Assembly: GCA_015711825.1 (NCBI GenBank) | Contig: JACVJD010000004.1 | Coordinates: 1-58,411 of the forward strand | DNA length: 58,411 nucleotides | Source of the DNA: Candidatus Solincola daggyaiensis | GTDB lineage: Bacteria; Actinomycetota; Geothermincolia; Geothermincolales; RBG-13-55-18 | Direction: 5' to 3' | Shown here: positions 1 through 58,411 of the stretch, piece by piece | Position numbering within the stretch: position 1 is the first letter of the stretch | How the letters are laid out: each line of letters starts with the position of its first letter | Translations under genes and position numbers: made by a program | The notes under the pieces: model-generated | The model's input: the letters and a program-made list of their open reading frames with translations, nothing else | Database searches by the model: none | What the model was told of the DNA's origin: nothing

Positions 1-2
1 CC

Positions 3-53
3 TGCCGCGGTCTGGGCATCGAGCGCATCTCGTCCCGGGTGTCCGTACGCTGA
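3..53 (+). CDS. 3' end of an unidentified plus-strand gene (partial)
   Basis: An open plus-strand frame enters from the left edge and ends at a TGA at 51-53, giving sixteen residues (CRGLGIERISSRVSVR). It would be convergent with the prepilin gene, whose stop lies five bases further on. The fragment is too short to identify and may be chance. Confidence 0.3.
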   Translation, partial: CRGLGIERISSRVSVR

Positions 54-57
54 GGCT

Positions 58-1143
58 TCACTCCTTCACCACCCGCAGCTTGGAGACGTCGACCTCGTTG
101 CCCTTGCTCACCGTTTTGTAGTACCACTTGCCCGTCTTGATGTCGTACCACAGGGACCAGTTGCTCTTGGAGGTGAGCACCTTCTCGTTGCCCTTAAGGT
201 CCACCACCACCAGGCTGTAGCCTTTCTCCGGGGTGACCTTGACCCTGCTGCCGGCGGGGGTGTAGATGATGTTGTCCACGGGTTTCTTCCAGAACTCGGG
301 GTCCAGCCCGATGTCGGTGTAGGCGTAATCGCCCCAGCTCCTGGGATAGCGCTTGTTCTTCTCGTAGTACTGCTTGATGAGGTCCACCATGCCGATGGTT
401 ATCTCGCCGAAGCCGTCCCCCAGGGGCGTCTTCTTCTCGGATGCCGCCTTGCCCAGCACGTGGCTCCAGGCCACCTTGCGCGGCTGGTCGTGCCGGAACC
501 TGGTGCCGTCCGAGCGCGTGCCCACCTGGTTGTCGGTGAGGCAGGTCACGGAGAGGCCGTCGGTGACGTAGTCGTACTTCCCGGCCACCTCGCCCACCCC
601 CCTGCCGTTGGAGGGGCAGTCGAAGGGGCCGTGTCCTTTCCCCCCCTCCTCCGCCAGCATCGCCGTGGGCAGGCCGGGGAGGGTGCAATAGGGGTTGAAG
701 GGGACCCCGCCGCGGGCCTCGAAGTACTCGGCCAGGGAGCGGCCGGTGTCTCCGGCTATGTTTCCGTCCAGGTCGATATAGGCCTCGCCGCCGCCGGGAA
801 GGCAGCCGTCGTCCAGCAGCGACTCGTCGGGGTGGTCGGCCCTCCATCGCATGATGGCGTACTCCACGGACCTCTCGTTGTGCAGGCAGACGCTCCGCTC
901 GGCCACGTCCCTCACCGAGACGTAAACGGGAAGCGCCAGGGCAGCGAGTATGCCGATGAGCAGGATGACGATGGTTATCTCGATCAAGGTGAAGCCGGGA
1001 GAGAACCCCTTCTCGCGCGCCGTTACGGACACGCCGGCGCGAGGATTTCCCGGTCCCCGCGCGTCCGCCCGGAGAGCCCGGCCCTTAAGCGCGGCCTGGC
1101 GGGAACTAGGCGACTGCGCCGCTCTTTTATCCCCTGCCTTCAT
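58..1143 (-). CDS. type IV prepilin / pseudopilin-like protein
   Basis: About 361 residues. The class III signal is clear: a prepilin-peptidase site G|FTLIE with Glu at +5, followed by about 20 hydrophobic residues (ITIVILLIGILAALALPVY), then a long mostly polar domain with several Cys (LHNERS.., CTLPG, FDCPSNG, VTCL). The start is the ATG at 1143, preceded by a GGGGTGAGG-like ribosome site; an in-frame ATG at 1233 is longer but would overlap the upstream gene. With this start the cleaved leader is about 50 residues, much longer than the usual 5-25, so a later GTG start is possible. Last gene of a pilus operon; the stop of the upstream zinc-finger gene lies four bases before it. It is likely assembled by the PilB/GspE ATPase encoded two genes upstream. 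Its large C-terminal domain suggests a minor or specialised pilin rather than a small major pilin. Confidence 0.85.
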   Translation of the reverse strand: MKAGDKRAAQSPSSRQAALKGRALRADARGPGNPRAGVSVTAREKGFSPGFTLIEITIVILLIGILAALALPVYVSVRDVAERSVCLHNERSVEYAIMRWRADHPDESLLDDGCLPGGGEAYIDLDGNIAGDTGRSLAEYFEARGGVPFNPYCTLPGLPTAMLAEEGGKGHGPFDCPSNGRGVGEVAGKYDYVTDGLSVTCLTDNQVGTRSDGTRFRHDQPRKVAWSHVLGKAASEKKTPLGDGFGEITIGMVDLIKQYYEKNKRYPRSWGDYAYTDIGLDPEFWKKPVDNIIYTPAGSRVKVTPEKGYSLVVVDLKGNEKVLTSKSNWSLWYDIKTGKWYYKTVSKGNEVDVSKLRVVKE

Positions 1144-1147
1144 GACC

Positions 1148-1786
1148 TCACCCCCCCTTCGCCACACCCGAGGCCGTTCCCCCATCGCGCACGGGCACGG
1201 AGGCGTCGCTGCTTCTGATGGACTCCGACCCATGGGCCTGGGGATTGGGGCAAGACAGCTCGAAGCCCGTCCCCGTCACCACGTAAACGTAGGGCGCCCC
1301 CGTTGCCGGACAAGCCGGCTCCACCTCCAGGTAGCCGCCCAGAGCATCCAGGGAGGAAGGGTAATTCCCGTGCTCCTCGCGGTAGGCGCGCAGGGCCAGG
1401 CGCACTTCCTGCATGTCGGCTATGCATTCGTCGCCGCTCCAGGTCTCCTGCTCCTGCGGAGATCCCTGGGCCGGAGCGGCGTTGAGGGCGAAGTGCTTAT
1501 AGAGGATGAACCCCACCGCTCCCGCGATAAGCAAGGAAGTCGCCACCGCCACCGCCAGGAACCCGCGCGAGCCCACCCTTCTTTTTCCAGCCCCCGCGTC
1601 TTCGCGCTCGGCCTTGGCCTCGGTCTCCCTGCCCCGGAACTCCGCCAGCTGCCTGTCCACGGCGCAGTCGTAACAGTAGGCCGCCCCTTCCTCGACCAGC
1701 TCCACGCATTCGTCACACAACGGCTTTCCGCAGCCCGCACAGGCGCGGCCCGCTTCGCGATCCGCATGGTTGCCGCACCTCGCCAC
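1148..1786 (-). CDS. B-box-like zinc-finger membrane protein with pseudopilin-like C-terminus
   Basis: 212 residues. The N-terminus (about 1-42) has a Cys/His array (CGNH, CAGC, CDEC, CYDC) like the small B-box-type zinc fingers of bacterial membrane proteins. A charged linker leads to one membrane helix (about 75-97, FLAVAVATSLLIAGAVGFIL), then an outer domain reading ECIADMQEVRLALRAYREE..YPSSLDAL, which resembles the C-terminal part of GspG-type pseudopilins without an N-terminal prepilin peptide. The start is GTG at 1786 after GGGGGTGA, 18 bases after the stop of the pilB-like gene. Operon position suggests a part in pilus assembly or a linked sensing step. The specific function is unknown. 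Confidence 0.75.
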   Translation of the reverse strand: MARCGNHADREAGRACAGCGKPLCDECVELVEEGAAYCYDCAVDRQLAEFRGRETEAKAEREDAGAGKRRVGSRGFLAVAVATSLLIAGAVGFILYKHFALNAAPAQGSPQEQETWSGDECIADMQEVRLALRAYREEHGNYPSSLDALGGYLEVEPACPATGAPYVYVVTGTGFELSCPNPQAHGSESIRSSDASVPVRDGGTASGVAKGG

Positions 1787-1804
1787 CTTGCATCACCCCC
1801 TGCG

Positions 1805-3490
1805 TCATCGCGGGATGGCGCGGGCTACCTCCTCCGCCGAGGTCATCCCCTGCGCCACCTTCTTGACGGCGTTGCGCCACATGGTATCCATGCCCTCCTC
1901 CACCGCGCGGGACCTCACCTCCCTGGGATTGACCTGCGTGGTGGTGAGGGTCTTGATGCCCTCGCTCATGGGCATGACCTCGAAAACGCCGATACGGCCC
2001 TTATACCCCGTGTTGTTGCAGTACTTGCAACCCACGGGGCGGTAGAGGATGCCGCCGTCGGCGTCCTTTATCCCAAGCTGCTCCATCACCTCGGGGGAGG
2101 GAGTGTAGGCCTCCTTGCAGCGGGGGCACAGCTTTCTCACCAGCCTCTGGGCGATGATCGTCTTGACCACCTCCCGCACGTAGTAGGGCTCGATGCCCAT
2201 ATCCACCAGCCTGGGCACCGTCTCCGGCGCCCCGGTGGTGTGCAGGGTGCTCAGCAGGAGGTGCCCGGTGAGGGCGGCCTGCACCGATATGTGGGCGGTC
2301 TCCTTGTCCCTTATCTCCCCCACCAGGATGATGTCGGGGTCCTGGCGCAGCACCGACCTCAGGATGGTCGCGAAGTCGAGCCCGATCTTGTGGTTGACCG
2401 GTATCTGGTTCACCATCCCCAGGCGGTATTCCACCGGGTCCTCGATGGTGATTATCTTCCGGCTCACGTCGGAAAGCTCGTTGAGCACCGCGTAGAGGGT
2501 GGTGGTCTTGCCGCTTCCCGTGGGGCCGGTGACCAGGATGAAGCCGTGGGGCTCCTCCAGGGCCCTGAGCAGCTTACGCATGTCCGCGTCCTCCAGCCCC
2601 AGGTCCGCGAGGCTCACCCTCGCCTTGGACTGGTCCAGTATCCTGATGATCACCGCCTCCCCGTAGATGGTGGGGGCGGTGGCGACGCGGAAGTCCACGT
2701 CCTTGCCGCCGTACTTCACGAAGAAACGGCCGTCCTGGGGCAGGCGCCGCTCCGCGATGTTCAGCTCCGCGAGCACCTTCACCCGCGAGACCAGGGCGTT
2801 GAGCACCTCCACGGGCAGGATGCGGGCCTCCATGAGCACGCCGTCGATGCGGTATCTCACCCGCACCAGGTTCTCCTGCGGCTCGATGTGGATATCGCTG
2901 GCGCCCTCCTTGATGGCGCGGGTGAGGAGGAGGTTGACCAGCTTGACCACCGGCCCCTCGTCCACCCTCACCTCGTCCAGAGACTCGGGCGCGTAGCGGT
3001 CCACAAACTCCAGGTGGTCCTCGTCCCAATCCATGAGCTCGCTCTCCAGGCCGCCATGCTTGAAGAAGTAGTCGATGGCCTCGAGGATGTCCTCCTCATC
3101 GCTGAGGATAGGCTCCAGGGTGTATCCAGAGGCGAAGGCCAGCATGTCCAGTGAGGCGGTGTCGAAGGGGCAGCTCACCGCCACGGTGAGGATGTCGCCG
3201 ATGAGGGTGACGGGTATGGCCACCAGGTTCCTGGCCACGTTGGCGGGGATGAGCTTGACCGCCTCGGGGTCGATGAGATCCACGGAGAGCTTCACGTAGG
3301 GTATTTCCACATGGTTCGATATGAACTCCTTGAGCTGCTCGCGGGTGGTGAACCCCTCCTTTATCAGGACATCCTTGAGCCGCTGCCCGGTGGTCTTCTG
3401 CAGCTTGAGGGCTATTTCCAGCTGCTCCTGGGTGATCATGCCCTTCTCCACCAGGACGCTTCCCAGCCCGCCGTCCACGTTTCCGGTCAT
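1805..3490 (-). CDS. pilB: type IV pilus assembly / type II secretion ATPase (PilB/GspE family)
   Basis: 561 residues, a normal length. It hydrolyses ATP at the inner face of the membrane to extend a pilus or pseudopilus. Visible parts: N-terminal MshEN/GSPII_E-type domain (about 1-145), then the GspE core with Walker A GPTGSGKTT (322-330), Asp box ITIEDPVEY (347-355), Walker B DPDIILVGEIRD (384-395), His box ending LLSTLHT, and the tetracysteine zinc motif CPRC (455-458) and CKYC (488-491). These zinc cysteines mark PilB/GspE rather than the retraction ATPase PilT. It is preceded by a GAGGTGGTGAAG ribosome site and follows a receiver-only regulator by 42 bases. No pilC, pilM-N-O or prepilin peptidase gene is in the window, so the rest of the machine must be elsewhere. 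Confidence 0.95.
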   Translation of the reverse strand: MTGNVDGGLGSVLVEKGMITQEQLEIALKLQKTTGQRLKDVLIKEGFTTREQLKEFISNHVEIPYVKLSVDLIDPEAVKLIPANVARNLVAIPVTLIGDILTVAVSCPFDTASLDMLAFASGYTLEPILSDEEDILEAIDYFFKHGGLESELMDWDEDHLEFVDRYAPESLDEVRVDEGPVVKLVNLLLTRAIKEGASDIHIEPQENLVRVRYRIDGVLMEARILPVEVLNALVSRVKVLAELNIAERRLPQDGRFFVKYGGKDVDFRVATAPTIYGEAVIIRILDQSKARVSLADLGLEDADMRKLLRALEEPHGFILVTGPTGSGKTTTLYAVLNELSDVSRKIITIEDPVEYRLGMVNQIPVNHKIGLDFATILRSVLRQDPDIILVGEIRDKETAHISVQAALTGHLLLSTLHTTGAPETVPRLVDMGIEPYYVREVVKTIIAQRLVRKLCPRCKEAYTPSPEVMEQLGIKDADGGILYRPVGCKYCNNTGYKGRIGVFEVMPMSEGIKTLTTTQVNPREVRSRAVEEGMDTMWRNAVKKVAQGMTSAEEVARAIPR

Positions 3491-3532
3491 GCTTCACCAC
3501 CTCGCCTGCCGCTCGCCGCCGCCCCCCGCGCG

Positions 3533-3940
3533 CTAGCCTTCCTTTCCGCGCGCCGTCAGGCTGGCCTCTCCCGCCAGCTCCTCCACCTTGCGCATGAACT
3601 CCTCGCGCTCCTCCGGCCTCGCCGGCTTGGGAAGGTAGAGGTCGGCTCCCGCCTCCATAGCCACCCGGTGGTAGTTCTGTTTCATGTAGATGGCGCTGGT
3701 CATCACCACCGGCGTGCGCTCCTCGTCCTCCAGCTCGCGGATGTTCTCCACCAGCTTGAAGCCGTTCATCTTGGGTATGAGGCAGTCCGTGACCACCACG
3801 TCGGGCTTGTCGGCAAGGAACCTTCGCAACGCCTGCTCGCCGTCCCGGGCGACGATGACCTCGTGGCCCCTGGCCTCGAGGGCGTCCTTGGTCACCTGCA
3901 GGATGAGCTCCGAGTCCTCGACCAGAAGAATGCGGGCCAT
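3533..3940 (-). CDS. single-domain response regulator (CheY-like receiver)
   Basis: 135 residues, a receiver domain with no output domain. Key residues are present: acidic pair E8/D9, phospho-acceptor D52 (VVTDCLIPKMNG), T81 and K105 (LPKP). It is the first gene of the pilus operon, 42 bases before the PilB-like ATPase, so it probably acts by protein-protein contact on pilus output, as PilG/PilH or FrzS-like receivers do in other bacteria (inference). The start is ATG after GGGGTGAGGGAAG. Confidence 0.9.
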   Translation of the reverse strand: MARILLVEDSELILQVTKDALEARGHEVIVARDGEQALRRFLADKPDVVVTDCLIPKMNGFKLVENIRELEDEERTPVVMTSAIYMKQNYHRVAMEAGADLYLPKPARPEEREEFMRKVEELAGEASLTARGKEG

Positions 3941-4098
3941 CTTCCCTCACCCCTCTTCCGCGCTTTTTCGCCTTTGCGCATGCCTGCGTCTCCTCACGCA
4001 TCCTGTTCGCGTTGCGGTGATATAGGCTCCGGCGGAGGCTTGCCGCCGCGTCCCCCTGCGAGGCCGCTCCCATATCTTTCCGGCTGAACCGCGACGGA

Positions 4099-4134
4099 GT
4101 AAACGCTTACACTCTCGATATCGTTCGCGTTTAC
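4099..4134. promoter_or_regulatory. inverted repeat, possible operator upstream of the pilus operon
   Basis: Perfect 8-base arms GTAAACGC (4099-4106) and GCGTTTAC (4127-4134) flank a central palindrome CGATATCG (4116-4123). It lies about 160 bases upstream of the receiver gene, in the only long gap before the pilus operon. A dimeric regulator site is plausible, but no regulator can be named. Confidence 0.4.
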
Positions 4135-4143
4135 CGAAGGTTA

Positions 4144-4183
4144 ATAGCCCGAGCGGGTGATTGAAATCACCCGCTCGGGCTAT
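4144..4183. terminator. strong hairpin, 19-base perfect arms
   Basis: Arms 4144-4162 and 4165-4183 are exact reverse complements around a two-base centre (stem with GAAA/TTTC-type tip). There is no T-run on either side. It lies between the pilus operon and the 3' side of the flavoprotein cluster, so it may stop transcription entering from 4.3 kb (Rho-independent without U-tract) or form part of the pilus operon control region. Confidence 0.5.
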
Positions 4184-4238
4184 AGCCGCGCCGGACCGCC
4201 GCGCAGAGGTCGCCGCCGCGACCGCGTATGGGGCATCA

Positions 4239-4299
4239 GGCGCGGTTTCGGCGGCGTGGTGGGCCCGCGGGGGCCCCGCGCCGGCGCCGAAACCGCGCC
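4239..4299. terminator. hairpin after the small membrane protein gene
   Basis: Exact 15-base arms (4239-4253 and 4285-4299) with a GC-rich loop of 31 bases. It starts 12 bases after the stop codon of the 64-residue membrane protein on the minus strand. There is no U-tract. A terminator or an mRNA-stabilising 3' hairpin is likely. Confidence 0.45.
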
Positions 4300-4311
4300 C
4301 TGGGGACCGCC

Positions 4312-4506
4312 TCAGGCGTAATAGCGGCCCGGCAGGTAGGGCACCTGTTTGAGGAGGTGCAGGATGAATCTTTTCCTGGACTCGTCCAGCCGGGTGAACT
4401 GGAGGGCGAGCAGGGCCGCGAGGCAGGCCAGGATCAAGAGTGCCGCCTTCCTCCCCCTTCCTTTTCCGCCTCCACTCAGGTCATCGGCGTTCTCTTTCTT
4501 AAGCAT
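4312..4506 (-). CDS. small single-pass membrane protein (flavoprotein-associated)
   Basis: 64 residues: polar Lys/Gly-rich head, one membrane helix (about 20-37, AALLILACLAALLALQF), then a basic amphipathic tail RKRFILHLLKQVPYLPGRYYA. The start is the ATG at 4506 because of the strong GGGAGGGAG site; an upstream in-frame ATG at 4554 lacks this. It follows the CrtI-like oxidoreductase gene by 163 bases. The tail matches that of the 49-residue protein at 12469-12618, which sits in the same place relative to another CrtI-like gene (K/T-Q-hydrophobic-P-x-x-P-x-R-Y-aromatic). It may anchor or assist the flavoprotein at the membrane (inference). I recognise no named family. Confidence 0.75.
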   Translation of the reverse strand: MLKKENADDLSGGGKGRGRKAALLILACLAALLALQFTRLDESRKRFILHLLKQVPYLPGRYYA

Positions 4507-4532
4507 GTCTCCCTCCCGGGTTCCCAAAACTC

Positions 4533-4561
4533 CATATGCTACCTTTTGCCGCACAAGTCAA
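4533..4561 (-). promoter_or_regulatory. possible sigma-A type promoter for the 64-residue membrane protein
   Basis: On the minus strand TTGACT (4561-4556) is followed after 17 bases by CATATG (4538-4533), 26 bases before the ATG at 4506. The -35 is good and the -10 weak. If real, the small gene can be transcribed independently of the flavoprotein gene. Confidence 0.35.
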
Positions 4562-4669
4562 GCGCCATTCATGGGTATTCCTTCCAGGAAAGAAGGACCG
4601 GCGCTCTCACACCGTACTCACGCCATCACCTTCTTGGTGCCGCGTTGAAGCCACCGGCCACCATCGCGC

Positions 4670-6166
4670 TCACTCGTATTTCTCGATGAGCTTGGAGGCG
4701 ATATACCCGGAGGCCACCGCCGAGGGCACTCCCCCGCCGGGGTGGGTGGAGGCCCCGGTGAGGTAAAGGCCCCGGATGGTCTTGGACCTGGCCGCGGGGC
4801 GGAACACCGCCTGGGCGGGAAGGTCCATCTGCAGGCCGTAGATGGCCCCGCCGGGCGAGAGCAGCCGACGCTCGAAATCCAGCGGGGTCGAAACCTCCAG
4901 CACCTTCACGTGGTCCTTAAGCCCGGGGATGGCCTTCTCGGAGAGGCCCTCGATCATGCGCTCCGCCACGCGCTGTTTCTCGCGGTCCCAATCGGTGCCC
5001 GAGAGCTTGTAGGGCCCCATGCCCATGATATTGAGGACGTGGCAGCCCTCCGGGGCCATGGAGGGGTCGGACTCCGTGGGCCAGCAGATGAGGCCGTGCA
5101 CCTGCTCCGGGATCTCCCCGCGCCGGTACTCGTTCCACCAGAAGTCGTTCATCATCTCCAGGGGCCCGATGGTCAGGCTGTGGTGGGCCTCCAGGGGCGG
5201 CCGGTAGTCGAGCCCCACGTAGAGCATGACGCAGGACATGGAGACCTCGTAGCTCTTGATGCCGAAGCGCGCCAGCCAGGGCAGGTGCTCCTCGCCGATC
5301 ATCTCCAGGTAGAGCTTCTTGGCGTTGATATTGGAGACCACCAGGTCGGAGGTGATCTCGCTGCCGTCCGCCAGCCGCACCCCCTGCACCCTGCGGTCGC
5401 GCACCATCACCTTTTCCACCCGCGTGCCGAGGCGCACCTCCATGCCCAGCTTCTCTCCGCAGCGCCGGAAGGCCTGGGGGATCTGGATCATGCCCCCGCG
5501 CGGGTACCAGATGCCCTCGTGCTCGGAGTAGGGGATGAGGGCGATGAACCCGGGTGCCAGCTCCGGCGGCAGGCCGCAGTAAAAGGACTGGAAGGACATG
5601 GTCTGCTGCACCACGTCGTTCTTGAAGTACTTCTTGATCACGTCCTGGTAGCTGGTGACGAAGAGGGGGAGGAACTTGAGCATGCGCGGGTTCTTCAGGC
5701 CCATCTTCACCATGTCCAGCATGTTGTTGCAGGGGTTGGTGAAGAAGGCCTCGATGGTCTGCTTCATCATCTCCGCGAAGTAGTCCGCGAGCTGGTACCA
5801 CTGCTTGCCGTCCTCGGGGGAGATGGACGAGATCACCTCCGCCGTCCCCTCCAGGGAGACGGGGTAATTGACCCGGGACCCGTCCTCGAAGATGTAGCTG
5901 TAGATGGGGTCGCAGGGCATGAGGTCCACTTCCTTCCGGAAGGAGGTGCCCAGGGTCTCGAAGGCCTTCTCTATGGGGTGGATGACCTCCACGATGGAGG
6001 CCCCCACGTCGAAGTGAAAGCCCTCCCTCTCGAAGGTGGAGCAGCATCCCCCCACGCGCTCGCTCTGCTCCAGGACCAGCACCTTGCGCCCCTGCTTGGC
6101 CAGCAGGGAGCCGGCGGAGATGCCTCCGCACCCCGCCCCGATCACGATCACGTCGTAGTCCGCCAT
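4670..6166 (-). CDS. CrtI-like FAD-dependent oxidoreductase (phytoene desaturase/RetSat superfamily)
   Basis: 498 residues. N-terminal dinucleotide-binding motif VIVIGAGCGGISAG..VLVLEQ, then GGCCSTFEREGFHFDVGAS, and the family C-terminal motif GLYLTGASTHPGGGVPSAVASG. These place it with phytoene desaturases, carotenoid isomerases and retinol saturases, flavoenzymes that desaturate, saturate or isomerise polyprenoid or lipid double bonds. The ATG at 6166 is preferred over 6190 because GGGAGG precedes it and the protein then begins directly at the FAD motif. One of four paralogues in the window. It shares a strand with two FAD-linked oxidases and a CCG-domain Fe-S protein upstream and a small membrane protein downstream. 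The substrate is not evident, and no phytoene synthase or other carotenoid gene is present. Confidence 0.85.
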   Translation of the reverse strand: MADYDVIVIGAGCGGISAGSLLAKQGRKVLVLEQSERVGGCCSTFEREGFHFDVGASIVEVIHPIEKAFETLGTSFRKEVDLMPCDPIYSYIFEDGSRVNYPVSLEGTAEVISSISPEDGKQWYQLADYFAEMMKQTIEAFFTNPCNNMLDMVKMGLKNPRMLKFLPLFVTSYQDVIKKYFKNDVVQQTMSFQSFYCGLPPELAPGFIALIPYSEHEGIWYPRGGMIQIPQAFRRCGEKLGMEVRLGTRVEKVMVRDRRVQGVRLADGSEITSDLVVSNINAKKLYLEMIGEEHLPWLARFGIKSYEVSMSCVMLYVGLDYRPPLEAHHSLTIGPLEMMNDFWWNEYRRGEIPEQVHGLICWPTESDPSMAPEGCHVLNIMGMGPYKLSGTDWDREKQRVAERMIEGLSEKAIPGLKDHVKVLEVSTPLDFERRLLSPGGAIYGLQMDLPAQAVFRPAARSKTIRGLYLTGASTHPGGGVPSAVASGYIASKLIEKYE

Positions 6167-6409
6167 TGCTCGACCTCCCGTTCCTCCCATGCGGTATCTT
6201 CGTTCACCGGTAAAAGGTCATCCCTCATCCCTGCGCAAGGGATAGAGGGGCCCATGGCCTTACGAAGTCCCGCCCTCCCGGCGTTCCCTTCATCTCCATC
6301 CATGCCCCCTCCCCGGTTGCGGAGGGGCCGCGCCCTGACCCTCCCGCGGCCGCCGCTCCCGCCCGCTTTCCGGTTGCGCGCTTTCCGCCTCGCCACAGAA
6401 GCCTGCGCC

Positions 6410-8023
6410 TCAAAGCGCCGCCTTCTTCATGCGCAGCGTCTCGTAGTCGAAACGGCGCATGCAGATGTTGTTGGGGTCGTAGATCATCTTCATGTCCCGG
6501 TAGGTGTCCACGTAGGTCCCCGCCTGGGGGAAGATGAAGCCGATGAGGTCGTGCAGGGGCCCCGCTCCCTCCACCAGCGCCCACACCCCGAAGCATATCC
6601 CGGAGCCGTTGCGGAAGGAGGCGGCCATGGCCGCCAGGGTCCCGGAGATGGTGCGCAGGCTGTCCTCGGGATTGGACTGGTCGATGAAGATGTCGAACTC
6701 GATGAAGCCCAGCCTCCCCATGTCGTAGGGCTGGAAATAGGTGGCGATGAGGTCGGCGGAGATGACGTTGTCGTCCGTCCCCACCTGCTGGGTCATGGCC
6801 CGCATCATGTCGCTGTTGATCTTCACCAGGTTGTCCAGGTGATCGAGGCCGAAGCCCACGAAGAAGGAGCCTTTCACCCGCTGCACGCGCACCGACTCGC
6901 GGAAGAATTTGGTAAATTTATCCACACCGAGGATGCGCCCCTCGGAGATGTCCTCCACCACCTCCCAGTCCATGAACTCGAACTCCGGCGCCACCGCCAG
7001 GATGTCCTCCTCGCACACCTTGCACTTGACCTCCGTCTCCTCCTCGGAGTATCCCCCGGTCACCGGCACCACGTAATGCCGCGGGAACATGGGTATGAGC
7101 TTGGAGGACTCGGCGTTGGTCTCGGCGAGGAAGATGCCCATGTAGGTGTTCTGGAAATAGGCGTTCTCGATGACGATGTTGCGCTGGCTGATGGCCTTGA
7201 GGGCGGGCGCGATGTGGTCCCAGCTCTCGGAATCGCTGATGGGCACGGTGAGCTTGACGTGATCGGGGTTAGGGTAAAGGCGCAGGGTCATCTCGGTGAT
7301 GATGCCCATGGTGCCCATGGAGCCGCGGATAAAGGCGCGCACGTCCGGGCCGGGACCGGGCATGTGCGCGGGGTCGGCCCCGTACGCCCTCGGCCCTCCC
7401 ACCATCACCTGACCCTCGGGGAGCACGATCTTGTAGCCGATGATGTGGTCCAGCCCCACCCCGTACTTGTTGGCCAGGGTGGAGATGTTGCCCATCATGA
7501 TGTTGGAGACCACCGAGGCGTTGGCGGAGGTGGAGGGGTTGATGAGGCGCAGCCCGCGCTTGAGGGTCTCCGTCTGCAGCTGGGCGAAGGTCACCCCGGG
7601 GCCGATGGTGCAGAACATGTTCTCCTCGTCGATCTCGAGGATCTCGTCCATGCGGCGCATGTCGCAGAGGAGTCCGCCGTAGGGCGGTATGGTCATGCCC
7701 AGGGTGTTAAGGCCCGTCCCGTAGGGGGTGACGTCTATGAGATATTTGTTGGCGATCTTCATTATCGCCACCACGTCCTCCGTGGAGCCGGGCAGGGCCA
7801 CGATATGGGGGTGGTTCATGGGCACCACGGACTGGTCTCGCGCGTAGGCCACGGTGATGTTGATGTCGTCGGAGACCCACTCCTCGCCCAGCGCCTCCTG
7901 GAGCTCGCGGTAGGCCTTCTCCAGGTTCTCGGGCAGGTTGTGGGTGCCGTCGATCTCGTGCTTCACCGGCACCTTGATGATCTTGCGCTCCCGCAGGTCC
8001 TTCTGAAGGTCCTTTCCCTTCAC
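6410..8023 (-). CDS. FAD-linked oxidase (GlcD-like, PCMH-type FAD domain)
   Basis: 537 residues. The FAD-binding type 4 fold is seen in LPGSTEDVVAIMKIANKY, PYGTGLNTLG and the later NIMMGNISTLANKYGVGLDHIIGYKIV block; the C-terminal half fits the FAD-linked oxidase C-terminal domain. Relatives include glycolate/lactate oxidase subunits, alkyl-dihydroxyacetone-phosphate synthase and 4-cresol/vanillyl oxidases. The start is GTG at 8023, because AAGGAGG (8032-8038 on the plus strand as its complement) sits eight bases before it; the frame is open further upstream but without a site. It lies 167 bases downstream of the Fe-S protein gene. It probably passes electrons from an organic substrate to that protein (inference from gene order). 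Confidence 0.82.
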   Translation of the reverse strand: MKGKDLQKDLRERKIIKVPVKHEIDGTHNLPENLEKAYRELQEALGEEWVSDDINITVAYARDQSVVPMNHPHIVALPGSTEDVVAIMKIANKYLIDVTPYGTGLNTLGMTIPPYGGLLCDMRRMDEILEIDEENMFCTIGPGVTFAQLQTETLKRGLRLINPSTSANASVVSNIMMGNISTLANKYGVGLDHIIGYKIVLPEGQVMVGGPRAYGADPAHMPGPGPDVRAFIRGSMGTMGIITEMTLRLYPNPDHVKLTVPISDSESWDHIAPALKAISQRNIVIENAYFQNTYMGIFLAETNAESSKLIPMFPRHYVVPVTGGYSEEETEVKCKVCEEDILAVAPEFEFMDWEVVEDISEGRILGVDKFTKFFRESVRVQRVKGSFFVGFGLDHLDNLVKINSDMMRAMTQQVGTDDNVISADLIATYFQPYDMGRLGFIEFDIFIDQSNPEDSLRTISGTLAAMAASFRNGSGICFGVWALVEGAGPLHDLIGFIFPQAGTYVDTYRDMKMIYDPNNICMRRFDYETLRMKKAAL

Positions 8024-8190
8024 CTCCACCACCTCCTTACGGTATCGGGGATCTGCCCTTCGCGATGCTGATCGCCCACGCCGCAAGCGGGGGTTCGTCT
8101 TTGAGAGCTGCTCCCAGTCACCGATCCCTTAACGCCGGGGCAAAGAAGACGGGCGCCGGGGAGCGTCGGCCTTGCATCCAGGAGTTTCAT

Positions 8191-9390
8191 TCAAACCACC
8201 TCCCCCAGGCCGTTAGCCAGCGCCTCGAAGATGTCATAGACAGGCAGATCCCCCGCGGCGGCGAAATGGTCCTCGCAGTGGGGGCAGGCGGTGACGACGG
8301 CCTCGGCGCCCACCTCCCGCGCCTCCTCCAAGCGTTCCGCCGCCGTCCAGGCCGCCAGGTCGGGCTTGGCGGCTCGCACCCCTCCTCCGGCGCCGCAGCA
8401 CCAGGAGTTCTCGCGCTTGCGCTGGAACTCCAGCAGCTCCAGCCCCGGCACCGCCGCCAGCAGCCTGCGCGGCTGCTCGTATATCTCGCACCAGCGTCCC
8501 AGCATGCAGGGATCGTGGTAGGCGGCCTTGAGGGAGCTTTCCCCCTCGAAGCGCAGGGCCTTCTTCCTGAGCGCCCTGGAGAGGAGCTCCGTAGGATGTA
8601 CCACCTCCAGGTCCATGACCCGCCCGTACTCGTCCCGCAGGACCTGCAGGCAGTGGGGGCAGGCGGCGATGACGCGCTTGGCCCCGGTGGAGCGGAAGAG
8701 CTCGATGTTCTCGAGGGCATGCTCCTCGAAGCCGTCGCGATCCCCCAGAGCGAGGTTGAAGCTGCGGCAGCAGGGCTCCGCGTCGCCCAGCACCCCCACC
8801 TCCAGGCCCGCCGCCTTGAGCACCCGCACCATGGCGGCGAGCCTCTTGCGCATGGGTTCGCCGGCGGCGTAGGCGCATCCCACGAAGAGCAGGTTCTCGG
8901 CCTTTTCCCTGCCCAGGTCCTTCACCTCCAGGTCCTTCACCGCCTCTCCCTTGAAGCCCTTTTCCAGGCCGAAGGGGTTGTCCTCGGCGGCGGTGGAATC
9001 GAGCATGGCGCGGTGTCCCTCCAGGGGGCCCCATCCCTCCTCCACCGCCTTCTCCCGCATGAGCTGGATGATGCGCGTGGTGTGCAGTCCCTTGAGGGGA
9101 AAGCACATCTCCTGGCAGAGTCCGCAGAGGTTGCAGGAATAGATTATCTCCGCCGTCTTGGGGGTAGGCTCGAACTCCAGGTTGGTGAGGGCGCGGGCGA
9201 TCTCCATCATGCCGGCGGCGTAGTAGGACTCGAAGCGGTAACGGGTGCCGCAAGGACAGTTGTAGGAGAAGCGCGCGCTCTCGAACACCTGCACGTTCAT
9301 GGACTGGCACATCTTGCACTTTCCGCACACCCAGTAGTCGTCGCGGTAATCGGTGAGCTTCTCCCTTTTCCTGGTCAGTCCCCTCTCCAT
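8191..9390 (-). CDS. CCG-domain iron-sulfur protein (HdrD/GlcF-like)
   Basis: 399 residues. N-terminal Fe-S cysteine clusters (CGKCKMC, CPCG, then CNLCGLCQEMC) are followed by two cysteine-rich CCG domains: first VGCAY..PCCRS..ACPHC, second HDPC..WCCGAGGG..TACPHC. This is the layout of the HdrD subunit of heterodisulfide reductase and of GlcF/LutA-like electron carriers. It starts three bases after the stop of the upstream FAD-linked oxidase gene, so the two are probably translated together and form a complex. The protein is soluble as far as I can see (no membrane helix). Partner acceptor unknown: quinone, ferredoxin or disulfide. Confidence 0.88.
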   Translation of the reverse strand: MERGLTRKREKLTDYRDDYWVCGKCKMCQSMNVQVFESARFSYNCPCGTRYRFESYYAAGMMEIARALTNLEFEPTPKTAEIIYSCNLCGLCQEMCFPLKGLHTTRIIQLMREKAVEEGWGPLEGHRAMLDSTAAEDNPFGLEKGFKGEAVKDLEVKDLGREKAENLLFVGCAYAAGEPMRKRLAAMVRVLKAAGLEVGVLGDAEPCCRSFNLALGDRDGFEEHALENIELFRSTGAKRVIAACPHCLQVLRDEYGRVMDLEVVHPTELLSRALRKKALRFEGESSLKAAYHDPCMLGRWCEIYEQPRRLLAAVPGLELLEFQRKRENSWCCGAGGGVRAAKPDLAAWTAAERLEEAREVGAEAVVTACPHCEDHFAAAGDLPVYDIFEALANGLGEVV

Positions 9391-9393
9391 GGC

Positions 9394-10764
9394 CTACACC
9401 CCCTCCATGAGCTGACCGGGGTTGAGCAAACCCTTGGGGTCCATCACCCGCTTGAGGTTCCTGATGAGACGGATGTTCTCGGGGTCCATGCGGGAATAGA
9501 CCAGCTCCGCCACCTCGCCGCGGGGCCGGTTGACGTGCGCTCCCCGGTCGAGGACGGAGCGGTAGGCCCGCAGCCAGGCCTCGCGCGCCCCGCCGTCCCC
9601 CTCCTGGTGGTGGATATCCGTCTCGCAGTAGAAGGCGGCGCCGTAATAGGAGGGTATGGCCACCCGCCCCAGGGGATACCCGCCCGCCGCCTCCTCCACC
9701 GCCGCGAAGAGCGCCGCCGCCTTGCCGGCGAAGGTGAAATAGTCCACCGTGGTGAGGTCGCCGCGGTAATAGGCGCGCTGCGAGAGGTACCACGGCCACT
9801 CGAACTTCTCCTCCATGCGGCGCGCCAGCTCCCCGTCCCCCACCTTTCCGCCGCAGGAAAGGGCCATCTCCCGCGTCTGCCGGTCCCAGATCTCCACCAG
9901 GGAGGGATGGTTGTCGAAACCGAAGACCACGCTCCATGCCGGCAGCTCGCCCGCCAGGGAGTCCGCCTCCTCCGCGCTGCCGCTGAGGAGCACGGAGAGG
10001 TAGCGCCGGTCGGCCGCCACGCACTCGAAGACCTGGTCGTGGCGGGAGGCCAGCCGCGCCGCCTTTATCGCCTGCTCCGCGTCCTCGAAGGCGTAAGCGG
10101 TGACCCGCCTTTCCTCCCAGCGCTTATAGATCCACGCCTTCATGGCGTAGGGCATGCCGAAGATGTCTTCGCTGGCATGGAATAAATTGGAATACATGGG
10201 CCCGAGGTCCTCGCGGAACTCCGAGTGCCCGTCGGGGGTATACTGGTCGGTGCCGCTCATCCACAGGCGCCCGTCGGCCAGGATGGCGTGGAAGGTGGTG
10301 AACTGGTAGGGGCGGGTGGCCCCGTTGGCCAGGATGACGTCGCGGTCGATGTAGGAGCGCACGATGGAGGAGGAGGTCGCCGCGGCGGGCATGAGTATCC
10401 TGAGGCCGCGGGCGTCCAGCTCGCGCTTCAGCTCCTCGAAGGTGACGCCGTATTCCACGAAGGCCAGCAGGTTGGCCTCGTCTATGCGCACGATGCGGTC
10501 GATGCCCCTGAGGTCCACCAGCACCCCCCCGGACTCCGCCACCCCGGGGTCCACGAAACCGCGGCGGTGGGTGAAGATGGGGATGTCGTTTTCGTAGGCG
10601 CAGGAGGCGATGTCCGCCAGCTCCAGATTGTCGCGCGGCAGCGCCAAAGCCAGGTCCAGCCGCGGTGGGGGTTGCCTGAAATACGGCTTGAGGGCCTCCG
10701 CTCCCTCCCGGATCACTCCCTTTCCCACTGCATCCTTGAGCTTCTCGCCGGTCCTGACGCTCAT
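9394..10764 (-). CDS. FAD-linked oxidase (GlcD-like), partner of the CCG protein
   Basis: 456 residues. PCMH-type FAD domain: LALPRDNLELADIASCAYENDIPI, GVLVDLRGIDRIVRIDEANLLAFVEYGVTFEEL, then a C-terminal substrate-cap half with several aromatic patches. It is quite different in sequence from the FAD-linked oxidase at 6410-8023, so the two are not a recent duplication. The start ATG follows GGGGAGGTGGAAGG. The pair with the CCG Fe-S protein recalls GlcD/GlcF and other dehydrogenase plus Fe-S modules; the oxidised substrate is unknown. Confidence 0.82.
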   Translation of the reverse strand: MSVRTGEKLKDAVGKGVIREGAEALKPYFRQPPPRLDLALALPRDNLELADIASCAYENDIPIFTHRRGFVDPGVAESGGVLVDLRGIDRIVRIDEANLLAFVEYGVTFEELKRELDARGLRILMPAAATSSSIVRSYIDRDVILANGATRPYQFTTFHAILADGRLWMSGTDQYTPDGHSEFREDLGPMYSNLFHASEDIFGMPYAMKAWIYKRWEERRVTAYAFEDAEQAIKAARLASRHDQVFECVAADRRYLSVLLSGSAEEADSLAGELPAWSVVFGFDNHPSLVEIWDRQTREMALSCGGKVGDGELARRMEEKFEWPWYLSQRAYYRGDLTTVDYFTFAGKAAALFAAVEEAAGGYPLGRVAIPSYYGAAFYCETDIHHQEGDGGAREAWLRAYRSVLDRGAHVNRPRGEVAELVYSRMDPENIRLIRNLKRVMDPKGLLNPGQLMEGV

Positions 10765-10855
10765 CCTTCCACCTCCCCTATCTCCAGGGCGCTCCCCTGT
10801 CGCCCTGCCGCTTCACGCTCCTTCTCGAACCCGGGTCTCCGCGCCCCGGGGTGTC

Positions 10856-12298
10856 CTAATCCCCATGCCCATTTCCCCGGCACGGCGCCTCGGCGCCTCG
10901 CCTTCCCGCCCTCGCCCGCCGCAAGCCGTAGCCGGCCAGGGCCCAGGCGGCGTCCACGCACCTCTCCACCGAGTCGTAAACCGGCACCCCCATGCCCTCC
11001 AGGGCGCTGCACCAGCGCCTGCGGTCCACCTCCGAGGCCCCTAGGAAACAGGCCAGCAGCGGCTTCTCCGGGTGTTGCTCCTTGACCTCGCAGAGCAGGG
11101 CCGCGGCGTCGAACTCCGATTCCGGCACCAGGGTGAACACCGCCATGAGCATGTGCATGTTTCTTTCCTCCGCGAAGGCGCGCAGGATGACGCGGTAGGC
11201 GTCCTCCACCGACCCCTGCAGGGTCGCGGCCCAGATGTCCATGGGGTTCAGCAGCCGCGCCCAGCCCGGCAATCCCTCCCCAGCCCTGCGCGCGGCCTGC
11301 GGCGAAGGCGCGGGCAGGCACAGCCCGCGGCGCTGGCAGGCGTCGGCCACCAGCACCGTGCCCGCCCCGGTGATGGAGACCACGCCCAGGTTGGGCCCCG
11401 CCGGCACCGGGCAATACGAAAGGGCCTTGGCCGCGTCGAAGAGGCCGTCGATACCGTCCACCGCGACGACCCCGGCCTGGGCCAGCGCCCCCCGCAGCAC
11501 CGCCTCCTCGCCGGCCATGGAGCCGGTGTGGCTGGCGGCCATCCTCCCGCCCAGCTCGCTGCGACCCCCTTTGAGCATCAGCACCGGCTTGCCCTCGGTG
11601 ACGCGCCGCGCCAGCTCCAGGAAATCCCTCCCTCTGTGCAGCCCCTCGGTATAGATGCATATGACCTTGGTGGCTTCGTCTTCCCCCAGGTATTCCAGCA
11701 TGTCCACCTCGTCCACGTCCGCCTTGTTGCCCAGGCAGGCGACCTTGGAGACGCCGAAGCGCTGGGTGGACGCTATCCAGCGCGCGAACCCCCCGGCGAA
11801 GAGCCCCGTCTGGGCGATGATGGAGATGTCGCCCTCTTGCAAGGGATCCAGGGTCATGAGGGAGGTGACGAATCCGGAGGAGGTGGAGATGGTGCCCACG
11901 CTGTTCGGCCCCATCATACGCACGCCGCGCTCCCGCGCCGCGTCCGCGAGCTGCTTTTGCATGGCCGCCCCCTCGGCTCCCGCGTCGGAATATCCCGCCG
12001 CGCACACGATGACCTTCCTCACTCCCGCGTCGGCGCAGTCGGCGACGAAGTCGAGCATGAGCTCCCTCGGCAGCACCCCCACCGCCACCTCCACCGGCTC
12101 GCCGATGTCGCGCAGGGAGGGAAAGGCGGGGACGCCCATGATCTCCCCCGCCCGGGGGTGGATGGCGTATATACGGCCTCGGTAGCCGAAGCGCAGGAGG
12201 TTGGACAGGGTGATGTTTCCCAGCTTCATGGAGGAGCCGGAAGCCCCCGCCACCGCCACACTGGAGGGGTTGAAGAAAGCTTCCATGGTGTGAGCCAA
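10856..12298 (-). CDS. CoA-binding protein, alpha-type part of ADP-forming acyl-CoA synthetase
   Basis: 480 residues. N-terminal CoA-binding Rossmann domain (NPSSVAVAGAS..KLGN), then the succinyl-CoA-synthetase-like flavodoxin region (GPNSVGTI, IAQTGLFAGGF) and the phosphohistidine motif MAASHTGSMAG with the His at 257, which matches the catalytic His of archaeal ADP-forming acetyl-CoA synthetase alpha subunits. The family interconverts acyl-CoA plus ADP and Pi with acid plus ATP. No ATP-grasp (beta) domain is fused and none is in the window, so a partner must be encoded elsewhere or the protein has another role. The start may be TTG at 12298 (GGGGGTAAGG upstream) or the ATG at 12286. The last 25 residues are Arg/Gly-rich and probably not conserved. 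Confidence 0.8.
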   Translation of the reverse strand: MAHTMEAFFNPSSVAVAGASGSSMKLGNITLSNLLRFGYRGRIYAIHPRAGEIMGVPAFPSLRDIGEPVEVAVGVLPRELMLDFVADCADAGVRKVIVCAAGYSDAGAEGAAMQKQLADAARERGVRMMGPNSVGTISTSSGFVTSLMTLDPLQEGDISIIAQTGLFAGGFARWIASTQRFGVSKVACLGNKADVDEVDMLEYLGEDEATKVICIYTEGLHRGRDFLELARRVTEGKPVLMLKGGRSELGGRMAASHTGSMAGEEAVLRGALAQAGVVAVDGIDGLFDAAKALSYCPVPAGPNLGVVSITGAGTVLVADACQRRGLCLPAPSPQAARRAGEGLPGWARLLNPMDIWAATLQGSVEDAYRVILRAFAEERNMHMLMAVFTLVPESEFDAAALLCEVKEQHPEKPLLACFLGASEVDRRRWCSALEGMGVPVYDSVERCVDAAWALAGYGLRRARAGRRGAEAPCRGNGHGD

Positions 12299-12468
12299 GC
12301 CTTACCCCCTGTCGCAACACGGTCATGGTCCCATCGGGCGGCCATGACCCGTCCCGCCTCGACCTCTGCGAAAGCGCCGCCCTTCACCCGCGCCGAGGCT
12401 TCCCGTTTACCTCTCCGACCCCCGCATGGGCGCCTGCCCCTCGGCCACGGCGCCCCTTCCCGCTTCGC

Positions 12469-12618
12469 CTATACGAAATAACGGAAGGGCATCTTGGGAA
12501 GCTGGGTGAGCAGGAGCTTGGCGTAGCGCCAGTCCGAGGGCTCGGTGGAAACGGCCAGCCAGGCAACCAAACCTCCCGCGGCGCCCAGCGTGATCATCGC
12601 TTTGGTTCTTCTTTTCAT
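12469..12618 (-). CDS. very small membrane protein (49 residues), flavoprotein-associated
   Basis: A 49-residue frame beginning MKRRTKAMITLGAAGG with a hydrophobic helix (about 8-24) and the tail WRYAKLLLTQLPKMPFRYFV. The ribosome site GGGAGGCGAGG directly precedes the ATG at 12618. It lies 294 bases downstream of a CrtI-like oxidoreductase gene, exactly as the 64-residue protein at 4312-4506 follows its own CrtI-like gene, and the two share the tail pattern L-L-x-Q-hydrophobic-P-x-x-P-x-R-Y-aromatic. The gene is too short for routine gene finders with a 60-residue cut-off. Function unknown; a membrane anchor or accessory subunit is the simplest idea. Confidence 0.65.
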   Translation of the reverse strand: MKRRTKAMITLGAAGGLVAWLAVSTEPSDWRYAKLLLTQLPKMPFRYFV

Positions 12619-12912
12619 CCTCGCCTCCCGTCACTCCAGGCCCTTCTGCAAAGCCGTTCTTGTCTTACCGCTTGGATGCGACCCGCAAGCGCCCGCCACC
12701 TCTCCCGCTCGCACCACCCCTTATTCCGGACCATGGTGGCGGCGAGCCCTTGCCCGCATCCGCCGCCAACCCGGCCGCCGGCCGCATCCAGGCCATCCCT
12801 CAGACGCCCCCCGGGCCTCGACCAACCTCACATGCGTTCCCGCCCGGCAAGACCTCCGCTCGGATCCGCCATTGACCACCGGGGCAGGCCGCGTCGTTCT
12901 CCTCCCTTGCCC
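12619..12912. other. intergenic, nothing recognised
   Basis: Gap between the CrtI-like gene stop and the 49-residue gene. It is Pro/Arg-codon-rich in all frames with no convincing frame, no clear terminator and only a weak promoter-like pair. Confidence 0.4.
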
Positions 12913-14430
12913 CTAGGCGTTGTCCTTCACCACCAGCCCACCGGTGATGATCCCCCCCGCGACCACCGCCGGCACCCCTCCTCCGGGATGGGTGGAAGCC
13001 CCTGCGAGGTAAAGGTTCTTAATGCACTTGGAGCGGTTGGCGGGGCGGAACACCGCCATATGGCTGAGGTCGGTCTGGATGCCGTAAACGGCGCCGCCCG
13101 GGTGCAGGAGCATGCGCTCGAGGTCCTTGGGCGTGGCCATATCCCGGTACACCACGTGCTTGGAAAGATCTGGTATGATATAGCGTTCGATGGTGGCTAT
13201 GGCCTCGTCTATGTACCTCTCCTTGTAGCGGTCCCAGTCGTTGCCCGCCAGGTTGTAGGGGGCGAGTCCCATGTGGGTGAGCACGTGCTTGCCGGGCGGG
13301 GCCAGCGAGGGGTCGATCTTGGAGGCCCAGGAGATAAGCCCCATCACCTCCACGCGCCCGTCCTTTACGTACAGTTTCCCCTTGAGGTAATAGTCGCTCC
13401 AGTAGTCGTTCATGATCCTGGGGTCGGTTAAGGTGAGGGTGTGATGGGCGTTGAGGGGCGGCTCGTAATCTATGCCCAGGTAGATCATGGGACAGGGCAT
13501 GGAGAGCACCAGGGATCTCACGCCTCTCCACACATGCCAGGGGATATGCTCCCTGCCGATCATGTCCTCATAGAGCTTCTTGGCGTTGATCGCCCCCACC
13601 ACGTTGCGGGCGGTTATCTGCGTGCCGTCCCAGAGCTCCACGCCGACGGCCCTGCGCCCCTCCACCATCACCCGCACCACGCGAGCGTCGAAACGCGTCT
13701 CGCCGCCAAGGTCTTCGAAGGCCTGCCGGATGCCGGCGGGGATGCGTATCATCCCCCCCTCGGGGTAGTAGATGCCCTCGTGCTCCAGGAGCCCCACGAT
13801 GGCGTAGAGGCCGGCGCACATGTCCGGCGGCAGGCCGGCGTAGAAGGACTGGAAGGCCATGGAAGCCAGCACGTCGGCGTTCTTGAAATATCTGGCAACG
13901 ATCTTCTGGTGCGTGGTGACGAACATGGGAAGCACCGAGACCATCTGGGGGTACTTGGCGATCAGCCTGACGGTGTCCATGAAACCCAGGGACGGCGCGT
14001 AGAAGAAGTTGTCCACCAGCCCCTTTATCTTCGGGGTGTAGTCCTCGGCGAACTTCAGGAACGCCTTGGCGTCCTCGGGCGAGAACTCCGCGATCACCCG
14101 CGCCGTGTCCTCCACCGAGGTGGGGTAGGCAAAGCGCACCCCTCTGGTGTTGTCGCAATAATCGTATATGGGGTCCACGGGGATGAGGGGGATGTATCTC
14201 TCCCTCGGCATCTCCAGGCGTTTGAAGAGCTCGTCGAAGGCGCGCGTCACCTCCACCACGCTGGCCCCCACGTCGAAGTGGAACCCCTCCGCCTCGTAGG
14301 TGGAACAGCATCCTCCGATGCGGTTTGACTGTTCCAGCACCAGGGTCTTCATCCCCGCCTTCTGGCACAGCGCCGCCGCCGAAAGCCCGCCGATACCCCC
14401 GCCTATCACCACCACGTCGTAATCGGGCAT
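12913..14430 (-). CDS. CrtI-like FAD-dependent oxidoreductase
   Basis: 505 residues. FAD motif VVVIGGGIGGLSAA..TLVLEQ, then GGCCSTYEAEGFHFDVGAS and the C-terminal LYLAGASTHPGGGVPAVVAGG. It aligns along its full length with the proteins at 4670-6166 and 50257-51753 (same blocks FQSFYxGLPP, YPxGGMIxIP, NAKKLY). The start ATG follows AGGGGGAATGCGTC; the extreme C-terminus is KDNA. It has its own well-formed promoter and a 434-base upstream gap, so it begins a transcription unit that may include the 49-residue membrane protein and the CoA-binding protein. Activity on an isoprenoid or lipid substrate is a family-level guess. Confidence 0.85.
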   Translation of the reverse strand: MPDYDVVVIGGGIGGLSAAALCQKAGMKTLVLEQSNRIGGCCSTYEAEGFHFDVGASVVEVTRAFDELFKRLEMPRERYIPLIPVDPIYDYCDNTRGVRFAYPTSVEDTARVIAEFSPEDAKAFLKFAEDYTPKIKGLVDNFFYAPSLGFMDTVRLIAKYPQMVSVLPMFVTTHQKIVARYFKNADVLASMAFQSFYAGLPPDMCAGLYAIVGLLEHEGIYYPEGGMIRIPAGIRQAFEDLGGETRFDARVVRVMVEGRRAVGVELWDGTQITARNVVGAINAKKLYEDMIGREHIPWHVWRGVRSLVLSMPCPMIYLGIDYEPPLNAHHTLTLTDPRIMNDYWSDYYLKGKLYVKDGRVEVMGLISWASKIDPSLAPPGKHVLTHMGLAPYNLAGNDWDRYKERYIDEAIATIERYIIPDLSKHVVYRDMATPKDLERMLLHPGGAVYGIQTDLSHMAVFRPANRSKCIKNLYLAGASTHPGGGVPAVVAGGIITGGLVVKDNA

Positions 14431-14475
14431 GACGCATTCCCCCTATACGGCTAGCGATACTGACTTAAGGATATT

Positions 14476-14504
14476 ATATTACTATCTATTTTTACGGTTT
14501 TCAA
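14476..14504 (-). promoter_or_regulatory. sigma-A type promoter for the CrtI-like gene at 12913-14430
   Basis: Minus strand TTGAAA (14504-14499), spacer 17, TAATAT (14481-14476) in an A/T-rich patch that stands out sharply from the GC-rich surroundings. The -10 is about 46 bases before the ATG at 14430. Confidence 0.6.
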
Positions 14505-14864
14505 CCTCAGCCGCGGGGCGGGAATATGAGGGCTTTGCCGATGGTCCCCGGTTTCGCGCCACCCGCCATGGGCTCACAGCATGCGTAGCGAGATCGGCGC
14601 AAGCTACATGGTTGCGGCCGCATGGCGATGCGGCCTCCATCTCCGCCCATGGAGGGCCGATGCGTCCGCCAGGGCGAGGAGGCACGGACTGGGGGCAAGC
14701 CGGGACTCCCCGCGCATCATCGGCATAAGCGCTCCCCCTGGCGACTTAAAGCATGTTCCCATGCGTTCTCGGTGCAGCGTCGTCTTCACGCAATCGCTCC
14801 CTTCCCCGCTTCCAGCCCATCCAGGAAGCCGCGAAAACCGCTCGGCGGCTCAAAGCCTACGGTT
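14505..14864. other. intergenic between moeA and the CrtI-like gene promoter
   Basis: No supported gene. Frames here are short, shift between strands and lack ribosome sites. Transcripts of the moeA operon would end here, but I see no clear hairpin with a U-tract. Confidence 0.4.
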
Positions 14865-16070
14865 TCAGCGCAGGAACTGGATGACGACCTCCGCTCCCGC
14901 CTCCAGGCGCCCCACCTCTTCGGGAAGCACGGCCAGGGCGTTGCCGAGGACCATGGACTTGAGGATGCCGCTGCCCTGGGGCCCGGTGGGGCGAACGTGA
15001 TAGCGACCGTCCCGCCACTCCGCCACCACGCGGATGAACTCCGTCCTGCCCGCCTTCCTCCCCAGAGGGGCGTCGAGGATCGCGGTGGCCTGGGGCCGGA
15101 AGATGTCGCGGCGGCCCATCATCTTGAGGATGGCGGGACGGACGAACTGCTCGAAGGAGACCATCACCGAGACGGGGTTCCCCGGCAGACCGAAGAGCGG
15201 CTTGCCGCGGACGTGCCCGAAGGCCTGGGGCTTGCCGGGACGCATGGCCACCTTCCAGAAGTTCATCTCCCCCACCTTGCCCAGCACGTCCTTCACCATA
15301 TCGTAATCTCCCACCGACACGCCGCCGCTGGTCACGAAGAGGTCCACCTTCTCCAGGTTGTCGAGGATGGTCCTCTCCAGCAGGTCGGCGTCGTCGCGCA
15401 CCACCCCCAGGCGCAAGGGCTGCGCCCCCGCCTCGTGCACCATGCCGAAAACGGTGTAGCTGTTGGAGTCGCGGATCTTGCCCGGCGCCAGCTCTTCCTC
15501 TACCCCCACCAGCTCGTCCCCGGTGGAGATGATCCCCACCACGGCGCGGCGGAAACAGCGGGGCCGCGCGTAGCCGAGGCTGGCAAGCATTCCCAGCTCG
15601 GCGGGGCCTATGGCCGTCCCCGCCGCCATCACCGTCTCGCCGCTCTTCACGTCCTCCCCGGCGCGGCGCAGGTTGGCGCCTTTCTCCACCGCTTCCAGGA
15701 TAAGCACCCGTCCCCCCTCGCCGCGGGTAAGCTCCACCGGCACCACGGCGTCACAGCCCTCGGGCACGGGCGCGCCGGTCATGATGCGCAGGGCCTGCCC
15801 GGCTCGCAGCGCCACCTCTGGGGCGTGCCCCGCCGCCAGGTCTCCGAGCACTTCCAGCTCCGCGGGGCTTCCCTCGCGGGCTCCGGCCACGTCCTCCGAC
15901 CTCACCGCGTAGCCGTCCATGGCCGAGTTGTCGAAGGGGGGAATGTCTTCGCGCGCCACCGCGTCCTCCGCCAGGGTCATCCCCAGCGCCTCCAGTAGCG
16001 GCGTCTCCGCCGCCTCCAGCACGCTTACCGCGCTCAGCACCTTCTCCCTCGCCTCTTCCACGCTCAGCAT
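14865..16070 (-). CDS. moeA: molybdopterin molybdenumtransferase MoeA
   Basis: 401 residues, a normal length. It inserts molybdate or tungstate into adenylylated molybdopterin. Seen: the family motif PPFDNSAMDGYAVR near 45-57, GxAxRIMTGAPVPEG (about 107-120), GDELVG and the central MogA-like fold with TSGGVSVGDYD, and GLPGNPVSV. The start ATG follows GGAGG nine bases upstream. It is the last gene of the tungstate transport operon, 33 bases after the second TupA-like gene, which argues that the cofactor made is tungsten-based. Confidence 0.93.
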   Translation of the reverse strand: MLSVEEAREKVLSAVSVLEAAETPLLEALGMTLAEDAVAREDIPPFDNSAMDGYAVRSEDVAGAREGSPAELEVLGDLAAGHAPEVALRAGQALRIMTGAPVPEGCDAVVPVELTRGEGGRVLILEAVEKGANLRRAGEDVKSGETVMAAGTAIGPAELGMLASLGYARPRCFRRAVVGIISTGDELVGVEEELAPGKIRDSNSYTVFGMVHEAGAQPLRLGVVRDDADLLERTILDNLEKVDLFVTSGGVSVGDYDMVKDVLGKVGEMNFWKVAMRPGKPQAFGHVRGKPLFGLPGNPVSVMVSFEQFVRPAILKMMGRRDIFRPQATAILDAPLGRKAGRTEFIRVVAEWRDGRYHVRPTGPQGSGILKSMVLGNALAVLPEEVGRLEAGAEVVIQFLR

Positions 16071-16103
16071 CCCGGTCGACCTCCAGTCCCTTCCGCCTTC
16101 TTT

Positions 16104-16922
16104 TCACCGCGCCGGGGGCCTCCAGGGGCCCGCCTCCAGCCGTCCCTGCCCCGCCTCAGAAAGCAGGTAGGAGATGAACTCCAGCGCGCCGCCCACGTCG
16201 GTATCCGGATAAACGAGGGAGCTCACCACCATGGCGTGGAAGGCGTCCTCCAGCGCCTCTCCTCCCTCCAACACCATCTCCAGGCCAAGCTCCCCGGCCA
16301 GTCTCTCGTAGGTGTCGCGCCCCGTGAGGGTATAAGCTCCCCTCGAGGCCGCCAGCCTCAAGGCATCCTCCGCGCCCTCGAGGCACTCTATAAGCCAGTC
16401 GCCGCGTTCCTCCACGCCCGCCAGGCTCCAGAGCCCGGCCGCCTTGATGGCCGCCCCCGAGCCGTCCACCCGCAGCACGAAGGGCTCCTTCGCCTCCGCG
16501 ATACGCTTCAGCGCGCTCGCTATGTCCTCCGCCTCCCGCGCTCCCGCGGGATCGCCGGCCGGACCCGCCAGCAGGTATTCGCCCCGCATGATCTCCTGGC
16601 GGTCGGTCACATATCCCGCCCTCTCCAGGCTCTCCTCGTCGCTTGGGACATGGGTGAGGATGAGGTCGCACTCGCCATGCCGCGCCATGTCGCACACCCG
16701 GTCGTCGCTGTTCGTGGCCACCTCCACCCGGCGTCCGCTCTCCCGCTGGAAATCCCGCGCCCATGCCTCAAGCACCCCGCTGCCCTCCAGATCTGCGGTG
16801 GCGGCAAGCAGCAAGGGGGGACGTTCCTCCCCTCCGCAACCCGGGGCCGCGCAGAGCATAAGGGCGAAGGCCGGGGCGCCCGTAAGGGCCCACATCATAC
16901 GCCTAGAAAAAATCCTCGCCAT
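16104..16922 (-). CDS. divergent TupA-like substrate-binding lipoprotein
   Basis: About 272 residues. N-terminal signal (ARIFSRRMMWALTGAPAFALMLCAAPGC) ending in a probable lipobox Cys. It aligns with the TupA encoded at 19053-19892 block by block: CDMARHGECDLILTHVPSDEE versus MRMGRMGECDVMLVHSPADEE, then GYVTDR versus GYAVER, and DGSGAAIKAAGLW versus DGSGTHVKEKSIW. However, the ligand-binding start TTTSTQDSG of TupA is replaced by AATADLEGSG. It may bind another oxyanion or tune tungstate supply. No second permease is present. Start ATG 16922 or 16934; neither has a strong ribosome site. Confidence 0.75.
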   Translation of the reverse strand: MARIFSRRMMWALTGAPAFALMLCAAPGCGGEERPPLLLAATADLEGSGVLEAWARDFQRESGRRVEVATNSDDRVCDMARHGECDLILTHVPSDEESLERAGYVTDRQEIMRGEYLLAGPAGDPAGAREAEDIASALKRIAEAKEPFVLRVDGSGAAIKAAGLWSLAGVEERGDWLIECLEGAEDALRLAASRGAYTLTGRDTYERLAGELGLEMVLEGGEALEDAFHAMVVSSLVYPDTDVGGALEFISYLLSEAGQGRLEAGPWRPPAR

Positions 16923-17023
16923 CACGGGGAACATTCTACACCAGGCGGGAAAGGGAAGGTGAGCGGGCGCCCCACCTTCACCGCTCAAGGGTCGGGAGCG
17001 TCCCGTCCATGCGCGCCCCACGG

Positions 17024-18118
17024 CTACGTGGAAAAGGGCATGACGTGGATGGCGGTGGCCTTGACCGCCGCCGTGATCACCGCCCCCGCATCGATACCCA
17101 TCTCCTCCCTGGAGTCGCGGGTGATATATGCCACCAGGGGAAAGCCGCAATCCAACCCCACCTTCACCAAAGCCCCCTGCGCCCTCACCTCCGTGACCTG
17201 GGCGCGCAAGCGGTTGCGCACCGAGCCCGCCTCCATCTCGCCGGGCAGCAAGGCGACCTCCTCGGGATGGATGAGCACCTTGACCCTCGATCCCGGCGGC
17301 AGCTCGCACAAGGCCTCCATCTCCACGCCCGCGACCTCCAGGCGCGCGACGCCTTCCCGGCTTTCCGCCACCTTCCCCTCCAGCAGGTTCTCCGCGCCGA
17401 GGAACTCCGCCACCACGTCCGCGGCCGGTTTGGCGAAGACCTCGCCCGGGGTGCCCGTCTGCAGCAGGCGGCCGTCGATGAGCACCGCCAGGCGGTCGGC
17501 GATCTCCAGCACCTCGTGGTAGTCGTGGGAGACGTAGAGGGCGGTCACCCCCATCTCCCTCACCAGGCCCGAGATATACGCCAACATGTCCTTGCGGGAG
17601 GGGGCGTCGAGGGAGACCAGGGGCTCGTCCAGGAGCAGCAGGCGCGGCCTGAGCACCATGGCGCGGGCCAGGGCCGTCTTCTGTGCCTCGCCGCCGGAGA
17701 GGGTGGCGGCGGCGCGGTCCGCGAACCGCGACAGGTCCATCCTGACGAGCATCTCGTCCGCCATCCTTCTGCGCTCTTCTTTTTTGACCCCACGCGCCTT
17801 GAGCCCGTATTCCACGTTCGCCCGCACGCTGCGCTTGAAGAGCAGGGGCTCCTGGAAGATCATGGCCATCTGCCGGGACAGCCCCCTCCTCTCCCCGCGG
17901 CCCATGCTCGAGAGGCGCGAGCCGTCCCAGAAGGAGATATCCCCGCTGGAAGGTCTTTCCAGCAGATTGATGATGCGCAGCAGGGTGCTTTTGCCCGAAC
18001 CGTTGGGGCCCACCACCGCCAGGATCTCGCCCTCCATCACCTCCAGGCTCTCGACGTCGAGCACTTTGCGCCCCTGGTAGAAATGGCGCAGGCCCGCGAC
18101 GGAGAGGAAGGCGCTCAA
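17024..18118 (-). CDS. tupC: tungstate ABC transporter ATP-binding protein with TOBE domain
   Basis: 364 residues. ATPase core: Walker A GPNGSGKST, signature LSGGEAQKTALARAM, Walker B LLLLDEPLVSLD, switch VSHDYHE. The last 110 residues form a Mop/TOBE-type domain as in ModC, which senses the oxyanion. The proposed start is TTG at 18118, whose TTGA overlaps the tupB stop codon; an earlier start inside tupB would give a long unrelated head. Tight coupling to tupB supports a single transporter. Confidence 0.88.
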   Translation of the reverse strand: MSAFLSVAGLRHFYQGRKVLDVESLEVMEGEILAVVGPNGSGKSTLLRIINLLERPSSGDISFWDGSRLSSMGRGERRGLSRQMAMIFQEPLLFKRSVRANVEYGLKARGVKKEERRRMADEMLVRMDLSRFADRAAATLSGGEAQKTALARAMVLRPRLLLLDEPLVSLDAPSRKDMLAYISGLVREMGVTALYVSHDYHEVLEIADRLAVLIDGRLLQTGTPGEVFAKPAADVVAEFLGAENLLEGKVAESREGVARLEVAGVEMEALCELPPGSRVKVLIHPEEVALLPGEMEAGSVRNRLRAQVTEVRAQGALVKVGLDCGFPLVAYITRDSREEMGIDAGAVITAAVKATAIHVMPFST

Positions 18119-18894
18119 GCCGCGGCCCCCCCGCGGCGCCGGGAGAAGAGGTGGCGGGCGACCCTGGCCGGGTGGCTCAGCAACGTCCCCTGCTGGATCA
18201 GAGTCATCACCCACACCAGCAGCAAGGTCATGCCCAGGAGGATGATGCCCAGGGCGATGGCCTGCTCGCTGTTGCCCTTGCTCACCTCGAGGACGGTGGC
18301 GGTGGTCAGGGTCCTGGTGTAAGGCTCCCCGTTGACCAGGAGGTTGCCCCCCACCATCATCGCCGCGCCCACCTCGGAGATGATCCCGCCGAAACCGGCG
18401 ATGACCGCGGCGAGCAGGGAGAGGCGGCTCTCCCGCAGCAGGGTCAGTACCGATCCCGCCTCGCTCGCCCCCAATGACCTGGCCTGCATGCGCAGCTTGG
18501 GGTCCACGTTCTGCAACGCGGCCATGGTGATGCCGGCGATGAGGGGCATGGCCAGGACGATCTCGGCCAGGATGATGGCCCTGGGAGTGTATAGCCAGCC
18601 CAGAAAGCCCAGAGGGCCCCTGCGTTTAAGGAACATGTACACGAAGAGCCCCACCACCACCGGGGGGAGGCCCATGCCCGCGTTGACCAGGGTCACCAGT
18701 AACTTCCTCCCCCGGAAACGGTAAACGGCGAGGGCCGCCCCGAGCGGTATGCCCATGAGCATGCCCGCCGCGGTGGCGATGGCGCAGACGTAGAGCGTGA
18801 ACAGGGTGATCTTCATCACGTAGGGGTCCAGGCGGACGATGAGCTTCAGCGCCTGCACCAAGCCGTTCCAGATATCTCCCAAGCCTTTCCACAC
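18115..18894 (-). CDS. tupB: tungstate ABC transporter permease
   Basis: 259 residues, five to six hydrophobic helices (for example ITLFTLYVCAIATAAGMLMGI, AIILAEIVLAMPLIAGITMAA, AIALGIILLGMTLLLVWVMTL). The permease EAA-type loop is ARSLGASEAG..LLRESRLSLLAAVIAGFGG, and GGNLLVNGEPYTRTLTTA is typical of TupB. It lies 158 bases downstream of tupA, and its stop overlaps the tupC start. It carries tungstate across the cytoplasmic membrane. Confidence 0.92.
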   Translation of the reverse strand: MWKGLGDIWNGLVQALKLIVRLDPYVMKITLFTLYVCAIATAAGMLMGIPLGAALAVYRFRGRKLLVTLVNAGMGLPPVVVGLFVYMFLKRRGPLGFLGWLYTPRAIILAEIVLAMPLIAGITMAALQNVDPKLRMQARSLGASEAGSVLTLLRESRLSLLAAVIAGFGGIISEVGAAMMVGGNLLVNGEPYTRTLTTATVLEVSKGNSEQAIALGIILLGMTLLLVWVMTLIQQGTLLSHPARVARHLFSRRRGGAAA

Positions 18895-19052
18895 CTCCTT
18901 ACGCGGCGATGACGGCCGAAAACCCGTTCCCGGCGCTCAAACGGCGCCCTTTCCGTGAGACCGCCCCCCGTCCTTACGCTCCCTCTCCCTGGAGGACGCC
19001 GCCCCGCCATCGATCCCACCGCCCTTTCAAGGGAGAAACCGGCCCCTTGAAC

Positions 19053-19892
19053 CTAGAGGGCGTCGGGATAGAACAAAGGCTCTCCGTATTCATCCACTCC
19101 GTAACCCTTGAGGAATTCCTGCGCTTCCCTGGAGACGCAAAAGGCGTTGAAGGCCCGGGCGCCCTCGATCTCCACTTGCGGCCATTTCTCCGGGTTGACG
19201 TTCATGACGTGGTAATCATTGAGTAGGCTCGGGTCGCCCTCGCAGAGTATCTCCAAATCCAGCTCGTCTTTCATGCCGAGGTACGTGCCGCGGTCGCTCA
19301 AGGTGTAGGCCGCCTTCTCGGAAGCGATGCGCAAGGTGTCTCCCATTCCCTTGCCGCTCTCCATGTACCAGGCGCCAGAGGGGTCAAGGCCGGCGGCTTT
19401 CCAGATGCTCTTCTCCTTGACATGCGTCCCGGACCCGTCCGCCCGCGACACGAAACTCGACTGCGAAGCGGCGATGGCGGCGAACGCGTCCCTGGCCGAG
19501 GCGGCTTCCCTCACCTTGGCCGGGTCCGCGGCGGGCCCGACGATCACGAAGTCGTTATGCATCACTGCGTTTCGCTCTACGGCGTAACCCTCGGCCACCA
19601 TCTCCTCCTCGTCGGCGGGGCTGTGCACCAGCATGACGTCGCACTCCCCCATGCGCCCCATGCGCATAGCCTCGCCGCTGCCCGCGGCGATGACCTTCAC
19701 GGAGTAGGGGTTGTCCTTCTCGAACATGGGGATCAACTCGTCAAGGAGGCCCGAGTCCTGGGTGCTGGTGGTGGTGGCCAGGATGAGCACGCTCCTGTCC
19801 GCCTTTTTCCCGCCGCAGCCGCACGCCAGGGACGCCACGGACAGCGCCGCCAGGAAGCCCACCCATATCGCCGGGGGTCTTTTCACCTCCAT
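19053..19892 (-). CDS. tupA: tungstate-binding protein TupA
   Basis: 279 residues. Lipoprotein-type signal peptide with Cys at about 24-26 (ASLACGCG). The mature start has the TupA signature LATTTSTQDSGLLDELIPMFEKD, whose TTTSTxDSG residues bind tungstate; later ECDVMLVHSP and SRADGSGTH are also family hallmarks. The start is ATG 19892 (AAGGGAAA upstream); the open frame extends further 5' but through low-complexity Arg/Gly sequence. It is followed by tupB and tupC. It scavenges tungstate with high affinity, which fits an anaerobe with tungsten enzymes. Confidence 0.93.
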   Translation of the reverse strand: MEVKRPPAIWVGFLAALSVASLACGCGGKKADRSVLILATTTSTQDSGLLDELIPMFEKDNPYSVKVIAAGSGEAMRMGRMGECDVMLVHSPADEEEMVAEGYAVERNAVMHNDFVIVGPAADPAKVREAASARDAFAAIAASQSSFVSRADGSGTHVKEKSIWKAAGLDPSGAWYMESGKGMGDTLRIASEKAAYTLSDRGTYLGMKDELDLEILCEGDPSLLNDYHVMNVNPEKWPQVEIEGARAFNAFCVSREAQEFLKGYGVDEYGEPLFYPDAL

Positions 19893-20280
19893 CGTGTTTC
19901 CCTTCCTCGTTCCATGTCCTTGCCGATCACCGGCGGAAGGCGCCTGCCGCCGCGCGCGCAAGGCCGGGCCGGTCCCGCGCGCGCCGCTAAGTAAGCTTCC
20001 GAGAGCTGCAATCGAACACCGTCGCCTTTTTGCAAATCTACCTGCACGGAAGATACGGGGGTTCCCCCGCCCCGCCGGTTCGTTTCCCTGGCCCTGCGGC
20101 CTCGGGGACGGAGCTCGCCGCCGCGCAAGCGCACCGCGTTCGTAACCTCGGAATCCAAGCCGCGGCCCCGGAACCGCCGAGCGCAGCGCCCCGTCAGCTC
20201 TCTTCAAGCGCCCCTTTCATACTCCTCTTTCGTGCCCTTCGCCTGCGCTATGCCGTGCCGCACGTCTTCGCGGTTTACTC
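19893..20280. other. 388-base leader/intergenic region upstream of tupA
   Basis: There is no gene I can support. It contains a GC-rich inverted repeat (GCGCGCG..CGCGCGC around 19960-19985) and could hold a 5' regulatory leader. I looked for the Moco/Tuco riboswitch layout and could not recognise it. Confidence 0.35.
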
Positions 20281-21102
20281 CTAGAAGCAGCCCAGGGAAC
20301 AGGCCACGATCTTCACGCCCAGGGCGTTGGCCGCCTTGCCCACCTCCAGGGTGGGGACCCCCAGCTCCTCGGCCAGCTTGAGGGCTACGGCGCAGGGGAT
20401 GCGTCCTTCCTCCGCCTTGGCCTTCACCGCCTCCAGGACCTTCTCCTCCACATCAGCGGACATGTGTTCACCTCCCAGTCTTGCCGCCGCGCGCGAGAGG
20501 ACCATCTCCCAGGCCCTCTCCCTTCCCAGCTCGCAGACCGCGACCAGCTTGGCGCGCGGGTTCAGCTCCTTTATCCTCCTCTCCAGCTCCAGCATCTCCC
20601 GGCCCGGCACGGCGCCTTCCCCGTTTATGACCACGGCGTGCGCCTTCCCGACGGCGCCGTAGGCCGATTCCTTGAAGCCCGCGAAGGTGGGCCCCATGAT
20701 GAACACGGCGTAGTCGGGCTCCAGGTGTGAGAGGACGCTGTTTCCCTCCACCACCACCACCGGTGCGTGCAGGCGCGAGAAGGCCTCCCGCAGGTCCGCC
20801 GCCAGCCCCTCCCGGGTGGAGCGCACCCAGAGCACGGGGCGCGCCCCCGCCGCCAGCAGGCGCGAGGTGTCCGTGGGAGGTGAGGAGGCCGGGTCCGTCT
20901 CCTCCAGGATGGCCTCTCCCGGCGGGCGTTGGGAGTGGATGGAGACCTTCATGCCCGCGCAGGCGCGGCAACGGCGGACCAGGTACGCGGCCAGGGAGCT
21001 CTTGCCGATATCCTTGTTGGCCCCGGAGATGGTGATGATGCGGGGCCTCTCGCGTCCCGAAAAAAGCCCGTCCGGAGAGGACGGGCGCGCATCGCTTCGC
21101 AT
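20281..21102 (-). CDS. MobB-like P-loop protein with C-terminal CSLGCF domain
   Basis: 273 residues. P-loop ITISGANKDIGKSSLAAYLV near 30-50, as in MobB (molybdopterin-guanine dinucleotide synthesis factor B), then an acidic middle part (VVVVEGNSVL..PDYAVFIMG). The last 60 residues form a separate helical domain (SADVEEKVLEAVKAKAEEGRIPCAVALKLAEELGV, ending KIVACSLGCF) with three Cys, resembling small helix-turn-helix-type proteins found near molybdenum genes. The start ATG 21102 follows AAGGAGAGG. It heads the tungstate operon. It probably helps cofactor maturation or senses cofactor state; the tail could be regulatory. Confidence 0.75.
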   Translation of the reverse strand: MRSDARPSSPDGLFSGRERPRIITISGANKDIGKSSLAAYLVRRCRACAGMKVSIHSQRPPGEAILEETDPASSPPTDTSRLLAAGARPVLWVRSTREGLAADLREAFSRLHAPVVVVEGNSVLSHLEPDYAVFIMGPTFAGFKESAYGAVGKAHAVVINGEGAVPGREMLELERRIKELNPRAKLVAVCELGRERAWEMVLSRAAARLGGEHMSADVEEKVLEAVKAKAEEGRIPCAVALKLAEELGVPTLEVGKAANALGVKIVACSLGCF

Positions 21103-21398
21103 ATGCCTCTCCTTTCCAAACACGGGAGGCGCAGGCGTTTCCATCTGCACCCTATCGGCCCGGCCCCCATAGCCGTCGCCTTAGGGAGCCGGGCTCGGAG
21201 AGCTCCTATATCAGGCTCTTCAAGCGAGGGTATTATAACGTGGAGAGCGCCGCGGCTTCAACGCCCTGTCCGGATCCGGCCGCCGCGCCGTGAAGGAGGG
21301 GGATGCCCGCTCCCTTTGATCTCGAAAAAAGCCGCCTGGGGAGCGGCGGGAGGTCTTCGGTAAGCCTGGGCACGAAAGCTCCCGCGCCCGACACCGGC

Positions 21399-22973
21399 CT
21401 AGGTGGCTTGCTTTTCCGCCCGGGGAGCGGTGAAGAAAAAGGCAGCTCCCCCGCCTGGCTCCGACTCCGCCCAGACCCTCCCTCCCCAGCCCTCCACCGC
21501 CCTCTTCACCGTGGAGAGGCCGATCCCCAGCCCGGCCGATCCCGCCTTCGCGGAGCGCGTGAAGGGTTGAAAGATCTCGTTGTGCAGGTCGGGGTCGATG
21601 CCGTCGCCGTTGTCGCGCACGAAGATGACGGCGTCCTCTCCCTGCCGTAAGGAACCGATCTCGACACGCAGCCGCCGCCCTTGCGTGGCGTACTTGAGCG
21701 CGTTTTCCAGCAGATTGGAAAAGACCCGGCGCAGCTTCAGGGGGTCCACCATCACGCGGGGGAGCTCTTCCTCCACTACCACCTCCGCCTCCCTCTTCTC
21801 CAGGGCCTTCAGGCGCTCGCTCAGAACCTCGTCCAGCACCTGGCGGGGATCCACCGCCGCTATCTCGCCCCCCGGTTTTCCCGCCTGCGCGTATTCGAGC
21901 AGGGAGGCCGTGAGGTCGTCCATGCGCCTGGCGGCGGAGATGATGTTGTCGAGGTACATCTCCCTTTCCTCCTCGCTCACCTCTCCGGCCCTTAGGAGCT
22001 GGGCATATCCCTCGATGAGGGAGAGGGGGGTGCGCAGGTCATGGGAGACGGTGGTGGCGAAGGCGTCCAGCTCGCGCACGCTGGCGCGCAGGCGCTCCTC
22101 CATCTCCACCCGCTCCGTGACGTCGCGGGAATTGATGATGATCCCGCGCACCGAGGGGTCTCCGAGCAGGTTGGTGAGGATGGCGTGGTGGTGATGGTAA
22201 GTGCCGTCGGCGTGCCGGAAGCGCCTCACTCCATGGTAAGGGACACCGGGGTTTTCGAGTATGATCTCGAAATCCCGGCGCGAATCCTCCACGTCGTCGG
22301 GGTGTATGTAATCCAGGATGCAGCGCCCGTAGGTCTCGACGCCGTGCCCGGTGATGAGGGCGGTGGCGCGGCTTCCCCAGCGGAAGTTGAGGTTCTCGTC
22401 GAGGATGGTGATCATGTCCGCGGCGTTGCGGATGAGGGAGCGGTAATACCTTTCGCTGGAGCGGAGGGCTTCCTCCTTCTCCTTGAGCTCGCTGATGTCC
22501 CAGGCGACCATGAGCAAGCCCCCCACCACCGGGTTCTCCAGCAGGTTCATCCCCAGGACGTCCATGGCGCGCCAGCTCCCGTCGGCGTGGCGGTAACGGA
22601 ACTCGCTCCTCGGCCCCGGCTCGCGGGAGCCCATGCAGCGGCGGAAATATTCCAGGGCCCTCTCCCGGTCCTCCTCGTGTATGAACTCGATGGCGCGCCT
22701 GCCGGCAAATTCTTCCAAAGAATAACCCGCCACCCTTTTCAGGGACGGGCTGGCGCTCTTGATGACCCCGTTTTCGTCCAGGAGTATGCTGACCTCCGGC
22801 GAGTACTCGAGCACGAAGTAATATGCCTCCAGGCCCCGCCTCAGGGCCTCCCGCGTAGCCGCAAGCTCCTTTTCCGCCCCCTCCAGCTCGGCCACGCGGG
22901 CGCGCAGGCGCGCCGTCTCCCGCAGGAGTCCCTCTTCGCCCCGGCCCTCTTCGTCCCTGGCGTGCTTATCCAT
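21399..22973 (-). CDS. soluble PAS-domain sensor histidine kinase
   Basis: About 524 residues with no membrane helix when started at ATG 22973. An N-terminal coiled coil (LLRETARLRARVAELEGAEKELAATREAL) is followed by two PAS domains (about 45-165 and 170-290), then HisKA with VSHDLRTPLSLIEGYAQLL (His about 309), and HATPase with NLLENALKYA, VRDNGDGID and GLGIGLSTVKRAVEG. It is a cytoplasmic sensor, perhaps of redox or a small ligand. No response regulator is adjacent, so it is an orphan kinase here. Confidence 0.9.
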   Translation of the reverse strand: MDKHARDEEGRGEEGLLRETARLRARVAELEGAEKELAATREALRRGLEAYYFVLEYSPEVSILLDENGVIKSASPSLKRVAGYSLEEFAGRRAIEFIHEEDRERALEYFRRCMGSREPGPRSEFRYRHADGSWRAMDVLGMNLLENPVVGGLLMVAWDISELKEKEEALRSSERYYRSLIRNAADMITILDENLNFRWGSRATALITGHGVETYGRCILDYIHPDDVEDSRRDFEIILENPGVPYHGVRRFRHADGTYHHHHAILTNLLGDPSVRGIIINSRDVTERVEMEERLRASVRELDAFATTVSHDLRTPLSLIEGYAQLLRAGEVSEEEREMYLDNIISAARRMDDLTASLLEYAQAGKPGGEIAAVDPRQVLDEVLSERLKALEKREAEVVVEEELPRVMVDPLKLRRVFSNLLENALKYATQGRRLRVEIGSLRQGEDAVIFVRDNGDGIDPDLHNEIFQPFTRSAKAGSAGLGIGLSTVKRAVEGWGGRVWAESEPGGGAAFFFTAPRAEKQAT

Positions 22974-23224
22974 GAGCCCGATAAAGCCTCCCGTGTTCGC
23001 CCCGTCATCCCCAATTCTACACCCGCCGCCATCCCCCGTAACAAGACCCCTTGAGCCCGTGCCCTTAAAAGGGGGAAGCGGATAAAGCCGCGTGATGCGA
23101 ACACGGGTCGCCGGCTTCGCGCCTTTATGCCGGCATGCCCGCCGAGACGACGAGAGAGCCTTCTTTCGCCTTTGGGGTGGCGCAAAGGGGACGGGCCTTC
23201 GCGGTGAAAAAACCGCGCCGCATC

Positions 23225-25579
23225 TCAAAGGCGGTGGAGGGTGCGGGAGATGATCTCGTCCTTAGCGGCGTCCGGCAGGTCGTCGAAATAAGCGCAGTAC
23301 CCCGCCACGCGCACCACCAGCCCCGGGTACTTGCCGGGATTGCGGCGGGCGTCGAGCAGGAGCCCGGGATCGATGACGTTGAGCTGAAGCTGCATGCCGC
23401 CTCGCTCGAAGTACCCTCTCAGCAGGGCGGCGAGGTTCGCCGTCCCCGCCTCGCCTTCGAGGTTGCCGGGGTAGAGGCTGAGGTTCACCGCGCACCCGTT
23501 GGGCATGAGCCTGGGATCCACCGCGGTGACGGAGTTCAGCAGGGCCGTGGGGCCCAGGCGGTCACGGCCGTTGGCGGGACTGAGACTGGCGGCCAGAGGC
23601 TCCCCGGCCTTGCGACCGCTGGGAAGGGCTCCCGTGCCGCGCCCGAAGGCCACGTGACAGGTGACGGAGTAGAATCCCGGCACGTAGGGACCGCCCCGCG
23701 TGTTGCGGTGGCGCGCCAGGGCATGGTGGAACAGATCTACGACCAAGGCGGCATAGCGGTCGGCCCGCGGGTCGTCGTTGCCGAACTTGGGGGCGTTGAG
23801 GAGCTCCGCCCGCAGGCGCTCGTGCCCCGCGAAGTCCACCCGTAAAGCCTCCACTACCTCGTCCAGGGAATATCTTCCTCCCTCGAAGACCACCTGCTCC
23901 AGGGCGGCGAGGGAATCGGCGACGTCCGCCACCCCCACCCCCTGCACGCCGCTGGAGTTATGCCTCGCTCCCCCCTCCGTCAAATCCTTCCCGGACTCCA
24001 GGCAACCCTCCACCAGCATGGAGGAGAAGGGAGTGGGGTGATACTCGCGGTTGCCGACCTCCACCACCCGGAAGTCCGCCACCATCCTGTCCACCATGTG
24101 CTCTACCTGGCGGCGGAAGGCGTCCATCACTTCGTCCATACCGCGCAAAGCCTCGGCGGGAGGCGTCTCCGCTCCCACGCGGCGCCTGCCTCCGAAACGC
24201 CTGCCCCGATTGAGGGCCAGCTCCAGGCACAGCGGCAGGTTGAAGAGACCGGCGTCGGTGGAAAGGAAGCTGCTGCCGGGGAGGGCCAGTTCCACGCACC
24301 CCACCACCGCGTAATCGCGCGCCTCCTCCAGCCCATAGCCGTGGTGCACCAAGGAGGCCACCGCCGCCTCGTCCCCGAAAACGGCGGGCACGCCGTTGCT
24401 CCTGCGCGCCACCTCCGCCACCCGCAACAGGTATTCCTCGGGGGACCCCGAATGCACCCTGGCCTGGTAGTTGGGATCGCGCAGCCCCGCCTCCTCCATG
24501 ACCTCGAGAAAGAGATAGGTGAGATCGTTTACGGCGTCGTTCCCCTCGCGGTCCGTGCCTCCCACCACGGCCGCCTGCACCACCAGGTATCCCCCGTGGT
24601 ACCGGCTGATCCTCTGCGAGAGGAGAAAGACGTGCTCCACCGCCTTGGCGGTGAAGGAGAGGAGCAGGTCCTTGGCCTCCTCCCTGGTAAGGCGCCCCTC
24701 TTCCAGGTCCTTCCGGTAATAGGGATAGAGGAACTGATCCACGCGCCCGAAGGACACCGCCGAGTTGAGGCTCTCCAGGTTCACCGCCAGGTGGGTGAGC
24801 CAAAGGGATTGCAGCGCCTCGTGGAGGGTCTCCGCCGGGCCCGCGGGCACCTTGCGGCAGATGCGGGCGATCTCCTTCAGCTCCCCCGCGCGGCCCGCGT
24901 CCCGCTCCAGCTCCGCCATTCTTTCCGCCTCGGAGGACAGGCGTACCGCGAAGTCCACCAGGCCCTCGCAGGCGATGCGCGCCGCCTCGTAAAGGGGGCC
25001 CTCCTTCCCTTTCATCTCCTCCAGGAAGCCCCGCACCCCCAGGCGGATCATCTTCTCGTATCCGGGGAGGAAGTGTCCTATGCCGCCCGCCTCGTTGATG
25101 AGGTAATAGACCGGGTTGAGCTGCTCCCCGACATAGCGCAGGAGATGCCGCCGGTCCTTGAAGGCGCGGTAGTTCATGTTGCGCGTAAGCCAGTAGGGGA
25201 TCACCTCCGCCAACAGGCGCATCCTGTCCCTCCACGAGATGCGCAGGGGCGTGGTCTTGCGGCGGTCGATCCACAACAGGTCCTCGCTCATGAACACCCC
25301 CGCCAGCTCCGGCTGCATGAGGGCGGAGATGCGCCGCGAGCCCACATTGCCCACCATCAACTCGTGCGGGTAGATGCGCACGGACTTGTGGTGGAGAAGA
25401 TAGCGCAACGCCTTGGCCTTGCGCACCATCACGTGGTCGGAAGGGTCATCGTGATGCTTGTGGAACTCCGTGACCAGCAACGCCCTTTCGGGGCACAGGT
25501 ACACGGGAGTGGAGAGCAGCTCCTGCTTGAGGAGGCGAAAACGCTCGCTCCGCTGAATACCGGTTGAGACATTCTCCAT
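23225..25579 (-). CDS. glycyl radical enzyme (pyruvate formate-lyase family, GCxE subgroup)
   Basis: 784 residues. The thiyl Cys sits in AVVGCVELALPG (C428), followed by the general-base Glu two residues later (E430), the GCxE pattern of dehydratase/C-N/C-S-lyase members rather than the CC of true pyruvate formate-lyase. The glycyl radical site is RVAGYCAYFDDLP (G760). The N-terminal PFL barrel is complete. The chosen start is ATG 25579 after GAGGTGGGGAAG. The substrate (diol, choline, hydroxyproline or other) cannot be read from these motifs. A radical-SAM activase is needed but none is in the window. It is transcribed divergently from the chemoreceptor gene. Confidence 0.92.
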   Translation of the reverse strand: MENVSTGIQRSERFRLLKQELLSTPVYLCPERALLVTEFHKHHDDPSDHVMVRKAKALRYLLHHKSVRIYPHELMVGNVGSRRISALMQPELAGVFMSEDLLWIDRRKTTPLRISWRDRMRLLAEVIPYWLTRNMNYRAFKDRRHLLRYVGEQLNPVYYLINEAGGIGHFLPGYEKMIRLGVRGFLEEMKGKEGPLYEAARIACEGLVDFAVRLSSEAERMAELERDAGRAGELKEIARICRKVPAGPAETLHEALQSLWLTHLAVNLESLNSAVSFGRVDQFLYPYYRKDLEEGRLTREEAKDLLLSFTAKAVEHVFLLSQRISRYHGGYLVVQAAVVGGTDREGNDAVNDLTYLFLEVMEEAGLRDPNYQARVHSGSPEEYLLRVAEVARRSNGVPAVFGDEAAVASLVHHGYGLEEARDYAVVGCVELALPGSSFLSTDAGLFNLPLCLELALNRGRRFGGRRRVGAETPPAEALRGMDEVMDAFRRQVEHMVDRMVADFRVVEVGNREYHPTPFSSMLVEGCLESGKDLTEGGARHNSSGVQGVGVADVADSLAALEQVVFEGGRYSLDEVVEALRVDFAGHERLRAELLNAPKFGNDDPRADRYAALVVDLFHHALARHRNTRGGPYVPGFYSVTCHVAFGRGTGALPSGRKAGEPLAASLSPANGRDRLGPTALLNSVTAVDPRLMPNGCAVNLSLYPGNLEGEAGTANLAALLRGYFERGGMQLQLNVIDPGLLLDARRNPGKYPGLVVRVAGYCAYFDDLPDAAKDEIISRTLHRL

Positions 25580-25600
25580 CTTCCCCACCTCGCTGCGGAG

Positions 25601-25609
25601 ATTATATCA
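25601..25609 (-). promoter_or_regulatory. extended -10 promoter for the glycyl radical enzyme gene
   Basis: Minus-strand TGATATAAT (25609-25601), a TGn-TATAAT extended -10 with no recognisable -35 at the usual distance. Transcription would begin about 15 bases before the ATG, a short leader containing only the ribosome site. Confidence 0.45.
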
Positions 25610-25724
25610 CGCCGCCTGCCGTTTCTCCGCCCGCTCACGGCGGCGGCGCCCTCGCCTTAAGGCGCGTGTGCGGCGGGTCGATTAAATAACACGGCGAACT
25701 TTCAGCGAAGCGAGCGGGAGAGAG

Positions 25725-27929
25725 ATGGGGAACGAGGCGTCGCGCATACGGAGGCTGCTGGAAGAGTCCTCCAGGAGACTCCTGAAAAAGTCCGCTTTGT
25801 CGGCCATCACCATCCCCGTCCTGGTGCTGGCCCTCTTCTCCTTGACCGTTTTCCGCTTTTCCGCCCGCCAGTACCTGGTATTCCTGCTGGCCCTCGTGGC
25901 GGTGGTGGTGCCTCTGGTCATCGTCTTCGCCATAACCTACATATCGCGGCAACGCCGCCTCATGGCGCGCCTGGAGGCTTGGTACGAGCGGAGCAGGGAC
26001 CCCGACGACCCCGGTGACCGCGCCCTGGCCACGCGTCTGCAGAGGCTTATCGACGGCTCCAGCGACCAGCACGGCCTCATGGTCGCCGCGGGCATCTTTC
26101 TCAGCATAACCCTCAGCGTGCTGCTCTTCGGGCGCTATGCCGACTTCACCCCCTATACTTCCGTTGCCTACGTCTCCCTCGGCGCCCTCCTCGCCCTCAC
26201 GGATTATTTCGTCACCCTTTTCGTGTCCCACCGCGAGATGCGACCCGTGCTGCAGGCCTTCCTCTCCGACTGCCGCGGCTTCGGCTTCCATACCGCCTCG
26301 GGCATCGGGAGGCGCCTGGGCATATTCGCCATGACCATCCTCCTGCTGGCCCTGGGCATCACCTGGATCGCCTCCTCCTACATCTCCAGCGACTTGCTCA
26401 AGGAGGAACTGGAGCGGCGGGGGAGAGACAACGTCCTCCTGCTCGCGGAGCGGCTCGCGGACCTGGGCGGGGAAGGGACGCTGCGTGACCGCGGCGGGGA
26501 GGAAGCGGCGGGGCTTGCCATGGGCGAGCATGAGATGCTGGTGGTCTACGACGGCGGCGGGAAAGCTGTGGCGGAGTTCTCGCGCGGGGAGGTGGACGGC
26601 GGCGCGTGGGAGGAGCTGGCGACGGGGGCCGCCGAGGCCGAATCGGGGGCCGTGAGCCGCATCCGGCAACACGGAAGGCGGGAATACCTGGTCAGCGCCG
26701 CTCCCCTCGCCGGCGGGGACGGCGGCTTTCTGGTCAGGGTATCGGCCGTCGACACCTCCTTCCGGGCCCTGGGCAGGCTCACCCCCACCATGCTGCTGCT
26801 GCTGCTCCTGGGCACAGGCGTGGCCGCTTTCCTCACCGCGCTCATGACCCGCAACCTCGCCGACCCCATCCGCCGCCTGGTGCGCACCTGCCGCGTGGTG
26901 GGCACCGGCGACCTGACGGCGGAGGTGCCGGTGGATTCCCTGGACGACATGGGAGAGCTTGCCAGTTCATACGGGGAGATGCTGCGGTCGCTGCGCCGTA
27001 TCAGCAGCGAGCTGCGCGAGACCTCCGGGGAGGTGAGCGAAGGGGCGGTGAGCATCGTGGCCGTGTCCGAGCAGATCATGGCGGCCATCGAGGAACTCAA
27101 CGCCCTGGTGCAGGACCTCTCCGCGCAGATAGAGCATGAGGTAAACCAGATCAAGAAGGTGGAGGAGGTGATGCTCGGCGTGGCCGAGACCATCTCCATG
27201 GCCCATGCCGAGGCCAGCCGGAGTTTCGAGATCGGCCGTAAGGCCGAGACGGCGGTGCGGGAGGGGAGGGAGCACGCGCGCGACGCGGTGGAGAAGATCG
27301 CCGATTTCAAGGGCGTCCTGGACGAGTCCATGGAAGCGGTGCTCTCCCTGGGGGAGAGCTCCCGCAAGATCGGCACCATCGTGGATATCATCACCCGCAT
27401 CGCCGACCAGACCAACCTCCTGGCCCTCAACGCCGCCATCGAGGCGGCGAGGGTCCCGGAACACGGCAAGGGTTTCGCGGTGGTCGCGGACGAGGTGAAG
27501 AAGCTGGCCCAGGAGGCCGCGGCATCGGCGCAGCGGATCCACGACCTGGTGAGGGCGATACAGGGCGACGTGGAGAGGGCCCGGGGACTGATGGAGAAGG
27601 GGACCATGGGCATGTACGTGGGCATGGAAACGGTGGAGCGCACCGACCAGTCCCTGGCGGTCATATCCGAGATCGTGGGCGAGATGGCCGGCATGGCCAA
27701 CGCCATCGCGGAGGCTTCCTCGCGGGAGCTGGCCGAAAGCGAGAGGCTGGCCGATTCGCTGCGCGCCATGAAGGAACAGGTGGAGGCGACGGCGGGGGCC
27801 TACGAGGAGATCGGGGCCTCGTCCGAGGAACAGACCGCCGCCACCAGCGAGCTGACCGGCACCGCGGAGCGCCTTGCCCGCATCGCCGAGAGGCTACAGG
27901 AGATGGTGGCGCACTTCAAGATCTCTTGA
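25725..27929 (+). CDS. methyl-accepting chemotaxis protein
   Basis: 734 residues. The N-terminal 400 residues contain about six hydrophobic segments (for example [54 protein letters not shown]) and a periplasmic-type loop. A HAMP linker ([15 protein letters not shown]) is next, then a coiled-coil signalling domain with the conserved hairpin [19 protein letters not shown] near residue 560. It signals to CheA/CheW, which are not in the window. The start ATG is after GCGGGAGAGAG. The extra membrane segments are more than the usual two. Confidence 0.92.
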
Positions 27930-27977
27930 GCCCGGGTGAGGCGGCGGGGACGGCGAGGGTGTAACCGCATTCCATCT

Positions 27978-28007
27978 CCTTCCATTTCCAAACCTTCCAT
28001 TTCCAAA
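27978..28007. repeat. 15-base tandem duplication
   Basis: CCTTCCATTTCCAAA occurs twice in direct succession (27978-27992 and 27993-28007), in the gap between the convergent chemoreceptor and zinc-ribbon genes. Confidence 0.8.
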
Positions 28008-28125
28008 CCGGCAGGTTCAACCGCGAAGGAGAGGGGAAAAGGCGATCGGACACGCCGCATGAATTCTTTCCACTCCCCTGTCGCCATGCGGGCTATGCGG
28101 GATGGAGCGGAGCCTCGCGCGGGAG

Positions 28126-29181
28126 TCAGGCCGCGGTGAGGGTCATCTTCGCCACCGCCGTCTCGGCCCAGTCGTAATCCCCCAGCTCCAGTTCCTTGCC
28201 GGTCAGCATCTCCACCATGCCCCAGATCCTTCCGGCCATCAGCGGCCCGTAGAAGGGGTTGAGGAGGCGAAGGGCGAATCCCTCTCCTTCTTTTTCCATC
28301 CCGACGGGAAGCCCCCACCCGAAGAGGGCCATGCGGAAAGCCTCCTCCTGGAACGATGCGCCGTCCTTCAGGGCGGCATAGTACTCGCGGGCGTGATCCC
28401 GCGCGATCTCCGCCAGCATGCGCTCCACGTCCTCGCCCAGCTCCTCCACCAGCACCTTCATCACCGCCGCCAGGCCGCGCGTGTTGTCGAAGACGAACCT
28501 CCGTCCGGAGCGCCTCTCGGTGATGAGGGATTCCTCCACCCTCCAGTCCAAGGCCCGAGAGAGCTCGCGGGGAGCGGAGCAACGCGGACAGGGCTGGTAT
28601 GCAGCGTCTCCTTCCTGCGAGAGCGACGGGGCCTCCTCGACCTCGGATTCGATGCGCCGCTCCAGCTCCTCATCGCCCTCTCGCGGAACGATAAGCACCC
28701 GGCACCGCTTCTCGTCGCCCTCATAATCCACTTCGCCCCTGACGCCCATCACCGCCTCGTAAACCCCCGCCGCCTGCCCGAGGGCCATGGGCAGGTTGTA
28801 CGCGCTCTCCATGTCCAGGACGACGCCGCCATCCTCGCGGATATCCAGTATGGTCACCTTGCCGAAACCGGGAACGGCGTAGTTGGCGGCCATCATGCGC
28901 ATGAAATCCCCCGCCTCCGGGACGGCGGAACCGGACTCCTTCATCTTTCCTATCAACCCCCGCGCGTAATGCGCGGAGTCCTTACGCTTTCCCTCCGTCA
29001 CCAGGCGCGAGACGTCGTACCCCATGCGCGCCGAAAGCGAGGCTACAAGGTGCCCCAGCTCCCCGCTATCTATGAACATGCCGCGAAGGTCGGGTTCGTA
29101 CCTGCTCATAATGGTCCCGTTCCGCTTCCACTCGTTGGCCTTGCCCACTCCCCTGGGAAGCCCGCAGTCATCGCAGTACAT
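28126..29181 (-). CDS. uncharacterised zinc-ribbon protein
   Basis: 351 residues, no signal peptide or membrane helix. It starts MYCDDCGLPRG, a half zinc ribbon, and has a second CPRC at about 198. The rest is two alpha/beta regions: one around GYDVSRLVTEGKR..ANYAVPGFGKVTILDI, and a second FVFDNTRGLAAVMKVLVEELGEDVERMLAEIAR that recalls the helical parts of V4R/heme-NO-binding-like small-molecule sensors, though I could not confirm that. The ribosome site GGAGGAGGATCGC precedes the ATG. The first 16 codons are duplicated 135 bases upstream. Confidence 0.7.
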   Translation of the reverse strand: MYCDDCGLPRGVGKANEWKRNGTIMSRYEPDLRGMFIDSGELGHLVASLSARMGYDVSRLVTEGKRKDSAHYARGLIGKMKESGSAVPEAGDFMRMMAANYAVPGFGKVTILDIREDGGVVLDMESAYNLPMALGQAAGVYEAVMGVRGEVDYEGDEKRCRVLIVPREGDEELERRIESEVEEAPSLSQEGDAAYQPCPRCSAPRELSRALDWRVEESLITERRSGRRFVFDNTRGLAAVMKVLVEELGEDVERMLAEIARDHAREYYAALKDGASFQEEAFRMALFGWGLPVGMEKEGEGFALRLLNPFYGPLMAGRIWGMVEMLTGKELELGDYDWAETAVAKMTLTAA

Positions 29182-29196
29182 GCGCGATCCTCCTCC
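29137..29196. repeat. 60-base direct repeat, copy 1 (inside the zinc-ribbon gene start)
   Basis: It covers the ribosome site and first codons of the gene at 28126-29181. The second copy is at 29272-29331, period 135. Confidence 0.9.
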
Positions 29197-29202
29197 CTGC
29201 CT

Positions 29203-29316
29203 TCATGCGCGTAGCCGCTTGCCCGCCGACTCTCCACCCTTTTGCGCCGTCGCATCGGGCTTCCGCTCCATGGCCTTGCCCACTCCCCTGGGAAGCCCGC
29301 AGTCATCGCAGTACAT
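29203..29316 (-). pseudogene. duplicated 5' stub of the zinc-ribbon gene (37 codons)
   Basis: A 37-residue frame starting MYCDDCGLPRGVGKAM, identical to the first 15 residues of the gene at 28126-29181, with the same ribosome site GGAGGAGGATCGC. After codon 16 it diverges and stops. It looks like a partial tandem duplication of the gene start. It might still be translated and act as a leader peptide. Confidence 0.6.
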
Positions 29317-29331
29317 GCGCGATCCTCCTCC
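29272..29331. repeat. 60-base direct repeat, copy 2
   Basis: Exact copy of 29137-29196, containing the ribosome site and ATG of the 37-codon stub. Confidence 0.9.
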
Positions 29332-29704
29332 TTGCCGTATCTCGCCCACCGCAGTATCGCGACGGGCTTTCGCGACTTCGCTCTCCTCGGCGACCTTCCC
29401 GCCCCGCCAGGCCCCTTTGCGGAATCGATCCCTCCACGCAACCCTTACGTTTAAAGGTTTTCTCGCAACAAAACGCCGCGCTCGAGATGGTTTATTTCGC
29501 CCGGGCAACCGTGCCCAGCCTCGGAAACCGGCCCCTCCCGGCCCCGCCAGGGATTCCACGTTGTCCCACCCCGTTCACGGACTCAAAAGCCCGGAAAATG
29601 CATGCTTTGTCGTCTCATTATCGGCACTAAACCTCGGTATATTTAGCTTAAAGCGCGCTTGCCGGTTTACCGCGGTTAAGCCTCGACGCCCCGCCGAGCG
29701 CGTT
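29332..29704. other. intergenic between the amidase gene and the zinc-ribbon stub
   Basis: No gene recognised. A more A/T-rich patch (about 29595-29665) may hold the promoter of the zinc-ribbon gene on the minus strand, but no clear -35/-10 pair can be assigned. Confidence 0.35.
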
Positions 29705-31138
29705 TCAGGCCGCCATGGGCGGGCGACGCCCGGCCCAGGGACGCGCCTCCTCCAGCTGCGCCGCCAGGCGGAAGAGGGTGGCCTCATCACCAAACTTGGC
29801 CACGAACTGCACCCCTACCGGCAGCCCGTCCTCGTTCCAGTAGAGGGGAACGCTCATGGCGGGCTGGCCGGTGACGTTGCATATGGGGGTGAAGGGCACG
29901 AACCCCGCCGCGCGCACGATACCGTACAAGGGGTTGTCGGGGGGAGACTCGAAGGTGCCCAGGGGGACGGGGGGCTCGGCCAGGGTGGGGGTAAGCCAGA
30001 GATCGTAGGCCTCCGCCTGCTTCGCAAGACCGCGCGTTATCCCCTGCAGGCCCGTAACCGCCGTGAGGTAGGCGGAAGCGGAGATGCCGCGGCCCATCTC
30101 TACCAGGGCCCAGGTCAGGGGCTCGAACTCCTCGGGAGCGAGAGGCTTTCCCGCCATCATGGCCAGGCCGTCCGCGGTCCAGGCCTGCGCGGAAGCCCAG
30201 AGGTTCATGAACATGGGCGTGAGCGCCTCCACGTCCACCTCCAGCGCCCTCTCCTCCACCTCATGCCCCAATTCCGCGCATAGCGCCGCCGCCTCCTCCA
30301 CCGCCTTCACGCAATCCGGGTGCACCTCGCCCCCTCCACGGGCGTCAGCCGTGAAGGCGATGCGCAGCCTTCCCGGGTCCGCCCCCACCTCCTCGATGAA
30401 AGGGCGGGGCGGCGGTGGCGCCCAGTAGGGGTCCCCGAGATCGGGCCCGGAGGTGGCGTCCAGGAGCGCGGCGCTGTCCCGCACCGAGCGGGTCACGGCG
30501 TGCTCCACTATCAACCCGCTCACGATGTCGCCATAGACCGGGCCCAGAGGATTGCGCGCCCGGGTGGGCTTGAGCCCGAACACGCCGCAGCAAGAGGCGG
30601 GGATGCGGATGGAGCCGCCCCCGTCGTTGGCGTGGCCCATGGGCACCATGCCCACGGCCACCGCCGCCGCCGAACCGCCGCTCGAACCCCCCGGCGTCCT
30701 GCCCTCATGCCAGGGGTTTCGGGTGGGCCCGAAGAGATGGGGCTCGGTGGTGGGGAGGATGCCGAACTCCGGGCAGTTGGTCTTACCGATGATGATCAAG
30801 CCCGCTTTCCGCAGCCTCACCACCAGTTCGCTGTCGTAGTCGGGCACGTAGTCGCGCAGGAAAGCGGAGCCGAAGGTCATGCGCACTCCCTTGCGGGCCG
30901 CGATGAGGTCCTTGAGGAGGAACGGCACGCCCTTGAAGGGGCCGTCCGGTATGTCCCCGGAAGCCTCCGCCATGGCCTGGTCGAACATGGGAGTGACCAC
31001 CGCGTTGAGCCGAGGGTTCAAGGCCTCGACACGCTTTATGGCCGCCTCCACCAGCTCCACGGGCTTGACCTCGCCCTTCCTCACCAGTTCCGCCTGCGCC
31101 GTCGCGTCGAGAAAAGCGAGCTCTTCCGCTCCTGCCAT
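29705..31138 (-). CDS. amidase signature family enzyme
   Basis: 477 residues from ATG 31138 (GAGGAGGGGG upstream). The Ser-cisSer-Lys triad is visible: K76 in PFLLKDL, the Ser pair in [13 protein letters not shown] (152-153), and nucleophile S176 in [12 protein letters not shown]. It is a hydrolase of amides, possibly short-chain or aromatic; GatA is less likely because no gatB/gatC are nearby and the C-terminus is amidase-like. It is a single gene divergent from the zinc-ribbon membrane protein gene. Confidence 0.88.
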
Positions 31139-31222
31139 CGCCGCCACCCCCTCCTCTCGCTGCCGCGAGCCGCGCGCCAGCGCGGCTCCCATATTCCATC
31201 CGTAGCCTCAATTGATATTTTA

Positions 31223-31252
31223 CGCCCCTTGAGGGGCGATGTGGCATATAAT
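31223..31252 (+). promoter_or_regulatory. promoter region with palindrome CGCCCCTTGAGGGGCG
   Basis: TATAAT at 31247-31252 on the plus strand, with a perfect palindrome (31223-31238) covering the place of the -35. It lies about 170 bases upstream of the zinc-ribbon membrane protein start. The palindrome may be an operator. Confidence 0.35.
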
Positions 31253-31422
31253 CTTGTCTATGTGGTCGGAGGCGTTGGCGTTCCGATCGGGTCCTTCTCG
31301 CATTCTTCCGGCCTACGGAGGCGGGTCGTGCATGGTGAGAGTGCGCCGCGATTGCGTGATGGGGTCCCACAAGAAGGCGCCGATCAAAGCGGGCATACCC
31401 GCGCGGATCATGGAGGTGATTT

Positions 31423-32550
31423 ATGTATTGTCCGGAATGCGGGAAGGATATCGGGCCGGACAGCCGGTTTTGCCCCTTCTGCGGCAAAGCGCTGAGCGCG
31501 GAGGGCGAGCCTGCGGCGACGGGAACAGGGGGAGGAGCGCAGTCGCCTGCGACGCCGCCTGCGGCGCCCCCACCGCCATTTCCCGCCCAGGATGCCGCCG
31601 CGCCCCCGCCAACCGCATCTCAACCGCCATCGGAGGTTTACGCTCCTACCGCGCCACAGACATATACCTCACCGGGCGCGGTGCCGCCGACCCCGGCCGG
31701 GCCCACCGCGCAGCCGGCCGCATACGACACGCCAGGGAAAAAATCCCCCCTCCCATGGATCCTGGGCATACTGGGGGCGGCGGTGGTGGCCGCAGCGGTC
31801 TTAGTCCTGGTCTTCGTGGTCTTCAAGGGTGACGGTGGCAAGACGGACACCAAGGCCATGGAGCGCCCGGTGCTGGATTTCTTCGAGTCCCTGGAGAAGA
31901 AGGACGCCAAGATGCTCGTGGGCGTCATGGAGCCGGATTTCGTGAAGGAGTTCAAGGATCTGCTGGGCAAGGGTTTGGTCGAATTCCTGGATGAGTATTT
32001 CCTGGCCCAGGCCCCCGATGACCTGCATTTCGATATCCGCAAGATGAAGACGGAGGTGCAGGGAGAGGGTCGGGCCAGCGTCAAGATCATCGAAGGCACC
32101 ATGACCTACACGGACGAATACGGCGACAGGGTCAGCGAGGAGGCCTCCGACGCGGATATGGATTCCTACGAGGTGGTGAAGGTGGGGGGTAAATGGTACC
32201 TCTCCGAGGACACCCTTATCGAGATGGGTTTCGACTTCAGCGAGCTCGAGGACATGGACATGGGTGAACTGGACCTCGACTCGGATCTGGAAGGGGGCTT
32301 GCTGGATCAGGGAGGGGGACTGGTGGATCTCCCGGTGGACAACGAAGACGAGGTGATCGCCCTCGTCTTCGAGCAACCCGGCGTCCTGGAGTGGTACGCG
32401 AGCTCCCAGTACACCGCCTACCGCATAACCGACGAGAACGGAAGCTGGATCGCCTATCTCTACGAAGAGGCGCCCGACGGCACCGAGATCCCCTTCGGGT
32501 CGTACGCGGTGGACAAGGCCACGGGCGAGGTCTACGAAGTCGTGTATTAG
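31423..32550 (+). CDS. zinc-ribbon membrane protein with exported NTF2/DUF-like domain
   Basis: 375 residues. N-terminal double zinc ribbon CPECG..FCPFCG (3-20), a Pro/Ala-rich linker (about 30-105), one membrane helix (about 112-133, ILGILGAAVVAAAVLVLVFVV), and an outer domain that begins AMERPVLDFFESLEKKDAKMLVGVMEPDF like a small NTF2-type fold. An acidic stretch and a final YAVDKATGEVYEVVY follow. The start ATG follows GGAGGTGA. This architecture (zinc_ribbon_2 plus TM plus extracellular domain) is common in actinobacteria and of unknown function. Confidence 0.8.
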   Translation: MYCPECGKDIGPDSRFCPFCGKALSAEGEPAATGTGGGAQSPATPPAAPPPPFPAQDAAAPPPTASQPPSEVYAPTAPQTYTSPGAVPPTPAGPTAQPAAYDTPGKKSPLPWILGILGAAVVAAAVLVLVFVVFKGDGGKTDTKAMERPVLDFFESLEKKDAKMLVGVMEPDFVKEFKDLLGKGLVEFLDEYFLAQAPDDLHFDIRKMKTEVQGEGRASVKIIEGTMTYTDEYGDRVSEEASDADMDSYEVVKVGGKWYLSEDTLIEMGFDFSELEDMDMGELDLDSDLEGGLLDQGGGLVDLPVDNEDEVIALVFEQPGVLEWYASSQYTAYRITDENGSWIAYLYEEAPDGTEIPFGSYAVDKATGEVYEVVY

Positions 32551-32574
32551 CGGCTGGACCCCGCGTGGCCTCAT

Positions 32575-32607
32575 AAGCGGTGCGCCGTCGTCAGGCCGTT
32601 TCCTCCT
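32575..32607. repeat. 33-base direct repeat, copy 1
   Basis: Exact copy of 32668-32700, which contains the last codons and stop of the sigma factor gene. This copy lies between the convergent genes, period 93. Confidence 0.9.
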
Positions 32608-32667
32608 CTCGGGTCCGGTTTCGCGGACAAGAAGAGGCGTCTCTCAAGAGGATGCGTTTTCCTTATG

Positions 32668-32700
32668 AAGCGGTGCGCCGTCGTCAGGCCGTTTCCTCCT
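32668..32700. repeat. 33-base direct repeat, copy 2 (3' end of the sigma gene)
   Basis: It spans the sigma factor stop codon (32684-32686); the twin is at 32575-32607. Confidence 0.9.
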
Positions 32701-33487
32701 GCAGCGCGCATTTTTCCTGCAACATCCCCACCGCCTCGCGGATGAGGCGAGAGACGTGCATCTGGGAAATCCCCAGCTCCTTCGCGATGCGCGTCTGGGT
32801 CCAGTTGTTCCTCAAGCGCAGGTGGAGCACCCTGCGGTGCCGCGGGGGCAGGGCGGCCATGGCCGTGTCTATGACCAGCTCCCTTTCCACCTCCTCGAAG
32901 GCGGGGTCATGGGAGCCGATGAACATGCCGAGGGGCGCGTCCTCCTGTCCATCGCCGTGGGATCCGTCGAGGGAAAACACGGAGGTGTTGGCGCTCGCCG
33001 CCAGGACCTCGATGATCTCCTCTTCTCCCACCTCCATGCGCCGCGCCAGCGTCGCGACGTCGGGCTCCCGCCCCTCTTCCTCCAGGTACCTGCGCGACTC
33101 GGCGTTGATGCGGTGCCGTAGGTCGCGCAGGGGCCTGGGCAGGCGGATGATCTCCAGGTGGTCCCGGTAGTGCTTCCTAAGCTCCCCCTCGATGGTGGGA
33201 TAGGCGAAGGTGATGAAGGACACCCCGCGCGCGGGGTCAAAGCGCCTCATGGCCTTCATCAAGCCCAGGGCCGCGAGCTGGTAGGCGTCCTCGTAGGGGA
33301 GCCGGTCCGACTGGTACTTATGGGCGAAGCGGTGCAGAAGGTCCTGGTAGCGGCGGAAGAGCTCGCTTACCGCCTCCTGGTCGTCATCCTCGCTTATGCG
33401 CCTGAAAAGGTCCGCCTCTATGTCGCTCAATCCCTTCAATTTCATCTCCAGGTGAACCTCCCCGTCTAGTCCTTTCTTTCGCGCCAC
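32684..33487 (-). CDS. SigB/SigF-family RNA polymerase sigma factor
   Basis: 267 residues from GTG 33487, or about 253 from ATG 33445. Region 2 is QDLLHRFAHKYQSDRLPYEDAYQLAALGLMKAMRRFDP..FITFAYPTIEGELRKHYRD, region 3 NAESRRYLEEEGREPDVATLARRM, and region 4 ALPPRHRRVLHLRL..TQTRIAKELGISQMHVSRLI. The lack of region 1 and the AYPTIEGELRKHYRD string are typical of group 3 stress/sporulation sigma factors (SigB, SigF, SigG). No anti-sigma or anti-anti-sigma gene is adjacent. It sits next to a receiver-only regulator. Confidence 0.9.
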   Translation of the reverse strand: MARKKGLDGEVHLEMKLKGLSDIEADLFRRISEDDDQEAVSELFRRYQDLLHRFAHKYQSDRLPYEDAYQLAALGLMKAMRRFDPARGVSFITFAYPTIEGELRKHYRDHLEIIRLPRPLRDLRHRINAESRRYLEEEGREPDVATLARRMEVGEEEIIEVLAASANTSVFSLDGSHGDGQEDAPLGMFIGSHDPAFEEVERELVIDTAMAALPPRHRRVLHLRLRNNWTQTRIAKELGISQMHVSRLIREAVGMLQEKCALQEETA

Positions 33488-33502
33488 TTCTTTCGCGCCA
33501 CT
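33475..33502. repeat. 14-base tandem repeat at the sigma factor gene start
   Basis: TCTTTCGCGCCACT is present twice in tandem, covering the GTG start candidate at 33487. This makes that start doubtful and favours ATG 33445. Confidence 0.7.
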
Positions 33503-33613
33503 CCGTTCTATTCCCTATCCCCCTCATGCCGCCTCGTCGCCGCTCTACCTCTCTCGCCGAGGCGACATGCCGTTGTGGGTGCGCTTACCGTGCCTCCCGC
33601 CGCCGGGAGCGGA

Positions 33614-34078
33614 TCAATGCGGACCCCCGCCTCCGCGCGGAGGCAAACCGCTCACGTATCTCCCGCCCCCCGCCACGGCCCGGACGGCCTCCACCACCTC
33701 CGCGGCCGCGTCCTCCTTCGCCACGTACCCCGACGCCCCACGCGCCAGGGCCTCGTCGGCGTACTCGGCGGCTGAGTACATGGAAAGTATTACCACACGG
33801 GTGCCCGGCCTCAGTTTCCCGATCGTCTCGAGCAGATCCAGGCCGCAACAATCGGGAAGGGTGATGTCGAGCAACACCACGTCCCAATGGCGTTCACGTA
33901 ACCTCCGCACCGTCTCCTCGCCGCTGGCCGCTTCACCCGCCACCGCCATGTCGGGCTCGCCCTCCATCAAAAGCCTCAGTCCCTGCCTTACCATGTGATG
34001 ATCGTCAACCACCAGGACCTCGATCCTCCTCGCCTCCCTTTCCTCTTCCTCTTCCTCTTCCGGGCCGTTTCCCGCCAT
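33614..34078 (-). CDS. NarL-family receiver without DNA-binding domain
   Basis: 154 residues. A Glu-rich head (PEEEEEEEREARR) precedes a complete receiver: VLVVDDHHMVRQGLR, phospho-Asp in VVLLDITLPDCCGLDLL, SMYSAAEYADEALARGASGYVAKEDAA, then AVAGGGRYVSGLPP where LuxR-type regulators continue into the HTH. The frame ends here and no HTH is found in any frame downstream, so the output domain is lost or absent. Compare the full-length relative at 34708-35340. ATG 34078 follows AAAGGGGCG. It may compete for phosphoryl groups or act by protein contact. Confidence 0.78.
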   Translation of the reverse strand: MAGNGPEEEEEEEREARRIEVLVVDDHHMVRQGLRLLMEGEPDMAVAGEAASGEETVRRLRERHWDVVLLDITLPDCCGLDLLETIGKLRPGTRVVILSMYSAAEYADEALARGASGYVAKEDAAAEVVEAVRAVAGGGRYVSGLPPRGGGGPH

Positions 34079-34187
34079 GAGCGCCCCTTTACATGCACCG
34101 CGCACGCCGCCGAGGTAAGCCGCTCCCTCGCGAAACCGACTCCCTACCAGACCCGGGGGAGCGGAGGGACCCGCTCGACGGGGCGCC

Positions 34188-34385
34188 TCAGCGTAGAATC
34201 CGGCGGGGGAAATGCGCCTCTTTCCTGGTCTCCCTGATGCCGGCGGGATCGAAGCGCAGGCGCCCGGAGCGTCCGCAACGCGGGCAGAACATCGCTGCCC
34301 TCGCGATTCGCGTGCCGCACAGGGGGCATGCCTCTCCCGGATCGGAAAGAAGCGAGCCCGGCTCCCGTTTCGTCAAACGCATCAT
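34188..34385 (-). CDS. small zinc-ribbon protein
   Basis: 65 residues with one four-Cys ribbon: CPLC (20-23) and CPRC (34-37) in CPLCGTRIARAAMFCPRCG. The basic C-terminus ends FPRRILR. GAGAGGGCGG precedes the ATG pair (34385, 34382). It lies between two NarL-type regulators on the same strand. No specific role is known; it is likely a small nucleic-acid or protein-binding ribbon. Confidence 0.6.
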   Translation of the reverse strand: MMRLTKREPGSLLSDPGEACPLCGTRIARAAMFCPRCGRSGRLRFDPAGIRETRKEAHFPRRILR

Positions 34386-34671
34386 CCGCCCTCTCTCGCG
34401 GGTCCCCAAGTTACCACCTCAACGCTAAGGGAGCGCTCCTCGCGGAGGTATCGGAGACGTTCGCGGCCGGAGATAGGAATAACGCCCTTTACGTCGTAGG
34501 GTTTTTCCCACAAATACGCGCACGGGATCCGGGGGGCCGCACGGCCCGCGGAGAGAGGGTGAAAACGGCGTGCGCAAGGGGCATGCGGAGAGGGTTGAGA
34601 TCGTCGGGGATGGGGTAAGGTCTTTCTCTTCTGCTCTCGCGCGCCGACGGGATCCCCACCGATCCGCGCCT
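34386..34671. other. intergenic region between the NarL regulator and the small zinc ribbon
   Basis: Apart from the direct repeat copy at 34524-34560, no gene or signal is recognised. Confidence 0.4.
34524..34560. repeat. 37-base direct repeat with internal hairpin, copy 1
   Basis: Exact copy of 34672-34708, period 148. It contains GGGCC-GCAC-GGCCC. Confidence 0.9.
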
Positions 34672-34708
34672 GGGATCCGGGGGGCCGCACGGCCCGCGGA
34701 GAGAGGGT
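34672..34708. repeat. 37-base direct repeat with internal hairpin, copy 2
   Basis: It abuts the stop codon (34708-34710) of the NarL-type regulator. On the minus strand it gives GGGCC-GTGC-GGCCC, a possible terminator stem without U-tract. Confidence 0.9.
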
Positions 34709-35340
34709 TATGTTATGAGGCCGTTCTTAAGCGCGTAATAGGTCAGCTCGGCGTTGCTCTCCATGCCCATCTTCTCCAGCACGCGCGCGCGGTAAGTGCT
34801 TACCGTCTTCACGCTCAGACACAGCTCCTGCGCGATGTCCTTGAGCCGCTTGCCCTCCGCCAGCATGCGCATGACCTGGAACTCGCGGTCCGAGAGGCGT
34901 TCGTGGGGCGCCCCCGAGTAGTCGTCCTCGATGAGCTCCGCCAGCCTCTCCGCCAGGGAGGGGCTGACGTATTTCCCTCCTCCCGCCACCTTCTTCACCG
35001 CGTTGACCAGTTCCTCGGCGGCGCTCTCCTTGCTGACGAAACCGGCCGCCCCCGCCTTGAGCACCCGCGGCGCGTACTGGTCCTCGGGATGCATGGAGAG
35101 GATGAGCACCGGCAGGTCAGGCCGCATGGCCCTGATGTCCTTGAGGACTTCCAGGCCGCTGCGGTCGGGCAGGGAGATGTCCAGCACCACCACGTCCCAG
35201 GCGGAGTCGTCGAGCAGGCTCAAGAGCTCCGCCGCGGTGTCCGTTTCCCCTACCTCCCGGATCTCCGGATCCTCGGCCAGGATCATGGTCAAGCCCTTCC
35301 TGACCACCGGGTGGTCATCTACCACCAGGACCCTGATCAC
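34708..35340 (-). CDS. NarL/FixJ-family response regulator
   Basis: 210 residues from GTG 35340, which follows AAAGGGGGGGAGC. Receiver: VLVVDDHPVVRKGL, phospho-Asp in VVVLDISLPDRSGLEV, Lys in FVSKESA. LuxR-type HTH: LSDREFQVMRMLAEGKRLKDIAQELCLSVKTVSTYRARVLEKMGM. It lies 90 bases downstream of a large HisKA_3 kinase, its obvious partner. It binds DNA as a dimer once phosphorylated; the targets are unknown. Confidence 0.93.
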   Translation of the reverse strand: MIRVLVVDDHPVVRKGLTMILAEDPEIREVGETDTAAELLSLLDDSAWDVVVLDISLPDRSGLEVLKDIRAMRPDLPVLILSMHPEDQYAPRVLKAGAAGFVSKESAAEELVNAVKKVAGGGKYVSPSLAERLAELIEDDYSGAPHERLSDREFQVMRMLAEGKRLKDIAQELCLSVKTVSTYRARVLEKMGMESNAELTYYALKNGLIT

Positions 35341-35430
35341 GCTCCCCCCCTTTCGCTCCGACCGTCTCCGCGCCGCATTTACCCCTTTTCGCCTCTCGAT
35401 CATGGCCGAGGCGCCCTGCGCGGTATTCCG

Positions 35431-38400
35431 TCACGGCTCCCCCCCGCTTCCCGACCCCGCCGCCTGCGCGCCAGCCGCCCTATCCAGCGGCACCCTCACC
35501 GACATGACCGTCCCCTCTCCGGGAGCTCCCGTTATCCTTACCTCGCCCCCGAAGAAATGGGCGCGCTCACGCATGCCGAGGATGCCCAGAGAAGCGGGAT
35601 CGAGGGCTTCGGCCTCGCTTATCCCCCGGCCGTCGTCCCTCACCTCCATCTCCAGCCAGCCGTCGCCGCCGCTCAGGCGCAACTCCACCCTGCGCGCCTC
35701 CGCGTGCCTCGCCACGTTGGTAAGCGCTTCCTGGGCGATGCGGAAAAAGGCGGTGGAGAGGTCCTTGTCGATGCGGCGCCTGGCGTCTTCGTCAAGCTCA
35801 GAACGGAAACGGTATTCCACCCCGGACATCTCCCCGAACCTCTTCAACTGCCACTCCAGGGCCGCCTCCAGGCCGAGGTCGTCCAGGATTCCCGGTCGCA
35901 GGGATGCCGCTATCTCGCGCACCGCCTTTATCGCGGAATCGACCACCTCCGTCATGCCCTCCACTTGCCCCAACAAATCGGGGCGCTCGGCGAGCTTCTT
36001 GGCCAGAAGGGACAGGTTTATCTTCAGCCCCGTCAAGGCCTGGCCCAGGGTGTCGTGCACCTCGCGGGATATGTGGCGGCGCTCCTCCTCGCGGATGGAC
36101 TCCAGGCGGGCGGTGAGGGCGCGCAGCCTCTGCATGGTGACCCGCAGCTCCTCCTGGCGGAGCCTGCGCTCGCCGACCTCCTTCTCAAGCCTGCGGTTGA
36201 CCCGCTCGAGTTCCCGCGTGCGCTCCCTGACCATATCCTCCAGGTTTTTCCTATACTTGTCCAGCTCGGCTTCCGACCACATGCGCAGCACCGCCATGGC
36301 GTAGAGGTCGGCCAGCCTTCCCAGGACCTCCAGGTCCCTGGGACCGTAATCGCGCTCGGCATTGGCCACCGCCACCTGTCCCACCAGCGCCCCTCCCAGG
36401 AGGGCGGGCACGGAGAGAAAGCGCCTGATGGGGATATGCCCCTCCGGCACCCCCGTGGAGCGCGGGTCGCTCTCGGGATGGTTGGTGAGCAGGGCCTGCC
36501 GGTTTTTCAACACCCACCCCCATAAGCCCTTGAACTCCTTGAAGACGATGGCCTTTTCCTGCATGGAGCATTCTCCCCACACCTCCCTGGTGAGGGTGGG
36601 CGAGACCAGGTAACCGGTATCGCTGTCTATATATCCCACGTAGCCGTGGGCGCTGCCGGTGAGCCGCTTGGCGTTTTCCAGCACCACCTGCGAGACGTCC
36701 TCGATGGAGGCCTGGGCCAGCAACGCCCCAGCGAGCTCGGCCATGGAGCGGTTGACCTCCGACTCCCAAGCCAGCGCCTCCTCCGTGCGCACACGCCTGG
36801 TCACGTCCCTGACCACGCTGCCCACCATCAGCCCCTCGCGGGAGCGGATGGGAAAGGTCACCGCCTGCACGATGCGCTTATCGCCCGCGGGGGTCTGCAA
36901 CTCGCGCTCGCTGGTCTCCCCGAACCAGGTCTCGTACCCCCTGCGCAGCGACTCCAGGGCGGCGGATTTCATCTCCTCGTATGCCTCGGGCGTCCTGCGC
37001 TCCGGCAAGGCGAGACGGTATTGAACGTCCCAGAGGAATCGCCCCATGGTCTCCTCCCCGGCCAAGCCCATGATGTCCTCCATGGCGCTGTTCCACTCCA
37101 CGATCCTTCCCTCGCCGTCCACCAGCACGATGCCGTCCGCCGACTGCTCGATCACGCTGCGGAACTTCTCCTCGCTCTCCCTGAGAGCGTCCTCGATGCG
37201 CACGCGCTCCGAGATGTCCTGGACGACGTGCACCCCGAACTCGAGCTCGCCGCGCTCATCGAAGACGGGGGAGAGGGAGATCCAGAGGTGCTTCCCCAAC
37301 TTGGGCTCGTAGACCTCCTTGCGCGCCCCGCAACCGGCCCGCAGCGACTCCTCGCACACGCAGAAATCAGGCGGGGCGTCGGTGCCGTGGATGAGCTCGA
37401 AGCAGCTATGCCCGGTGTAGTCTGCGTGCTCTCCCAGGAGTTCGCAGAGGGCGGCGTTGTGCTGGACGATGCGGTACTCGCTGTCGATGACCAGCATGGC
37501 GTCCCCGATGGCGTCGAAGGAGCGCTGCCACCTCTCCTTGGCCGACCTCTCCGCATCCAGGATCGCTTTCTGCTCCGTGACCTCTTTCTCCCTGAAGACC
37601 GCCAGGGCTTCTTCGCCCCGCTCCACGGGCAACGGTCGCGCCTCCTGCTCATACCACCTCTCCCCGCGCCGCAGCTCCCGCCCCGCCGGCGAGCCGGCGG
37701 CGAGCGCCTGCTCGAGCAGCGTCAGCGCGGCCTTTCCCTCCTCCCCGGCCAGGGCATCTCCCAGCCCGATTCCCCGCAGCTCCTCCGCGTCCCTTCCCAG
37801 GCGGCGCGAGGCCGCCTGGTTGGCGGCGAGCACCCTTCCATGGGCGTCGCAGAGCAGCAGGATTTCGTCGCTGGCGTCAAGGATGGCCCTCTCGCGGCGT
37901 TCACGGTCCTTCAACCTGCGGAAGAGCAGCTCGTAAGGCTCCTCGAGACCCGTATCCACTATGGCCCGGTAGAGCAAGTAGAAGGAAACGATCTTCAGGA
38001 AATGACCCAGGAGGTTGGGGAGGGCGTAGGGGTCCTGGTAGAGGGTAAAGGAGAGCTCGGAGGCGATGGCCACGGCGATGGAGGCAAGGATGAGCCGCAT
38101 CACCCTGGTGTTCATCTCCCCTCTCCTGGCGTAGAGAAAGGCCATGGCCCCCGCCATCATGGCGCAGATGACGTACTCGCTCACCTTCTTGAAGGGGGTC
38201 AGCCCGGAACCCTCCATGAAGCAGGCTGGAAATATATCCCATAGGAAGACGCTCGCCAGCGCCAGGGCGGAAACCGCCGCGTAAACCGCCATGTCCAGGT
38301 AGATCCGAAGCGCGCGCGCCAGGAAGAGCGGCGCCAGAAGCAGGGAGAACGCCTCCAGGTAACGGGCGATCACCCATAACTGGGTGGCGAGGTTCGCGCC

Positions 38401-38709
38401 GTTCCCGTCGAAGACGCCCATGCCCGAGTAGGCCAGCATATGCAGGAGGTCGATCGCCCCCACGAAGAGGTAAGCCACCCCCAGGAAGGCGAGGAAGCCG
38501 TTGTCCGCGGAGCGCCGGGTGTGCCAGGCGAGGATGAAAACGGAGAAGGCCACCAGCGAGCTGAAGACCTCGGCGGCGGCGTGGAAGAGGAGATAGTTGC
38601 GGCGGCTCACGAGATAAAGCGCCGCGAACACCGCCAGGCCCGCCGCCACCCGCCAGGTGGCGTCAAGCCACCCCCTCCCGGTACTTCTTCCGGCGCTTTC
38701 ATCTCCCAT
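35431..38709 (-). CDS. membrane sensor histidine kinase (MASE3-PAS-GAF-HisKA_3)
   Basis: 1092 residues. Eight hydrophobic segments within about 15-255 form a MASE3-type sensor (VAYLFVGAIDLLHMLAYSGM). Three PAS regions follow (about 275-385, 395-515, 520-645; the second carries CVCEESLRAGC), then GAF (about 655-815, VVLENAKRLTGSAHGYVGYID), a coiled coil (ERTRELERVNRRLEKEVGERRLRQEEL), HisKA_3 with EERRHISREVHDTLGQALTGLK (His about 885), and a HATPase domain (LRPGILDDLG, VRDDGRGI, LGILGMRERA). It signals through the NarL-family regulator just downstream. The multiple soluble sensors suggest integration of redox or ligand cues. Confidence 0.93.
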   Translation of the reverse strand: MGDESAGRSTGRGWLDATWRVAAGLAVFAALYLVSRRNYLLFHAAAEVFSSLVAFSVFILAWHTRRSADNGFLAFLGVAYLFVGAIDLLHMLAYSGMGVFDGNGANLATQLWVIARYLEAFSLLLAPLFLARALRIYLDMAVYAAVSALALASVFLWDIFPACFMEGSGLTPFKKVSEYVICAMMAGAMAFLYARRGEMNTRVMRLILASIAVAIASELSFTLYQDPYALPNLLGHFLKIVSFYLLYRAIVDTGLEEPYELLFRRLKDRERRERAILDASDEILLLCDAHGRVLAANQAASRRLGRDAEELRGIGLGDALAGEEGKAALTLLEQALAAGSPAGRELRRGERWYEQEARPLPVERGEEALAVFREKEVTEQKAILDAERSAKERWQRSFDAIGDAMLVIDSEYRIVQHNAALCELLGEHADYTGHSCFELIHGTDAPPDFCVCEESLRAGCGARKEVYEPKLGKHLWISLSPVFDERGELEFGVHVVQDISERVRIEDALRESEEKFRSVIEQSADGIVLVDGEGRIVEWNSAMEDIMGLAGEETMGRFLWDVQYRLALPERRTPEAYEEMKSAALESLRRGYETWFGETSERELQTPAGDKRIVQAVTFPIRSREGLMVGSVVRDVTRRVRTEEALAWESEVNRSMAELAGALLAQASIEDVSQVVLENAKRLTGSAHGYVGYIDSDTGYLVSPTLTREVWGECSMQEKAIVFKEFKGLWGWVLKNRQALLTNHPESDPRSTGVPEGHIPIRRFLSVPALLGGALVGQVAVANAERDYGPRDLEVLGRLADLYAMAVLRMWSEAELDKYRKNLEDMVRERTRELERVNRRLEKEVGERRLRQEELRVTMQRLRALTARLESIREEERRHISREVHDTLGQALTGLKINLSLLAKKLAERPDLLGQVEGMTEVVDSAIKAVREIAASLRPGILDDLGLEAALEWQLKRFGEMSGVEYRFRSELDEDARRRIDKDLSTAFFRIAQEALTNVARHAEARRVELRLSGGDGWLEMEVRDDGRGISEAEALDPASLGILGMRERAHFFGGEVRITGAPGEGTVMSVRVPLDRAAGAQAAGSGSGGEP

Positions 38710-39102
38710 ATGCTCATACCTCAGGCGGCCGGTCTTTCACGCCCGGAATCGCAGTCATCATCCGATATAGTCTCGCCGCCAGCTGCACGGCGCCTCCACC
38801 ATGGGTGCAGGCATGCGGGCGATCATGTCAATAGGTGGCCGTTGACAAAAACGTGTCTCTTGCACAAAGTGTATGCCGGGCCGGAGCGCTGAGCAAGGCG
38901 AATGAGAGATCGCCGGGGGCGCCGGATCCTTGCCCACAACACAAGGCATCACCCCGCGCCCGCAAACCCTTCGGAAAAGCGTGGCCATGCACGTCGCGGT
39001 ACGCCCTTGAGAGGGTAAGGAAAGCCGAGCCTTCCGCCTATTCGGGGTCCGGGGCCGCCACGCGTGCCGGCGATATTCCATTATCTGGCCAGAGGTTTCG
39101 GT
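38710..39102. other. intergenic between the MASE3 kinase and the exported repeat protein
   Basis: TTGACA-like strings occur on both strands near 38825-38850 without a matching -10. No gene recognised. The kinase promoter is probably within this gap. Confidence 0.35.
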
Positions 39103-41787
39103 TCACGGGGATGGCCCTTGATCAGGCACGAAGCCGACCACGTCGTGTCCCCCGTCCCACCCTGAGCCGTAACGGAAGTACATGGGTCGCTCGGCCACCA
39201 CGCTTCCCCCGCTCACCACCGCCAAGCGCGTCGAAAGCTGGTAGCCCTCCCCGGCGTGCTCGTTGACCAGGACGGTCACCCTGCTGCGCCCCGGCACCCT
39301 CACTTCGCGCGCCGGCAGTTCGCCTTCCTCCTGGGTGTAATAACGCACCTCCACCACGGCCTCATCTTCACTCGGGTTCTGGAGACACAGCCATTGCTGG
39401 AAAGACCCACCGGTGTACCCTTCGGCGAAGAGCCACTCGCCGCCGGGCGAGGTCGCCCCGATCACGCAGTGGCCACCCGCAGCACGAAGGTCAGCGCAGG
39501 AGTAATCGAAATACATGGGGCGCTCGGCAAGAAATGCGTCTTCCGAGGCGAGCCTGACCGAGAAATCCTTTTCCCATCCTATTTCGTCGGGGACGAAAAC
39601 GGTGCGGCGGAAACCGCCCCCCACCTCGTACTCACGGCTTACCGGCTCCCCCTGCCCCACCCCGAGCTGGTAGTCCGCGGTCACGGTGATGGGGTGATCG
39701 CCGGGGTTCTGGAGGGTGATCCAGGCCTCGAAACCACGCCTGGTGGTCCCCTCCGCGAAATAATAGGCGTCGGCCAGAGCGGTGGCCCCTGGCACGCAGT
39801 GGCCTCCCTCCCAGCCATGATCTTCCCTGCCGGCGTAACGGAAATACATGGGGCGCTCCGCGACCAACTCCTGGGTGGACTCCACCAGCAGCGAGGCCTG
39901 GTATCCTCTCCCCAGGAGGTCGTTTACCTTGAAGGTCCGCCGCGACCTCGCCGGGACCTCGTGACCGCTTTTCACCACTTCACCCGCCTCCTGGGTCTGG
40001 AAACGGAAGCTCACCTGCGCCGGGGCGTCGCCGGGGTTGAGCAGGCAGACCCACTCGTCGAACCCATCGCCGGTGTAGCCCTCCGCGAAGTACCAGAAGG
40101 TCGAGGGCTCCGGCGCCCCCACGGCGTCGTGGCCGCCCTTCCACTTCCCCATGTAATCGAAATACATGGGGCGCTCCGCCAGCACCCGCCCGTCGCTCTC
40201 GACCTTTATGGACACATCGCGCCCGGCGCCCGCTTCCTCGTTCACGTTCAGGGTGGTCCTGGAGCTGGCGTCCAGTAGGTAATCCCTGGTAAACGGCGCC
40301 GTGCCGTCGGCGTAGAGGTAGGTGACCTGGGCGACGGCCCCGGCGCCGTCCCGGTTGAGAAGGCACAGCCATTCCGCGAAACCCTCTCCCGTGTAACCCT
40401 CGGCGAAATAGCAGGAGGATTCCACGCTCGGCAGTGGGACCACGAAGTTCACCCCGTTGGAAGTCCCGCCGGGGGTGTTCACCGTCAACCAGCCCGACAA
40501 GGCGCCATCCGGGACCTCGCATATGACGCGGCTGGAATTCCATTCCAGATACACGCCGGCAGCGACTCCGGAAAAGGACACATATGACGAGCCCCGCTGG
40601 TCTCCGAACCCGCTACCGGTTATGGTAACCTGCGTTCCCGGAGCCCCGGACATCGGGCTCACGGAAGCGATGTGGGGAGTCCCCGTTCCCCCGCTCCTGA
40701 AGCGGTTGTAGGCTAGGTTGAGGAGGGGCACGAACTCCGCGGTGGCTTTACGGTTGCCCACGTAGTTGGGATGGTCGTCGTCGCTGGGGTAGGCGAGGGT
40801 GTTGCCGCCGTCGTCCGTCTTGTGCTGGACGGCGCCGTTGATCCAGCGATGGTGGTTGCCGCTCTCCCAGCCGAGATCGCTGGCATAGGCGCTGCCGCCG
40901 TTGCTGGTGAGGACGTTGTAGAAATCGAAGACGAAGACGTTGTTGTACGGATACCCGTCGAGCCAGTCGTTCACCAGCCAGTCGTTGAAGGCGCGGGCGT
41001 TGGCGGCGTAGGTCCCGTCTATCAGGGGAGGGGCGGTCACGGCCACGAAGAGCTTGTCCTGCCTGGTCTTGAAATACTCCAGGAGGTCGATATAGATGCC
41101 CTTGGCGTTAGCCACCGTCAGGGGCCCTGAATTCCCCTTGAGCGGGTTGGACGAGATGGGGGGCACGGGTTCGCCGGGGCTCCCCTCCAGGGCGGAGTTG
41201 GGAAAACAGGATTTGAACATGACGATCTCGTTCTCGCCCCCGGGGTCGTCGGCCAGGCGGGAGTAATAGCAGTTCTGCCCGCTTTCCGCGTAGAGGGCGG
41301 CGGTGTAGGCAGGGCTGGACGGCCCCCTGAACCAGGACCACCAGTGCCCTATGTCCGTGCTGCTCCCGATCTCGTCCGGGCCCCACCCGTAGTTGGTGTC
41401 GCTCACGAAGTAGGTGTTGTCGCGCAGGGCCTTCCCGAGGCCGCCGTTATCGTCGTTCAGCCAGTTCTCACCGCAGGAATGGTGGACGAAAACGAGCTTG
41501 ACCGGGTTAGCGGGAGGGGTGGGATCAAGTGATGCTACGGACATGTCAAGCGCATCAAGGGCTGAAAGCCGCGCGCCGGGCGCGGCGTCGCGCGCCGCGG
41601 CTGCCGCCCCCGCTGCGGGCAAAGAAGTGTCGACGCGGGGGAGAGCCGCTATCCCTGCAAGCGTGCCCGCCTTCGCCTCTGTCCACCCCGGCGCTGCCGC
41701 GGGAGCGGCCGAAGCCGCGATGACCAGGGCCACCAGGGCAATTGCAACAGTCGGTAGCGGGACGCGGTATCGATGAAATCGACACAT
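39103..41787 (-). CDS. exported SGNH-like / IPT-TIG / four-repeat surface protein
   Basis: 894 residues from ATG 41787 (GAGAGAGGTGAGAACG upstream). Signal peptide (VAIALVALVIAASAAPAAA). Residues about 95-370 look like an SGNH-type fold (VKLVFVHHSCGENWL, VMFKSCFPNSAL, DDDHPNYVGN). An IPT/TIG domain follows (IASVSPMSGAPGTQVTITGSGFGD). The last 450 residues are four repeats of about 105 residues, each starting near YFAEGYTGxGFxEWLCLxNP and ending near AERPMYFxYxGxWxGGH. No sortase motif or membrane anchor is seen at the C-terminus. It probably acts outside the cell in carbohydrate or surface binding or deacylation (inference). Confidence 0.8.
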   Translation of the reverse strand: MCRFHRYRVPLPTVAIALVALVIAASAAPAAAPGWTEAKAGTLAGIAALPRVDTSLPAAGAAAAARDAAPGARLSALDALDMSVASLDPTPPANPVKLVFVHHSCGENWLNDDNGGLGKALRDNTYFVSDTNYGWGPDEIGSSTDIGHWWSWFRGPSSPAYTAALYAESGQNCYYSRLADDPGGENEIVMFKSCFPNSALEGSPGEPVPPISSNPLKGNSGPLTVANAKGIYIDLLEYFKTRQDKLFVAVTAPPLIDGTYAANARAFNDWLVNDWLDGYPYNNVFVFDFYNVLTSNGGSAYASDLGWESGNHHRWINGAVQHKTDDGGNTLAYPSDDDHPNYVGNRKATAEFVPLLNLAYNRFRSGGTGTPHIASVSPMSGAPGTQVTITGSGFGDQRGSSYVSFSGVAAGVYLEWNSSRVICEVPDGALSGWLTVNTPGGTSNGVNFVVPLPSVESSCYFAEGYTGEGFAEWLCLLNRDGAGAVAQVTYLYADGTAPFTRDYLLDASSRTTLNVNEEAGAGRDVSIKVESDGRVLAERPMYFDYMGKWKGGHDAVGAPEPSTFWYFAEGYTGDGFDEWVCLLNPGDAPAQVSFRFQTQEAGEVVKSGHEVPARSRRTFKVNDLLGRGYQASLLVESTQELVAERPMYFRYAGREDHGWEGGHCVPGATALADAYYFAEGTTRRGFEAWITLQNPGDHPITVTADYQLGVGQGEPVSREYEVGGGFRRTVFVPDEIGWEKDFSVRLASEDAFLAERPMYFDYSCADLRAAGGHCVIGATSPGGEWLFAEGYTGGSFQQWLCLQNPSEDEAVVEVRYYTQEEGELPAREVRVPGRSRVTVLVNEHAGEGYQLSTRLAVVSGGSVVAERPMYFRYGSGWDGGHDVVGFVPDQGPSP

Positions 41788-42267
41788 CGTTCTCACCTCT
41801 CTCTGCCGGCCGCCATCGCGACCGAGGCGGCCGCCGTGACGGCATGCAAAGCCCGGGACGGCGAACGGCAGCGAATCTCCACCAGATGCGCCCATCCTCG
41901 CTTTCAACACGAGATGGGAAAGCCTCCCGCCACCGCTTCAGGCACGGCCTCGTGGGAACACCTTCCACATCCCCATAATAATATTCGGCTTTTCCTTTCC
42001 CGGCCGCAACCATCTGATGTTCGCCCCAGAGAATCGGCATCGCCCTAAGGTTCAAGGCTAAGATGAAGGTCCCGCTATGGATGGAGAAAAACTACTTGTG
42101 GTAAGGAAAAGGGCTCGTTTATAAAGAAAGAGGAGGGGCGGCAGCATCAGTCATACACCTTCACGAGGCTACGTTCGTTACCTTCGCCCAAAGGCGATCC
42201 CCCAGGCACGGCCATGCCGGGCGTGCGCGTGAGGAAAAGGCGTTTCGTAAAGCGACAGGAGGGAAGC
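41788..42267. other. 480-base divergent intergenic region
   Basis: Gap between the exported protein gene (minus) and the acyl-CoA ligase gene (plus). It contains the ligase promoter listed separately and no recognised gene. Confidence 0.4.
42096..42124 (+). promoter_or_regulatory. possible promoter of the acyl-CoA ligase gene
   Basis: TTGTGG (42096-42101), spacer 17, TTATAA (42119-42124), about 140 bases before the ATG. Confidence 0.35.
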
Positions 42268-43941
42268 ATGGAAGAGAGGCCCTGGCACAAGTCATACGCG
42301 CCCGGGGTGCCGTGGAGCATCGAATACCAGCGGCTTACGGTCTCCGAGGGACTGGCGCGCTCCGCCCGCGACTTCCCGGACCGGACCGCCCTGAACTACA
42401 TGGGCGCGAAAATCTCCTACCGCAAGCTGGACGAGCTGGTGAACCGCTTCGCCCGCGCCCTTTCGGATCTCGGCATAGGCAAAGGCGACAAGGTGGCCAC
42501 CATCATGCCCAACATCCCGCAGATGATCGTCGCCAACATGGCCGCCTTCCGCATCGGAGCGGTGGTGGTGCTCAACAACCCCCTCTACACCGAGCGGGAA
42601 CTGCAATACCAGCTCGACGACTCCGACGCCAGGATAGCCGTGACCCTCACCCTGCTGGTGCCGCGCATCGAGAAGATCATGGCCGAGACCAAGCTGGAGA
42701 AGGTGGTGGGCTGCCAGATCAACACCCACCTCTCCTTCCCCAAGAAGCAGCTCTTCCCCTACGTGCGCAAGGCCATGTACAGAAAGATCGAGCCCACCGA
42801 CAAGGTGCTGCGCTACGAGGACCTGATCAGGAAATACCCCGGGGACCCGCTGGAGGACCAAGGGGAATGGGAGGAGCTCTCCACCATCATCTACACCGGG
42901 GGCACCACCGGAAAGAGCAAGGGCGTGATGCTCAGCCACAAGAACATCAGCGTCAACGTGCAGCAGTTCGCGGCCTGGTTCCCGGACCTGGAACGCGGAA
43001 AATACTCCCTGGTGGGCACCTTCCCCGTCTTCCACGCCGCCGGCTTCACCGCCTGCCAGAACTTCTTCTGCTGGCAGGCATGGGAGCACTGCATGATCCC
43101 CCGCCCGGAGCCCAAGGCGGTGATCGAGATCCTCAAGCGCGACCGCCCGGATTTCCTGCCCGGCGTGCCCACCATTTTCGTGGGCCTGCTGGCGGAGCCG
43201 GAGTTCCGGCGCATGGACCTCTCCTTCATCAAGGGCTTCTTCTCCGGCGCCGCCCCCCTCGCCGCCGACACCATCCGCGACCTCAAGGAGCTCACCGGGG
43301 CCACCATCCTCGAGGTCTACGGGCAGACGGAGACCGCCCCCGTGGCCACCGTCACCCCCTGGGGAGGGGAGATCAAGCCCGGCACGGTGGGCATCCCGGT
43401 ACCGGACACGGACATAAGGATCGTGGACCTGGACACGGGGGAGCGGGAGCTGCCCCTGGGGGAGGCGGGCGAGATCGTCATCTCCGGCCCCCAGTGCATG
43501 ATGGGTTATTACAAGAAGCCGGAGGAGACCGCCCAGGCGCTGCGCGACGGCTGGGTGTACACCGGGGATATAGGTTTCTTCGACGAAGACGGATATCTCT
43601 CGGTGGTGGACCGCAAAAAGGACATGGTAATCGCGGGAGGCTACAACATCTACCCGGTGGAGATCGACAACGTGCTCTTCGACCACCCCAAGATACTGGA
43701 GGCCTGCGCGGTGGGGGTGCCGGACCCCTATCGCGGAGAGACCGTCAAGGCCTTCATCGTGGTCAAGGAGGGGGAGTCCTTGAGCGAGGAGGAGGTCATC
43801 TCCTACTGCAAGGAGAACCTCGCTCCCTACAAGGTCCCCACCCACATAGAGTTCGTGGAGGAGCTTCCCAAGAGCGTGGTGGGGAAGATCCTCCGCCGCG
43901 AGCTGCGCGACCGCGAGCTGAAAAAGCGGCAGGGCGATTGA
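42268..43941 (+). CDS. fadD: long-chain fatty acid-CoA ligase family (AMP-forming)
   Basis: 557 residues. ATG 42268 follows GACAGGAGGGAAGC, better than the upstream frame start at 42214. Motifs: ATP-binding IIYTGGTTGKSKGVMLSH (about 210-227), YGQTETAP, GDIGFFDEDGYLSVVDRKKDMVIAGGYNIYPVEID, and the C-terminal catalytic Lys in PKSVVGKILRREL. It activates a carboxylic acid, probably a fatty acid, to its CoA thioester through an acyl-adenylate. It is a single gene between the exported repeat protein and its degraded copy, on the opposite strand to both. Confidence 0.9.
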   Translation: MEERPWHKSYAPGVPWSIEYQRLTVSEGLARSARDFPDRTALNYMGAKISYRKLDELVNRFARALSDLGIGKGDKVATIMPNIPQMIVANMAAFRIGAVVVLNNPLYTERELQYQLDDSDARIAVTLTLLVPRIEKIMAETKLEKVVGCQINTHLSFPKKQLFPYVRKAMYRKIEPTDKVLRYEDLIRKYPGDPLEDQGEWEELSTIIYTGGTTGKSKGVMLSHKNISVNVQQFAAWFPDLERGKYSLVGTFPVFHAAGFTACQNFFCWQAWEHCMIPRPEPKAVIEILKRDRPDFLPGVPTIFVGLLAEPEFRRMDLSFIKGFFSGAAPLAADTIRDLKELTGATILEVYGQTETAPVATVTPWGGEIKPGTVGIPVPDTDIRIVDLDTGERELPLGEAGEIVISGPQCMMGYYKKPEETAQALRDGWVYTGDIGFFDEDGYLSVVDRKKDMVIAGGYNIYPVEIDNVLFDHPKILEACAVGVPDPYRGETVKAFIVVKEGESLSEEEVISYCKENLAPYKVPTHIEFVEELPKSVVGKILRRELRDRELKKRQGD

Positions 43942-44082
43942 CGGGCGCGAGGGCGAGGGTTGCAGCTGGATGATGGAGGCTGAACAAACCCGGGCTGTTC
44001 GATGGTCCGGCGGGCGCGTGGCAACCGAGCCGGCATTGACGCCTGCCACGGGAGATGTAGCGACGCTCAGAGTCGGAGGCGG

Positions 44083-44262
44083 TCAGTCGCCGGGTATATA
44101 CCCCAGGACGTCGCGGCCGCCGTCCCAGCCGGGTCCGTAGGCGAAACACATGGGGCGTTCGGCCGCGATCCCGCCGTCGCTTTCTTCTTTTTTGGACACC
44201 TCCCGACCTGCTCCCGCCTCGCGGCCGATGGGGTCCGGTCCCCAGCCGTAACCTCCACTTTT
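44083..44262 (-). pseudogene. remnant of the exported repeat protein
   Basis: A minus-strand frame without a start reads GYGWGPDPIG, matching NYGWGPDEIG of the SGNH-like domain at 39103-41787, then jumps to REAGAGREVSKKEESDGG, AERPMCFAYGPGWDGG and DVLGYIPGD before a TGA, matching the last repeat and C-terminus. The centre of the protein has been lost by deletion. It is a degraded paralogue lying on the other side of the acyl-CoA ligase gene. Confidence 0.7.
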
Positions 44263-44492
44263 CCCTTTGGCCGGCCTTCATGTTATTCTTTCGGCACGCG
44301 CGCCCTAAAGGAATAACGGCGGAAGGACGAGGGGGCGAGGCGTATTTACGTTTTGTATGGGCCGCGAACCGGGGTTCTATTGGTGCGCCGGTACTCCTCA
44401 GGCCGACACACCCTTAGACCGATGGTTTACTGCCGAGGAAGGAGTAAGATAATCCGAGCACCGGCGTGCCCGGATCCAATCCATATCGCGCT

Positions 44493-44506
44493 CCATATCG
44501 ATATGG
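44493..44506. promoter_or_regulatory. 14-base perfect palindrome, possible operator
   Basis: CCATATCGATATGG; half-site CCATATCG repeated at 44481-44488. It lies about 210 bases upstream of the sensor kinase start. Confidence 0.3.
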
Positions 44507-44715
44507 CCAGGCAGATCCGGCAAGCCTCCTCGTGATACGCGAACCGTCATCCCTTCTCCTTCTCGCATATTTCCCACATGGGGCCATGTGTTTTCGCGTG
44601 CTCGCTCTCCAGGGCGACCGGGTTTACACCTTCTCGAACGGGGGGAGATAATTCAACAAGGGCTGTCTTCGTGCCACGACGGCAATAGATAAAACGAAGG
44701 GGGCAGGGGCTGCGC

Positions 44716-47700
44716 ATGGAGAAAAAGGGCGGCGCCATCACCAGACATGGAAGCGCCTGGAAATGGATCGCGGCTTACCTGGCCGCGGCGGCGGTGCTGG
44801 CCGCGGCCGGCACGCTCTTCGCCCTCTACCTGCGTTCCGACGTCAGGCGGCGCGCCCAGGAGGAGATCTCCGCCGTGGCGGACCTCAAGGCGGAGCAGAT
44901 CGGCAACTGGGTGGAAGAGCGCCTGGCGGACGCCGGGACCGCCGCGGAGAGCCCCTTCTTCTCGCGGGAGGCGGCAAGATATCTGGCCGCTCCCGATGAC
45001 CTTGAGCTCAAGGTAAACCTTCTCTCCTGGATGCAGTCGCGGATGGAGAATTACGGCTACGTCTCCTCCTTCCTCCTCGACGCGGAGGGGAACGCGGCGC
45101 TCTCCCTCAACCCCCGCGGCGACCCGGTGGGGGAATACGCGCGGGGGCTCGCCCTGGAGTGCATGGCCAAGGGGGCGCCCTCCATTTCGGACCTCCACCG
45201 CGGAGAGGGAAACGAGGAGATCCATATCGACTTAGTGGTGCCGGTAGCGGCAACCCCGAACGCCGCCCCGGCGGGAGCGCTGCTCCTGCGCATCGACCAC
45301 CACGACTTCCTCTACCCCTTCATCCAGTCCTGGCCCACCCCCAGCGAGACGGCGGAGACCCTGCTGGTGCGGCGAGAGGGGGACGAGGTGGTCTTCCTCA
45401 ACGAGCTGCGCCACCGCAGCGGGACGGCCCTCCAGCTCCGCCTTCCCCTGGGCGAGGAGGACCTTCCGGCGGCGCGGGCGGCGCTTGGAGAGGAGGGCGC
45501 CATGGAGGGGGTGGACTACCGCGGCGTGGAGGTGCTCGCCGCCACTCGCTCCGTGCCCGGAACCGGCTGGCGCCTGGTGGCCAAGGTGGACGCGTCCGAG
45601 GTCTATTCCCCCACCACCCTGCGCGTATCGCTGGCCGTGGCCCTCACCCTCATCGTGGTGCTCGCCTTAGGCTTCGCCTTCGCCCTCGCCTGGACGCGCC
45701 GCCAGGCCGAGCTCTACCGGCGGCAGTGCCGGCTGGAGTCCGAGCGCGCCGCCCTGGCCCGCCACTACGAGTACCTCACCCGCTACGCCAACGACATCAT
45801 CATCCTCATGGACACGGACTGGAGGATCGCGGAGGTCAACCAGCGCGCCGTCCAGGCCTACGGGTATTCGCGCGAGGAGCTCATCGGCATGCCCGCCGCT
45901 AACCTGCGCTCGCCGGCGGAACGCCCGCGCTTCGCGCAGACCGTGCGCGACCTCGACCTCTCCAACGGCACCATCATCGAGACCGAGCACATGCGCAAGG
46001 ACGGCACCGTCTTCCCGGTGGAGATCAGCGCGCGCATAATCGAGGTGGACGGCGACCGTTTCTACCAGGGCATCATACGCGACATCAGCGAGCGCAGGCG
46101 CATGGAGGCGGAGCTGCGCGCCTCGGAGGAGAAGTACCGCCTGCTCTTCCGGCACGCCCCCATAGGCGTTTTCCAATACGACCTCAACCTGGTGATCACC
46201 GACTGCAACGACCGCTTCGTGGAGATCCTGCGATCCTCGCGGGAGCGCCTGGTGGGGCTGGACATGAACAGGCTGCGCGACCGCAGCGTGCTGCCGGCCA
46301 TCCGCGCCGCCCTGGAGGGGATCGAGGGGCTCTACGAGGGACCGTACGCCGCCACCACCAGCGAGGCCCATGTATTCGTTTCCTTGCGCACCACCCCGCT
46401 GAGGGACGCCGGCGGCGCCATCATCGGGGGCGTGGGCATCGTGGAGGACATCACCGAGCGCAAACGTATCAGGGAGGAGCTGGCGGAAAGGGAGCTTTTC
46501 CTGCGGCGGCTCACCGACAACATGCTGGACCTCATCAGCCAGATCGACGTGGACGGGAACTTCGTTTACCTAAGCCCCTCCAACCAGAGGGTGCTGGGCT
46601 ACCGAGAGGGCGAGCTGCTGGGCAGCAACGTCATGGAGCTGGTGCACCCCGAGGACCTCCCGGCGGTGGCGGAGACATACGCCAGGTCCAACCGCGAGCT
46701 GGCGCCGGGCAAGGTCGAGTTCCGGGCCAAAAAGGCCGACGGCACCTATATCTGGGTGGAATCGGTGGGGAACCCCCTTTTCGACGAGGAGGGCAAGCTC
46801 ATAGGGGCCATCTTCGTCACCCGCGACATCGGCGAGCGCAAGCGGGCGGAGCGGCGCCTGGAGAGGCTGACCCACTGCTTCCTGGGGCTGGGGTCCGACC
46901 CCCTGGAGAACATCATCCGTATCGTGGACACCGGAAAAGAGATCCTCGAGGCCGGCGGCGCGCACTACACCCGCCTTGCCCAGGGAAGATTCCAGATCTA
47001 CCACACCGCCAGGGACAGCGCGGGGTTCGAGCCGCTGGACGAGGAGCATCACCTTGTCTGCCGCGAGATGATCGCCGCGAACCGCGAGCAGCCCGTCTCC
47101 GTCGAGGACCTCGGCGCCCTGGATTACGTGGGCTTCCTCCCCGAGGTGGCAAAAGAGAGGTTCGCCTCCTACTTCGCCTATCCCGTCAGGGCCCACGGCA
47201 GGACGGTGGGAGTCCTGGGCTTGCTGCGCCGCGAGAAAGGCGAGGCCGGCGGCGAGGAGCGCGATCTGGCGGGGACGCTGGCCCGGGCCATCGCGGTGGA
47301 GGAGGAGCGCCTGGCCCACGAGGAGGAGCTGCGGGACTTCGTGGACATCGCCTCCCACGAGCTGCGCCACCCCATGACCGTCATCAAGGGTTACGCCTCC
47401 ACCCTGCTTTCCCACCACCACCGCATGGACGAGGAGACGAGGCGCGAGGTGCTCATGGATATAGAACGAGGCGTGGACCGGCTGGAAAGGCTGGTTTACC
47501 AGCTACTGGACACCGCGCGCATCGACCGTGATAAGCTGGCGCTCAACCTGGTGGAGAGCGACCTGGTGGCGACCCTGGAGGAAGTGGTGCGGGAGACACG
47601 CAAGCGCGATCCCTTGGTGCCGATAGCGTTTCGCGTTCACAAGCGTCCCAAGACCGTAAGGGCCGACCCCGAACGCATCGCGCAGGTACTGGTGATCCTG

Positions 47701-47997
47701 CTGGAAAACGCGGTCAACTATTCCCCCGGGCTGACCGGGGTCGAGGTGGAGGTGGCCGGCAAGGACGAGGGCGGCATGACGGTGTCGGTCCTCGACCGCG
47801 GACTGGGAGTGCCGGAGGAGGAGCGGCAGAGGATATTCGAGCGCTTCTACCAGGTCGGTGACGCCACCCACCACTCCGCGGAGGGAATCGGGCTCGGCCT
47901 GTACATCGCAAGGGAGATCGTCAAGGGTCACGGCGGCCACATCTGGCACGAGCCCCGCGAGGGCGGCGGCTCCATCTTCCGCTTCACCCTTCCCTGA
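44716..47997 (+). CDS. membrane PAS/GAF sensor histidine kinase
   Basis: 1093 residues. Membrane helix about 18-38, an outside domain to about 300 (KAEQIGNWVEERLADAGTAAESPFF, Cache/CHASE-like), second helix about 305-328 (SLAVALTLIVVLALGFAFALAW), three PAS domains (about 350-470, 475-590, 595-715), a GAF-like region (about 720-855), HisKA with DIASHELRHPMTVIKGYAS (His about 880), and HATPase with LLENAVNYSPG, DRGLGVPEEE and GIGLGLYIAREIV. GAAGGGGGCAGGGGC precedes the ATG. No response regulator is adjacent. It is convergent with the IlvD-like gene. Confidence 0.92.
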   Translation: MEKKGGAITRHGSAWKWIAAYLAAAAVLAAAGTLFALYLRSDVRRRAQEEISAVADLKAEQIGNWVEERLADAGTAAESPFFSREAARYLAAPDDLELKVNLLSWMQSRMENYGYVSSFLLDAEGNAALSLNPRGDPVGEYARGLALECMAKGAPSISDLHRGEGNEEIHIDLVVPVAATPNAAPAGALLLRIDHHDFLYPFIQSWPTPSETAETLLVRREGDEVVFLNELRHRSGTALQLRLPLGEEDLPAARAALGEEGAMEGVDYRGVEVLAATRSVPGTGWRLVAKVDASEVYSPTTLRVSLAVALTLIVVLALGFAFALAWTRRQAELYRRQCRLESERAALARHYEYLTRYANDIIILMDTDWRIAEVNQRAVQAYGYSREELIGMPAANLRSPAERPRFAQTVRDLDLSNGTIIETEHMRKDGTVFPVEISARIIEVDGDRFYQGIIRDISERRRMEAELRASEEKYRLLFRHAPIGVFQYDLNLVITDCNDRFVEILRSSRERLVGLDMNRLRDRSVLPAIRAALEGIEGLYEGPYAATTSEAHVFVSLRTTPLRDAGGAIIGGVGIVEDITERKRIREELAERELFLRRLTDNMLDLISQIDVDGNFVYLSPSNQRVLGYREGELLGSNVMELVHPEDLPAVAETYARSNRELAPGKVEFRAKKADGTYIWVESVGNPLFDEEGKLIGAIFVTRDIGERKRAERRLERLTHCFLGLGSDPLENIIRIVDTGKEILEAGGAHYTRLAQGRFQIYHTARDSAGFEPLDEEHHLVCREMIAANREQPVSVEDLGALDYVGFLPEVAKERFASYFAYPVRAHGRTVGVLGLLRREKGEAGGEERDLAGTLARAIAVEEERLAHEEELRDFVDIASHELRHPMTVIKGYASTLLSHHHRMDEETRREVLMDIERGVDRLERLVYQLLDTARIDRDKLALNLVESDLVATLEEVVRETRKRDPLVPIAFRVHKRPKTVRADPERIAQVLVILLENAVNYSPGLTGVEVEVAGKDEGGMTVSVLDRGLGVPEEERQRIFERFYQVGDATHHSAEGIGLGLYIAREIVKGHGGHIWHEPREGGGSIFRFTLP

Positions 47998-48114
47998 GGT
48001 GAGGGGTTTCCCCCGCCTCGCACCCATGGCGCGACCAAGATCTCCACGACCTCTTTTCGATACATCCATGTCGCGCAAACCCGCATGCCGAACCGTTCCG
48101 CCGTCCTCCCATAC

Positions 48115-49758
48115 TCAAGAGAGCACGGCGCCGCGGGCGGCTGAGCCCACCATCCTTACGTACCGGCGCATGAACCCCGCCGGCACCTCCCGCTCCGCGG
48201 GCCGGTGTTGCGCCAGGCGTGAGGAGATCTCCTCCTCGCTGAGCCTGACTTCCAGCCGGCGACCGGGAATGTCGATGCTTATCTCGTCCCCGTCGCGCAG
48301 CGCCGCGATGGGCCCTCCGGCGGCGGCCTCGGGCGAAACGTGCCCGATGCACGGACCCGAGGTGGCGCCCGAGAACCTGCCGTCGGTGATGAGGGCCACG
48401 CGGGTGAAACCGTGCAGCTCCAGCCCCATGGTCACCGCCAGCGTCTCCGGCATGCCCGGCCCACCCTTCGGTCCCTCGTTGCGGATGACCACCACCTCCC
48501 CCTCCCTCAGCGTCCCCTCGCGCAGGGCTGAGAGGCAGTCGGCCTCCGCCTCGAAGACCCGCGCCGGTCCCGAAAAGCGCAGCATCTCCGGGAGCACCGC
48601 CGACTGCTTGACCACCGCCCCCTCCGGCGCCAGGTTGCCGAAGAGCGCCACCGTGCCCCCTTGGGGGAAGAACGGGTTATCCCGCGTGCGTATGACCTCG
48701 CCGTCGCGGACCTCGGCCGCCTCCACCACCTCCGCGACGCTCTGCCCCATGACGTTCAACGCCTCCAGATGCAGGTCGTCGGCGAGCGTTTTCATCACCG
48801 CCGGCACGCCCCCGGCCCGGTAGAGGTCCTGGATACCGTGGGGTCCGTTGGGGGCGATGGAACACAGGGTGGGTATGCGCGGGTTGAAATCGTTGAAGCG
48901 CGAGAGGGGCAGTTCAAACCCCAGCTCGTGCGCGATGGCCGGGAGATGCAGGGCGGAGTTGGTGGAACCCCCTATGGCCAGGTCCACCATGAGGGCGTTC
49001 TCCACCGCCTTCTCGGTCAGCACCGCGCGCGCGCCGAGGCCCTCCTCGACCATCTCCACCACCCGCATGCCCGCGCGGCGGGCGAAGAGGAGCTTCTCGG
49101 AGAAGTAGGCGGGAACGTTGGCGGAGCCGGGTATGGTCAGTCCCATGGCCTCCGCCAGGCACTGGAAGGTGTTGGCGGTGCCCATGAGCTCGCATGATCC
49201 ACAGGTGGCGCAGGTGGCCGTGGCCAGCTTGTCCAGCAAGTCGGGGTAGTCCTTGTGGAAGATGCTGCCCGTGCTGCGCGGCGAGAACCTTATCTGAAAG
49301 GCCCCGGGGCCCCCGGTGAGCATGATCGCCGGCAGGTCAAGCCGCGCGGCCGCCATGATCATGCCCGGGATGATCTTGTCGCAGGAGGCGACCATGACCA
49401 TACCGTCGAAGAGCATGCTGCGGGCGTAGGTCTCCACCGTGTCCGCGATGAGCTCCCGCTGGGGAAGCACGAACCTCATGCCCTCGTTCCCCTCCGTGAA
49501 GCCGTCGCAGGGAGCCGGCACGTTGAACTCGAAGGGTATGCCTCCGGCGGCGTGCACTCCCTCCTTGACGCGCTCCGCCAGCGCGCGCAGATGCATGTGA
49601 CCGGGGTTCATATCCGTATGGGAGTTCGCGACGGCGATGATGGGTTTTCGCTTCAACTCCTCTATGTCCATGCCCAAACCCTGCATGATGGCGAGACGCG
49701 CGATGCTCACCGGGAAATCCCTCTCGTCGAAGATGGGGCCGCTCTTGGGTTTGGTCAT
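48115..49758 (-). CDS. ilvD: IlvD/Edd-family dehydratase (dihydroxy-acid dehydratase)
   Basis: 547 residues. Fe-S ligand motifs SCDKIIPG and CATCGSCE, the NPGHMHL string at the place where 2Fe-2S members have NPCN (so nearer to the E. coli IlvD type), GGSTNSALHL, and the C-terminal GRFSGATSGPCIGHVSPEAAAGGPIA. The GSCELMGTANTFQC segment differs from the usual GSCSGMFTANSM, so a sugar-acid or other dihydroxy-acid substrate is possible. It would make branched 2-keto acids if a true IlvD, yet no other ilv or leu genes are near. ATG after GGGGGTAATACC. Confidence 0.85.
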   Translation of the reverse strand: MTKPKSGPIFDERDFPVSIARLAIMQGLGMDIEELKRKPIIAVANSHTDMNPGHMHLRALAERVKEGVHAAGGIPFEFNVPAPCDGFTEGNEGMRFVLPQRELIADTVETYARSMLFDGMVMVASCDKIIPGMIMAAARLDLPAIMLTGGPGAFQIRFSPRSTGSIFHKDYPDLLDKLATATCATCGSCELMGTANTFQCLAEAMGLTIPGSANVPAYFSEKLLFARRAGMRVVEMVEEGLGARAVLTEKAVENALMVDLAIGGSTNSALHLPAIAHELGFELPLSRFNDFNPRIPTLCSIAPNGPHGIQDLYRAGGVPAVMKTLADDLHLEALNVMGQSVAEVVEAAEVRDGEVIRTRDNPFFPQGGTVALFGNLAPEGAVVKQSAVLPEMLRFSGPARVFEAEADCLSALREGTLREGEVVVIRNEGPKGGPGMPETLAVTMGLELHGFTRVALITDGRFSGATSGPCIGHVSPEAAAGGPIAALRDGDEISIDIPGRRLEVRLSEEEISSRLAQHRPAEREVPAGFMRRYVRMVGSAARGAVLS

Positions 49759-49905
49759 GGTATTACCCCCCTCGGTGTCCGGCGTCGCGACGGTTTATCG
49801 CGACGCCACCTACTTACCTTGTTTTGGCATATTCTTCGCCCTGCCAGTCGTCTCCCAGCTTGCCGTCCGGAGACGACCAAGTCCGACTAGACAATGATAG
49901 CAAAG
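49759..49905. other. intergenic upstream of ilvD
   Basis: No gene recognised. It should contain the ilvD promoter, but no convincing pair is seen. Confidence 0.35.
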
Positions 49906-50245
49906 GTATGCGCGCCGGGCCCCGTCCTCGCCATCGCTCGCCTTCGGCTCGCTTCCGTCTCGGCCACGGCGCCCTGCACCGTGCCGCCGCCCTCCGAAAG
50001 CCTCGCGCGAGCGTATGCGTGCCAGGCCCCGTCCTCGCCATCGCTCGCCTTCGGCTCGCTTCCGTCTCGGCCACGGCGCCCTGCACCGTGCCGCCGCCCT
50101 CCGAAAGCCTCGCGCGAGCGTATGCGTGCCAGGCCCCGTCCTCGCCATCGCTCGCCTTCGGCTCGCTTCCGTCTCGGCCACGGCGCTGGACACTGCCACG
50201 CCTCCCTACGGTCGGCGTGGTCGCTTTCGCGATGCAATCTTCCGT
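49906..50245 (-). repeat. repeat array R1, three copies, period 107
   Basis: Copies start at 49906, 50013 and 50120 on the plus strand with GTATGCGTGCCAGGCC (first copy has two changes) and share a core of about 70 bases ending CCGTCTCGGCCACGGCG, separated by a 37-40-base spacer. The end nearest the oxidoreductase stop codon has, in transcript sense, CGGAAGATTGC then ATCGCGAAAGCGA (GAAA-capped hairpin) and CCACGCC..GGCGTGG. The element lies 11 bases after the stop of the gene at 50257. Confidence 0.9.
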
Positions 50246-50256
50246 GACGTTGTATG

Positions 50257-51753
50257 TTATTCGTGGCGGTTTATGAGGTCGGAGGCGATGATGCCGGAGG
50301 CGACCACCGACGGAATACCTCCTCCCGGATGGGTGGAGGCTCCCGCGAGGTACAGGCCTCTTATGCTCTTCGACTTCGCCGCCGGCCTGAACACCGCCGA
50401 GGACGATATATCCATGTCCAGTCCCAGGATAGCGCCTTCGGGGGTGAGCAGCCGACGCTCGTAATCCCTCGGGGTCAACACGTCCATCACCTCCACGTGA
50501 TCCGCCAGCCCGGGGATAGCCCGTTCGCTCAACATCTCTATCTGTTTTTCGCCGTATGCCTTCTTGTCGCGGTCCCAATCCAGCTCGCTGAGATGATAAG
50601 GTCCGGACAGCACGATGTTGAGCACATGGCGCCCTTGCGGGGCCATGCTTTCGTCCGAGAAGGTGGGAAAACAAACCAGGGCATAGGGTTCCCGGGGCAG
50701 CAGGCCCCTCGGCATGTCCTCGAACCAGTAGCGGTTGGTCTCCTCCATGGATACGGTGACGATATTGTGGTGGGCCTCCAGAGGCGGCCGGTAGTCCAGC
50801 CCCACGTTGATCATGGGAGCCGAGGCGGAGAGCCGATAGCTTTTGATCCCCTGCCTGGCGAGCCGGGGAAGATGCCCTTCTCCGATCATCTGCAGGTAAA
50901 GCGTTTTGGCGTTGATGTCGGAGACCACCACCGGGGCGCCGATCTCGGTGCCGTCGGCCAGGGCCACGCCCTGCACCCTGCGGCCGCTCACCATCACCTT
51001 CTCCACCCGTCGCCTCAGCGCGATCTCCATACCGAACCTCTCTCCACACCGTCGCAGAGCTTCCGGCAAGGCGATCATGCCGCCCCTGGGAAAGAAGACG
51101 CCCTCGTGCTCGGCGTAAGAGAGAAAGGCGAAGATCCCCGGGGCCAGGGCGGGGGGCTGACCGCAGAACTTCCCCGGGTAAGAGAGGGAATCCAGCACCC
51201 GCTCGTCCTTGAAATACCCCCGCATCACCTCCTCGAAGGAGCGGTTGAAGAGGGGGAGGAACTTGAGCAGGCGGGGGTTCTTCAGCATCACCTTTGCCAT
51301 GTCCGCCATGCCGTTCATGGGGCTGAGGAAGAACCCCTCCACGGCAGTGCGCATGAAATCGCCCACGTAGCGGGCGTACTCCAGCCATGCCTTGCCGTCC
51401 TGGGGTGAGATGCGGGAGATGATCTCGGCTTTCGCCTCTATGGAGGAAGGGTAGGTGATGCGCGAGCCGTCCTGAAGGATGATGCCGTAAACGGGGTCGC
51501 AGGGCTCCAGCTCGACCTCCTCGCCAAAGCCGGTGCCCAGCCTCTCGAAGGCGATCTCGAAGGGGCGCAATATCTCGAGGATGGTGGCGCCCACGTCGAA
51601 ACGGTAGCCCTTTCGTTCGTAGGTCGAACAGCAACCCCCTATGCTTCCTCCCTGCTCCAGCACCAGCGTCCTGCGACCTTGTTTCGCCAACAGCGCCCCC
51701 GCAGTCAACCCGCCGAGACCCGCCCCGATGACGATAACGTCGTAATCCGGCAT
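50257..51753 (-). CDS. CrtI-like FAD-dependent oxidoreductase
   Basis: 498 residues. VIVIGAGLGGLTAGALLAKQG..TLVLEQ, GGCCSTYERKGYRFDVGAT, YFPRGGMIALP-type block (FFPRGGMIALPEAL) and C-terminal LYLAGASTHPGGGIPSVVASG. Full-length paralogue of the proteins at 4670-6166 (closest by eye) and 12913-14430. ATG 51753 follows GGGGAGGTGCGGAG. Unlike the other two it is not followed by a small membrane protein gene; a repeat array is in that position instead. Substrate unknown. Confidence 0.85.
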   Translation of the reverse strand: MPDYDVIVIGAGLGGLTAGALLAKQGRRTLVLEQGGSIGGCCSTYERKGYRFDVGATILEILRPFEIAFERLGTGFGEEVELEPCDPVYGIILQDGSRITYPSSIEAKAEIISRISPQDGKAWLEYARYVGDFMRTAVEGFFLSPMNGMADMAKVMLKNPRLLKFLPLFNRSFEEVMRGYFKDERVLDSLSYPGKFCGQPPALAPGIFAFLSYAEHEGVFFPRGGMIALPEALRRCGERFGMEIALRRRVEKVMVSGRRVQGVALADGTEIGAPVVVSDINAKTLYLQMIGEGHLPRLARQGIKSYRLSASAPMINVGLDYRPPLEAHHNIVTVSMEETNRYWFEDMPRGLLPREPYALVCFPTFSDESMAPQGRHVLNIVLSGPYHLSELDWDRDKKAYGEKQIEMLSERAIPGLADHVEVMDVLTPRDYERRLLTPEGAILGLDMDISSSAVFRPAAKSKSIRGLYLAGASTHPGGGIPSVVASGIIASDLINRHE

Positions 51754-52060
51754 CTCCGCACCTCCCCCTGCTTCTTTGTCCCTCCCCCTGCGATAAGACC
51801 GGGGCCTTCCCATGTGCGCTCTTCAGCGGCTCGAAGGATCGCGCCTCGCCTTCGCATTCCCCTTATCGGCTCCCGAGATACCCGTTACCTCAGGAAAAGA
51901 CGCACCCCTGCAGGCAAAGTCCTTTCGTCCAAGGGGACCGGACAGCGGGCCACGCACAGCCCACGGCGCGGCCCGCCGGCGATCCCTGGTCGCCCCTCCC
52001 GGCTAAAAGAAGCGATCCGGGTCCACGTCCCAATGTCGATTATCCCCATCGGCGATCACG
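51754..52060. other. intergenic upstream of the CrtI-like gene
   Basis: No gene or clear promoter recognised before repeat array R2. Confidence 0.35.
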
Positions 52061-52378
52061 GTATGCGTGCCAGGCCCCGTCCTCGCCTCTGCTCGTTTCA
52101 CTCGCTTCCGTCTCGGCCACGCCTCTTGCGCATCGTCCGCGCCCCTGGTATGCGGGGGTATGCGTGCCAGGCCCCGTCCTCGCCTCTGCTCGTTTCACTC
52201 GCTTCCGTCTCGGCCACGCCTCTTGCGCATCGTCCGCGCCCCTGGTATGCGGGGGTATGCGTGCCAGGCCCCGTCCTCGCCTCTGCTCGTTTCACTCGCT
52301 TCCGTCTCGGCCACGGCGCTGGACACTGCCACGCCTCCCTGCGGTCGGCGTGGTCGCTTTCGCGATGCAATCTTCCGT
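52061..52378 (-). repeat. repeat array R2, three copies, period 97
   Basis: Copies start at 52061, 52158 and 52255. The core is the same as R1 but with CTCTGCTCGTTTCACTCGC in place of CATCGCTCGCCTTCGGCTCGC, and a different spacer (CCTCTTGCGCATCGTCCG..). The last 75 bases before the gene end match the R1 tail with a single difference. It lies seven bases after the stop of the BKACE gene. Confidence 0.9.
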
Positions 52379-52385
52379 TGGGTGA

Positions 52386-53351
52386 TCAATAGCTGCTGGG
52401 CTCTTGGGAGATCCCCAGCATCTCCCGCGCCTGCTGCGGGGTGGCCACCTCGCGGTTGAGCTCATGCGCGATGCGCACCATCCTGGCCACCAGCTCGGCG
52501 TTGTTCTTGAGTTTCCTTCCCCTTGAATAATACAGGTTGTCCTCCATGCCCACGCGCACATGCCCGCCCAGCAACACCGACATCACGGTCATGGGGAGCT
52601 GATACGGGCCCACCCCGATGGCGAAGAAGATGGACTGGGGAGGCAGCTCGTCGATGAGCGAGAGCAGGTTCTTGGGCGTGGGGAAGGATGAGGTCTGGAA
52701 GCCCATGACGAACTGGATGTCGTAGGGCGGGTCGATGAGCCCCTGCATGATGAGGTCCTGCACCACCCAGTACATGCCCGGATGGTAGAGCTCCATCTCC
52801 GGCTTGATGCCCTTCTCCTTCATGGTCTTGGCGTAGAGGCTGATGTCGGCGTAGGAATTGGGGATGCAGCGGTCATAGACCATGGCTGGGCGCGGGCTGG
52901 GCAGGGGCTCCGCCCTCTCGCGCAGGGGCACCTTGAGCACGAAGGGCCCCAGGTTGAGGGAGCACAGCTCCGGGTTGGCGTAGATGCTCGCCATGCGCTG
53001 CTCGGTGGTCAGCTCCGGTCCACCCCCGGTGGTGTTGTTGATGATGATGTCCGGGCACTTGTCGCGGATCATGGCGTTGATGCGCAGGTAATCCTCGGGG
53101 TTGCTGGAGGTCATCCACCACACCTCGGGGTTGCGCGCGTGCACGTGCACGATGCTCGCGCCCGCCTTGTAGGCCTCGTAGGTCTGTTCCGCCTGCTCCT
53201 CCGGCGTCTCGGGAAGGTTCTCGTTGGCCTCCTTCCCCTCCACGCCCCCCGTGATGGCCACGGAGATGATGAGCGGCGGGAGCCCCTTCCTAGTCCGGCT
53301 CATCCACTCGTACGGGTTTCGGTAGTCCCACATGTAGTCATCCGGGTTCAT
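52386..53351 (-). CDS. BKACE-family enzyme (3-keto-5-aminohexanoate cleavage type)
   Basis: 321 residues. It starts with a TIM-barrel strand PLIISVAITGGVEG, then the metal-binding HVHARNP (about 73-79), IINNTTGGG, and the hallmark VRVGMEDN near 272. These are the BKACE (DUF849) marks: a zinc enzyme that condenses a beta-keto acid with acetyl-CoA, giving a CoA ester and acetoacetate. In this cluster it may release a CoA ester from a beta-keto acid. ATG after AAAAGGAGGCAGGCG. Confidence 0.88.
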   Translation of the reverse strand: MNPDDYMWDYRNPYEWMSRTRKGLPPLIISVAITGGVEGKEANENLPETPEEQAEQTYEAYKAGASIVHVHARNPEVWWMTSSNPEDYLRINAMIRDKCPDIIINNTTGGGPELTTEQRMASIYANPELCSLNLGPFVLKVPLRERAEPLPSPRPAMVYDRCIPNSYADISLYAKTMKEKGIKPEMELYHPGMYWVVQDLIMQGLIDPPYDIQFVMGFQTSSFPTPKNLLSLIDELPPQSIFFAIGVGPYQLPMTVMSVLLGGHVRVGMEDNLYYSRGRKLKNNAELVARMVRIAHELNREVATPQQAREMLGISQEPSSY

Positions 53352-53398
53352 CGCCTGCCTCCTTTTCCTCGCTCAATCCTTCCCGTTAACGCACCCCC

Positions 53399-53768
53399 AA
53401 GCGTGCCGGGCCCCGTCCTCGCCTCTGCTCGTTTCACTCACTCCGTCTCGGCCACGGCGACCGGCATACGCCGCCCCGCGGGATGGCTACCTCGCGCCTT
53501 CGTATGCGTGCCAGGCCCCGTCCTCGCCTCTGCTCGTTTCACTCACTCCGTCTCGGCCACGGCGACTGGCACCGTGCCGCCGCCCTCCGGGCGTCGTCAT
53601 CGCTTTCGCGATACGCGGCTGTCCCGGCCTTTTCCCTCGCGCCTTCGTATGCGTGCCAGGCCCCGTCCTCGCCTCTGCTCGTTTCACTCACTCCGTCTCG
53701 GCCACGGCGACTGGCACCGTGCCGCCGCCCTCCGGGCGTCGTCATCGCTTTCGCGATACATTCTTCCG
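53399..53768 (-). repeat. repeat array R3, three copies, period about 145 for the last two
   Basis: Copies start at about 53399 (5' part shortened), 53502 and 53647. The core matches R2 (CTCTGCTCGTTTCACTCACTCCG) but the spacer is longer and carries GGCACCGTGCC, the CGCCC-GGA-GGGCG stem and the ATCGC-GAAA-GCGAT hairpin within each unit. It lies five bases after the stop of the 881-residue fusion gene. Confidence 0.9.
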
Positions 53769-53773
53769 AAACG

Positions 53774-56419
53774 TCAGATTTTTATGCGGAGGTTGGTGAG
53801 GGGGAAGCTCATGCAGGGGTGGATGAAGCCCGCCTTCTCGTCCACCCAGCGCTTGAGCACCCGCTCGGGCACGAAGACCTCGCCCTCCAGCAGCCTGGTG
53901 CGGCAGACGGTGCACTCCCCGGAGCGGCATATCGCCTCCACCACCAAACCCGCCCGCTCCAGGGAGTTCATCAGGGGCTCCCCGGAGCGCGCCTGGAAGG
54001 TCTTGCCGGTGCGCTCCTCCACCACCTCGAAGACCGCGTCCGGGTCGGACCCCGGCCAGCCCGGCTCGGCGGTGATGTCCTGGGGCGGGCCGTAGGCCTC
54101 GCGGCGTATCCTCCGCTTCGGCACCCCCAGGGAGAGCAAGGCCTTTTCGCACAGCAGGTACATCTGGGCGGGCCCGCAGAGGTAGAAGGTCTTTCCCTCC
54201 ACCTCCCCCACCAGGCGCGAGATCATCTCCGCGTCCAGCAGCCCGCACAGCCCCGACCAACCCTGGGGGGGCTCGGAGATGACGTAGTCCACCTTGAGCC
54301 CGGGCACCTTGCCCTCCAGCCCCTTCATCTCCTCGCCGAAGATGATGTCGCCGGGATCCCTGCTGCCGTAGATGAGGTGTATCTTCAATTCCGTGCCCTT
54401 TTCGGCCGCCTCGCGGATAATGGAGGCGAAGGGGGTTATCCCCGACCCGCCCGCCAGAAAGACCAGGTCGTCGGTGTCCATGGCGGGCTCATGGAAGAAG
54501 CTTCCAAAGGGGCTGGTGGACTCGAAGCGGTCGCCCGGCTTCACCTCGTCCAGGAGGTAATTGGACACGAACCCGCCCGCGGTGCGGCGCACGGTGATGT
54601 CCCAGTAATCGGTTCCGGGCGGAGAGGAGATGGAATACGGGCGCGAGGTGAGCACCCCTCCCACCCGGCAGAAGAGGTTGACGTACTGGCCGGCGCGGAA
54701 CCAGGGCAGCTCCCCTTGCGCCGCCGTCATGCGCAGGGTCTTGGCGGTGGGGGTCTCCTCGACGACCTCCGCCACCTCCAGCTGCACCCGGTCTGGATGC
54801 AGGCCGGCCAGGGCCCGCTCCACGCGCGTGACGGGGCTGTCGGGGAGCTCCCTGCCCTCCACCTGCTTCTCCATCTCCTTCTGCAGTTTCTCCAAGGCGC
54901 CGGGCTTCGGCCCCCCCGCCTCCATGTCCTCCAGCACCTTGCGGGAGGTGAGGAAGCCGGAATACATGGAGGGCTCGTAGCCACCCCCGATGTTCACCCA
55001 CGCCCCCGAGAAGTAGAGGCCCTCTATGGGGCCCTGGGCGGGCATGCGCACCAGGCCGGTGCCGGCGAAGGTCTCGTCGAAGCCGATGATGCTCCCCCCT
55101 ACGTTGCGGGAATACCTGATGTTGGTGAGCGGGGTGGCGACCTCGATGACCTCGATGTGGTCACGTATGCCGTGAGCGACGTTCTCCGCCAGGTCCAGCA
55201 CCCTCTCCGCCGCCCTCTCCTTGGCCTCCGCGTACTGGGACGGCGGCAGTTTCATCCAGGGCTCGGCGAAGGCGATGTAGGTGCACACCAGGGAGGAGGT
55301 CCCCGGAGGCGAGAACTCCGGGTCCACGGTGTTGTACGCGGTCACCGCGATGTCCGAGGGCAACAGGGTCTCCCCTTTCTTGACCCTCATCCAGTTGCCG
55401 TCCACGTCGTAGCCGTCGCTGTAGAAGGTCTCGTGGTGGCCGAGGCCGAGGTCGCGGTAGTCACAGTCCACTCCCAGGTAAAGGTTGACGGTGGAGGCGC
55501 CGCCCGTCCAGGCGCCCAGGCGCTTGAGGTACCACTCCGGGACCTTCTCCCGCCCGATGAGCTCCAGGCAGGCCACGTAGGGGTTGGCGTTGCTCACCAC
55601 CACGGGGCAGAGGACCTCCGTGCCGTCCTGGGCCACCACGCCCCTGACTTTCCCCTCCTCCACCAGGATGCGCGCGGCGCCGTTGCGCACCCATACCTCG
55701 CCGCCCATGTCCTCGATGGAATCCATGAAGGCCTGGGAGAGGGCCTGGCTCTTGCCCTTCACGTGCCAGGGACCGAAGCGCAGGTAGCTCACCGTGCCCA
55801 GGGCGTAGGTGAGGAAGGAGAGCGCGGAAGGGTTGTTGCAGTAGTACCCGCAGAGGACGTTGAACACCGTGCAGGCGCGCTCGTCCTTGATGAACTGATC
55901 CATGACCTCCTTGAGGCTCTTGCCGAAATACTTGATGAGGTTGGGAAATTCCTCCTGGTGCTCCATGACCATCTTGGTGCCCACGCGGTTGGCGCGTAAG
56001 GCCTCCTCGGCGTACTTGAACATCAGCTCGGTGAAATCCCGGATCCCGTCCGCGTCCGCCGGGAAGTATTCCGCCAGGGCGGCGATGAAAGCGTCCTTGC
56101 CGATGGGCACCACCACGTCCACGTCCGGGAGCACGCAACGGTAGAACTCGGGGATGGGCAAAAACTCCACCCGCCTGGCCACGTCCACCTCGTTGAGCAG
56201 CCTCCACAGCGGGCCGGGGTTCTTCTCGTCCCCCAGCCCCGAGAGCTCGTGCAGGGAGATCTCGAACTCGAAGCGCCCGCGCACGAAGGAGGATGCGTAA
56301 CCTCCCGGCACGTAGTGGCGCTCCAGGACGAGGACCTTTTTCCCCGCCTTGGCCAGGAAGGCCGCCGAGGACAGGCCCCCCAGGCCGGCCCCGACCACAA
56401 CCGCGTCGTAATCCTTCAT
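53774..56419 (-). CDS. CrtI-like oxidoreductase fused to ferredoxin reductase and 2Fe-2S ferredoxin
   Basis: 881 residues in one frame. Module 1 (1-505) is a CrtI-like flavoprotein: VVVGAGLGGLSSAAFL..LVLERH, GGYASSF and GLYFSGAWVNIGGGYEPSMYSG. Module 2 (about 540-780) is a ferredoxin-NAD(P) reductase: FAD motif RPYSISSP (593-600), GGSGITP (657-663), LCGPAQMY (747-754). Module 3 (about 795-881) is a plant-type 2Fe-2S ferredoxin with C831, C836, C839 (CRSGECTVC) and C869. The linker 505-540 is charged and helical. Together it could move electrons between NAD(P)H and the CrtI-type flavin through the Fe-S cluster in one chain. ATG after GGGAGGGG. It differs more from the other three CrtI-like proteins than they do from each other. 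Confidence 0.9.
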   Translation of the reverse strand: MKDYDAVVVGAGLGGLSSAAFLAKAGKKVLVLERHYVPGGYASSFVRGRFEFEISLHELSGLGDEKNPGPLWRLLNEVDVARRVEFLPIPEFYRCVLPDVDVVVPIGKDAFIAALAEYFPADADGIRDFTELMFKYAEEALRANRVGTKMVMEHQEEFPNLIKYFGKSLKEVMDQFIKDERACTVFNVLCGYYCNNPSALSFLTYALGTVSYLRFGPWHVKGKSQALSQAFMDSIEDMGGEVWVRNGAARILVEEGKVRGVVAQDGTEVLCPVVVSNANPYVACLELIGREKVPEWYLKRLGAWTGGASTVNLYLGVDCDYRDLGLGHHETFYSDGYDVDGNWMRVKKGETLLPSDIAVTAYNTVDPEFSPPGTSSLVCTYIAFAEPWMKLPPSQYAEAKERAAERVLDLAENVAHGIRDHIEVIEVATPLTNIRYSRNVGGSIIGFDETFAGTGLVRMPAQGPIEGLYFSGAWVNIGGGYEPSMYSGFLTSRKVLEDMEAGGPKPGALEKLQKEMEKQVEGRELPDSPVTRVERALAGLHPDRVQLEVAEVVEETPTAKTLRMTAAQGELPWFRAGQYVNLFCRVGGVLTSRPYSISSPPGTDYWDITVRRTAGGFVSNYLLDEVKPGDRFESTSPFGSFFHEPAMDTDDLVFLAGGSGITPFASIIREAAEKGTELKIHLIYGSRDPGDIIFGEEMKGLEGKVPGLKVDYVISEPPQGWSGLCGLLDAEMISRLVGEVEGKTFYLCGPAQMYLLCEKALLSLGVPKRRIRREAYGPPQDITAEPGWPGSDPDAVFEVVEERTGKTFQARSGEPLMNSLERAGLVVEAICRSGECTVCRTRLLEGEVFVPERVLKRWVDEKAGFIHPCMSFPLTNLRIKI

Positions 56420-56441
56420 CTGTGACCCCTCCCGTTCTCTC

Positions 56442-57413
56442 TCAGGCGGTACGCGAGCTTGCCAGCCGGCCCGCGATCTCCTCCGCCTGCGCGACCATGC
56501 CCTGGATCGCTTCCTTCACCGTCACTATGTCGTGCAGCAGCCCCACGCTCTGGCTGCATGCCAAAACCCCCAGGTCCACCTCGCCCCGCTCCAGCATGCC
56601 GCGGGTGTTGGATCCGGCCACGATGGCAAGTATTTCCTGGAAATCGGCGCCGGCCCTTTCGAGCTCCGCCGCCTTCTCGGCCGCCTGGTTCCTGACCACG
56701 CGGATGGTGTTGTGCACCGAGCCCAACAGGGGCACGGTGTCCTCTTCCCCCGCCGCCAGCAGGCTCTCCTTCACCGCCGCGCTCATGGGGCATTCATGCG
56801 TGAGCAGCAGCCGGGTGCCGATGAGCACCGCCTCCGCCCCCAGGCTGAAAGCCGCCAGCATCCCCCGCCCGTCCGCGATGCCCCCGGCGGCGATCACCGG
56901 TATGTCCAGGACGTCCACCGCCCGCGGCACCAGGGAGAGGGTGGCCACGGACCCGATATGGCCCCCGCCCTCGTACCCGAAGAGGGTCACCGCGTCCGCC
57001 CCCGCCTTCCGGGCGCTCAGGGCATGGCGCACGCTCACGCACTTGTGCATGAGCTTGAGGCCTCCCTCCTTGAGCACGGCCACCAGGTCCTCGGGCGGCC
57101 GGTTGCCGCTGGTCTCCACCGCCGTCACCCCGCCCTCCTCCAGGATCACCTCGGCGTAGAGGCGGTTGTCTATGGGGCGCAGGGCGGGGAAGAGGTTGAG
57201 GTTGACGGCGAAGGGCTTGTCCGTGAGCCCCTTTAACCTGCGCAGGGCGGCGCGGAACTCCTCCTGGGTGGGGAACATGGCCGAGGACATGATCCCCAGC
57301 GCCCCCGCCTCGCACACCGCGGCCGTGAACTCCGGCCCGGTTATCCACTGCATGCAGCCCCCGATCACCGGGTACTCGATCCCCAAAAGCTCCGTTATCC
57401 TCGTCTTGAACAT
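56442..57413 (-). CDS. nitronate monooxygenase / 2-nitropropane dioxygenase-like FMN enzyme
   Basis: 323 residues from ATG 57413 (GGAGGCGGC). TIM-barrel FMN motifs: GIEYPVIGGCMQWITGPEF, FAVNLNLFP, GADAVTLFGYEGGGHIGSV with the usual His, VIAAGGIADGRGMLAAFSLGAEAVLIGTRLL. The family includes nitronate monooxygenases and enoyl reductase (FabK)-like enzymes; in an anaerobe the second type of role is as likely. It lies 22 bases upstream of the 881-residue fusion gene and is probably co-transcribed with it. Confidence 0.85.
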   Translation of the reverse strand: MFKTRITELLGIEYPVIGGCMQWITGPEFTAAVCEAGALGIMSSAMFPTQEEFRAALRRLKGLTDKPFAVNLNLFPALRPIDNRLYAEVILEEGGVTAVETSGNRPPEDLVAVLKEGGLKLMHKCVSVRHALSARKAGADAVTLFGYEGGGHIGSVATLSLVPRAVDVLDIPVIAAGGIADGRGMLAAFSLGAEAVLIGTRLLLTHECPMSAAVKESLLAAGEEDTVPLLGSVHNTIRVVRNQAAEKAAELERAGADFQEILAIVAGSNTRGMLERGEVDLGVLACSQSVGLLHDIVTVKEAIQGMVAQAEEIAGRLASSRTA

Positions 57414-57588
57414 GCCGCCTCCATGACCATCAAACACGACCTAGGCGCCCCTCCTCGCGCCAACGCCGGTTTTTCTCTTCACTGTCTTCACTGCTTCCGT
57501 CCCCGACTCTCGCTTCTCTCCCCGCTTCCCGCCACGGCTCGAGGGCGCGTCCTTCGCGCCGACCGCAAGCCCTCAAGGAAAGCCGCGC
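57414..57588. other. intergenic, nothing recognised
   Basis: Gap between the truncated acyl-CoA ligase gene and the nitronate-monooxygenase-like gene; no clear promoter. Confidence 0.35.
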
Positions 57589-58411
57589 TCATGCCTGGAA
57601 CTCCTCCTTGAGCACGTGCTTGAGCACCTTACCGCTGGGATTTCTTGGCAGCACGTCCACGAAGAACACCGCCTTGGGCCGTTTGAATCCCGGCAGAGCC
57701 TCGCGACAGAACCCCAGGATCTCCTCCTCCGTCGCCTCCTCCCCCGGCTTGAGCACCAGCGCGGCGTGTATCTTCTCCCCCCACTGCGGGTCGGGAAGCC
57801 CGAACACCGCCGCCTCCGCGACCTTGGGGTGTCCGAGCAGGGCGTCCTCCACCTCCTTGGCGAAGACGTTCTCCCCGCCCGTCTTGATCATGTCCTTGAG
57901 GCGGTCCACGAAGTAGAGGAAGCCTTCCTCGTCCCTGCGCACGATGTCCCCGGTGTGCAGCCAGCCGCCCCGGAAGGTCTTCTCCGTCTCGTCCTCCCGC
58001 TTGTAATAGCCCTTGATCACCGCGGGGCCCTTGAGCAGCAGCTCGCCTATCTCCCCCACCGAGGCCTCCTCGCCCGCCTCGTTGACGATGCGGTAGTCCA
58101 GCAGGGGGTTGACCACGCCGATGGAGTCGGCCTTGCGGAAGGCGTTGTCGGGGTAGAGCACGGTGGCGTTGCCGCCGCTGCACTCGGTCAGGCCGTAGGT
58201 GTAGAAGAGCCGCGCGTTGGGCATGTGCGCAAGCACCGCCCTCTTCAGCTCCTCCGGGAAGGTGGCCGCGGCGGTGGCGAAGACCCGCACCGAGGAGGCG
58301 TCGTAGGCCATGGCCTCGGGCACGCTCATGATCCACCCGAAAAGGAAGGGGGGCACCACGATGCACAGGGTGACCTTCTCCTCCTGCACCGCCCGCATGT
58401 AGGCGACGGGG
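57589..58411 (-). CDS. AMP-forming acyl-CoA ligase, C-terminal half (5' truncated by the window edge)
   Basis: At least 273 residues; the frame stays open to the right edge. Adenylate-forming motifs: YTYGLTECSGGN, GELLLKGPAVIKGYYKRE, WLHTGDIVRRDEEGFLYFVDRLKDMIKTGGENVFAKEVED, and the catalytic Lys in NPSGKVLKHVL. The subgroup is not clear without the N-terminal half, but it resembles fatty or aromatic acid CoA ligases. It is distinct from the ligase at 42268-43941. It may provide the CoA ester used by the cluster downstream. Confidence 0.9.
   Translation of the reverse strand, partial: PVAYMRAVQEEKVTLCIVVPPFLFGWIMSVPEAMAYDASSVRVFATAAATFPEELKRAVLAHMPNARLFYTYGLTECSGGNATVLYPDNAFRKADSIGVVNPLLDYRIVNEAGEEASVGEIGELLLKGPAVIKGYYKREDETEKTFRGGWLHTGDIVRRDEEGFLYFVDRLKDMIKTGGENVFAKEVEDALLGHPKVAEAAVFGLPDPQWGEKIHAALVLKPGEEATEEEILGFCREALPGFKRPKAVFFVDVLPRNPSGKVLKHVLKEEFQA

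Follow-up and report, generated by a model that had tools for sequence, protein, structure and literature searches.

This gene of Candidatus Solincola daggyaiensis may encode an exported SGNH enzyme, either an ester hydrolase or an O-acyl transferase, which a pseudo-tetramer of four ASRAH repeats displays on the producer's own envelope, a reading to which we give slightly better than even odds (roughly 0.5). The proposal draws on computed domain identities and folds, a fixed array length, transfer of an end strand, varied front ends and class-wide spread. A broader proposal, which we hold at a little short of even odds, is that the class of Candidatus Solincola displays many exported enzymes via a four-fold, ring-closed ASRAH module docking on one envelope glycan, with four units held while the arrays were amplified or homogenised separately and the opening point of the ring moved; one such enzyme would belong to a mobile SGNH family that bacteria and archaea share with at least one phage.

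The gene and its SGNH domain

The gene lies in a window of 58,411 nucleotides (contig JACVJD010000004.1, positions 1 to 58,411). Within the open frame 39103-41910(-), the ATG at 41787 is the best start and gives 894 amino acids. A first-pass annotation of the DNA had proposed a single exported protein with SGNH-like, TIG and four repeat domains of about 105 residues each; we agree on one protein of this composition, and its N-terminus, with basic, hydrophobic and AxA parts in the manner of a signal peptide, suggests that it is exported. The features bearing on the gene start and the first domain, together with a nearby relic, are as follows.

39103-41787, minus strand: coding sequence (894 amino acids plus stop) of the putatively exported SGNH-TIG-(ASRAH)4 protein, from the ATG at 41787
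41793-41800, minus strand: AGAGGTGA, Shine-Dalgarno-like, 5 bases upstream of the ATG
41692-41787, minus strand: N-terminus resembling a signal peptide, MCRFHRYRVPLPTVAIALVALVIAASAAPAAA; best hydrophobic 15-residue mean 2.73
40693-41505, minus strand: SGNH-fold domain, about residues 95-365
41476-41478, minus strand: codon of Ser104 in HHS (S15 of the domain), predicted nucleophile
40771-40779, minus strand: codons of Asp337-Asp338-His339 (D248, D249 and H250 of the domain), predicted acid and base of DxH
44074-44250, minus strand: relic, probably of a second copy, with the SGNH motif YGWGPDPIG (44224-44250) fused directly to the tail of a last repeat (AERPMCFAYGPGWDGGRDVLGY); no intact frame

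The AlphaFold2 model of the N-terminal domain (pLDDT 80.6, pTM 0.86) has the alpha/beta/alpha SGNH fold. Its best PDB matches by VIA are GDSL/SGNH esterases, CE3 and acetylxylan esterases, PAF acetylhydrolases and PatB (Z 10.1 to 12.2; 173-179 residues at 3.0-3.3 A in the top five), within lists that re-examine Foldseek's own matches. This fold supports the earlier view of the domain as SGNH-like; the serine motif described for it, HHSCGENW and not GDS, lies at residues 102-109. Conservation was counted over the 79 of 83 aligned rows with more than 220 residues, the query among them; alignment A1 dropped four of 16 relatives (L057, L064 and L065 for X stretches, L066 for an internal deletion). 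In domain numbering, S15, G47, S104, C105 and H250 are kept in 79 of 79 rows, N108 in 78 and D248 in 76. The block I Ser stands at the end of strand 1 (E7-13), in HHS; the block II Gly could be G47 or G45 (the latter in 94%); and the block III Asn, within FKSCxPNS, is replaced by Cys in the divergent forms L067 and L068. Block V has Asp two residues before His and an unconserved position -3, hence DxH rather than DxxH. S15 and H250 are the putative counterparts of the catalytic residues of known SGNH enzymes. Ser104, His339 and Asp337, with an oxyanion Gly and Asn197, would then hydrolyse or transfer an ester; the most likely target is an O-acyl group carried by an extracellular glycan.

Such a signature could also mark a catalytically dead domain serving in glycan binding or adhesion, given that all three motifs are altered (GDS to HHS, GxND to FKSCxPNS, DxxH to DxH) and that the domain matched no Pfam or NCBIfam model, no hydrolase family model recognising it. 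We think this very unlikely: at each of the S, G, N and H positions at most one of the 79 rows, which come from many phyla, departs from the conserved residue, DxH is known from AlgX/AlgJ and CE20, and active families with unusual block I motifs are described in excerpts of a review (DxH and review: PMC9487903, PMC12313940).

The first-pass annotation had regarded the protein as one of this lineage, a view that fails for the SGNH domain. One scan matched the domain in 380 stretches; the best 80 of these come from many different phyla of both bacteria and archaea, and lineage specificity is rejected. At 59-88% identity in these 80, between distant phyla and both domains of life, the family stands outside the Pfam and NCBIfam models, and up to 380 stretches could be assigned to an enzyme class, each with a serine to test. 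One phage contig, from IMG/VR, carries the domain; plasmid and phage records gave no match, and PADLOC and PHROGs returned nothing on the 894-residue protein. No neighbour was kept across the 80 loci. Neighbour clusters present in 11 and 9 of them resemble common signal-transduction and ABC ATPase families, as judged from one example sequence each.

Four ASRAH repeats

The remainder of the protein consists of a TIG domain, as previously annotated, which would act as a spacer, and the four repeats.

40444-40677, minus strand: IPT/TIG domain, residues 371-448 (Pfam PF01833, E 3.8e-13)
40114-40413, minus strand: ASRAH repeat 1, by repeat profile
39784-40095, minus strand: ASRAH repeat 2, by repeat profile; covered by the TM1070 structural match
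39454-39765, minus strand: ASRAH repeat 3, by repeat profile
39130-39438, minus strand: ASRAH repeat 4, by repeat profile

The repeats are 39-55% identical in pairs, far above chance, and each matches the repeat profile at E 2.3e-29 to 2.5e-34, although this profile was built partly from the same repeats. They are members of an already known superfamily of beta-sandwiches, ASRT/ASRAH (DUF5719). Pfam DUF5719 (PF18986) matches the whole protein at E 9.7e-15 and the C-terminal part alone at 3.2e-17 in four stretches; its score of 54.9 bits exceeds the curated cut-off of 26.2, each repeat covering only part of the 319-position model, and a PF07100 match also exceeds its cut-off. Against the PDB, the top matches of the repeat profile are TM1070 (1.4e-5) and then ASRT (4.9e-4). 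The eight-stranded sandwich matches TM1070 by VIA with Z 15.8 over 107 residues at 2.4 A, the next unrelated entry reaching Z 6.4; in Foldseek with the tetrad model, ranks 1-12 are multi-domain chains (probability 0.20-0.63) and TM1070 stands at rank 13 by E-value with probability 1.00. These matches reject a new fold and bear out both the repeat family and the beta-sandwich suggested for it at first. The first-pass annotation had named a match to a well-known domain of assigned function as evidence against it, and this applies in part: the superfamily is a described one, while its assigned function, sugar binding, is a prediction made in 2009 (PMC2739507, in part). We found no literature match for DUF5719 by name, and among the papers listed for ASRAH one bears on the subject.

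At residue level, an Asn at the end of strand 2 (N20) is present in at least 90% of 59 repeats (alignment A3, drawn from 123 selected) and in all four here; a Trp at the start of strand 1, the majority residue of the 59, occurs in repeats 2 and 4 only. The ligand signature SHEshChhN, assigned in the relevant part of PMC2739507 to the ASRT-like family only, is absent from the four repeats, which read GFAEWLCLLN, GFDEWVCLLN, GFEAWITLQN and SFQQWLCLQN. TM1070 contacts its ligand analogue through two residues, a His and a Cys; the His is found in none of the four repeats (A, D, E and Q there) and the Cys in three.

AlphaFold modelled the four repeats as a single rigid body (pLDDT 96.2, pTM 0.94 over 437 residues). 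In three genomes, 67 of the 80 tandem arrays away from contig ends have exactly four units, with hits at most 140 bases apart joined and contig extents known for the own genome only. Among 55 tetrads, unit 1 lacks strand 1 in 12, and all 12 carry an extra C-terminal strand of WYFAEG type, which occurs in none of the 43 with a complete unit 1. A pattern search gave 12, 2, 0 and 41, and two units that it had called incomplete (WFMPEG and WYLPEG, model start 2) were then counted as complete by eye; one open-ended tetrad was left out, and alignment A2 dropped one four-hit array with partial hits (L167). The 12 of 55 is not a frequency, because 20 stretches from genomes G005 and G006 were hand-chosen, 8 of them for a first hit starting at model position 10-11, and the 12 tetrads, which form about five gene groups by flanking sequence, provide only about that many independent cases for the association. 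Strand 1 of unit 1 has moved to the C-terminus in these tetrads, and therefore the sequences themselves suggest that the four repeats close into a ring. The arrangement is probably that of the ASRT tetramer; the repeats would form a rigid covalent pseudo-tetramer equivalent to the ASRT/TM1070 homotetramer. Single repeats (21 of 101 arrays away from contig ends in the three genomes) count against a ring, because one repeat cannot close on itself. Specialisation of repeats by position was expected and was not found among paralogues, the best match falling at the same position in 26 of 92 cases.

The tetrad as a class-wide module

A search for the repeat beyond this protein, which the first-pass annotation had advised, revealed a class-wide expansion: all 31 genomes searched have matches, from 33 to at least 152 per genome, the copy numbers being lower bounds because the scans scored at most 150 candidates per genome, and one of them at most 16. 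In three genomes, the usual place of a tetrad is the tail of an exported protein, behind front ends that are unrelated between proteins, and an export-like stretch is present in 22 of 24 four-hit frames. Among 22 of the 23 other such frames, the front ends include subtilase (3), SpoIID (2), NlpC/P60, YkuD, polysaccharide deacetylase, CAP and 5'-nucleotidase, as well as propellers, FG-GAP, Ig-like and other domains; four frames have none and one has only a sub-threshold match. The tetrad is not always terminal, because 259 residues follow it in one protein and at least 134 in its relative.

Since ASRAH domains are predicted sugar binders (PMC2739507) and the tetrad accompanies the SGNH domain, a polysaccharide deacetylase and a GH39-like protein of a relative (L067), it could be a carbohydrate-binding module that brings each enzyme to foreign or environmental polysaccharides and not to the producer's surface. 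This is unlikely in our view. The same tetrad is carried by subtilases, YkuD, SpoIID, 5'-nucleotidase and CAP proteins, whose substrates are unrelated, so that a common location fits better than a common substrate; the presence of the repeat in every class genome searched also speaks against it.

Display on the producer's own surface is the likeliest role of the tetrad, judged from architecture: since the same bundle recurs on many exported proteins of the class, it may be what holds them there, and the pseudo-tetramer, made of sugar-binding-type domains, would do so by binding a surface glycan. The earlier placing of the protein among surface- and polysaccharide-related ones is probably right. 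Of the established anchors, CWB2 was found in none of 30 class genomes, and SLH gave one or two matches in 26 of the 30. Sortase genes occur in 21 of 30, one of them 0.8 kb upstream of the CAP-tetrad gene in the own genome and others no more than 2 kb from repeat matches in ten other genomes (at least 11 in all), from which we infer that covalent display exists too. The sortase genes, the loss of the TM1070 ligand His and the lack of position-specific residues among paralogous repeats are compatible with a rigid stalk or oligomerisation platform without a ligand, any retention coming from something else, such as a sortase-built structure. We consider this improbable: a stalk would tolerate a variable repeat number, yet most arrays have exactly four units; tetrad ends exchange a strand; and the own-genome stretches examined show no LPxTG-like tail. 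The literature found for Geothermincolia concerned cultivation, and that listed for Solincola contained nothing on surface proteins.

If surface display by the tetrad is correct, this poorly known Actinomycetota class, with CWB2 not found and SLH rare, would have a general surface-display module. It would also provide a clean test case for fixed repeat number, because here whole domains would form a ring that an exchanged strand closes.

Comparison with known systems

A beta-propeller closes its ring when the repeat at one terminus is completed by a strand that the other terminus supplies; the tetrad resembles it in this respect and differs in being built of whole beta-sandwich domains instead of blades. 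With ASRT/ASRAH proteins (TM1070, 1NC7; Anabaena ASRT, 2II7; PF07100, PF18986) it shares the sandwich, the profile match and the Asn ending strand 2. However, ASRT is intracellular and builds its tetramer from separate single-domain chains, and the ligand His is absent here. ASRAH tetrads fused to exported enzymes were noted earlier in Chloroflexi amidases (PMC2739507, in part), whereas here they are class-wide on many unrelated front ends, some with end-strand exchange.

The SGNH domain resembles CE3 enzymes (2VPT, 5B5S), PAF acetylhydrolase (1WAB) and PatB (7TJB) in fold (Z 10-12), in the Ser after strand 1 and in Gly, Asn and a His before the last helix. It differs in HHSxGxNWL for GDS, in its block III and V motifs, in length (about 280 amino acids), in an extra conserved NHHRW element and in matching no Pfam or NCBIfam model. 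AlgX/AlgJ and CE20 likewise place the block V acid two residues before His, but AlgX/AlgJ are circularly permuted with GTSYS and CE20 has GQSNM; neither HHS nor FKSCxPNS appears in the excerpted descriptions of these families (PMC9487903, PMC12313940).

SLH and CWB2 triads, the non-covalent wall anchors of Gram-positive bacteria, have an unrelated fold and three units rather than four, a glycan being the putative ligand of the tetrad. If our reading is right, in both systems tandem repeats, few and constant in number, make up a single unit. Such triads occur on a wide range of exported proteins, peptidoglycan enzymes and proteases among them (PMC4973711, in part), and the ASRAH tetrad, common to dozens of exported proteins, may be the general surface module of its class, a part that SLH or CWB2 triads play in Firmicutes.

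The gene and the nature of its repeats

The open frame proposed for 39103-41787 by the first-pass annotation, an exported SGNH-like protein carrying a TIG domain and four repeats in tandem, was confirmed. The frame spans 39103-41910 on the minus strand, and its best start, ATG 41787, has AGAGGTGA immediately upstream and yields 894 aa with an N-terminus that reads as signal-peptide-like. In Pfam scans, residues 371-448 match TIG (E 3.8e-13) and the whole protein matches DUF5719 (E 9.7e-15) and ASRT (E 1.1e-6); the C-terminal part by itself matches DUF5719 in four stretches (3.2e-17) and ASRT (6.1e-8). Pairwise identity among the four repeats is 39-55%. The neighbours, from translations read by eye only, look like a large sensor histidine kinase (35431-38709, minus strand) and an acyl-CoA synthetase-like gene (42214-43941, plus strand).

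The repeats are ASRAH domains. The first PDB sequences found by a profile of 59 single repeats were Thermotoga TM1070 (1nc7, 1.4e-5) and Anabaena ASRT (4.9e-4). An AlphaFold2 model of the four-repeat array, or tetrad, built from an alignment of 37 tetrads, had a mean pLDDT of 96.2 and a pTM of 0.94. Its top match in VIA was TM1070 (Z 15.8 over 107 residues, 2.4 A, 20% identity), with ASRT entries at Z 12.4-12.9 and the next chain, unrelated, at 6.4; Foldseek gave TM1070 a probability of 1.00, but placed it only 13th by E-value. The superfamily was named ASRAH, with sugar binding predicted, by De Souza, Iyer and Aravind (PMC2739507), whose accessible text describes exported families as dyads or tetrads and solo TM1070 as a tetramer; DUF5719 is probably the actinobacterial family of that paper. 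A second repeat form (WYLAEGCTxGGxETWVLVQNPG ... ERAxYGxxRxWxHDSxGxxx) occurs singly at protein ends in the repeat loci L180:165-2408 (minus strand), L188:1745-3358 (plus strand) and L157:3967-4284 (minus strand), and by analogy with ASRT may mediate tetramerisation between chains.

Number, closure and evolution of the units

Arrays were built by joining matches by position in the window genome (3.0 Mb in 190 contigs, completeness 95%; at least 142 repeat matches at E 0.001, with 150 of 184 candidates scored) and in two less fragmented genomes of the same family. The 101 arrays away from known contig ends comprised 67 of four, 21 of one, 8 of two, 4 of three and 1 of five matches, so that exactly four matches make up 67 of the 80 tandem arrays; the sole five-match array includes two partial matches, and none of the 80 has five full units. 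Among 52 window-genome frames with repeats, 24 carry four matches and none carries more, and in 21 of these 24 the protein continues for no more than 17 residues past the last repeat. The tetrad is not always terminal, because a further 259 residues follow it in L149:142-2490 (minus strand) and at least 134 in a relative, L207:3-1883 (minus strand). Complete arrays in stretches from further members of the class, Geothermincolia, are mostly of four too; the exceptions are L067 (three), L068 (five matches, two partial), and L060 and L066 (one each).

In strand-closed beta-propellers a terminal strand closes the ring, and some tetrads show a similar end-to-end strand transfer. We examined 55 tetrads whose 3-prime end is known, a partly hand-picked sample in which proportions are not frequencies; 12 start at model position 10-12, with no first strand (the stretch W-Y-F-A-E-G) in unit 1. 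All 12 carry a further copy of this strand after unit 4 (e.g., C-terminal WYFAEGYTGS), against 0 of the 43 tetrads whose unit 1 is complete; an automatic pattern count gave 12, 2, 0 and 41 (Fisher 2e-10), the 2 being pattern misses that read as complete. The permuted tetrads fall into roughly five gene groups (CAP, two SpoIID types, NlpC/P60 with SLH, and L152, with front ends from Pfam for own-genome members only), so the case for strand transfer has about five events behind it rather than 12. Such transfer preserves the fold only if units 1 and 4 touch, which together with the pTM argues for a closed pseudo-tetramer, a model well supported by the pTM, the fixed number, the strand exchange and the ASRT precedent. 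The tetrad of the studied protein is of the unpermuted form.

Mean repeat identity is 46.2% within one protein versus 36-38% between different proteins. Position-specific repeats were expected, an idea rejected because the best match in another protein occupied the same array position in only 26 of 92 cases, about chance. Same-genus and same-family homologues keep positions (64-78% identity on the diagonal, 37-54% off it), L061 and L065 of another family keep them weakly (49-63% vs 35-53%), and L059 has no position correspondence of its repeats, though its SGNH domain is 71% identical. These identities indicate that arrays are homogenised separately. Four units are retained though the units look equivalent and the arrays have apparently been rebuilt.

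Fold, spread and decay of the SGNH domain

The AlphaFold2 model of the SGNH domain (13 sequences) had a pLDDT of 80.6 and a pTM of 0.86. Its best VIA rows (Z 10.1-12.2) are GDSL lipases, CE3 and acetylxylan esterases, PAF acetylhydrolase, sialate esterases and PatB; designed scaffolds account for three of the rows. The alignment ends pair model residues 5..271 with 37..216 in 1WAB and 5..276 with 34..234 in 2VPT; were these ends ungapped, S15 and H250 (domain numbering) would fall on what we take to be the catalytic Ser and His of those structures. Invariant in 79 of 79 aligned rows, query included, are H13, H14, S15, G17, G47, S104, C105, H223, H224 and H250, with N108 in 78 and D248 in 76. 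The domain shares its DxH arrangement with AlgX/AlgJ and CE20, where the accessible literature describes an acid two residues before the His as a known variant (PMC9487903, PMC12313940). No Pfam or NCBIfam model scored better than E 0.09 for any member of the 13-sequence alignment, and the domain profile had no match in the PDB. The fold and family of both protein halves are well supported.

Two peptide patterns, run in one scan of an 84,980-species collection, yielded 380 matched stretches encoding relatives of the domain. The best 80 of these (59-88% identical over the best segment) comprise 67 from Bacteria, 12 from Archaea and one unassigned, and together carry 17 phylum labels. In a quick tree built from 79 rows, 33 phylum-label changes were required against a minimum of 16; shuffled labels averaged 49.9 changes, with 0 of 200 as low as 33, so the labels cluster beyond chance. 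With label changes in excess, clustering still present and many records coming from metagenome bins, transfer of the domain is likely, though mis-binning partly confounds the picture. The domain lies within 14 residues of the protein end in 17 of the 80 loci, other sequence continuing elsewhere, and is accompanied by repeats in 11, all contigs of class genomes. It occurs in 15 of 31 class genomes, deleted in one of these; outside the class, a weak broken match appeared in 1 of 166 phylum genomes. An IMG/VR contig encodes the domain at 41% identity beside terminase large and small subunits, so at least one phage carries it as well. On this contig, which also encodes an HNH endonuclease, the domain sits within a repetitive 613-aa protein (L195:1649-3490, plus strand) that retains HHS, KSCFPNS, DNHHR and DDHPS and is possibly a virion esterase.

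Decay of the domain is suggested at two loci, one of them in the window:

44074-44250, minus strand: relic with SGNH block II motif YGWGPDPIG joined directly to the last part of a final repeat, flanked by stops

This relic, 2.3 kb upstream of the studied gene on the same strand, is most likely a second copy of it, almost wholly deleted. In a same-genus homologue (L066:9072-10109, minus strand) the SGNH domain is internally deleted, RHS replaces HHS and one repeat is left; the enzyme seems to be undergoing loss in that genome.

The tetrad as a module and its proposed role

The tetrad is a general module of exported proteins. N-terminal parts were scanned for 22 of the 23 other four-match frames of the window genome, L167 (two partial matches) being left out. 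The domains identified by Pfam include subtilase (three), SpoIID (two), NlpC/P60 with SLH, YkuD, polysaccharide deacetylase, CAP, 5'-nucleotidase/metallophosphatase, PQQ propeller, FG-GAP, bacterial Ig, DUF11, DUF362 and TIG; the scan found no domain in the front ends of L161, L175, L150:9501 and L149:2155, and only a sub-threshold match in L152. An export-like hydrophobic stretch is present in 22 of 24 four-match frames, the exceptions being L162, which a contig end truncates, and L161, with an uncertain start. The repeat is present in each of the 31 class genomes searched (33 to at least 152 matches). Phylum-wide, 97 of 296 genomes have a match, 25 of them class members; among the 72 outside the class, two have at least 9 and at least 13 matches and the others 1 to 4.

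Other display systems were sought in 30 class genomes: CWB2 (PF04122) had 0 matches, SLH (PF00395) one or two in 26 genomes, and sortase (PF04203) one to four in 21. The single SLH match of the window genome sits inside the strand-permuted NlpC/P60-tetrad protein (L170:3122-5518, minus strand). A sortase frame of the same genome (L169:845-1495, plus strand) lies upstream of the CAP-tetrad gene (L169:2275-4122, plus strand) at a distance of 0.8 kb, and ten further genomes of the family have a sortase match no more than 2 kb from repeat matches. No tetrad protein has a strongly hydrophobic C-terminal end, and no LPxTG-like tail occurs in the own-genome stretches searched, which cover part of the genome.

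The studied protein is most likely an ester hydrolase or acyl transferase displayed on the envelope by a four-fold ASRAH anchor. The SGNH domain would perform ester hydrolysis or acyl transfer at the envelope, on a substrate indicated by enzyme class only, and the tetrad would hold the protein there, an anchoring role predicted from architecture alone. The nearest working analogues of the tetrad are the SLH and CWB2 triads; according to the accessible text of PMC4973711, 29 wall proteins of C. difficile, peptidoglycan enzymes and proteases among them, have three CWB2 motifs in common.

Follow-up and report, generated by a model that had tools for sequence, protein, structure and literature searches.

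Three arrays of one element behind minus-strand genes

The window analyzed here, a stretch of 58,411 nucleotides of Candidatus Solincola daggyaiensis (contig JACVJD010000004.1), contains three arrays of a repeat, R1, R2, and R3, each located behind the stop codon of a different gene and read on the minus strand, which is the coding strand of the adjacent genes (Table 1). A preliminary description of the sequence had placed three arrays of a core of about 70 bases directly after stop codons, and their presence was confirmed. The periods proposed for R1 and R2 held, but R3 is not one regular array. The core is a real repeat, but merely the 3' half (the P4 arm) of an element of about 120 nt; the unit adjoining each stop codon is the full element with two further hairpins, and the later units of R1 and R2 and the last one of R3 are 5'-truncated. 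Measured from the stops, the full elements begin at 15 nt (R1), 11 nt (R2), and 8 nt (R3), where 11, 7, and 5 had been counted from slightly earlier bases. The arrays had also been described as filling the gap to the next gene; only R3 nearly does so, its distance to the next start being 52 nt, as against about 150 nt for R1 and about 310 nt for R2. The units within each array are near-identical. Elsewhere in the 58 kb nothing similar occurs, as had been stated: sub-patterns of the core match the arrays only (0 matches in 100 shuffles), and the covariance model finds no further copy.

Table 1. Arrays, units, structural arms, and neighboring genes in the window
Feature	Position	Strand	Basis or remark
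Array R1	49906-50241		Period 107, three copies
R1 full-length element, first unit after stop 50257	50120..50241	-	Covariance model, 133.5 bits, positions 1-121
R1 second unit, 5'-truncated, starts in P3	50013..50119	-	Period 107
R1 third unit, 5'-truncated	49906..50012	-	Period 107
R1 arm P2: TCGC-GAAA-GCGA, GNRA-capped hairpin	50221..50232	-	Sequence
R1 arm P3: CCACGCC..GGCGTGG, GNA triloop, GA/GA internal loop	50196..50220	-	Covariation
R1 arm P4: basal GTG(Y)CCAG/CTGGCAC stem and hypervariable distal arm (the earlier-noted core)	50126..50193	-	
Gene 5' of R1: phytoene-desaturase-like FAD oxidoreductase	50257..51753	-	PF01593
Next gene after R1: dihydroxy-acid dehydratase	48115..49758	-	PF00920
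Array R2	52060-52374		Period 97, three copies
R2 full-length element, stop at 52386	52255..52374	-	123.4 bits
R2 second unit, 5'-truncated in P4	52158..52254	-	Period 97
R2 third unit, 5'-truncated in P4	52061..52157	-	Period 97
Gene 5' of R2: beta-keto acid cleavage enzyme (BKACE)	52386..53351	-	PF05853
Array R3	53404-53765		Spacings 105 and 145, irregular
R3 full-length element, stop at 53774	53647..53765	-	116.6 bits
R3 second full-length unit	53502..53620	-	103.5 bits; 145-nt spacing
R3 third unit, 5'-truncated	53404..53466	-	48.5 bits, model positions 50-114
Gene 5' of R3: FAD oxidoreductase fused to NAD-binding reductase and 2Fe-2S domain	53774..56419	-	Pfam

Fold and covariation

The element is extragenic and multi-armed, ranges from about 85 to 155 nt, and is built from a short stem that closes the structure (P1), a hairpin capped by a GNRA loop (P2), a second hairpin (P3), and a long arm (P4). 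The P2 loop is GNAA in 105 of the 107 parsed copies, the P3 loops are mostly GNA, closed as C(GNA)G, and the tip of P4, with UUCCGA or C(GNA)G loops, is hypervariable yet base-paired; between genomes, this arm has been swapped wholesale. The full-length R1 element folds at -54.5 kcal/mol, and none of 200 shuffles was equally stable.

The proposal to check the fold by covariation was borne out by strong covariation on the sense-strand structure. Double-changed cells numbered 28 vs. 10.3 in shuffled data, and 93% of the cells were paired vs. 24-43% when the structure was slid. All seven pairs of the outer P3 stem had double-sided compensatory changes, and among 140 distinct copies double changes were found at 19 pairs (245 vs. 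93). RNAalifold alone, run on a separate alignment of 35 copies from genus g6, recovers P2 and P4. With RNA parameters the sense strand gives the better fold of the two in 101 of 125 cases; DNA parameters give the same bias (sense favored in 112/125), such that a transposase recognizing single-stranded DNA could account for it with no RNA role. The loops cannot tell RNA from single-stranded DNA, and the fold bias is present under both parameter sets.

Distribution, placement, and turnover

In searches of its class and, with one exact pattern, of 84,980 species genomes, the element was confined to one family. The genomes of genera g1 and g6 carry about 19-46 detected copies each, as lower bounds, and those of g5 one weak copy each; the other genera examined lack it, including a g4 genome in which the R1 gene has a close homolog. 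The home genome has about 14 places with the element, and copies are also present in five other MAGs from independent projects. Several contigs end within the repeat. No Rfam (release 15) family matched the arrays at gathering or relaxed thresholds, the best sub-threshold match (E 0.66) being outside them, and searches of phages, plasmids, and viral contigs gave no match to the element. A literature search with partial coverage found no actinobacterial intergenic repeat of such kind, and the family is apparently undescribed.

In the home genome, an upstream gene is called at 11 sites, and every one of these carries the element in sense, from -26 to +32 nt from the stop; an additional degenerate copy lies directly after another stop; random position or orientation, or confinement to this region, which had been named as signs of simple local duplication, do not apply there. 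Between codirectional genes, sense copies outnumber antisense ones (43 vs. 12). However, a sizeable minority of copies in g6 and in part of G002 is antisense or far from a stop, so the expectation that copies are always 3' of genes and in one orientation holds in the home genome and fails in these.

Several gene ends, namely those of thiolase, amidohydrolase/CoA-transferase, and rplL-rpoB, are occupied in both genera at nearly equal offset, and at one shared intergenic site the element is reversed. The dispersed copies form subfamilies typical of each genome in sequence, and in 47 of 56 comparisons the ortholog was more distant than the best copy in the own genome. Shared sites with genome-typical sequence could result from gene conversion or from re-insertion, and gene conversion is the most likely source of the uniformity within genomes. 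Turnover is also seen: the R2 site is empty in G002, and in G001 the R2 and R3 sites hold degenerate sequence.

The tandem arrays are local duplications with breakpoints in hairpins. Target-primed reverse transcription, considered because of the 5'-truncated units, was rejected since the G002 arrays also include 3'-truncated ones, which makes the breakpoints look like duplication at hairpins. Mobilization by a reverse transcriptase was likewise discarded, as no RVT_1 domain was found in G000, G002, G007, or G014, all of them rich in the element.

Links to RAYT transposases

Five arrays of G002 are joined at one end to a palindrome that flanks a RAYT (Y1 transposase) gene of this genome on both sides, in inverted orientation; the other end of these arrays has no palindrome. 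Of the 86 matches to the palindrome in G002, just 5 have a known copy of the element. The palindrome does not occur in the home genome; G000 and G001, in which copies of the element are common, lack it. The 23 Y1_Tnp loci of 12 genomes gave no significant match to the element (best E 0.73), and Y1 transposases are equally present in genera without it. A RAYT partner recognizable by flanking copies was rejected, the two RAYT genes of the home genome being flanked by other repeats. An autonomous copy with an internal gene was also sought: the 5'-half and 3'-half patterns of the home genome pair at element distance, except in the degenerate copy and where a contig end cuts a copy; a composite large enough to hold a gene was not seen.

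Comparison with known repeats

The closest likeness is to the REP/BIME/REPIN elements with their RAYT (TnpA-REP) proteins, which are also dispersed, non-autonomous, intergenic hairpins, often located behind genes near stops, with tandem clusters and genome-typical variants. For some REP-type elements, effects on mRNA and translation are known (PMC12306157, PMC3733652, PMC8266576), and in Escherichia coli REPs less than 16 nt from the stop lower translation (PMC12306157). Unlike REPs, of 20-50 nt, the present element has about 120 nt and four arms, one of them hypervariable, flanks no RAYT, forms direct rather than alternating arrays, and has tens of detected copies, not hundreds. It also lacks the GTAG foot: its 5' feet are, e.g., AAGAAT, CAGAAT, or TAGAAC, its 3' feet GCATAC or GTGTAC, and none is GTAG. 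With the CGTC-tagged REPs (PMC3733652) it shares the lack of a dedicated transposase despite Y1 genes in the genomes, but it is much larger and actinobacterial, whereas the five other phyla given for these REPs do not include Actinobacteria (PMC3733652); in the home genome its ends are AAGAATGC and GCATACG/GCATACC, with no CGTC tetranucleotide. The five fused copies of G002 are joined to an end of the type described for RAYT genes with long terminal repeats (TIR-type, PMC3733652).

ERIC, BOX, and Correia elements are structured, transcribed, modular repeats of about 100 nt, and BOX modules are tandemly amplified. Compared by description only, they belong to different phyla and differ from the four-arm layout with GNRA/GNA loops. 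An integron attC site was discarded on reading the ends, which form ATGC/GCAT stems without RYYYAAC/GTTRRRY cores.

Interpretation

Both options raised in the preliminary description, a 3'-UTR element or a mobile repeat, gained support. For the former, whose function is predicted only, this came from the covarying sense-strand structure, the orientation bias, and the gene ends shared by two genera, and for the latter from the genome-typical subfamilies, the empty R2 site, the reversed orientation, and the RAYT-end fusion. On balance, we lean toward a family-specific, non-autonomous, structured intergenic repeat of REP/BIME-like character, formerly or still mobile and probably acting on mRNA at cistron ends. 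The strand bias shared by the DNA-parameter folds, the antisense and distant copies of g6 and G002, the decay at single sites, the Y1 loci with no significant copy, and the Y1 genes of element-free genera speak against this explanation.

A purely selfish hairpin MITE, whose sense structure would be a single-stranded DNA signal for a Y1/HUH (RAYT-type) transposase without RNA function, and whose placement would reflect tolerated insertion sites and strand preference only, seems to us somewhat unlikely, even though the fusion in G002, the DNA-parameter folds, the genome-typical subfamilies, and the antisense copies and decayed sites all agree with it. Against it are the sites kept in two genera at nearly equal stop offset, the sense bias, and the GNRA and UUCCGA loops typical of RNA, and also that no RAYT is flanked by the element itself and that RAYTs occur where it is absent. 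We hold it doubtful that the element is a domesticated mobile repeat now serving two genera as a standard module at the 3' border of cistrons in operons. In this view, selection on the RNA fold would maintain it at fixed gene ends and gene conversion would keep its copies uniform, and one arm would be exchanged as a whole, possibly through template switching, with its pairing and type of loop retained. A selected cis-acting 3'-UTR or intercistronic regulon, in which an attenuator, a processing site, or a protein-binding site is common to acyl-CoA, redox, and ribosomal operons and mobility is incidental to copies kept uniform by gene conversion, appears quite improbable: the strong covariation, the gene ends occupied in both genera (rplL-rpoB, thiolase, and CoA-transferase), and the in-operon position with a codirectional next gene would fit it, but the element is absent from the other genera examined, including the g4 genome with the R1-gene homolog, some orthologous sites are empty or decayed, antisense copies exist, and the P4 arm is replaced wholesale between genomes.

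Intrinsic terminators are very improbable; although stable GC-rich hairpins directly after stop codons are suggestive of them, no T-tract follows, the units sit inside apparent operons, and the region has no more terminator-like sites than chance would give (3 vs. 2.7), every one of them on the opposite strand. A local tandem duplication or assembly artifact of one region, to which the near-identical units and the contigs ending inside the repeat could point, is refuted by the other places in the home genome and by the copies in independent MAGs.

Under the REP/BIME-like explanation, the element is or was mobile at the DNA level, and in G002 it would have moved at least partly as cargo joined to the RAYT end palindromes; outside G002, the agent of movement can only be inferred. 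Copies within a genome would be kept alike, most likely by gene conversion, and some would multiply locally into tandem arrays. At the RNA level, a sense copy just behind a stop would give the cistron a rigid, four-armed structure as its 3' border. Most likely, this would define the 3' end of the upstream message and shield it, by blocking 3'-5' decay or by marking a processing site, would reduce read-through into the next cistron, and, in the copies nearest to a stop, would slow ribosome release.

With the element, actinobacteria known here from metagenome assemblies only gain an apparently undescribed family of structured repeats whose covariation is clear. That an entire paired arm is exchanged and its loop type kept would make a test case for the template-switch evolution of hairpins (PMC8794818). 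Since gene-end sites are shared between genera and the sequence is typical of each genome, the family is a natural case for asking how intergenic hairpins persist, whether by transposition, by gene conversion, or by their use as 3'-end signals.

Anatomy and fold of the element

Behind three different minus-strand genes, as the preliminary description had it, we located the arrays R1, R2 and R3, each of which, in the sense in which the adjoining genes are transcribed, opens with a full copy of a structured element. The core of about 70 bases described there is indeed repeated, but it is not the whole unit, being arm P4 of a larger element of about 120 nt; likewise, the units are spaced by 107 in R1 and 97 in R2, as claimed, whereas R3 is not strictly periodic because its spacings are 105 and 145. 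Sub-patterns common to the arrays had no other match in the window and occurred in 0 of 100 shuffles, in keeping with the claim that the 58 kb holds nothing similar elsewhere.

Features of the window and parts of the element
Feature	Position	Strand or side	Sequence or remark
R1 array	49906-50241	minus-strand side of minus-strand gene	
R2 array	52060-52374	minus-strand side of minus-strand gene	
R3 array	53404-53765	minus-strand side of minus-strand gene	
Moco (molybdenum/tungsten cofactor) riboswitch, Rfam RF01055	21094-21212	(-)	88.6 bits
Element 5' end		sense of neighbouring genes	AATGC
P2 hairpin			TCGC-GAAA-GCGA
P3 hairpin			e.g. CCACGCC-GACCGTAGGGA-GGCGTGG
P4 arm			GTG(Y)CCAG ... CTGGCAC; the core first described
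Element 3' end			GCATAC; can pair with the first element bases (P1)

RNAalifold on 13 copies yielded the P1-P4 layout. In the curated structure 93.1% of cells are paired, against 24-43% when slid, and a covariation count gave both-side changes in 28 cells against 10.3 in shuffles; 140 distinct copies, which are related and were aligned by fitting to the model, showed double changes at 19 of 31 pairs (245 cells against 93). When 35 copies, all of genus g6, were aligned on their own, RNAalifold recovered P2 and P4 without the model, and did not recover P3. The P2 loop is GNAA in 105 of 107 copies, most P3 loops are C(GNA)G, and P4 frequently carries UUCCGA or C(GNA)G on differing stems. The home-genome P4 tip, GCGAGC-N-GCGAGC, resembles a direct repeat and is predicted to pair as a hairpin with symmetric GA/GA internal loops, which, we presume from RNA motifs, could form tandem sheared G-A pairs. 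Folded singly, four of five copies did clearly better than their shuffles (z about -3 to -3.6), and the fifth, from R3, was weakly better (z -1.66, with 12 of 200 shuffles equally good). The sense strand folded better than the antisense in 101 of 125 cases with RNA parameters and in 112 of 125 with DNA parameters, so that the fold cannot separate RNA from single-stranded DNA.

Later units of the arrays begin within P3 or P4 and retain the 3' end, and other arrays, in genome G002, repeat the 5' part and miss the P4 tip. Tandem duplication of a stretch that is broken in a hairpin at one end and in the flank at the other would produce both types, which makes a retro-type 5' truncation unnecessary.

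Distribution and placement

The searches for the core suggested at the outset found copies beyond the window and in related genomes. The own genome (a 2.99 Mb MAG) gave 23 BLAST matches at about 14 places; its contigs C22, C113 and C126 terminate within the repeat, where the assembly is therefore interrupted, and the number of copies counted is a minimum. The covariance model, whose counts are also lower bounds (116-150 candidates per genome scored), found 19-46 copies in every g1 and g6 genome and a single weak one in every g5 genome; g2, g3, g4 and the remainder of the class had none. When 84,980 species genomes were scanned with one exact pattern, only four MAGs matched, corresponding to G001, G007, G012 and G014; the pattern was built from these same copies, such that divergent ones can escape. 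The viral contigs, phages and plasmids searched held no element.

With genes called by a simple caller based on codon usage, all 11 own-genome sites with a called upstream gene carry the element in sense, at offsets of -26 to +32 nt relative to the stop, and an additional degenerate copy follows another stop. Codirectional gene pairs of six genomes hold 43 sense against 12 antisense sites (binomial p 3e-5, the sites not being fully independent); four of the 12 (L084, L085, L087, L088) are RAYT-fused G002 arrays. Many g6 copies have no tie to a stop codon. The expectation that copies always lie 3' of genes in one orientation thus holds at these 11 own-genome sites and fails for those g6 copies and the antisense sites. 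At loci L016 (own genome, C69) and L099 (G007), copies occupy the rplA-rplJ spacer, where the L10 leader usually lies, and the rplL-rpoB spacer. A 5'-shortened copy at L009 (own genome, C113) has the stop codon of the thiolase gene in its P3 stem.

Turnover and likely mobility

The element occupies the ends of a thiolase gene in five genomes and an amidohydrolase/CoA-transferase gene in four, and rplL-rpoB in three, each in both genera, as well as further orthologous gene ends in both; for thiolase, amidohydrolase and rplL its offset from the stop is nearly equal across genomes. In a hand-assembled ortholog set, copies at orthologous sites were not more similar than random copies of the same two genomes (29 of 56 comparisons), and the nearest own-genome copy beat the ortholog-site copy in 47 of 56. 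Gene conversion at old sites accounts most simply for common sites with genome-typical sequence, the alternative being repeated insertion at one spot. G002 has no element behind its ortholog of the R2 gene (protein 97% identical), and the G001 spacers equivalent to those of R2 and R3 contain degenerate sequence, read by eye as decayed elements. At a convergent site common to G012 and G014, the copies are oppositely oriented (L118, L131). Many g6 copies in these two genomes (L109, L116, L117, L119, L120, L125-L128, L133-L137) have common flanks such as CCATCCGTCTGAGCAACCCC, which suggests a larger composite repeat.

Movement with RAYT, the Y1-type transposase associated with REP elements, is likely for five G002 arrays (L083, L084, L085, L087, L088) and no more than a possibility for the other copies, since the five arrays end in the palindrome AAAATGTCCCATGTCCGGGGCTGACCCCAT with a nearly identical junction and a G002 RAYT gene (L194) is bracketed by the same palindrome as an inverted pair. 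The palindrome is abundant, with 86 matches in G002, 33 in G012 and 10 in G014, and 0 in G000 or G001. The own genome has two RAYT-like Y1 transposase genes (L033, L034), flanked each by its own repeats (GGTCAGGTCTTG; TCAGACATTGGGGTCACGC), which are unlike the element. Four reverse-transcriptase matches with identical scores in G001 (C34, C38, C40, C67) are possibly one multicopy retroelement.

Classification and proposed function

We classify the element as a new REP-like structured repeat, which would resemble REP/BIME elements in its way of working and differs from GTAG REPs in the defining features tested (foot, flanked RAYT, size). REPs that lie closer than 16 nt to a stop reduce translation (PMC12306157). 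No intrinsic terminator was found on the transcribed strand. Counted from the sequence, P1 in R1-R3 lies 13-20 nt behind the stop, and by analogy with REPs a rigid structure at this distance could delay the release of ribosomes, shield the upstream message at its 3' end and reduce read-through.
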